Virus record (IMG/VR): IMGVR_UViG_3300021347_000031
Location: 1 to 25,465 of that record
Reading direction: 5' to 3' (one strand)
Length of the DNA stretch: 25,465 bases
From: a virus
Shown here one piece after another: positions 1-25,465 of the stretch; the stretch's first letter is position 1; each line of letters opens with the position of its first letter. Position numbers and translations under genes: made by a program. The notes under the pieces were generated by a model. It was not told the DNA's origin and made no database searches. It saw only the letters and a program-made list of their open reading frames with translations.

Positions 1-10
1 GTTACTCTAG

Positions 11-18
11 CAAAGCTA
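11..18 (-). promoter_or_regulatory. possible Bacteroidetes-type -7 element at left edge
   Basis: The minus strand reads TAGCTTTG, a match to the Bacteroidetes -7 consensus TAnnTTTG, just past and overlapping the stop codon of the last early gene. No TTG or TTTG is found at the right distance upstream; that region is G-rich. Other single matches to this 8-mer occur inside genes (for example near 3596 and 12775), so the match alone is weak. If the two window ends join, this element would lie upstream of the packaging genes. Confidence 0.2.
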
Positions 19-297
19 TTTAAGATTTTTATACCCCCTCCCATTATTTTTTTTTATTATACTAACCTCATTCTTTAAATGTTCAATTGCTTTTTCTATA
101 CATTCTTGAGGTGATTCATGCTTTCTATCACTTCTTAATATATAACTCAATGCAGTTGCACAATTATAATTTAATTTATAATCTTCTATAATGTCAAAGG
201 CTTTATACCCATAAACCATTCCTTTGTAATAGTGTGGAGTATTGTCAATAGGTTTGTTCCTATCATATTCAAACCAATGTTCACTTTTTTCTTTCAT
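16..297 (-). CDS. DUF3310-like small phage protein
   Basis: This 93-aa protein shows the layout of the DUF3310 family (often labelled nucleotide kinase-like without proof): an N-terminal PIDNTPHYYKG segment, a GYKAFDII stretch, then a helical part with YILRSDRK and an ECIEKAIEHLKNEV tail. In the family a PxHY motif, a YxxR motif and a KAxxYL helix recur in that order, so the match is by pattern. The biochemical role is unknown. The ATG start overlaps the end of the upstream HNH gene by 17 nt, consistent with translation from the early transcript. It is the last gene before the window edge and is complete, with TAG at 16-18. Confidence 0.55.
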   Translation of the reverse strand: MKEKSEHWFEYDRNKPIDNTPHYYKGMVYGYKAFDIIEDYKLNYNCATALSYILRSDRKHESPQECIEKAIEHLKNEVSIIKKNNGRGYKNLK

Positions 298-616
298 AAT
301 CTTTTATTCCTTTTCTGTATTCTATTCCTTCATAACTTGATTTCTTAGCATGGCATTTATTACATAGGCTTTGTAAGTTGCTTTGATGTAACATTGAGCC
401 ACCTAAACTTATTTGTTTAATGTGATCCACCATTTGTGCAGCTGTTGTTTCTCCTTTACGTTTACACATCTCACATAATGGATTATCTTTAATGTAAAAC
501 TTTCTTGTCATTCGCCATGCTTTAGAATGATAGAATGCTGAGTTATCATGTTGCCTTGTATGCTTAGGCATTGTTTTAATCCAGCTTCTTTTTTTTGCTT
601 TAGGTAACGTTGGCAT
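281..616 (-). CDS. HNH endonuclease
   Basis: A 111-aa phage HNH nuclease of the type found next to terminase genes. A basic N-terminus is followed by HSKAWRMTRKFYIKDNPLCEMC. Zinc ligands are Cys48-Cys51 and Cys85-Cys88, and the catalytic core is Asp64-His65 (VDHI), Asn80 and His89 (CNKCHAKK), all in the canonical order. In HK97-like phages such nucleases assist terminase in cutting concatemeric DNA (gp74 of HK97 is the model). Here it sits at the end of the early module rather than beside terminase, unless the genome is circular, in which case it is a few hundred bases upstream of TerS. It overlaps both neighbours by 17 nt. Confidence 0.88.
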   Translation of the reverse strand: MPTLPKAKKRSWIKTMPKHTRQHDNSAFYHSKAWRMTRKFYIKDNPLCEMCKRKGETTAAQMVDHIKQISLGGSMLHQSNLQSLCNKCHAKKSSYEGIEYRKGIKDYERKK

Positions 617-866
617 AATATTTAGCTTCTTTAATTATATCTTGATTCTCTTTAATTTTCTTTCCAAGTATCTTAAAAAACAATTCCATTTCATCTTTGT
701 ATTCATCATTGCTTATTACATATCCTAATGTTGAAAGCATATAGATTGTCTTTATAAATTCTTGTTCATCTTCCCATTCATATTCTTTACTTATTTCTTT
801 TAAAATATTTATTGTTTGCTCTAAACATTCCATTGCACAATAAGTTATCTCATAATCTTTAGACAT
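600..866 (-). CDS. unknown acidic helical protein
   Basis: An 88-aa protein that I do not recognise. It is predicted mostly helical by eye, acidic in the middle (EYEWEDEQEFIKT, NDEYKDEMELFFKI) and lysine-rich near the C-terminus. It has no membrane segment, signal peptide or zinc-binding cysteines (only two scattered Cys). The ATG overlaps the end of the upstream HNH-like gene by 8 nt, and its 3' end overlaps the next HNH gene by 17 nt, so it is embedded in the recombination/nuclease cluster. The overlaps and start placement support a real gene. Confidence 0.6.
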   Translation of the reverse strand: MSKDYEITYCAMECLEQTINILKEISKEYEWEDEQEFIKTIYMLSTLGYVISNDEYKDEMELFFKILGKKIKENQDIIKEAKYYANVT

Positions 867-1194
867 TTAGTTCTGTTATTATATAATAATATTCTTGGTC
901 CACTTCTTTGATATATGCTAAGTTACTAAAATAATCTAAAAGTTTATGCCTATCTTTTGCTGATTCCCATAATGTGTGGCAACCAGTTCTCTCACCAATT
1001 GATAAACAATGCAATGTTATGTTCCTTCTATCAGTTACTAAATCACCTCTTCTTGACCTTGGTATTATGTGAGAAAAACTAAGAGGCACAGCGTTGCCAT
1101 GTTGACCGCAGCCAGAACAAGTATTGCGTTCTAATAATATCTCATGATATATTTTATTTAATTCCCTTTTTATTTTATCTTGTTTTTTACTCAC
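859..1194 (-). CDS. HNH-type zinc nuclease (NinG-like context)
   Basis: This 111-aa protein carries CSGCG (Cys26, Cys29), then SFSHIIPRS with the candidate catalytic His42, a basic RRGD segment, DRRNITLHC (Asn58, Cys63) and TGCHTLWE (Cys72, His73). The order Cys-x2-Cys, His, Asn, Cys, Cys-His is that of a beta-beta-alpha metal (HNH/treble clef) nuclease. The spacing between the last two cysteines (8 residues) is wider than in a standard HNH. The neighbours (VRR-NUC and a NinB-like protein) suggest a recombination or junction-processing role like lambda NinG, but that is inference from position. The ATG overlaps the VRR-NUC stop by 4 nt. Confidence 0.7.
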   Translation of the reverse strand: MSKKQDKIKRELNKIYHEILLERNTCSGCGQHGNAVPLSFSHIIPRSRRGDLVTDRRNITLHCLSIGERTGCHTLWESAKDRHKLLDYFSNLAYIKEVDQEYYYIITELNV

Positions 1195-1526
1195 CTTAAA
1201 TATTTATCTATTTCTTCTTTACATTCATTAAATCCTTTACATATAACAGCTTTATAACCTCTCTCATTTAATGCTTTTATCCATTCCTTTTGAGATTTTG
1301 TTGCTCTACCAGTTTCTGTTTTAATCTCTATAAATAAGCCATGATAATTATGATTAGGCTCTGTTATTTGTAAATCTGGAAATCCAGCCCAATAACCAGT
1401 TTTCTTAGCTTTTCTTGCTTGACTTATAGATGTTCTTATTCCACCTAAACTTGCACAAAACCTAGCCTTTGGATATTGCATTCTTATATAATTAACAACA
1501 TGAGTTTGTAAATCAGTTTCATTCAT
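1191..1526 (-). CDS. VRR-NUC domain nuclease
   Basis: This 111-aa protein is a single PD-(D/E)XK domain of the VRR-NUC type, a family of virus-type replication-repair nucleases that can cut branched DNA. An N-terminal Glu3 starts the ETDLQTHVVNYI helix. GFPDLQI supplies Asp51, and FIEIKTE supplies Glu67 and Lys69 of the E-x-K signature. QKEWIKALNERGYKAVICKG is the usual C-terminal helix and strand. The length is standard for stand-alone phage members. It overlaps the NinB-like gene by 8 nt and the HNH-like gene by 4 nt. Likely job: resolving or trimming replication and recombination intermediates. Confidence 0.88.
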   Translation of the reverse strand: MNETDLQTHVVNYIRMQYPKARFCASLGGIRTSISQARKAKKTGYWAGFPDLQITEPNHNYHGLFIEIKTETGRATKSQKEWIKALNERGYKAVICKGFNECKEEIDKYLR

Positions 1527-1902
1527 AAGTTGGAAGTGTTAAATCTAATGTAGTAGAACTCCAATAGCTTATGTTATTCATTAAATCATTAAACTCTTTT
1601 TTTGTTAGTGTTGATGTTCCCTTTAAATATACCTCAGTTATACCCTCTTCATTTTGTCTTTCCCTACGCAAAAACTTATAAGATATAAGCTCCTTTGTTT
1701 CCTCTTTTGTGTAACCAGTTTCTTTGCTAATAATATCAACCCATTTCCAAAACAAACTGTTTTGATCTTTAGTTCTATTATTATTCCTTTCAACTATTTT
1801 TATTACAACATCTTTACCTTCATATTGTTGTAATTGGTCATTAAAAAGCTGTTTATTATTCAATGTCAATTTCCCCTTTTTTACTGTTCCAAAGTGTTTC
1901 AT
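1519..1902 (-). CDS. NinB-like recombination protein
   Basis: A 127-aa protein resembling the NinB (Orf) family of phage recombination mediators, which bind single-stranded DNA. Supporting features are an N-terminal beta-rich part ending in VVIKIVERNNNRT, then the typical RTKDQNSLFWKWVDIISKETGY segment (family pattern RTxxQNxxxWxxLxxI), and a C-terminal TLTKKEFNDLMNNI helix followed by LDLTLPTYE. Lambda NinB acts with the Red system; here a probable annealing protein is encoded upstream in the same operon. The ATG lies inside the tiny membrane-protein ORF (47-nt overlap, different frame). Confidence 0.72.
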   Translation of the reverse strand: MKHFGTVKKGKLTLNNKQLFNDQLQQYEGKDVVIKIVERNNNRTKDQNSLFWKWVDIISKETGYTKEETKELISYKFLRRERQNEEGITEVYLKGTSTLTKKEFNDLMNNISYWSSTTLDLTLPTYE

Positions 1903-1990
1903 GTGTTGCTATTGTTATTGCTCCAATTAATAATATAATCATTAATGGGCTTATTAATATTGATATTAGTATTTTAAGTATTGTTTTCAT
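1856..1990 (-). CDS. tiny single-pass membrane protein (44 aa)
   Basis: A short ORF whose ATG shares one base with the upstream stop (TAATG at 1992-1988), the usual signature of translational coupling. It encodes about 44 residues: two lysines near the N-terminus, a long hydrophobic run of Ile/Leu from about residue 4 to 29, then a polar tail (HETLWNSKKGEIDIE). One transmembrane helix is expected. Its last 47 nt overlap the start of the NinB-like gene in another frame. It fills the only gap in the nuclease cluster. Function unknown; an early-expressed membrane peptide could modify the host envelope or exclude other phages, but nothing in the sequence decides this. Confidence 0.55.
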   Translation of the reverse strand: MKTILKILISILISPLMIILLIGAITIATHETLWNSKKGEIDIE

Positions 1991-2277
1991 TATCCTAATC
2001 TTATTACTACAAGTTTTTTGCAGTTTCTTTCATATAATTCTTTATGCTTTTCAGTTAGCTCAATATGCCAAATGTCTTTTATCTCAACACCAGTTTTATT
2101 CCACCATTCTCTAATTTGTTTCTTTGTGCCTATTAAACGAATATCTCTGCCAACGCTTTTAACATCAGCAACATAACCTCCATTCTTTCCTTTGTCATAA
2201 CTCCAAACACTTGTAGGCAATAATGAAGGCTTTAGCCACCAATCCTCAGCTATTAAAATGTCATCTTGATCACTCAT
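1990..2277 (-). CDS. unknown protein in recombination cluster
   Basis: A 95-aa protein that I do not recognise. It is rich in aromatic residues (AEDWWLKP, EWWNKT, DIWHIEL) with a basic C-terminus (ERNCKKLVVIRLG). The GYVADVKSVGRDIRLIGTKKQIREWW stretch looks like two strands followed by a helix. There are no clear catalytic motifs or membrane segments. It starts 8 nt inside the end of the coiled-coil gene and its TAA overlaps the ATG of the tiny membrane ORF by one base, so it is translated in the same chain. Confidence 0.6.
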   Translation of the reverse strand: MSDQDDILIAEDWWLKPSLLPTSVWSYDKGKNGGYVADVKSVGRDIRLIGTKKQIREWWNKTGVEIKDIWHIELTEKHKELYERNCKKLVVIRLG

Positions 2278-2506
2278 TTTCTTGTATTTCAGTTAGTTCG
2301 CCATTATCTATATTAATGCTCACTTTCCCATACTTATCCTCTAAATTTTTTTGCAGTTCGTCAAATAGTTTTTCAACCTCATTGACTTCATGCAATATTT
2401 TATGCTTTTGATTTTCAAGCCTTCCAAGTTCAATGTGTACTTGATTTAGTTTGCTCACATTTTCTTGTAAAGATTTTAATTCATCTTCAGTTAATTTTTT
2501 TTCCAT
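2270..2506 (-). CDS. small coiled-coil protein
   Basis: This 78-aa protein is almost wholly a heptad-like coiled coil from about residue 5 to 60 (LKSLQENVSKLNQVHIELG, then EVNEVEKLFDELQKNLEDK), with an acidic tail. I do not recognise a family. It lacks membrane, zinc or catalytic features. It lies 6 nt downstream of the possible loader gene and overlaps the next gene by 8 nt. A dimerising accessory or scaffold role in replication or recombination is possible but only inferred from neighbours. Confidence 0.6.
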   Translation of the reverse strand: MEKKLTEDELKSLQENVSKLNQVHIELGRLENQKHKILHEVNEVEKLFDELQKNLEDKYGKVSINIDNGELTEIQENE

Positions 2507-2512
2507 TTTTAT

Positions 2513-2866
2513 TTATTTATTTGTAATTAATTTAGTTTCTGTTCTATATGCTAGACGTTTATCTTTTTGGTGGTCTGCAACACCTTCATTGTTCCATATT
2601 ATGCCTCTCCATAATTTAAGCCATTTATAATAAGTTTTTGCATTAATGCTAAAATCATCAGTATTTCTAACTCCATTCCAAAACGCTTGTTTTACATCAA
2701 GCCACAATAAAGTTGGAAATGATTTTTTTAAATCAGATGCTAAACTTTGAGCCATTAACACTTTTGTTTTTGCATCTATGTTATGTTGCCCAAGATCAAG
2801 ATATGTTTTTGATAATAATTCAACACACATTTTTGTTAATTCAGATTCACTAATTTTTTTTATCAT
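2513..2866 (-). CDS. replication accessory protein (possible helicase-loader-like)
   Basis: This 117-aa protein has an all-helical look. SELTKMCVELLSKTYLDLGQ is followed by AKTKVLMAQSLASDLKKSF, then LLWLDVKQAFWNGVRNTDDF and INAKTYYKWLKLWRGIIW. The pattern of a helical bundle ending in a VRTYYxWL-like helix is familiar from small proteins encoded right after the winged-helix initiator in Bacteroidetes phages and prophages, where they sit in the position of a helicase loader or initiator partner. That function is inferred from position; no ATP-binding motif is present. The ATG overlaps the end of the initiator gene by 17 nt, implying coupled synthesis. Confidence 0.45.
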   Translation of the reverse strand: MIKKISESELTKMCVELLSKTYLDLGQHNIDAKTKVLMAQSLASDLKKSFPTLLWLDVKQAFWNGVRNTDDFSINAKTYYKWLKLWRGIIWNNEGVADHQKDKRLAYRTETKLITNK

Positions 2867-3518
2867 TTTCTTGTATTTGTTTTAATATTTGCATTGCCTC
2901 ATTATGAGATTGTAAATGCTTATCAACTTTACTTATTCCAACGCTGTTTAAAGCCCATTTAGATTCATTTTTAGCCCATGTCTTTAATCTCCTTGATGTG
3001 GACCATGTTTTCATGGTATCTTTTTTTAAAACACCTTTTTTTGTTGGCTCGGACCAATATTCAAAAAAATCAGTAAGCATTTCTTTTGAGTAATTTTCAA
3101 AAGCCATAACCTCATTAAAAAATTGATTTTTACTGTTATCTTTATTTAATTGATTATTTATTATATTATTACTTACTTGTACTTGATTATCCATGTTTGG
3201 AAAACCTAAATGTGGATTTTGTAGTTTTGGAGATTCAAAAACAGTATAATTAATACCAACTATAACACCTTTGTCATTTTTAACTCTTTCTCTTTCAACA
3301 TAACCATGTTTTATTAGTTCATTCATTGTTGATCTTATTGCAGTTTCACCTTCTTTTAAAATTGCAATTAATCCTTTAATTGATAAATTCCAAGAATCAC
3401 TAAAGCTGAGTAACATAGCTAATAAGCCCTTTGCTTTTAAAGATAGCCTTCTGTCCTTAAAAATACGATTACAAATAGTTGTGTAATCTTTGCTTTTTAT
3501 TACTCTAACTATGTCCAT
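2850..3518 (-). CDS. winged-helix replication initiator (DnaD/RepA-like)
   Basis: A 222-aa protein with an N-terminal winged-helix domain, about residues 5-100: KDYTTICNRIFKDRRLSLKA, KGLLAMLLSFSDSWNLSIKG, then GETAIRSTMNELIKHGYVER as recognition helix and a beta wing. A polar linker rich in Asn/Gln follows (about 115-140). The C-terminal domain (about 140-190) has FFEYWSEPTKKG and TWSTSRRLKTWAKN, a motif typical of phage replication proteins of Gram-negative Bacteroidetes that follow a KDFTTI-type winged helix. It probably binds the phage origin and recruits host helicase. No origin repeats could be identified inside it by eye. It begins one base after the upstream stop. Confidence 0.7.
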   Translation of the reverse strand: MDIVRVIKSKDYTTICNRIFKDRRLSLKAKGLLAMLLSFSDSWNLSIKGLIAILKEGETAIRSTMNELIKHGYVERERVKNDKGVIVGINYTVFESPKLQNPHLGFPNMDNQVQVSNNIINNQLNKDNSKNQFFNEVMAFENYSKEMLTDFFEYWSEPTKKGVLKKDTMKTWSTSRRLKTWAKNESKWALNSVGISKVDKHLQSHNEAMQILKQIQENDKKN

Positions 3519-3797
3519 TTAGCCCCAAATAATTTGTTGTTGTTTATATAATTTAGGAACATTATATTCATATTTAGCAATTGTTGTTGTATTGCCAAAC
3601 CTATTTTCTTTTTTTATCAATTTAGTTCTAATATTATAACCTTCATTTTTTAATCTAAAAATAATATCAGAAAGCCTAGTTGCTCCATAGTCTTTAATTG
3701 CCTCCCAGCTTGTTATTTTGCCATAGGTTTTTAAATGCCACATAATAGCCTCTCTTTGTGTTTTAACTTGATCTTTAGTAATATCAATTTTTTTCAT
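3519..3797 (-). CDS. winged helix-turn-helix DNA-binding protein
   Basis: This 92-aa protein is one winged-helix domain. QREAIMWHLKTYGKITSWEA gives helices 1-2, YGATRLSDIIFRLKNEGYNI the recognition helix, and LIKKENRFGNTTTIAKYEYN the beta wing. It belongs to the small phage family with an xTRLSxxIxxLRxxGYxI core, often found just before replication genes and probably regulatory. It sits between the DnaA-domain-like gene (4-nt ATGA overlap) and the initiator (adjacent). It may control the early operon or assist initiation; which one cannot be told from sequence. Confidence 0.75.
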   Translation of the reverse strand: MKKIDITKDQVKTQREAIMWHLKTYGKITSWEAIKDYGATRLSDIIFRLKNEGYNIRTKLIKKENRFGNTTTIAKYEYNVPKLYKQQQIIWG

Positions 3798-4171
3798 TTG
3801 TTTATAAAATCAATTAGTTCTTGTTTTAATTTTTCTATTTCTTTCCTCTTTTCCATATATCCACTACCATAAACTGAATACAAATTCATTTTATGCATAA
3901 ATTGTTTAAATGTTTTTTTTACATCTGGATCATTGTCTAAATCCTTATTAAATTCTTTGACATGATAAATACTTGATGCATGATTAAATCCAATAATATA
4001 ATTTTTTATGTCAACATAAGATACCTCTAAAAAGCTGTATATGTAATAAACAAACATTCTTTTAGCTCTTACATTGTTTTTTAATCTTGATGTATTATTT
4101 CTTACTTTTTCAATATCTGCATTCCAAAGTAAACATGATACTCTTAATGCCTCCTCAATTAGTTCTTTCAT
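3794..4171 (-). CDS. stand-alone DnaA domain IV-like protein
   Basis: A 125-aa protein whose middle resembles the C-terminal DNA-binding domain (domain IV) of the replication initiator DnaA. NNVRAKRMFVYYIYSFLEVS corresponds to the basic loop and the R-x2-A-mYL helix. YVDIKNYI matches the SlxxIGxxF helix, and GFNHASSIYHV (residues 61-71) stands where DnaA has GRDHSTVxHA, keeping the His at the equivalent place. A lysine-rich helical tail follows. No AAA+ ATPase domain is present. Domain IV alone recognises DnaA boxes, so this could mark the phage origin for, or compete with, host DnaA. The family call is by pattern and could be wrong. Neighbours are an annealing protein and winged-helix proteins. 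Confidence 0.6.
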   Translation of the reverse strand: MKELIEEALRVSCLLWNADIEKVRNNTSRLKNNVRAKRMFVYYIYSFLEVSYVDIKNYIIGFNHASSIYHVKEFNKDLDNDPDVKKTFKQFMHKMNLYSVYGSGYMEKRKEIEKLKQELIDFINK

Positions 4172-4548
4172 TATGGCTGATGTTTTATTTCGTCCTCAGA
4201 ATAAGTATTTGTAAAGCCTATTGTTTGAACAATGCATCTTGCCTTTGCTCTTTTTTCAGCTATTTCAACTTTAAAATGTTGAATGCAGTTTTTATCAGTT
4301 GCACTTCCAAAAGTTTCAATTTGCTTTAGCCAGTCATTATCTTCATTCTGTAAATAACTTGTAGCTTTGATAACTACATTGTCTTTCTCACATTTAATGA
4401 CATCAAATTCAATTTTAATATTAGTATCAAATTGAATACGTTCAATGCCACTTCTTGTTATTATTACAAAACCTCTGCGGTCTTGATAAATATCTTCTTT
4501 TGTAAGATTGTAATCTTTATATATTTTTGCTAGTTCTTTCTTTGTCAT
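4171..4548 (-). CDS. probable single-strand annealing protein (Rad52/RecT-like group)
   Basis: This 125-aa protein has a beta-hairpin-rich first half (RGFVIITRSGIERIQFDTNI, then IKIEFDVIKCEKDNVVIKAT) and a helix containing VEIAEKRAKARCIVQTIGF, followed by a short EDE tail. The order of three or more strands followed by an AEKRAxxRxxxxxxGF helix is a hallmark of phage annealing proteins of the Rad52/Redbeta superfamily, and small members of this length occur in Bacteroidetes phages. It would pair complementary single strands in recombination or replication. The downstream NinB-like protein and nucleases fit. No partner 5'-3' exonuclease or SSB gene is visible. Assignment is by pattern. Confidence 0.5.
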   Translation of the reverse strand: MTKKELAKIYKDYNLTKEDIYQDRRGFVIITRSGIERIQFDTNIKIEFDVIKCEKDNVVIKATSYLQNEDNDWLKQIETFGSATDKNCIQHFKVEIAEKRAKARCIVQTIGFTNTYSEDEIKHQP

Positions 4549-4763
4549 AATTTATCCATTATTGCTCCCAACATTAGTAATGCAACTGATCCGATTGCAA
4601 CTGTAATAAATGCAATGACGTTACCTAATATTTCTTGAGCTGTTAATTTATCTTTTACAGTATAATTTAATATGTCTTGTTTTTTAAAGAATCTATCTAA
4701 TTCAACTGTATTTAATAAATACTCTTTGTTGTTTTGTTTGTGTTTTACAATGTGCTGTTTCAT
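4545..4763 (-). CDS. small C-terminal-anchored membrane protein
   Basis: A 72-aa protein with a basic, polar N-terminal half (MKQHIVKHKQNNKEYLLNT) and one hydrophobic helix near the C-terminus (about residues 47-68, GNVIAFITVAIGSVALLMLG). It looks like a single-pass, tail-anchored inner membrane protein with a cytoplasmic N-terminus. No family recognised. It is the second gene of the early operon and overlaps the annealing-protein gene by 4 nt (ATGA). As an early membrane protein it could act in host takeover or exclusion, but this is speculation. Confidence 0.6.
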   Translation of the reverse strand: MKQHIVKHKQNNKEYLLNTVELDRFFKKQDILNYTVKDKLTAQEILGNVIAFITVAIGSVALLMLGAIMDKL

Positions 4764-4771
4764 TTTATATT

Positions 4772-5005
4772 TTATTGGATTAATTTAAAATCATACAAAT
4801 CATTTTCTCTTATTGCCCACTTATGAGTTCCACAATCTTTTAAATCACAATTTGTTAATGGAGTTGTATAACCATTAATTGAACATACTACAATCAATTT
4901 ATTATTACTATCTTTTTTTACTTCATAATTGCTGTTAGACCAATAAACATCTTCATTAATATTTAGTAAGAAATTTATTGTTTTTAAGATATTTTTGTTT
5001 GACAT
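4772..5005 (-). CDS. first gene of the early operon, unknown
   Basis: This 77-aa protein is the first behind the early promoter, with a 5' leader of about 30 nt. It is probably a small mixed alpha/beta protein: a helix (NILKTINFLLNINEDVYW), then strands (YEVKKDSNNKLIVVCSINGY) and an acidic end. Three cysteines are present (one in VVCSIN, the others in NCDLKDCGTHKW), which with His could bind a metal, but the spacing fits no motif that I know. No family is recognised. Promoter-proximal position suggests high early expression, as for many host-takeover proteins. Confidence 0.6.
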   Translation of the reverse strand: MSNKNILKTINFLLNINEDVYWSNSNYEVKKDSNNKLIVVCSINGYTTPLTNCDLKDCGTHKWAIRENDLYDFKLIQ

Positions 5006-5037
5006 TTTGTTTTTTTTAAGTTTATTATTTATTAATT

Positions 5038-5073
5038 ATAGTACAAAGATACAATACTTTTTAACATAAACAA
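5038..5073 (-). promoter_or_regulatory. early promoter, Bacteroidetes type
   Basis: On the minus strand a TTG at 5073-5071 is followed after exactly 19 nt by TATCTTTG at 5051-5044, matching the Bacteroidetes sigma factor consensus (TTG, 19 nt, TAnnTTTG). Transcription would start near 5037 and reach the first early ATG at 5005 about 30 nt later. It lies in the only long gene-free gap (5006-5217), directly after the late terminator, and every gene from 5005 to the left edge could be read from it. Confidence 0.75.
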
Positions 5074-5125
5074 CTAAAAATGTAAAAAACTTTATAATTA
5101 TTTTAATTTACTAGGTATATATAAA

Positions 5126-5153
5126 TAAAAAAAAGCCCCTAAAAAAGAGGCTT
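5126..5153 (-). terminator. intrinsic terminator ending the late operon
   Basis: On the minus strand AAGCCTC (5153-5147) pairs with GGGGCTT (5139-5133) around a TTTTTTA loop, followed by a run of T down to 5127. One pair is U-G, which becomes an A-C mismatch on the plus strand, so the hairpin is built for minus-strand RNA. It stands about 65 nt after the stop of the metallophosphoesterase gene and about 55 nt before the early promoter, separating late from early transcription. Confidence 0.85.
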
Positions 5154-5217
5154 CTTCCAACAAGATATTCTAAAAAACAATATTTTAACTTAAAAAAACA
5201 GCCAAATATATAAAAAA

Positions 5218-6444
5218 TTATATTACAATTTTAAAAACTGTTTGTTTTTTATGTGTTTTATCTAGGCTTTTAGCATTATAAGCTGATAACTCTTTATTTA
5301 TTGCATAGCCTTTAAATCCTTTTGTGTGCTGCAAATCAATCCTAATATCATGTCTTTCATTATCTTTCATAATATATATGTTTTGAGCCGCCCTAGAGCT
5401 TAATAATAAAGCATTTTCACTATATGCATTAGCTCCAACCAAAGAACTTGATCTTGCAAACATATCAGTTATCTTAGTTTCATGTAAATGACCGCACATC
5501 ATAAAATCAAGTATTATTCCATTCCTTGCATATTTACTAATTACCTTTGCAATTTTATCATTTTGCATATTGCCTAATTGATGCCCATGTATTAGTAAAA
5601 CATTATGCCCATTAACCTCAACAACCAATTCTAAACCTCCAGATGTAATAAAATTAATATCTGGCAATAATAATCTTAACATTTCAAATATTACAAAGTC
5701 ATAGTTGTCCGAAGAAACCATGTCAATCCAACCCAGCTCATAAGCTCTTGATTCATTTCCAGAAACACAACCAACACTAACATTAGCAATGCTATTTAAA
5801 TCTAAAATAAAGTGCTTTAAAAGATGAACACCTAAAAATGTAGCCTTTGCCCTATTAGTTGACATAGCCAATTTTTCATCTAATCTTCTATCTGAATTTA
5901 ATAAATCACCAGTTATTGCAATAAATATTTCATTTACATTATAAAAACTAGCATATTCTTTTATATGATGTGCAAACTTTTGCAATCTCTTAGATGCTAC
6001 CTCAAAATCATATTTGTTATGTTTAAGATCAACAAGCTCATTAAAATGTGTGTCAGCTATTTGAACTATTATTGCTTGTTTGCCTTTAGATTCATGCTGT
6101 TTTATTGTTGTTTTAAGGCTCTCTGTTTTAAGAATATCAATTAAAGCCTTATTATATTCAACTAAAGCATTTTCAAGCCTTACATGCTCTCTAAATGATT
6201 TGTTTTTTATTCTGTTTAAGTCAGCTTGTTTTTGGCTTCTTTTAGCCAGTTTAAGATTTTCTTCAATAACTTCTTTATCAGCTATCTCATATTGTATTAT
6301 GTCTTTTATTCTGTGCCTTAAACTATGTTTTTTTACATCTAAATGATATTTGTCTATTAAATGTTGTGCTATTCCTTGATAACCATTTCCATTCCAAAAA
6401 TGTTTTATTATTTCATCTTTATATACTAAATATTTAGATTCCAT
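5218..6444 (-). CDS. metallophosphoesterase with N-terminal helix-turn-helix
   Basis: This 408-aa protein has an N-terminal helix-turn-helix-like segment (about 10-50: IIKHFWNGNGYQGIAQHLID, then HSLRHRIKDII), a charged helical linker (about 55-115), and a calcineurin-like phosphoesterase domain (about 123-345). All metal-binding blocks are present: DTH (131-133), GD (179-180), GNES (229-232), HGH (286-288) and CGHLH (317-321). The GNES rather than GNHD form and the DNA-binding-like N-terminus point to a nuclease or DNA-processing enzyme (SbcD/Mre11-like reaction) rather than a protein phosphatase, though no partner ATPase is seen. It is the last gene of the late transcript, starting one base after the endopeptidase stop. 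Confidence 0.8.
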   Translation of the reverse strand: MESKYLVYKDEIIKHFWNGNGYQGIAQHLIDKYHLDVKKHSLRHRIKDIIQYEIADKEVIEENLKLAKRSQKQADLNRIKNKSFREHVRLENALVEYNKALIDILKTESLKTTIKQHESKGKQAIIVQIADTHFNELVDLKHNKYDFEVASKRLQKFAHHIKEYASFYNVNEIFIAITGDLLNSDRRLDEKLAMSTNRAKATFLGVHLLKHFILDLNSIANVSVGCVSGNESRAYELGWIDMVSSDNYDFVIFEMLRLLLPDINFITSGGLELVVEVNGHNVLLIHGHQLGNMQNDKIAKVISKYARNGIILDFMMCGHLHETKITDMFARSSSLVGANAYSENALLLSSRAAQNIYIMKDNERHDIRIDLQHTKGFKGYAINKELSAYNAKSLDKTHKKQTVFKIVI

Positions 6445-6807
6445 TTAATATTTCCAGATTACACCTTGTTTTTTATCTTCGTCTAAATCTACATGGAGGA
6501 AGTTATGCCCTATTCCAAACCTACTAAAACCAGCATTCATTAAAGCCGCTAATATTACAGCTCTTTCTCTACTATTTTTTACTAAAATATCTGCCGCTAA
6601 TCCTTTTATATGTGAGCTTTGTGGATTCTTTTTACTTTCTGCATGATTTTCACATCTATAACCACTTGTAATAATAAAAGGAATATCTGAGCCATCTTCG
6701 TCTTTTGAATATGCTCTTGCAGCATCTAATACTTTAACAAATGTTCTATCTATTTTGTTTTTACCGCAACAATTACAAACAAATTCTCTTAGCTTAAAGT
6801 ATTTCAT
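6445..6807 (-). CDS. M15-family peptidoglycan peptidase (endolysin)
   Basis: This 120-aa protein is a single M15 (D,D/L,D-carboxypeptidase or endopeptidase-like) domain of the small phage type. Motifs are SGYRCENH (48-55), SSHIKGLAADI with zinc ligands His66 and Asp73, and FLHVDL with the third ligand His105 and Asp107. The C-terminal QGVIWKY strand is standard for the family. Four cysteines in CNCCGKNK and YRC are also seen in relatives. It has no signal peptide or wall-binding domain, so release through a holin is expected; the membrane proteins just upstream fit. This is the likely lysis enzyme. Confidence 0.88.
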   Translation of the reverse strand: MKYFKLREFVCNCCGKNKIDRTFVKVLDAARAYSKDEDGSDIPFIITSGYRCENHAESKKNPQSSHIKGLAADILVKNSRERAVILAALMNAGFSRFGIGHNFLHVDLDEDKKQGVIWKY

Positions 6808-6925
6808 ATAACATATAAATTTTACAACCCCTTACTTCTTTATAAAATACTCTTTTATATTGTGTTGTTTTTTCCTCTTTTTTATACTTAGGATTTGTGC
6901 TGTTTAGTTTTCTTTTCTTAGCCAT
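6794..6925 (-). CDS. tiny basic protein in lysis cassette (43 aa)
   Basis: A short ORF that fills the gap between the 60-aa basic protein and the endolysin. It starts at an ATG inside the upstream stop region (8-nt overlap) and ends 14 nt inside the endolysin gene. The product is strongly basic (AKKRKLNSTNPKYKKEEKT at the start) with a more hydrophobic end (CKIYMLYEIL). No family is recognised. Tight overlap on both sides supports it as a gene, but its small size and low complexity leave doubt. Confidence 0.4.
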   Translation of the reverse strand: MAKKRKLNSTNPKYKKEEKTTQYKRVFYKEVRGCKIYMLYEIL

Positions 6926-7100
6926 TAGTTTTGTATTTACCCATTACACCATTATGCGTTCTTTGATTTCCATACTTTTTAGTTCTTTTATCTATTCTTT
7001 TAGGATATTCATAACGCTTTCTTAAACTTCTAGCAAGATTTCCAAATTGCATTATTAGTGTATTTTTTTCGTCTGGATTATATAGTTTATTTTTTTCCAT
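6918..7100 (-). CDS. small basic protein in lysis cassette
   Basis: A 60-aa, very basic protein (RSLRKRYEYPKRIDKRTKKY in the middle) with no membrane segment and no family that I recognise. It overlaps the holin gene end by 14 nt and the next tiny ORF by 8 nt. Its charge would suit binding to nucleic acid or to the membrane surface. Position within holin-endolysin genes suggests a regulator or accessory of lysis, but only by association. Confidence 0.55.
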   Translation of the reverse strand: MEKNKLYNPDEKNTLIMQFGNLARSLRKRYEYPKRIDKRTKKYGNQRTHNGVMGKYKTNG

Positions 7101-7479
7101 TATTTATTTTTTCAAATGATCTACCTCCAAAATATGCAGTATATATTACAATTAATAATGTTTGATATACTGGAATAAACTCCTCTTGTATTTGAAATTG
7201 ACCTATATTTCCGCTAAATATAGAAATAATAACAAACATAAAAGTTAGAAATGCTAAAGCTAATGGTCTGATATTCTTAGTCAATAACCCTCCATTGTTA
7301 TCACTTAACCAACGACTTGTAACCTCTTTTTGCATTGACTTTTCATAATCAAGCAATACTTCTTTTAGCTTTCTTTTAGCCTCTAGCTTTTCTTCTTTTG
7401 TTGTTGTAAGGTTATCAACTACACCCCCAACCTCTTTTACTAATTCACCAGAATTAAATAGTTTACTAAAAAAACTCAT
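7087..7479 (-). CDS. holin (3TM-holin-like)
   Basis: This 130-aa protein has a cytoplasmic, partly coiled N-terminal region (GELVKEVGGVVDNLTTTKEE to about residue 60), then a WLSDNNGGLLTKNIRPLALA junction and two clear membrane helices (about 69-92 and 103-120), ending in the charged GGRSFEKINNGKK. The arrangement matches phage holins of the 3TM type, whose RNxRPxxL motif precedes the first strong helix. It should make the membrane lesions that let the M15 enzyme out. It begins one base after the stop of another small membrane protein and overlaps the next gene by 14 nt. Confidence 0.78.
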   Translation of the reverse strand: MSFFSKLFNSGELVKEVGGVVDNLTTTKEEKLEAKRKLKEVLLDYEKSMQKEVTSRWLSDNNGGLLTKNIRPLALAFLTFMFVIISIFSGNIGQFQIQEEFIPVYQTLLIVIYTAYFGGRSFEKINNGKK

Positions 7480-7480
7480 A

Positions 7481-7642
7481 TTATTTCTTAAAAGTCCAAT
7501 AGTATAACTTGTATAAAGAAATACTAATTGCTAAAACTAAAGAAATAAAAGTAAGTATTTCGTTGCACTCTGTTAAACTAATACCAATAGCTGTTCCATT
7601 TGCAGCCAAAATTTCCATTGTATCTTTCACTTCGTTTTTCAT
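7481..7642 (-). CDS. small membrane protein, possible second holin/antiholin
   Basis: This 53-aa ORF starts with an ATGA overlap on the stop of the fibre-associated gene and ends one base before the holin ATG, so it is tightly built into the lysis cassette. A polar N-terminus (MKNEVKDTMEILAANGTAIG) is followed by one strong membrane helix (about residues 29-49, LTFISLVLAISISLYKLYYW) and a basic end (TFKK). Small one-helix proteins next to a larger holin are often antiholins, pinholins or a second holin; which applies here is not decided by sequence. Confidence 0.7.
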   Translation of the reverse strand: MKNEVKDTMEILAANGTAIGISLTECNEILTFISLVLAISISLYKLYYWTFKK

Positions 7643-7992
7643 GATACCCATGGTAAAGGCAAAGTTTCCTCAACTGGATTCTTTTGCAGTTCAATATTTG
7701 CAGCTAATTGTTCGTCCATTTCAGCTGGAGTTGGATCAGTCATTTGATTTAACCATTCCTCAACTTTAGCTTCAGTAAGATTTTCATAAAGTACAAAATC
7801 ATTAGGGTCTGGTGATGTCAAAGGCATAGCACCATATACATCAGCATAGTAATAATTTTCTTCACCTTCAGTACCTTCTGACGCAGCTCTACGCCAATGC
7901 ACCATGTTTACTACATTTTGCAGTTCTTGTCCTTCAACAGTTTCTTGTATTACACAATCCATTGAAGATATTATCCATTTATATGTTATCAT
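7639..7992 (-). CDS. small fibre-associated protein
   Basis: A 117-aa acidic protein. The start (MITYKWIISSMDCVIQETVE), a central VVNMVHWRRAASEG segment and a C-terminal part with NDFVLYENLTEAKVEEWLNQ and LAANIELQKNPVEETLPLPW follow a pattern that I know from small proteins next to tail fibres in many marine phages (I think the DUF7936 type, but I am not certain of the name). The function of that group is not established; adjacency suggests a fibre assembly helper or tip decoration. It has no membrane segment. It lies 14 nt after the giant fibre gene and overlaps the small membrane protein by 4 nt. Confidence 0.6.
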   Translation of the reverse strand: MITYKWIISSMDCVIQETVEGQELQNVVNMVHWRRAASEGTEGEENYYYADVYGAMPLTSPDPNDFVLYENLTEAKVEEWLNQMTDPTPAEMDEQLAANIELQKNPVEETLPLPWVS

Positions 7993-8006
7993 TTTTTTTT
8001 ATTTAT

Positions 8007-11000
8007 TTATTCAAAAGAGGCAATAGTTCTTGTAACTACTGTACCTCCTACATTTATTTTTACTTTTATAGACCCATCAGCTGAATCCATATATATTGAT
8101 GATTTATTATTTGCTGGGTCACTTGGAGTTGATATTGCATTTAAAGTTAAAACATCATCTAATTCTAATACACTTTGAACTCTTTGTTTTCCATTTACAT
8201 CTAATTTATAGAAACCAGAATCAGTTGTAGTTCCAATTAGTAGGTTTCCATTAGCTTCTAATGACATCTTTGTTGTTGAATTAGTAACAAATCTTATTTT
8301 ACCACTTGTTGTTTCGTTACCTATATTAATGTTATTTGATGTATCAGAAAATCCAAAATATCCTATTCTTGAATTAGCTCTTTTAAAAGCCATAAAAACA
8401 GCATTAGAATCAGTAGAATTTAAATTAAGAATTTGGTCTGTTGCACCACTAAATGTTGCAGTTGTTCCAGTTAATGAGCCAGTTAAATTAACTGGTCCGC
8501 TTGCGTCAATTCTACCATCATTTCTAATACTAAATAACGCAGTAGAACTTGAGTTTCTTACTTCTAAAGCACTTTTTGTAGTATCACTTGTTGCCCCTAA
8601 TATTCTTAATCTTGAATTGTTATCAGTTGTTGTTCCAATAAGTACATTTTTTTCTAAATTAATAGTTGTTTGGCTACCATCTAAAGTTATATATGAAGTT
8701 ATGCCTCCACTACCATCATCTGACTGAAATATTATATCTTTATCATTACTATTATTTCGTATATATAAATCTCCAGTCCAGTTTTCAACAAAAGAATTTG
8801 TTCCAGTATGATATAAATCTAAATCACTACTAGTACCAATTAATAAATGATTGCTATCTCCTATTTTTATATCACCATTTACTTGTAACTTTTGACCACT
8901 ATCAGTTGTTGTTCCAATGAGTACGTTTCCGCCAGATGTTATTCTTGCTCTTTCATTATTACTATTATCTTTAAACAAAATGCCAGTAGTTCCAGCCGAA
9001 TGAATTTCGGTTTTGTCTGAATTATTATATAAAATTAATTTGCTTGGGGAAACAGACCTTAAATTTCCATTATAATATAATGTTCCGCCAACTGTTACAT
9101 TATATCCAAAAGTTGAACTACCATTCCCAGCTATTGTAAAAGCATTTCCAGAATTAACCTCAACATTAAAGGCTCCAGCTGCACTCATATTGCTGGTATG
9201 TGCAGACGAATCAACTTGTAATGTGTAAGTCCCATTAGATTTACTGGTTTTATTATCAGTAATATGTAAAGCTCTCCCAGATGGACTAGTTCCTGAAATT
9301 TGCATTATTGCATTAGGTGATGTAACACCTAAACCTAAATAACCATCATCAGTAATTCTAGCAAACTCAGTTGAGCTATCAAAGTTTTTAAATTTAATTG
9401 GATTGCCACTTACAGCTGGTTTGAAAGCATCAGCATGACTATCACCAGTTATTAATGCGTCACCAACAACGTGGAGCTTTTCTGTGGGAGAATCAGTATT
9501 TATACCTATGTTATTTGTGTCTTTTTCAATAAATAAACCATCATTTCCATCAGCTTTGAAATGCAAAGAGTTCCAACCAGTAAAACCAGTATCAGCACCA
9601 GAAATTTGGTAAACATCTGTTGATACAATTCCAAAAGCAACACCAGTTGATGAATCACCAAATCTTGCATTTCCATTTACTTCTAAAGGTACATTAGGAC
9701 TGGACGTTCCAATTCCTATACGTTGGTTTGTATTATCAACCCTCATAACTTCACCATTAGATGTACTACCAAATCTAATACTTCTTGTTCCATCACCATC
9801 TAAAGATAAAACCCCAGAAACATTATACAATTTTCCAATTTTAGTATCTCCAACAGCTCCCCCAACTAATATACCAGCTCCATTTGTAACAGCTATATTA
9901 CCACCAGAAACAGATAGTTTTTCAGAGCCACTTGTTGTTCCAACATATAGATTTCCACCAGATGTCAAACGCATTTTTTCTGAGCCTCTATTTTGAAATA
10001 TTATATTTCTATATGCATCACCACTGTTGGAATCACTATCAGCATTTAAAGTTAAATTAACTACTGAATTTATACTATTTGGGACTGTATCAGATAAAGT
10101 TATTGCTCCATGAACATCTAATGTACTACTTGGACTTGATGAACTTCCAATCATTATACTGTTAGTCGTTGTGTTTCCTAGATCCGTTACTTCCTGAAGT
10201 GTGTCCGCAGTTCCAACTTGAGCATCTACATAAGATTTTGAGGCTGCATCAGTTGAAGCTACTGGAGTTGCTGGGATTGTTACTTGACCACTAAATGTTG
10301 CAGTTGTTCCAGTTAATCCATAACCTAACGTAACAACACCAGTATCTCTTTGCATTGAGATTATAGTTTTTACAGTTGATGTTGCTGCACTTTGTATTTG
10401 TAAATTATTAGCACTACCATCTAAATTAATTCTAAAACCATATAAACTTGTACCCCATACTCCACCAGTTTCACCAAAATATAAGCTACCAGCATCAGTT
10501 GGATTACTTCCATTAGCATTTCTAATATTTATGTCTCCAAATACTTGTAATTTTCCTTCGTCAACATTTGATGTGTCTCCAATGAGTAGATTTCCACCAG
10601 ATGTCAAACGCATTCTTTCTGAGCCACCAGTTGAAAAATTTAAAGTTGCATCTGCTGGATAACCAATATGGGCTGTTTCACTAACACCATTTCTTCCTAA
10701 TCTAATTATATTTCCATAAGTAGCATGTCTTAAAAATTTTACTGGGGTAGCATCATAGTTACCAATTACATCTAATTTTAAAGATGGACTCGTTGTTCCA
10801 ATTCCTACCCTTTCATTTCTTGCATCTATTGTAAAAACTTCTGTATCACTACTATTTAAGAATTGAAACCTACCAACAGTTGGGTGCCCCATTCTAAATA
10901 TCATAGAAGCATCTGAGCCATTATATAGTTCTATAAAATTCATGTTGTTGTTAGATGTTTTTAAAAACCCATCATAAGGTATTACAACATTCCCACTAGT

Positions 11001-14000
11001 TTTTATATCGCCAGTAACTTGCAGTTTACTAGAGCCATCATCAGTTGTTGTTCCAATTAGTACGTTTGAATTGTTTGTTATAACTAATACATTTGAAACA
11101 TCATTTGCTCCTAAATACAAGCTACTATTAGAATCTCTATTATATATATATGATGTTGAGCCACTTTTTGTAATTAACAAACTATCAGTTGCACCAACTC
11201 CAACATCAACATCTGAAACATATATTCTTGCTTGACTACCCGATTGTCCTACAATATGCAATTCACCTTGAGGAGTAGAAGAACTACCAATCATTATGCT
11301 GTTAGTCGTTGTGTTTCCTAAATCCGTCACCTCCTGCAATGTATCCGCAGAGCCAACTTGCGTATCAACGTATGCCTTTATACTTTCACTTGTTGCTAAA
11401 CTTGTAGCACTTGCAGTTCCAAAACTATCGTCATCTATATAACTACTAATTGCAACACTACCAGAATCAATACTTGTTGCAGTAATATCAAAGCCACCAA
11501 CTGTTCCTTTTGTTTTGTTTTGGTATTGAGCTGATAAATCCTCTTGGTTAATAAGTAAATATGACCCAGCATCTATGTCAGCATATAATGGAGTTGAAGA
11601 AACACTTATTGATGTATCTGTTGACCCCTGATTTGATGTTACTGTTAAAGCTAATGGCTGGTCATCATTTGAGTTAATTAAATTAAATGTATCACCAGTT
11701 TTAAATACAGCTGTTCCTATTGCATTAATTGGAACAGAGCTTAATGATTTTTGATCTCTTAAAGTAATGTAAGTTATAGACCCAGTGAATGTTGTTCCAG
11801 CTTGAAATTTAATATCACTTGAGCCTTCGCAAGTTAAATAAATAGAATAATCACCAGATGATGTAATTGTTTCTGTTGTTCCAGTAGTTCCAGCTTTTAC
11901 TAATAAAGTCCCAGCGGTAACAACTACTTTAAAATTTATTTGATAAGTAAGCTCTTCAGTTAATACTGATTGAACTAAATCACTTGTTGAGCCAGTTGCA
12001 GTAAAATTAGCTTTTTTTGCAGTTGTATCAATACTCCAACCAGTTCCTAGTGTCCAACCAGTTGCAACATTAAAGTTTCCATTAACAGCTACATTTGAGC
12101 CAGTTGATGGAATTGTTGCACTTAAATATGCAATTGGACTGTTTTGAGCTAATGCTTGACTTACTGGATTAATTAACATTGCTGAATTGTTAGGAGCATT
12201 TAATTGATTGCCACCTAAATTTCCAATGTTATTATTTTGATTGCTTGTTGATACTACATTTCTTATTATTTGATAACCTTCATAATCCCATTCATCTAAT
12301 AAAGTATAAAATTTACCTCTTCTAAAAATATACTCTGGATCAGCAGTTTCTCTTGTTTCTCTTAATTTACCAATTGGATTGACATATCTTGGTCTTGTTG
12401 CAGTTCCCTCAGTTTGATTTTTATTTGCAACACCAACAGCTAATCTCATTGTTGGAGTAATAACTATTTTAGTTTGACCATATAAAAATTCATCAATTAA
12501 TAATTGAGTAAATGTTTTAGTTCCAGTTAATGTTCCAACACCCCACAAACCGCTTGAATTTGTGTTTACATAATCTGTTCCATCATCAACTTGTAAACTA
12601 CTTCTTGCAAACTCAATAGAATCACCCCATAACAATTGACCAAAATTAAATTGCTCTGAATTTGCCTTTGTTTCTGCACTTGTATCATTTATAGTGTTAA
12701 ATGTTTCACCATAAGAAGAGCTTTGACCATTTGTTAATGTTTGTAATAATCCAAGAAAAGGTGATGTTGTTGCAAACCTAATATCATCAATTATAGTTCC
12801 AGCATTAAAACCAGCTGGATTTGATATTGTGCTAATATTAATCTGACCAGCTGGGTCTTCCAATGAATTAGACCAACTTACAGTTCCAGAATTTAATGGT
12901 CCACTAAGAGTTGGTAAAATAATCCCAACATTGGGATTTCTCATTCTTTGTGGACTTCCATATCCACTAAAATTAAGATAAAAACAACCAGGATTACTAC
13001 CAGAATTTCCATAACCAGATGTTGTTCCAACTTTTTCTAAATCTAAAAAAAAGCTCCATGCTCCAGACATTGTAATTGCATTGCCATTTTCATCTTTAAA
13101 TGGAATTGATTGTTCAAAACCAACATGAGCTGTTACACTTAAACTTTTCGAGCTTATTGTGTATCTTGGAGACCTAGGACCTAAAGGAGTCCAGTTAGAA
13201 CTATCAATCCAATAATATGGCAAAGTTTGACTTGAACCATCATATTGTAAATAATAAGTAGTTGTTCCATCAGAGGCATAAAAATTAAATTTTATAGATG
13301 ACCACCAACCAGCTGTATGACCTAGTGAAAAATTTGGACAATCCCAAGTCCAGTCCAAAGGTATTGAAAGCCATAAAAAATCAGATGTTGATGGACTATT
13401 TATTGTGCCTTGAAAAACTTCTTGATCTAAAGGATTTGACCCAAAAGGAAATCCACCATAATAATTTTCTGATTCAAATGATAAAAATTTAGCGTTTACT
13501 TGTTTTATTATAGGCAAATAATCATAAGTAGTTCCAGTTAATTTGCTAATCTTTTCATTAGATATTTCTTGAAAGTATCTTGTCCAATATGTACTTCCTA
13601 AATGATCTTGACTCCCTAAAAAAGCTCCAGTATCACTGTAAAGCCTACTAAAATTGTTTTGTGGATTGTCTATTGTTCCACTTTCACCAGTTATATATTC
13701 TGGTATTTGTACAATCCAAAATTCATGTTTCCAATAGGTTATTCTTGCACCCCAGTGTCTTAATAATTCTTTTAAAACTGTGTAACAATTTTCAGGAAAA
13801 TAAACACCTTGGTCATCTTTTCTATGGAACATTGACACTTGACATTTTGTTTTTTCTAATGGGTCTTCACTTTGTCCAGTATTATCCATGTCACCATTAT
13901 ACCAATTAATGCAAGTTGTGAATCCATAATCTTGGGTAACTCCTTGCCCATTAGCACCACTCAATGATGCACCAGTTTTTTTCAATATTTCTCTAAACCA

Positions 14001-14534
14001 AAAAATGTAAGTTGCTGGTCCATAATACATGTTTTCTGTAGCATAATTTCCTTGAACTCTTTCATTAAATGGGGGAGTTCCACCAGTTACATCTAAATCA
14101 ACAAAATCAATATCTTTTAACAATGATAGACCATCAACAAATTTTAATTCTTGAACATAAGGAAATGCTTGATCTAAACCTTTTCCAATATCCATAACAC
14201 AAAAACCAGACCACAATGGTGCAACTGATTGATATGTTGATGATGTTGCTCTATAAATATGAATATAAATTTCCCTTTCTTGATATAATGTTCTTAAATT
14301 ATTAATAAATAATCTTTCATCATTATCTTGAACTAAAAAAGGTATTTTACATGATGAACTTAAAATAGGAGAAAACCTATCTTCTTGATCTGTTTCATAT
14401 TCTATTACTGGTCCTCCCTCTGCCATTGTCATTTCAACTTCAGGTTTTACCCAGCCATTCACCCAGATTTCTAAATAGTAATCTAAGTCGTTATTACTCT
14501 TATATGATGAATAATATTTTTTTCCAAATGCCAT
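8007..14534 (-). CDS. giant baseplate-hub/tail-fibre fusion (2175 aa)
   Basis: One uninterrupted ORF takes about a quarter of the window. Residues 1 to about 300 (YLEIWVNGWVKPEVEMTMAE, then CKIPFLVQDNDERLFINNLR, WSGFCVMDIG) look like the tail-tip proteins of Bacteroidetes siphophages. Residues about 300-780 are a long beta-rich part ending in FRRGKFYTLLDEWDYEGYQI. About 815-925 resembles a carbohydrate-binding jelly-roll (NGNFNVATGWTLGTGWSIDT). From about 1050 to 2130 come at least twelve related fibre repeats of the type NVLIGTTTDSGQKLQVNGDI and IGIGTSSP. The end (SADGSIKVKINVGGTVVTRT) lacks the usual self-cleaving chaperone domain. Since no separate Dit, Tal or fibre gene is seen, this protein probably combines tail tip and receptor-binding fibre. 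Confidence 0.85.
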   Translation of the reverse strand: MAFGKKYYSSYKSNNDLDYYLEIWVNGWVKPEVEMTMAEGGPVIEYETDQEDRFSPILSSSCKIPFLVQDNDERLFINNLRTLYQEREIYIHIYRATSSTYQSVAPLWSGFCVMDIGKGLDQAFPYVQELKFVDGLSLLKDIDFVDLDVTGGTPPFNERVQGNYATENMYYGPATYIFWFREILKKTGASLSGANGQGVTQDYGFTTCINWYNGDMDNTGQSEDPLEKTKCQVSMFHRKDDQGVYFPENCYTVLKELLRHWGARITYWKHEFWIVQIPEYITGESGTIDNPQNNFSRLYSDTGAFLGSQDHLGSTYWTRYFQEISNEKISKLTGTTYDYLPIIKQVNAKFLSFESENYYGGFPFGSNPLDQEVFQGTINSPSTSDFLWLSIPLDWTWDCPNFSLGHTAGWWSSIKFNFYASDGTTTYYLQYDGSSQTLPYYWIDSSNWTPLGPRSPRYTISSKSLSVTAHVGFEQSIPFKDENGNAITMSGAWSFFLDLEKVGTTSGYGNSGSNPGCFYLNFSGYGSPQRMRNPNVGIILPTLSGPLNSGTVSWSNSLEDPAGQINISTISNPAGFNAGTIIDDIRFATTSPFLGLLQTLTNGQSSSYGETFNTINDTSAETKANSEQFNFGQLLWGDSIEFARSSLQVDDGTDYVNTNSSGLWGVGTLTGTKTFTQLLIDEFLYGQTKIVITPTMRLAVGVANKNQTEGTATRPRYVNPIGKLRETRETADPEYIFRRGKFYTLLDEWDYEGYQIIRNVVSTSNQNNNIGNLGGNQLNAPNNSAMLINPVSQALAQNSPIAYLSATIPSTGSNVAVNGNFNVATGWTLGTGWSIDTTAKKANFTATGSTSDLVQSVLTEELTYQINFKVVVTAGTLLVKAGTTGTTETITSSGDYSIYLTCEGSSDIKFQAGTTFTGSITYITLRDQKSLSSVPINAIGTAVFKTGDTFNLINSNDDQPLALTVTSNQGSTDTSISVSSTPLYADIDAGSYLLINQEDLSAQYQNKTKGTVGGFDITATSIDSGSVAISSYIDDDSFGTASATSLATSESIKAYVDTQVGSADTLQEVTDLGNTTTNSIMIGSSSTPQGELHIVGQSGSQARIYVSDVDVGVGATDSLLITKSGSTSYIYNRDSNSSLYLGANDVSNVLVITNNSNVLIGTTTDDGSSKLQVTGDIKTSGNVVIPYDGFLKTSNNNMNFIELYNGSDASMIFRMGHPTVGRFQFLNSSDTEVFTIDARNERVGIGTTSPSLKLDVIGNYDATPVKFLRHATYGNIIRLGRNGVSETAHIGYPADATLNFSTGGSERMRLTSGGNLLIGDTSNVDEGKLQVFGDINIRNANGSNPTDAGSLYFGETGGVWGTSLYGFRINLDGSANNLQIQSAATSTVKTIISMQRDTGVVTLGYGLTGTTATFSGQVTIPATPVASTDAASKSYVDAQVGTADTLQEVTDLGNTTTNSIMIGSSSSPSSTLDVHGAITLSDTVPNSINSVVNLTLNADSDSNSGDAYRNIIFQNRGSEKMRLTSGGNLYVGTTSGSEKLSVSGGNIAVTNGAGILVGGAVGDTKIGKLYNVSGVLSLDGDGTRSIRFGSTSNGEVMRVDNTNQRIGIGTSSPNVPLEVNGNARFGDSSTGVAFGIVSTDVYQISGADTGFTGWNSLHFKADGNDGLFIEKDTNNIGINTDSPTEKLHVVGDALITGDSHADAFKPAVSGNPIKFKNFDSSTEFARITDDGYLGLGVTSPNAIMQISGTSPSGRALHITDNKTSKSNGTYTLQVDSSAHTSNMSAAGAFNVEVNSGNAFTIAGNGSSTFGYNVTVGGTLYYNGNLRSVSPSKLILYNNSDKTEIHSAGTTGILFKDNSNNERARITSGGNVLIGTTTDSGQKLQVNGDIKIGDSNHLLIGTSSDLDLYHTGTNSFVENWTGDLYIRNNSNDKDIIFQSDDGSGGITSYITLDGSQTTINLEKNVLIGTTTDNNSRLRILGATSDTTKSALEVRNSSSTALFSIRNDGRIDASGPVNLTGSLTGTTATFSGATDQILNLNSTDSNAVFMAFKRANSRIGYFGFSDTSNNINIGNETTSGKIRFVTNSTTKMSLEANGNLLIGTTTDSGFYKLDVNGKQRVQSVLELDDVLTLNAISTPSDPANNKSSIYMDSADGSIKVKINVGGTVVTRTIASFE
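8200..11310 (-). repeat. array of degenerate fibre repeats within the 2175-aa gene
   Basis: The encoded protein repeats a short beta motif at irregular spacing of roughly 60-150 residues: SIMIGSSSTP, NVLIGTTTDDG, RVGIGTTSPS, NLLIGDTSNV, SIMIGSSSSP, NLYVGTTSGS, RIGIGTSSPN, NIGINTDSPT, LGLGVTSPNA, then three more IGTTTD copies, each followed by a KLxVxGDI-like strand. A second motif, RMRLTSGGN or ARITSGGN, often precedes them. At the DNA level the plus-strand word gttgttccaat recurs (about 8634, 8910 and 11047). This is typical of trimeric fibre shafts, where repeats set length. Confidence 0.8.
10141..10233 (-). repeat. direct repeat copy 1 within the fibre gene
   Basis: The first 80 nt match the segment at 11281-11360 at 70 positions by my count, in the same frame and orientation, 1140 nt (380 codons) apart. 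It encodes ADTLQEVTDLGNTTTNSIMI and the preceding AQVG. Confidence 0.85.
11281..11373 (-). repeat. direct repeat copy 2 within the fibre gene
   Basis: Partner of the repeat at 10141-10233. Both encode ADTLQEVTDLGNTTTNSIMI followed by GSSS, and both stand after a YVDxQVG linker. Recombination between them would remove exactly 380 codons in frame. Confidence 0.85.
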
Positions 14535-14537
14535 AAA

Positions 14538-16259
14538 TTAAACTGTTCTTAACCTACCTAATCCACCTCTTTGATTACTAATAAAAATGTCATTTCCACT
14601 TATACGCCCAAACACCTCAATTTGTTGTGAGCCACTTCCTCCATTTATCATTCCTTTTAATTTATCAAGCGGTGCAACAACTTCTGGATTACTTGCATTT
14701 GTTCCAGCTCCTTCACCTACTAAAGCCATAGTTGGACCAGTAACTAATCCACCATTTGCTAATCCTAATAAACTCCCTTTAGCCATACTAAATGCCTTTG
14801 CTATTGTCATTGTGCTACCTCCTAGCAATATGTTAATTGCAGTCATAACAGCTAATTGAATCATTAATTGCTTTACAGCTTTTATAATATTTTGAATTAG
14901 TGAACTAAAAAAACCTTCTTGACTGTTTGCAGCACTCATCATTGATTCAAACATAATATCACCAAATAATTCAGTTGCAGCATTATATTCTTTTTGAGCT
15001 TGTGTTAATTTATGTAAAGGAGCTTCAACATTTTTTAATTTATCTGGAACTTTTCCTAATTCAACATTTAGCTTTTGTACTGGCAATGAATCCATTGCAG
15101 CCATCATTGTTCCTTTTGGTTTTGTTTTAGAATCTTTTGATTTGACACCGCTAGGATCAAAAATTAATTTATTTTTTCCATTGCCTAATTGATCTGTTAT
15201 ATTTTTTAATTCTTTAACACTACTTGTTAAATTATCTACATTTGTTTTAGATTGTTTAAACCCTCCAAATCTTGTTATAACAAACTTTGCTGCGGCAGCA
15301 ATACCACCTAAAACAGCCGCAACAGTTGTTGCAGTTAAAGATGTAAATAATGCAATAATTGACGATATTGCACCAGCTAAAACACCTAATATTGTGACTA
15401 ATGGTCCTATAACAGCAACAAGCTTACTAAAAAATATAATAGCTTCTTTTTGATTTTCAGTTAATCCTCTCAAAGCATCAACAATTCCTTTTAATGATTT
15501 AATTAAATCTTTTGCTAATGGTATTAATAATGTGCCAAATTGTTGTCCTAATTCTTTAATACTTTCTTGCAAACTTCTTGTACTATTAGCAACCCCATCA
15601 CTTGTATTAATATAATCACCCAAAGCATTAGAGGATTGAGCCATAACAAAATTATACCTAAGCTGAACTTTTTCAGCTTGTGTCATTTCTTTAATTGTTT
15701 TTGCAATACCTTGTTCTAAAGCAAATTGTTTTAAATTTGCTTCAGTCATTACAACTCCTAGTTTTTTTAGAGATTCTGTTTCACCAGTGAAAATACTAGC
15801 TAAAGCTGTTTGGGCAACATCAATTCTTATGTTTTTAAATGATGCTAAATCACCAGCTAAACCAACTAATGATGTACTCATTCCAGCGGCTTGTTTTTGA
15901 GTTAAGCCCATTGACGTTCCCATGTCACCAAACAATGCAGCCATTTCAAGAGCTGATCCTTCGGCAATACCAAAACTATCTAATGTTGTTTTTGCAAAAT
16001 CTTGAACTTCTTTTGACGATTCACCAAAGCTGACATTTACTTTATTCAATGATTCCTCAAAATCAGATGCTAGTTTTACAGCTCCAGCTCCAACCGCTAA
16101 TATTGGCAATGTAAGATTTGTGCTAAGCTGAGTTCCTAATCTTTTAGCATTTCTTTCAAATCTATTTAGTTTTGTTGTAGCATTTTTAACAGCTTTATCA
16201 AAGCCCTTAAAATCAGCTCCAAACATTACAGTTAATTTACCTACTAATCCTAATGCCAT
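14538..16259 (-). CDS. tape measure protein
   Basis: This 573-aa protein has the typical tape measure build: an N-terminal start MALGLVGKLTVMFGADFKGF, a KNATTKLNRFERNAKRLGTQ helix, the conserved SDFEESLNKVNVSFGESSKE block, and a helical region to about residue 265. Hydrophobic helices follow at about 275-330 (IIFFSKLVAVIGPLVTILGV onward), then a Lys-rich middle and a hydrophobic C-terminal part (about 455-515) before GGLVTGPTMALVGEGAG, a motif near the end of many tape measures. At about 0.15 nm per residue the tail would be roughly 85 nm. It follows the frameshifted chaperone by 3 nt and precedes the tip/fibre gene by 3 nt, the normal order. Confidence 0.9.
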   Translation of the reverse strand: MALGLVGKLTVMFGADFKGFDKAVKNATTKLNRFERNAKRLGTQLSTNLTLPILAVGAGAVKLASDFEESLNKVNVSFGESSKEVQDFAKTTLDSFGIAEGSALEMAALFGDMGTSMGLTQKQAAGMSTSLVGLAGDLASFKNIRIDVAQTALASIFTGETESLKKLGVVMTEANLKQFALEQGIAKTIKEMTQAEKVQLRYNFVMAQSSNALGDYINTSDGVANSTRSLQESIKELGQQFGTLLIPLAKDLIKSLKGIVDALRGLTENQKEAIIFFSKLVAVIGPLVTILGVLAGAISSIIALFTSLTATTVAAVLGGIAAAAKFVITRFGGFKQSKTNVDNLTSSVKELKNITDQLGNGKNKLIFDPSGVKSKDSKTKPKGTMMAAMDSLPVQKLNVELGKVPDKLKNVEAPLHKLTQAQKEYNAATELFGDIMFESMMSAANSQEGFFSSLIQNIIKAVKQLMIQLAVMTAINILLGGSTMTIAKAFSMAKGSLLGLANGGLVTGPTMALVGEGAGTNASNPEVVAPLDKLKGMINGGSGSQQIEVFGRISGNDIFISNQRGGLGRLRTV

Positions 16260-16262
16260 TTT

Positions 16263-16613
16263 TTATTTACTTTTATATTCAGATAATTTTTTAATATACT
16301 CAGCTTTTTCTTTCAACTTTTTATAATCTAATTCTTTTTGTTTCTTATCCCATTCAAATTCTAACAAATCAGTTGGCTTTAACTTTTTACCTTTTGCTAT
16401 TTGTATATTCAATAACAATGTTGTTTGCCATCTTGTTCTTTCCCACCTACCTCTTTCTCTTATGTTTTCAAGCTCATAAAAGCCATCTAACTTAGTCCAA
16501 AAATGTTTAGGTAAGTAGTCATAAAATTCATCAACTCCCATTCCTAAATATCCAAAAGCAATCTTTTCAAGTTTACGCCAAGAAAGTTTTTCTTTTACTT
16601 CTTGGCTTTTTGC
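16263..16613 (-). CDS. tail assembly chaperone C-terminal part (made by -1 frameshift)
   Basis: This reading frame has an ATG only at 16541, but it stays open upstream to the slip site in the gene before. The part before that ATG already reads as protein of the family: EKLSWRKLEKIAFGYLGMGV, then DEFYDYLPKHFWTKLDGFY and RERGRWERTRWQTTLLLNIQ. The W-x3-xxAFGxLGxxxxEFxxLxPxxF pattern is that of the T part of gpG-gpT-type chaperones. Slipping -1 at 16613-16619 joins 103 residues of the first protein to 116 of this one, giving about 219 aa. The longer form would load on the tape measure, whose gene follows 3 nt later. Initiation at 16541 alone would cut the conserved motif in two. Confidence 0.85.
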   Translation of the reverse strand, partial: AKSQEVKEKLSWRKLEKIAFGYLGMGVDEFYDYLPKHFWTKLDGFYELENIRERGRWERTRWQTTLLLNIQIAKGKKLKPTDLLEFEWDKKQKELDYKKLKEKAEYIKKLSEYKSK

Positions 16614-16921
16614 TTTTTTTCAGTATTGCCTCCCATTTGTTCTGCAAGTATTTCCATAGCTTTTCCAATAGAATCATAATCATTATCAATTAAATCAGCC
16701 AAATCATCAATACTTATTTCACATTCTTGCTTTGCAGCTCTATAACCATCTTCAACACCACAATAGATTAAAGTCAATGCATCATCTAAAGTCATATCTG
16801 TTCCAAGTTTATCTAAATCTTGCAATGTTGTGTTTGTCTTTGTGCTATATTTTCTCAAAGCATTAAATCCAAATTTGATAGGATATTTTTTCTTATCTAT
16901 TTCTATAAAAGTATAATTCAT
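16595..16921 (-). CDS. tail assembly chaperone, short (zero-frame) form
   Basis: This 108-aa protein stands between the major tail protein and the tape measure, the place of gpG-type tail assembly chaperones. It starts NYTFIEIDKKKYPIKFGFNA and continues with ALRKYSTKTNTTLQDLDKLG and LTLIYCGVEDGYRAAKQECE, a pattern of GTA/TAC chaperones (short beta start, then a helix with a YCGxEDG motif). The end is lysine-rich (TEKKQKAKK) because it contains the slippery run. Most ribosomes would stop at 16595; a minority would shift to make the long form. It should bind the tape measure and recruit tail tube subunits; it is not part of the virion in relatives. Confidence 0.85.
   Translation of the reverse strand: MNYTFIEIDKKKYPIKFGFNALRKYSTKTNTTLQDLDKLGTDMTLDDALTLIYCGVEDGYRAAKQECEISIDDLADLIDNDYDSIGKAMEILAEQMGGNTEKKQKAKK
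16613..16619 (-). promoter_or_regulatory. -1 ribosomal frameshift site A AAA AAG
   Basis: In the zero frame the codons are GAA AAA AAG CAA, so the heptamer A AAA AAG sits in the exact phase needed for -1 slippage (same heptamer as E. coli dnaX). Slipping here continues into the open frame down to 16263. The zero-frame stop is only 5 codons downstream of the heptamer. I did not identify a clear stimulatory hairpin downstream. Confidence 0.85.
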
Positions 16922-16951
16922 TTTTTTTGTTTAGTTTAAAAGGATCATAGC

Positions 16952-16980
16952 AAAGGCACTAAACAAAAATCAGTGCCTAA
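16952..16980 (-). terminator. hairpin after the major tail gene (weak terminator or attenuator)
   Basis: On the minus strand AGGCACTGA (16978-16970) pairs with TTAGTGCCT (16962-16954) around a 7-nt loop, giving nine pairs including one G-U. Only three T follow, so it is a weak terminator at best; it could also protect the 3' end of the major tail message. It lies about 20 nt after the major tail stop and 30 nt before the chaperone start. Confidence 0.5.
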
Positions 16981-16997
16981 GCTAATCACCTAGATTT

Positions 16998-17429
16998 TTA
17001 TTGTACTGTTTGTGTTAAAGCACCAGTCCCCTCAATAGTCATTGAATACGTTGCAGTGTCCTCAGTTCCACCAGTAAAACTCATTGATGTAATATAACCA
17101 CTTCCAGCATAACTTACATCAGATGTTGCATTTGTATCACCAAAGATAAAATCAACTTTTAATCTGTTTGCTAAAAGATTTGTTTGTAATAAGTCATCAG
17201 CTCCATTTGTTAAAGCTACACTACTTGAGTCAGTCCAAGCGTAAGCACCATCAATATCAAGTGAAAAATCTCTAACTCCTTCTAATATTTCTTTGTTACC
17301 AGCTGATTCTTTGTTTGTTATTTCTCTTGGTGAATGATTAACATTCAGCGTACAGTTTTGAGCAAAGGCAACAAGATTAGTTGTTCCAGTGCTGTAAACT
17401 TTTAATTCAGTTCCATTTAAAATAGGCAT
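16998..17429 (-). CDS. major tail (tube) protein
   Basis: This 143-aa beta-rich protein has the build of TP901-1-type major tail proteins: start PILNGTELKVYSTGTTNLVA, then NCTLNVNHSPREITNKESAG, a DFSLDIDGAYAW strand and a C-terminal half ending SGYITSMSFTGGTEDTATYS. The tube subunit forms stacked hexamers around the tape measure. Length is typical of small members without an added Ig domain. It lies between the neck proteins and the chaperone, the standard place, and is followed by a hairpin that may set its expression above that of downstream genes. Confidence 0.87.
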   Translation of the reverse strand: MPILNGTELKVYSTGTTNLVAFAQNCTLNVNHSPREITNKESAGNKEILEGVRDFSLDIDGAYAWTDSSSVALTNGADDLLQTNLLANRLKVDFIFGDTNATSDVSYAGSGYITSMSFTGGTEDTATYSMTIEGTGALTQTVQ

Positions 17430-17451
17430 ATTTTTTTATTTTTTATATTAA

Positions 17452-17622
17452 TTAATTATTTTCTTCAGCAATTTTTACTTTGCTTTTTTTTTCCTTTTTT
17501 TCTTTTATGTAACCATTATCTTTTAAATATGCAATGGTTTCTTGATTCTTTATTTCTACTTCATTTCCAGCCATTATAACTTGACCAGCATACCTCCAAT
17601 TTTTTTCTAATTTTATTTTCAT
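17452..17622 (-). CDS. small 56-aa protein between tail completion and tail tube genes
   Basis: A short ORF with ATG at 17622 and TAA at 17452, 22 nt before the major tail ATG and 29 nt after the tail completion gene. The product starts KIKLEKNWRYAGQVIMAGNE, continues VEIKNQETIAYLKDNGYIKE and ends in a Lys-rich tail. The pattern (strand, YxGxxxxxGxEVEI, ETxxYLxxxGYI) recurs in small phage proteins in head-tail clusters, so I take it as real. The fold looks like a small beta-beta-helix unit; the function is not known. Confidence 0.65.
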   Translation of the reverse strand: MKIKLEKNWRYAGQVIMAGNEVEIKNQETIAYLKDNGYIKEKKEKKSKVKIAEENN

Positions 17623-17651
17623 AATTATTTTTATATTTTAGTTTTTGTTAT

Positions 17652-18062
17652 TTATGAAATCTGTGTTCTAACTTGTCTAAGTTCAAAATCCAAAGCCTTT
17701 CTATAAATACCAGCATCACCACTTGTGTCATCAAATATATCATTATAACTAACAAATTTAATAGATTGAATTGTTACACCTTGATAAACTTCGTATTTCC
17801 TATAATCTAAAGAAGCTCTAACTTCATAAGCCAATAATTCAGCTTGAGAATATGTTTCAGCATAAACACTTATTGTTAAATCATTTATGTCTAATGTACT
17901 TGCATTTTCTTTTGTGTCAGTTGGAGTTACTCCAGTTACATCATATATAATAAAAGGGAATACTGTTGTTTGCGGTGCAACATTAGGAAACACCCTAGTT
18001 CCAACAGCTATTAAAGATTGTTCTTCAGTTAACATTTGATATATTGCTTTTCCTATTTCCAT
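17652..18062 (-). CDS. tail completion protein (DUF3168-like)
   Basis: This 136-aa protein matches the DUF3168 / gp17-like tail terminator group: start EIGKAIYQMLTEEQSLIAVG, then TRVFPNVAPQTTVFPFIIYD, DLTISVYAETYSQAELLAYE with the following VRASLDY helix, and a C-terminal GIYRKALDFELRQV strand. In relatives it forms a ring at the top of the tail tube and stops tail growth. It begins one base after the stop of the gp10-like gene. Confidence 0.85.
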   Translation of the reverse strand: MEIGKAIYQMLTEEQSLIAVGTRVFPNVAPQTTVFPFIIYDVTGVTPTDTKENASTLDINDLTISVYAETYSQAELLAYEVRASLDYRKYEVYQGVTIQSIKFVSYNDIFDDTSGDAGIYRKALDFELRQVRTQIS

Positions 18063-18063
18063 T

Positions 18064-18630
18064 TTATGAATATCCTAAAGTTCCAAATTTAGCTAATTTT
18101 TTACTTTCTTTTAACATCACTTTTTTTGCATCTATTAACATATTACTCATTAATGATCTTTTTGTTTCTTCATAAGCTGGTTTTATAAAAGGTTTTGCTG
18201 GTCCCCATTTATATGTTGGATTTTGTGCATCTCTTCCAACCTCTATCCATGCACCATAAAATCCGCTTTTTCCACTTTTATTACTAAAAGCTCCTTTTGC
18301 TCTTAAACCTACATAACCCCCTCCAATTCGTCTTGTTGCCTTTGTTGTTATAAAACCAACTGATTTTTCTAATACACTTGATCCAGTTGTTCCTTTTTTA
18401 AATTTAGTTCCAGAAATATTACTTTTTATTTTGTCTTGTAAAGGCTTTGAATTTTCTCTAAATATTCTTGTTAAGTTTTTTGGATTGTTTAATTGTTTTG
18501 GAAATTGAGCCATGAAATTGTTTAATTCTTTCATGCCAATAACATTGACACCAACACGATTCATTGTTCCAGTTGTTCCAGCTAATCCAGCCGCTTTACT
18601 TCTATGTCTATGTCCAAATGAAAAACCCAT
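18064..18630 (-). CDS. HK97 gp10-like neck/tail protein
   Basis: This 188-aa protein belongs to the HK97 gp10 group by order and pattern: VNVIGMKELNNFMAQFPKQL near the start, RENSKPLQDKIKSNISGT, a basic middle (GTTGSSVLEKSVGF, TKATRRIGGGYVGLRAKG), GFYGAWIEVG and KWGPAKPFIKPAYEETK near the end. The GxYGxxxExG and PAxPFIxPA motifs are the family signature. It is a neck or tail-joining component. The first 25 residues (basic, HRHRS) precede the family start, and an internal Met could be used. It shares one base with the head closure stop. Confidence 0.82.
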   Translation of the reverse strand: MGFSFGHRHRSKAAGLAGTTGTMNRVGVNVIGMKELNNFMAQFPKQLNNPKNLTRIFRENSKPLQDKIKSNISGTKFKKGTTGSSVLEKSVGFITTKATRRIGGGYVGLRAKGAFSNKSGKSGFYGAWIEVGRDAQNPTYKWGPAKPFIKPAYEETKRSLMSNMLIDAKKVMLKESKKLAKFGTLGYS

Positions 18631-18956
18631 TAATCTTTATTTTCACAAATTATTTCTAAAAAAGCAGTTCTTCCATCTATCTGATTAATTACTTTTGGAA
18701 AATAATATTTCCCATCATAAGTTAATCTTGATTGTAAACTTAAATTGCTCATATCTAAATTCCTAATATAAATGTGCAACTTAGTCATTCCAGTTATTTT
18801 ACTTGATTCATCTGTTTTCTCACTACCGCCTTTCCATTCTATTGCAGCCCATACTGTTCTAAAGGCAACATAACTTCTAGTCAATTCACCATAGCTATTA
18901 GCTGAGGTACTAACTGATTCAATAGTTACTCTCCTATCTAATTCCCCAATTGTCAT
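18630..18956 (-). CDS. head closure protein (SPP1 gp16 / HK97 gp7-like)
   Basis: A 108-aa protein of the head-tail joining group: start TIGELDRRVTIESVSTSANS, then YGELTRSYVAFRTVWAAIEW, KGGSEKTDESSKITGMTKLH and a closing AFLEIICENKD strand. The GxLDxRVTI start and the VWAxIxxxxG motif are characteristic. It seals the portal-connector channel after DNA packaging in relatives. The ATG overlaps the connector gene end by 4 nt. Confidence 0.87.
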   Translation of the reverse strand: MTIGELDRRVTIESVSTSANSYGELTRSYVAFRTVWAAIEWKGGSEKTDESSKITGMTKLHIYIRNLDMSNLSLQSRLTYDGKYYFPKVINQIDGRTAFLEIICENKD

Positions 18957-19531
18957 GCTACTATTTGTACTTTATATGTGTCAAGCAACCATTTTACATT
19001 TTGTGGAAGCTCAGTTGCAATTCTACCTATCACCACACTATTTCTGTTTTGATAGAAATTGCCTATTGTTAAAAGGATTGCTTGTTTAATTATTTCTGGG
19101 ACATCACTTGCCGCACTTCCATATCCAACTGTATATCTTACTAAAACAGCATCATTTCTTTTTGTTATTGTTGGAAAACTTTGTCCATCAGCCAATTGTA
19201 TTTGTGATGGCTCATAATTTAATTGAGTATCATAAACAGTTGCACTTAATGTCTGCAAAGAATTATCACTATCATAATATTTAACATGAGCAACCGAACT
19301 AACTTTGCTTTTGAATAAAGTTTGTAATTCAGCAAAACTACTTGCATATTGTTCAATAACTGTATCAATAAAAAACCTATTAGTATATTCCTCACTTAAT
19401 TGTGTTGCAGCTTTGATAATAGATTCAATATAAGTATCATCTGCGGTAGTATCAACTTTTAAATGTGATTTTGCCTCAGTTAAACTTACTGGATATGTCG
19501 TTGCAGCTGTTATTACTTGATATGTTTTCAT
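18953..19531 (-). CDS. head-tail connector (gp6/gp15-like adaptor)
   Basis: This 192-aa protein has the start typical of the gp6-like connector family: PVSLTEAKSHLKVDTTADDT, then YIESIIKAATQLSEEYTNRF, a central beta part and the helix PEIIKQAILLTIGNFYQNRN. It should form the ring below the portal. The family usually ends soon after the LLxxxRxxxV motif, seen here as VKWLLDTYKVQIVA. The ATG lies 10 nt past the terminator that follows the capsid gene, so its expression depends on read-through or on a promoter that I could not find. Confidence 0.87.
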   Translation of the reverse strand: MKTYQVITAATTYPVSLTEAKSHLKVDTTADDTYIESIIKAATQLSEEYTNRFFIDTVIEQYASSFAELQTLFKSKVSSVAHVKYYDSDNSLQTLSATVYDTQLNYEPSQIQLADGQSFPTITKRNDAVLVRYTVGYGSAASDVPEIIKQAILLTIGNFYQNRNSVVIGRIATELPQNVKWLLDTYKVQIVA

Positions 19532-19544
19532 ATTATTTAGTTAT

Positions 19545-19580
19545 AAAAAAAGGAGTGATGGTAAGTCCACCACCCCTTTT
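19545..19580 (-). terminator. strong intrinsic terminator after the major capsid gene
   Basis: On the minus strand AAAAGGGGTGGTGG (19580-19567) pairs over all 14 positions with CCATCACTCCTTTT (19561-19548), around a 5-nt ACTTA loop, followed by further T down to 19545. Two pairs are G-U wobbles that would be A-C mismatches on the plus strand, so it works on minus-strand RNA. It lies 18 nt after the capsid stop and 14 nt before the next ATG. Confidence 0.88.
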
Positions 19581-19598
19581 CTGAATTAAGTATTAATA

Positions 19599-20819
19599 CT
19601 AAGCCTCCAAGTTTTTGTGGAAAGTTGAAGATTGTACAGCTCCAGCATCTACTAGAGATGTTAGTACATATCTTGGCTCACCAGTTCCAGCTCCAGAATA
19701 AATGTCATAAATCACATCTAAACCACCAAACTGTGCAATGTGTACTTTAGAGAAATCTCCAAATAAAGCAGCAGTTTTTGAAGCAGTTCCACCAGAGTTT
19801 AGATTAGATGTTACAAATGAGAAATATCCATTTAACATTTTTTCTCTATTATCATATAAAGCTGATACATTTGTTACTTGATCTAACACTTTAACGTCTG
19901 CATAAGCAGCTGGATTTAGAATGTATGCCATTCTTGACCCTTCTAAATTTACATCAGCAGCTAAAGTATCTGTTTCCATTTTTAAAACATTATCAGCTGA
20001 AATAACAGATGTTGCAGAAGATGTCGCATCTAAAAATAAAGATGTTGGAGCATTAGATACATCAGCGTTTCCTAAGAATGCAGATTCCATTGTTGCAGCA
20101 ACTGATTGTGCCATGTTTCTTCTTAATGCAGCTTCAATAGATGCATTTTGAGTTACAGCCTCAGCCGATACATTTACAATTGAAATACATTTCTTTGGGC
20201 TTAATGTTAAAGATGTTGCAGTTCCAGTAACTGGATCAACTTGAGTACCTCCACTTTCTGGAAGGAAATTTGAAGCTATTGAACTAAATACTGGGAATTT
20301 CATGTTGTTAACTCCAGAGTAAAAGTTACTTCCCGCAGCTGCTAAAACCATATTTGCCTCGAGCTGGTCAGTCCAAGCCATTACTTGAGTTGAGTTTGCA
20401 GCAGCAGTTTCAACCGCAGCTCTTGTTAATATGCTTGAAGGTATTCCAATTCCTTTGTAAGATTGACCAGTATATCTTGACTCATTTCTAGCCTCTTGAT
20501 CCATTTCTTTTACAAGTCCTTCAATTCTACCATTTGCAGCTTGAGCTAAAGCATCTTGAAAAGAGTAATCTCTTACTTCTTTTTCAACTTTATTACTAGT
20601 AACTCCAGAAACAACCGCAGCATTACGCTTGATAGTTTCTAACTTTTCAGCTCTTTCAATCTTTGCATCAAGATTATCAACTTCTGTTAATAATCCATCA
20701 ACTTGACTGTTCTCGTCAGAGGTTAAATCTCTTTCCTCAGTTGTAGCAACATCTTTAATGTTTTCCAACTGAGAAATAATGTCTGATCTTTCCTCCTTTA
20801 AAATAATTGATGTTTTCAT
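19599..20819 (-). CDS. major capsid protein (HK97 fold)
   Basis: This 406-aa protein has an N-terminal coiled-coil delta/scaffold domain (about 5-75: LKEERSDIISQLENIKDVAT, VDGLLTEVDNLDAKIERAEK) and a linker to about residue 115. The HK97-fold body starts near YKGIGIPSSILTRAAVETAA. Later signs are LPESGGTQVDPVTGTATSLT, LSPKKCISIVNVSAEAV (the axial/E-loop region) and SLVDAGAVQSSTFHKN at the end. The prohead protease encoded upstream should cut off the scaffold domain; the exact cut site is not visible. Length is usual for the family. The terminator after it would give it the highest level among late proteins. Confidence 0.92.
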   Translation of the reverse strand: MKTSIILKEERSDIISQLENIKDVATTEERDLTSDENSQVDGLLTEVDNLDAKIERAEKLETIKRNAAVVSGVTSNKVEKEVRDYSFQDALAQAANGRIEGLVKEMDQEARNESRYTGQSYKGIGIPSSILTRAAVETAAANSTQVMAWTDQLEANMVLAAAGSNFYSGVNNMKFPVFSSIASNFLPESGGTQVDPVTGTATSLTLSPKKCISIVNVSAEAVTQNASIEAALRRNMAQSVAATMESAFLGNADVSNAPTSLFLDATSSATSVISADNVLKMETDTLAADVNLEGSRMAYILNPAAYADVKVLDQVTNVSALYDNREKMLNGYFSFVTSNLNSGGTASKTAALFGDFSKVHIAQFGGLDVIYDIYSGAGTGEPRYVLTSLVDAGAVQSSTFHKNLEA

Positions 20820-20836
20820 TTTATAATTTTTTAAAT

Positions 20837-21934
20837 TTATTTTCTCTTTTTTAATTCAATATTTAATGAGATAAGAGAATTTCTCACTAAATTGTTTTCT
20901 TTTTCTTCAATAATTTCTTCTTTAGTTTCCTCAACTAAACTTTCTTGATATTCTTTTAATCCTCTTTTAGCAACAACTAAATCACTTTCTGCCATATTAT
21001 ATGCTGGATAAGTCACAGCAGAAATATCATAAAGCCTATCAATCTTTTTTATTGTTCTAATGTTGTTCCCTTCGTCATCAGTTGACCAATCATCTTCAGC
21101 CACAGTGAATGCAAATGAGCTTTGTGTAATATCACCACGCTTCATTGAAATAGATAAATCTTTTCCATAAGATGTTTCTGGCATTTCAAATTCATATTTT
21201 AATCCTCTTTCATCAGCTGTTAGATTTAAAGTTCCAGATGTATTTCTTGCAAGAATTAAATTTGGATCATGATTTATTAAAGCTCTAACATCAGAGTTTG
21301 CAATTAGTTCTTCAGTAAATGCTCCTCTTTCTATAAACTCATAAAAGCCACCAAGATTGTTTGACCTTGAATCATAAACACTAGCATGACCAACAACTAA
21401 ATCTCTACCATCTTCAGTTGAATCAACTCTTGTTTCTATATTAAATATTCTTTTTTCCATTTGATTATAATTTTTTAAATTTCTTTCATCTTTTTCTTCC
21501 TCTGCAATTATTTCATTTCTTTTTCTTTCACTCCATTTAACAGCCGCATCACCACCCCACAAAGCCCATGCAATTCTACCAGCACTTGGAAAGCCATCTT
21601 CATCTGGACTAAAACCTTCACCTTGTTTATCAACTTCATGCCTTTTTAAATAGCTATACATTCTTGTTACTCTATCGGCTGTTAAAGTATTACTGATAAT
21701 CATATTGGCTGTTTTTAATCCAACCTCAGTTCCACCTCTACCAAATTCTTCACGCCATTCTTTTCCTTTTTTAGCTTCATCAATCATGCCTTGCGTTGGA
21801 GTAAAGTCAATATCACTTATTGCTCTGTAATCACTATTTGCGTCATCAGATTCTTTTTTAGAATCATAAATGCAAGAGCCATTTTCACCCCATTTCCATT
21901 TGCCATTGTCGCATTGAATGCTAGGCATCTTCAC
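20837..21934 (-). CDS. prohead protease (U35) with extra N-terminal domain
   Basis: This 365-aa ORF has two parts. Residues about 160-325 are an HK97-type prohead protease: KRIFNIETRVDSTEDGRDLV, VVGHASVYDS, FIERGAFTEEL, catalytic His222 in INHDPNLILAR, Ser272/273 in ITQSSFAF, and DISAVTYPAY. Residues 1-140 form another domain: CDNGKWKWGENGSCIYDS, FTPTQGMIDEAKKG, TANMIISNTLTADRVTRMYS and SAGRIAWALWGGDAAVKWSE. The latter type is known to me from phage proteins near portal and protease genes, role unknown. Met159 (ATG at 21460) could start a protease-only product. A charged, Glu-rich tail follows. It overlaps the portal end by 14 nt. Confidence 0.88.
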   Translation of the reverse strand: MKMPSIQCDNGKWKWGENGSCIYDSKKESDDANSDYRAISDIDFTPTQGMIDEAKKGKEWREEFGRGGTEVGLKTANMIISNTLTADRVTRMYSYLKRHEVDKQGEGFSPDEDGFPSAGRIAWALWGGDAAVKWSERKRNEIIAEEEKDERNLKNYNQMEKRIFNIETRVDSTEDGRDLVVGHASVYDSRSNNLGGFYEFIERGAFTEELIANSDVRALINHDPNLILARNTSGTLNLTADERGLKYEFEMPETSYGKDLSISMKRGDITQSSFAFTVAEDDWSTDDEGNNIRTIKKIDRLYDISAVTYPAYNMAESDLVVAKRGLKEYQESLVEETKEEIIEEKENNLVRNSLISLNIELKKRK

Positions 21935-23129
21935 CCACTTTGTCTATTGTTGTCATATTCATTTGCATGAAATGTTTATCACCACCTTCAATAGAGTTCA
22001 TATTTTCTTTTTGTCTTACTTCATTAATTGACATATAACCATTTGTAATTGCAGTTTTATATGCCTCAGTTCTTGACTTAACATCACCTCTCAACAATCC
22101 ATTTACATTAAACTCAACAAATGTTTTACCTAATTCATTTGTTCTAAATAATTTTAAATTCATCTCTTGCTCTATTCTTGTAATGTAAGGCATCAAAGTA
22201 TATGTAACAAATTCTTGAGATTGCATTTCAATATTATTAAAACTTGATTTGCTTAAATCTTTGAGCATGTGCGGAGGGCAATTGAAGATACGAGCCACTT
22301 CCTCAATACTGAACTGTCTTGAGCTTAAAAACTGTGCTTGTTCTGGACTGATTGAGATAGGCTTAAATGTTAATCCTTCCTCTAATACAATAGTTGAATT
22401 ACTATTTTTTAGTTTACCATAATTACTATTAAAGCTGGTTTTTAATCTTTGTAAAGCTGTATCACTTAAAGCTCTATCTGTTTGTAAAATAGAACTTGGC
22501 TTTGCTCCATTAGAAAAGAATGTTGAGCCAAACTCTTCTAAACTAACACCCCAGTTTAAAGCCTTTGCACATTGATCAATAGGGCTTAATCCAGTTACAC
22601 CATCATCTGTAATTGTTTTAAAATGTAGCATGTCGCTAGAATCTAAAACAGCACCGCCATCAACTTGATAAAAAAGTTCATTATTATTTACAACAACTGT
22701 AACATTGCTAGGGTCTAAACATATTAATTGAACTGGAGTTCCAGAATTGTTTCTAACTATTTGCACATAACTATTTCCCTCAGTACAAATACTGAGCATA
22801 ATGAACTCAAAGAAAGTTATTTTATTTTGATAATAGTTAGGCTTGAATTTTACAAGTTTATAAATTGGGCTTTTAGTATCTTCTAATTTATCACCATTTT
22901 TTTGTTTTGTATAAACAGAAATAGGTAGTGATGAAACTGATTCTGCAAGTAATCTAATTGCACACCAAACCGCAGTAAGCGTTAAGGCTTTATCAGTATC
23001 AAAAACATTTGCATCTGGAAAAATTGTGTTAAGAGATAAATCTCTTTTTTGAGTTTTAGGAGGAATGAATACGTTTGTAATTCTTTCTAGTAAAGTCAAT
23101 GTGAAATTATTATTTTCACAATAATACAA
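21921..23129 (-). CDS. portal protein (HK97 family)
   Basis: A phage portal of about 400 aa: TLTAVWCAIRLLAESVSSLP, a KLVKFKPNYYQNKITFFEFI helix, GNSYVQIVRNNSGTPVQLIC, LHFKTITDDGVTGLSPIDQC, then VARIFNCPPHMLKDLSKSSF and YTLMPYITRIEQEMNLKLF. All are in the family order. It forms the dodecameric DNA channel. No ATG lies between the in-frame TGA at 23138-23136 and the conserved part. TTG at 23129 gives the ORF listed; TTG at 23099 gives a start MTLLERITNVFIPPK that looks more like other portals. The true start is open. A gap of 47 nt separates it from the large terminase. Confidence 0.9.
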   Translation of the reverse strand: MYYCENNNFTLTLLERITNVFIPPKTQKRDLSLNTIFPDANVFDTDKALTLTAVWCAIRLLAESVSSLPISVYTKQKNGDKLEDTKSPIYKLVKFKPNYYQNKITFFEFIMLSICTEGNSYVQIVRNNSGTPVQLICLDPSNVTVVVNNNELFYQVDGGAVLDSSDMLHFKTITDDGVTGLSPIDQCAKALNWGVSLEEFGSTFFSNGAKPSSILQTDRALSDTALQRLKTSFNSNYGKLKNSNSTIVLEEGLTFKPISISPEQAQFLSSRQFSIEEVARIFNCPPHMLKDLSKSSFNNIEMQSQEFVTYTLMPYITRIEQEMNLKLFRTNELGKTFVEFNVNGLLRGDVKSRTEAYKTAITNGYMSINEVRQKENMNSIEGGDKHFMQMNMTTIDKVGEDA

Positions 23130-23176
23130 TACAATTCATTTTTAAAAAAACAAACTAACAATTATTTTTTAACATT

Positions 23177-24721
23177 TTATAAAACCAAAATATCTCTTTC
23201 ATCATAAACGCTATCACTACTCTCAGTTGTTAGATAACAACCCAAAGCCATTATTAATGCAACAATGGGATCAATGCGGTCCACACTACGAGCTTTTGAA
23301 GGCTTTAGATTGCCAGCTGGATCCTCTTGCAAAGTTGTATTACTTAAACACCAATTCATGCATGGGTTATTATTGTGAATTATATTTTTTGCTAATATCT
23401 CAGCCTCCATTGTTTTTGTCGGCATACTTAAAGATTTAAAACCTTGACCAAATGGGTCCATATTAGCTCCATCATTTTGCAAATCAATTACTAACTGACT
23501 TGCATTCCATCTGTCGTAACAAATGGATTGTATTCTATATTTTTTTGATAGCTCATTTATCTTTGCTTTTATAAAATTATAATCAGCAACATCACCACTA
23601 GTTCCATAAACATGTCCATCTCTTAGCCATGCAACATAATCAACCCCATCTCTTTCACTTCTTTTCTTTGCATTTTCTTCTGGAATAAATATGTATGGAA
23701 TAAAAACAAACTTGCCATCAACATTAAATAATAAAACAAATGCAGTTAAATCTCTAGTTGATGCTAAGTCAAGACCGCCCCAACATTCTTTTCCCTCTAA
23801 AATACTATAATCAAAATCTTGATAACAAGCATTCCATTCACCAGATGTAAGCCATGCACTATGTGAATCAGTCCATTGATTTAACATTAAACGCCTAAAT
23901 GTATTTTGATAAGATGGAACATCAACAGCTCTTTGGCTTTCCCTTTGCATATATTCTTTTTTTAAACTAATACCATAATTTGGATTTGCTTTTTTCCATG
24001 TTGATTCCAAAGTTATATCGTCATCATTATCTGATTCATATATAACAGAATAAAAACTTTCATCTTTTATAGTTCCTTCTAGAACTTTTTTTGCGTAAGT
24101 ATATATCTCATAACATATAGATTGCTTATCATAACCAGCTGTTGTAATTGCAATTGTCAATGGCTGCCTTCTTGATCCAGTTGATGTTGTTAATGTATCC
24201 CACAAATCTCTATTTGGCTGAGTATGTAATTCGTCAAATATTATGCAGTTAGCATTAAAGCCATGTTTTGTTTTAGAATCTGAACTTATGGCTTGATAAA
24301 AATTTCCCTTTGATTCATTTACTATTGAGTTTCTATATGCTTTGCCTCTTTGAGATAGTTCTGGATTCTGCAAAATCATTCCTTTAGCAATTTCAAAAAC
24401 AATACCAGCTTGACTTCTATCACCAGCTGCACTATAAACTTCACTCCCTCTTTCTTCATCAGCGTAAAGCATATACAATCCAATGGCTGCACATAAAGTT
24501 GACTTACCATTCTTTCTTGGCACTTCAATAAATACAGTTCTATATTTTCTAAGATTTGTTTCTTTATTTTTCCAACCAAATATATCGCCAACAATTTTAC
24601 TTTGCCATTTCTCTAATTTTAAAGGCATACCAGTAAGCTCACCCTTTGTATGTGTTACAAAAGTTTCAATAAAACCAATGGCTTTTTCTGCGGCTTTTTT
24701 ATCAAAGTAATATTTACTCAA
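23177..24721 (-). CDS. terL: large terminase (HK97-type, Terminase_1)
   Basis: A 514-aa packaging motor and nuclease. The start YYFDKKAAEKAIGFIETFVT with HTKGELTG and LEKWQ is diagnostic. Walker A is PRKNGKS (68-74) and Walker B CIIFDE (159-164) with Glu164. A coupling motif ITTAGYD follows. The RNase H-like nuclease begins with WGGLDLASTRDLTA (Asp near 317), continues with SICYDRWNASQLV, and has DRIDPIVALIMALG at the end. The start codon is TTG (24721-24719): an in-frame TAA lies four codons before and no ATG precedes the conserved region. TTG overlaps the small terminase stop by 8 nt, so translation is probably coupled. Confidence 0.95.
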   Translation of the reverse strand: MSKYYFDKKAAEKAIGFIETFVTHTKGELTGMPLKLEKWQSKIVGDIFGWKNKETNLRKYRTVFIEVPRKNGKSTLCAAIGLYMLYADEERGSEVYSAAGDRSQAGIVFEIAKGMILQNPELSQRGKAYRNSIVNESKGNFYQAISSDSKTKHGFNANCIIFDELHTQPNRDLWDTLTTSTGSRRQPLTIAITTAGYDKQSICYEIYTYAKKVLEGTIKDESFYSVIYESDNDDDITLESTWKKANPNYGISLKKEYMQRESQRAVDVPSYQNTFRRLMLNQWTDSHSAWLTSGEWNACYQDFDYSILEGKECWGGLDLASTRDLTAFVLLFNVDGKFVFIPYIFIPEENAKKRSERDGVDYVAWLRDGHVYGTSGDVADYNFIKAKINELSKKYRIQSICYDRWNASQLVIDLQNDGANMDPFGQGFKSLSMPTKTMEAEILAKNIIHNNNPCMNWCLSNTTLQEDPAGNLKPSKARSVDRIDPIVALIMALGCYLTTESSDSVYDERDILVL

Positions 24722-25190
24722 AGTAATTATTTATTTGTGTATTATTATTAGTAACTGGAACAGAAATGTTTGCTCTAGCACTTGGAGTAATTCCAAAATT
24801 TGATGCAAGTTTTAACGCATTATTTAAAGCATCATTTTTCATTTTAACAAATGGCTTTGCTTGAGTTCTAATTATATCACCATTAGTATTTTTAAAAACA
24901 TCAACCCTACCATTTTTTCTTAATTCCATTTCACATTCAATATAAAGAGCCATCTCATTACAATAACTTTCAATCAATCTCAAATCAATATTGTGCAACA
25001 TTTTTAAGTTAAATAATTGAGATGTTATTTTATACCATTCTTGAACTCCTATTTCTGATAGTAATTCTGGAGGCTCTGGTAGTTGCAAAACAAGATCAGC
25101 GGTCATTTCATTTTCAACTAATCTATCAGCTCTTGCAGTTCCTTGCATTTCTTTTAAAACTGTTGGAGTTTTCTTTCTACCTCTAGCCAT
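24714..25190 (-). CDS. terS: small terminase (P27 family)
   Basis: This 158-aa protein is a P27-type small terminase: a basic GRKKTPTVLKEMQGTARADR start, then LPEPPELLSEIGVQEWYKIT, SQLFNLKMLHNIDLRLIESY, a long helix and the closing FGITPSARANISVPV motif. It should recognise the packaging site and hand DNA to the large subunit. P27-type terminases often go with cos-like ends and HNH helpers. The ATG shares one base with the stop of the zinc-ribbon gene (TAATG). Confidence 0.9.
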   Translation of the reverse strand: MARGRKKTPTVLKEMQGTARADRLVENEMTADLVLQLPEPPELLSEIGVQEWYKITSQLFNLKMLHNIDLRLIESYCNEMALYIECEMELRKNGRVDVFKNTNGDIIRTQAKPFVKMKNDALNNALKLASNFGITPSARANISVPVTNNNTQINNYFE

Positions 25191-25378
25191 TATTTTTTAG
25201 TTAGTGTTGGCTCTGTTCTAATCAAATAAGGCACACCAAATTCTTTTTCAACTTCAATCATGTATTCACCGCATTCACATTGTGCCTCTCTTGTTCTAAC
25301 TTTTCCATCACAAATTTCAAGCGTTGCTTTTTCTAAATTTTTTTTTGCGTTACACTTTTTACAATAATATTTAAACAT
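25190..25378 (-). CDS. small zinc-ribbon protein before terminase
   Basis: A 62-aa protein with a zinc-ribbon layout: Cys6-x2-Cys9 (YYCKKCNAKK), a middle ATLEICDGKVRTREAQ, and Cys34-x-Cys36-Gly (CECGEYM), then a strand-rich end. The second pair has one residue between cysteines instead of two; Cys23 could help. Small zinc-ribbon proteins of this kind are common just ahead of terminase genes in phages; the role is not established. It shares one base with the TerS start and is the first complete gene of the window. Confidence 0.65.
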   Translation of the reverse strand: MFKYYCKKCNAKKNLEKATLEICDGKVRTREAQCECGEYMIEVEKEFGVPYLIRTEPTLTKK

Positions 25379-25465
25379 AGTTTTTTGGTTTTAGTTTGAA
25401 CTTAAACTGATATGATATTGATATTGATACCTAAACATTTAATTTTGACAGCGAGAACAAAAAAG
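25379..25465 (-). other. leader region upstream of packaging genes, with short iterations
   Basis: This 87-nt segment holds no gene that I can support. It contains a plus-strand iteration tgatatgatattgatattga at 25408-25427 and an interrupted inverted repeat agttt-gaactt-aaact at 25393-25408. These could serve as a protein-binding or packaging site, but nothing proves it. No full Bacteroidetes promoter was found in it. Confidence 0.3.

Follow-up and report, generated by a model that had tools for sequence, protein, structure and literature searches.

We report here a pair of tail assembly chaperone genes of the lambda G/GT type that, judging from comparative sequence evidence, is very probably expressed by -1 programmed ribosomal frameshifting. 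The window, by which we mean the whole stretch of DNA analysed, is a complete virus record of 25,465 bases which is AT-rich (31% GC). It contains both reading frames, a slippery heptamer in phase and a hairpin at the right distance downstream, and all of these elements are conserved among relatives (Table 1).

Table 1. Features of the chaperone locus and its neighbouring genes in the window.
Feature	Position	Strand	Basis
Major tail (tube) protein gene, upstream	16998..17429	-	phrog_1407 (E 1.1e-23); Pfam Phage_tail_2 (E 1.4e-9)
0-frame ORF, G-like tail assembly chaperone, 108 aa	16595..16921	-	phrog_2115; fold matches; Phage_TAC_12 below cut-off
-1 frame, T-like domain, heptamer to stop, start codon not conserved	16263..16619	-	phrog_16333; conservation
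Slippery heptamer A_AAA_AAG, in slip phase	16613..16619	-	sequence and relatives
6-nt spacer between heptamer and hairpin	16607..16612	-	5-6 nt in 63/63 distinct junctions
Putative stimulatory hairpin	16577..16606	-	folding z -3.6; covariation; synonymous constraint on Ser codon of 3' arm
0-frame stop codon TAA	16595..16597	-	sequence
ATG favoured by start-codon-based annotation; judged not to be the start of the second frame	16539..16541	-	relatives; conservation before the ATG
Tape measure protein gene, directly downstream	14538..16259	-	phrog_1535 (E 1.9e-41)

An earlier note on this DNA had proposed the frameshift and placed A_AAA_AAG in slip phase at 16619-16613. The codons at this site read ACT GAA AAA AAG CAA, which agrees with the proposal, and the heptamer lies 15 nt 5' of the stop codon of the 108-aa ORF, while the -1 frame is open from it up to a stop codon ending at 16263. 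The sizes given for the products also hold (108 aa for the 0 frame and 219 aa for the fusion, which the note had put at about 219), as does its warning that the sole ATG of the -1 frame, at 16541, would lead to the annotation of a 92-aa protein. Immediately 5' of the A-run, a TGA at 16622-16620 closes the -1 frame, which is open from 16619; slips 5' of the run would therefore be unable to enter it. The overlapping frame pair is situated between the genes for the major tail protein and the tape measure protein, as in G/GT-type systems, and the order tube protein, chaperone pair, tape measure is the usual one in long-tailed phages. On the 3' side of the tape measure gene, a single ORF of 2175 aa (8007-14534, minus strand) has many repeated motifs in its C-terminal half (LIGTTTD and TGTTATFSG, for instance); its product is probably a tail protein or binds the receptor.

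The assignment to tail assembly chaperones that the earlier note had made is supported by gene order, by a PHROG match and by the similarity of the fold to predicted models. The first domain matches phrog_2115 (tail protein, E 8.6e-7), and its predicted structure (pLDDT 77) matches predicted viral models, several of which carry the name tail assembly chaperone (for example A0A8S5M2L5, E 8.7e-6, TM 0.76), so that homology or a shared fold with this class is indicated by both routes. The second domain matches phrog_16333, a PHROG of unknown function, with an E value of 1.3e-27, and this match starts 7 residues before the ATG; confidence in its structural model is low (pLDDT 64), and this model gave weak fold matches only. 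In the profile searches, which the earlier note had suggested, phrog_2115 was found, and the Pfam chaperone families stayed below cut-off for both domains, with Phage_TAC_12 at E 0.059 for the first (best member 0.0015) and Phage_tail_T matching the second on 42 residues. Searches of the PDB by sequence and by fold returned nothing usable, the first-domain fold being without a match to solved structures, and NCBIfam returned nothing relevant.

The window is AT-rich, and its coding sequence of about 24 kb holds five in-phase copies of A_AAA_AAG, so that the heptamer is in itself weak evidence. A -1 frame that is open for at least 116 codons is found at 0.35% of the codon positions in the window, and a -1 frame of great length also opens after one other in-phase heptamer, at 20846-20852 (minus strand), where it leads from the end of the protease ORF into the capsid gene. 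We used this site as a control for the combination of heptamer and open frame. In relatives, its bases are mostly kept and encode a Lys-rich tail, but the capsid gene may lie in the -1, +1 or 0 frame, and this frame is often closed 5' of the capsid ATG. Since relatives differ in the frame relation and several of them have a closed -1 frame, a protease-to-capsid frameshift at 20852 was rejected as fortuitous. The loss of the frame relation at the control site means that a heptamer with an open frame is insufficient, and that it is conservation which decides.

Relatives were collected from four scans of viral contigs and one genome scan, to which Cellulophaga phage phi39:1 was added from phage records, and both domains could be located in 99 distinct loci. 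A scan of 395 Bacteroidota genomes with phrog_16333 gave two matches, one of them already known. In 98 of the 99 loci the second frame stands at -1 to the first, the exception being phi39:1, and all 98 carry an in-phase slippery heptamer, AAAAAAG in 96 and GGGAAAG in two (L170 and L185). This is the comparison with related phages that the earlier note had recommended, and it also bears on the outcome named there as contrary to its reading, namely relatives that keep both frames and lose the heptamer, for which phi39:1 is the single candidate. The codon before the heptamer varies (GAA, GGA or TCA) and leaves the heptamer unharmed. That one slippery heptamer has been exchanged for another at the same site would be accounted for by a function in frameshifting and is otherwise hard to explain.

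Selection on synonymous positions points to the same place. Synonymous identity was examined over 94 fusions, and its excess is greatest in windows whose centres fall on codons 103-108 of 219; dual coding accounts for part of this peak, but not for the heptamer codons 101-103 nor for Ser codon 114, which belongs to the 3' arm of the hairpin and lies past the 0-frame stop. At this Ser codon, 96% of codons are identical against 35% expected, and the neighbouring Leu 113 is at expectation. When codons after the stop were randomised synonymously, an equally good stem was kept in 0.2% of trials for the window-type L002, a test that is powerless for relatives in which the stop adjoins the 3' arm.

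The hairpin, which the earlier note had missed, begins 6 nt 3' of the heptamer. In the window, GCCAAGAA (16606-16599) pairs with TTCTTGGC (16584-16577) and the 0-frame TAA lies in the loop; the predicted stability is -11.1 kcal/mol, which was equalled in 2 of 200 shuffles. In all 63 distinct junctions, 5 or 6 nt separate the heptamer from a stem of 5-9 pairs, with cores that include GCCAAG/CTTGGC, CCCAAG/CTTGGG, CCCAGG/CCTGGG and CCCAGC/GCTGGG, and a different stem, CCCCG/CGGGG, in L185. In an alignment of 49 distinct rows, 99.0% of stem cells are paired compared with 90.6% in shuffles, and pairing falls to 56% or less once the partners are shifted by one to three columns. L170 is misaligned by one column in this alignment and was scored mostly unpaired. 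Of these rows, 31 have G-C as the outer pair and 18 have C-G. This swap is largely common to one group of relatives, and the independent compensations are hence few, about three (the group swap, L133 and L170). The stem thus lies within the 5-9 nt spacing of a -1 signal and shows compensatory changes; an Rfam search gave no match.

Could the second frame instead be a separate 92-aa gene that starts at the ATG at 16541, by reinitiation or independently, with a fortuitous heptamer? This ATG is found 53 nt 3' of the 0-frame stop, and in 60 of 98 relatives an ATG at the same codon position is the first start codon; in the others, the first start has another position, is a TTG or is absent. Conservation, however, extends upstream of it, as the earlier note had suspected from a motif before the ATG: W12, E16, A19 and G21 of the -1 frame are invariant in 16 divergent sequences. 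Over the 12 codons that follow the conserved Trp in the direction of the ATG, single-base differences between pairs of sequences are 7012 synonymous and 2319 nonsynonymous in the -1 frame, against 1298 and 9518, and 801 and 10086, in the other two frames (these are pair counts and not independent events). A well-placed, conserved ATG with no homology before it, the second outcome that the note had regarded as damaging, is thus not what is seen. A separate gene would in addition leave the conserved heptamer, the hairpin and the -1 relation unexplained, and we regard it as very unlikely.

The A-run itself invites two further explanations. The fusion might arise from transcriptional rather than ribosomal slippage, as the run in the window is seven A long and distant gut relatives have runs of A9-A10 without a strong hairpin. 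Relatives of the same lineage, on the other hand, have six-A runs (GGAAAAAAG) and GGGGGAAAG or GAGGGAAAG, and these relatives also carry a hairpin at the spacing of ribosomal frameshifting; polymerase slippage is very unlikely here. The junction is also a homopolymer, where a mistake in sequencing or assembly could make a single-frame gene look shifted, but the same relation recurs in 98 of 99 distinct loci on many independent contigs, some of them without a long homopolymer; contradicted for this lineage by these independent loci, an error is barely conceivable. We therefore favour -1 ribosomal frameshifting, with some points counting against it: phi39:1 carries both domains in a +1/-2 relation, the Pfam matches are below cut-off and the second-domain model is of low confidence, and the independent covariation changes are few.

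From these features, we infer that slippage occurs, at what kind of rate, and what role each protein has. Most ribosomes would complete the G-like protein of 108 aa, terminating at 16595, and a minority, stalled by the hairpin, would slip back by one base while both tRNAs are on A_AAA_AAG, and go on to make the 219-aa GT-like fusion. In lambda, G coats the tape measure protein and T recruits the tube protein (PMC5009743), and by analogy the G part may coat the product of the next gene here and the T part may recruit that of the preceding gene. For annotation, the correction is that a second domain taken to start at the ATG would, in the window, lack the 24 residues that precede this codon.

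The host of this marine phage is probably a Bacteroidota bacterium, since the nearest cellular match, at 58% identity, is a contig (L133) from a metagenome-assembled genome of the Flavobacteriales and the isolate relatives infect Cellulophaga and Bacteroides. In the E. coli dnaX signal, A_AAA_AAG is followed after about 6 nt by a hairpin and preceded, at a distance of about 10 nt, by a G-rich stretch. The window shares the heptamer, the hairpin and its spacing, and a G-rich stretch, GGGAGG at 16634-16629 (minus strand), 9 nt 5' of the heptamer. It differs from dnaX in that the G-rich stretch is not kept in all relatives, and in that Shine-Dalgarno sequences go unrecognised by the ribosomes of Bacteroidota (PMC9976891). 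We rejected GGGAGG as a Shine-Dalgarno-like stimulator: its two Gly codons vary (GGA, GGG, GGT or GGC) and L170 and L185 do not have the motif. At the first of these Gly codons, GGG is used far more often than at Gly codons elsewhere (27 of 80 compared with 44 of 623), a side remark only because the sequences are related. A Shine-Dalgarno-like 4-mer precedes just 3 of 33 gene starts in the window, as expected for Bacteroidota, in which such sequences are absent (PMC6847099). The recoding signal is thus well supported and comes from phages of a phylum with ribosomes blind to Shine-Dalgarno sequences, and heptamer and hairpin can therefore be tested as a stand-alone signal. No earlier report of such a frameshift in Bacteroidota phages was found in the literature searched, which took in few subscription papers.

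Similar gene pairs exist in cultured phages, where they are annotated as separate hypothetical proteins. Gp19 and gp20 of phi39:1 (KC821626, around 10700; L082 2940-2970) are the same chaperone pair, and like gp5/gp4 of Bacteroides phage Bacuni_F1 they are split at an A-run and have a homologous second-frame domain immediately ahead of the tape measure gene. The run is A8 with a +1/-2 relation in phi39:1 and A9 with a -1 relation in Bacuni_F1, and both differ from the window in having no strong hairpin; a search for one in Bacuni_F1 and MT835789 found none. One extra A would restore the -1 relation in phi39:1, and a homopolymer error is thus possible, as is real +1/-2 or transcriptional slippage; -2 or +1 shifts are also used at tail assembly chaperone genes of tailed phages (PMC5009743). 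Runs of A9-A10 in the -1 relation are found in Bacuni_F1, MT835789, MT837149 and the genome locus L188; the gut and genome relatives on such runs comprise L083, L084, L188 and L269. L083 and L084 have no strong conserved hairpin, and polymerase slippage is therefore possible there. It is conceivable, if rather improbable, that one gene family sets its G/GT ratio in two ways in Bacteroidota tail phages without Shine-Dalgarno help, marine flavobacterial types by ribosomal slippage on a heptamer with a covarying hairpin, and gut Bacteroides types and phi39:1 by A8-A10 runs without a hairpin, possibly through polymerase slippage.

The closest parallel is phage lambda, whose heptamer is GGGAAAG. 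The locus described here appears to be a new instance of this known kind, with a conserved hairpin: it likely works like lambda G/GT, and common descent of the first domain with the lambda system is also likely. As with gpG/gpGT, two overlapping frames lie between the tube protein and tape measure genes, -1 slippage is predicted near the end of the first frame, and L170 and L185 even carry the lambda heptamer. The locus differs from lambda in that its sequence matches none of the lambda families significantly (E 0.096 for Phage_tail_T) and in that it combines A_AAA_AAG with a strong, conserved hairpin 5-6 nt downstream.
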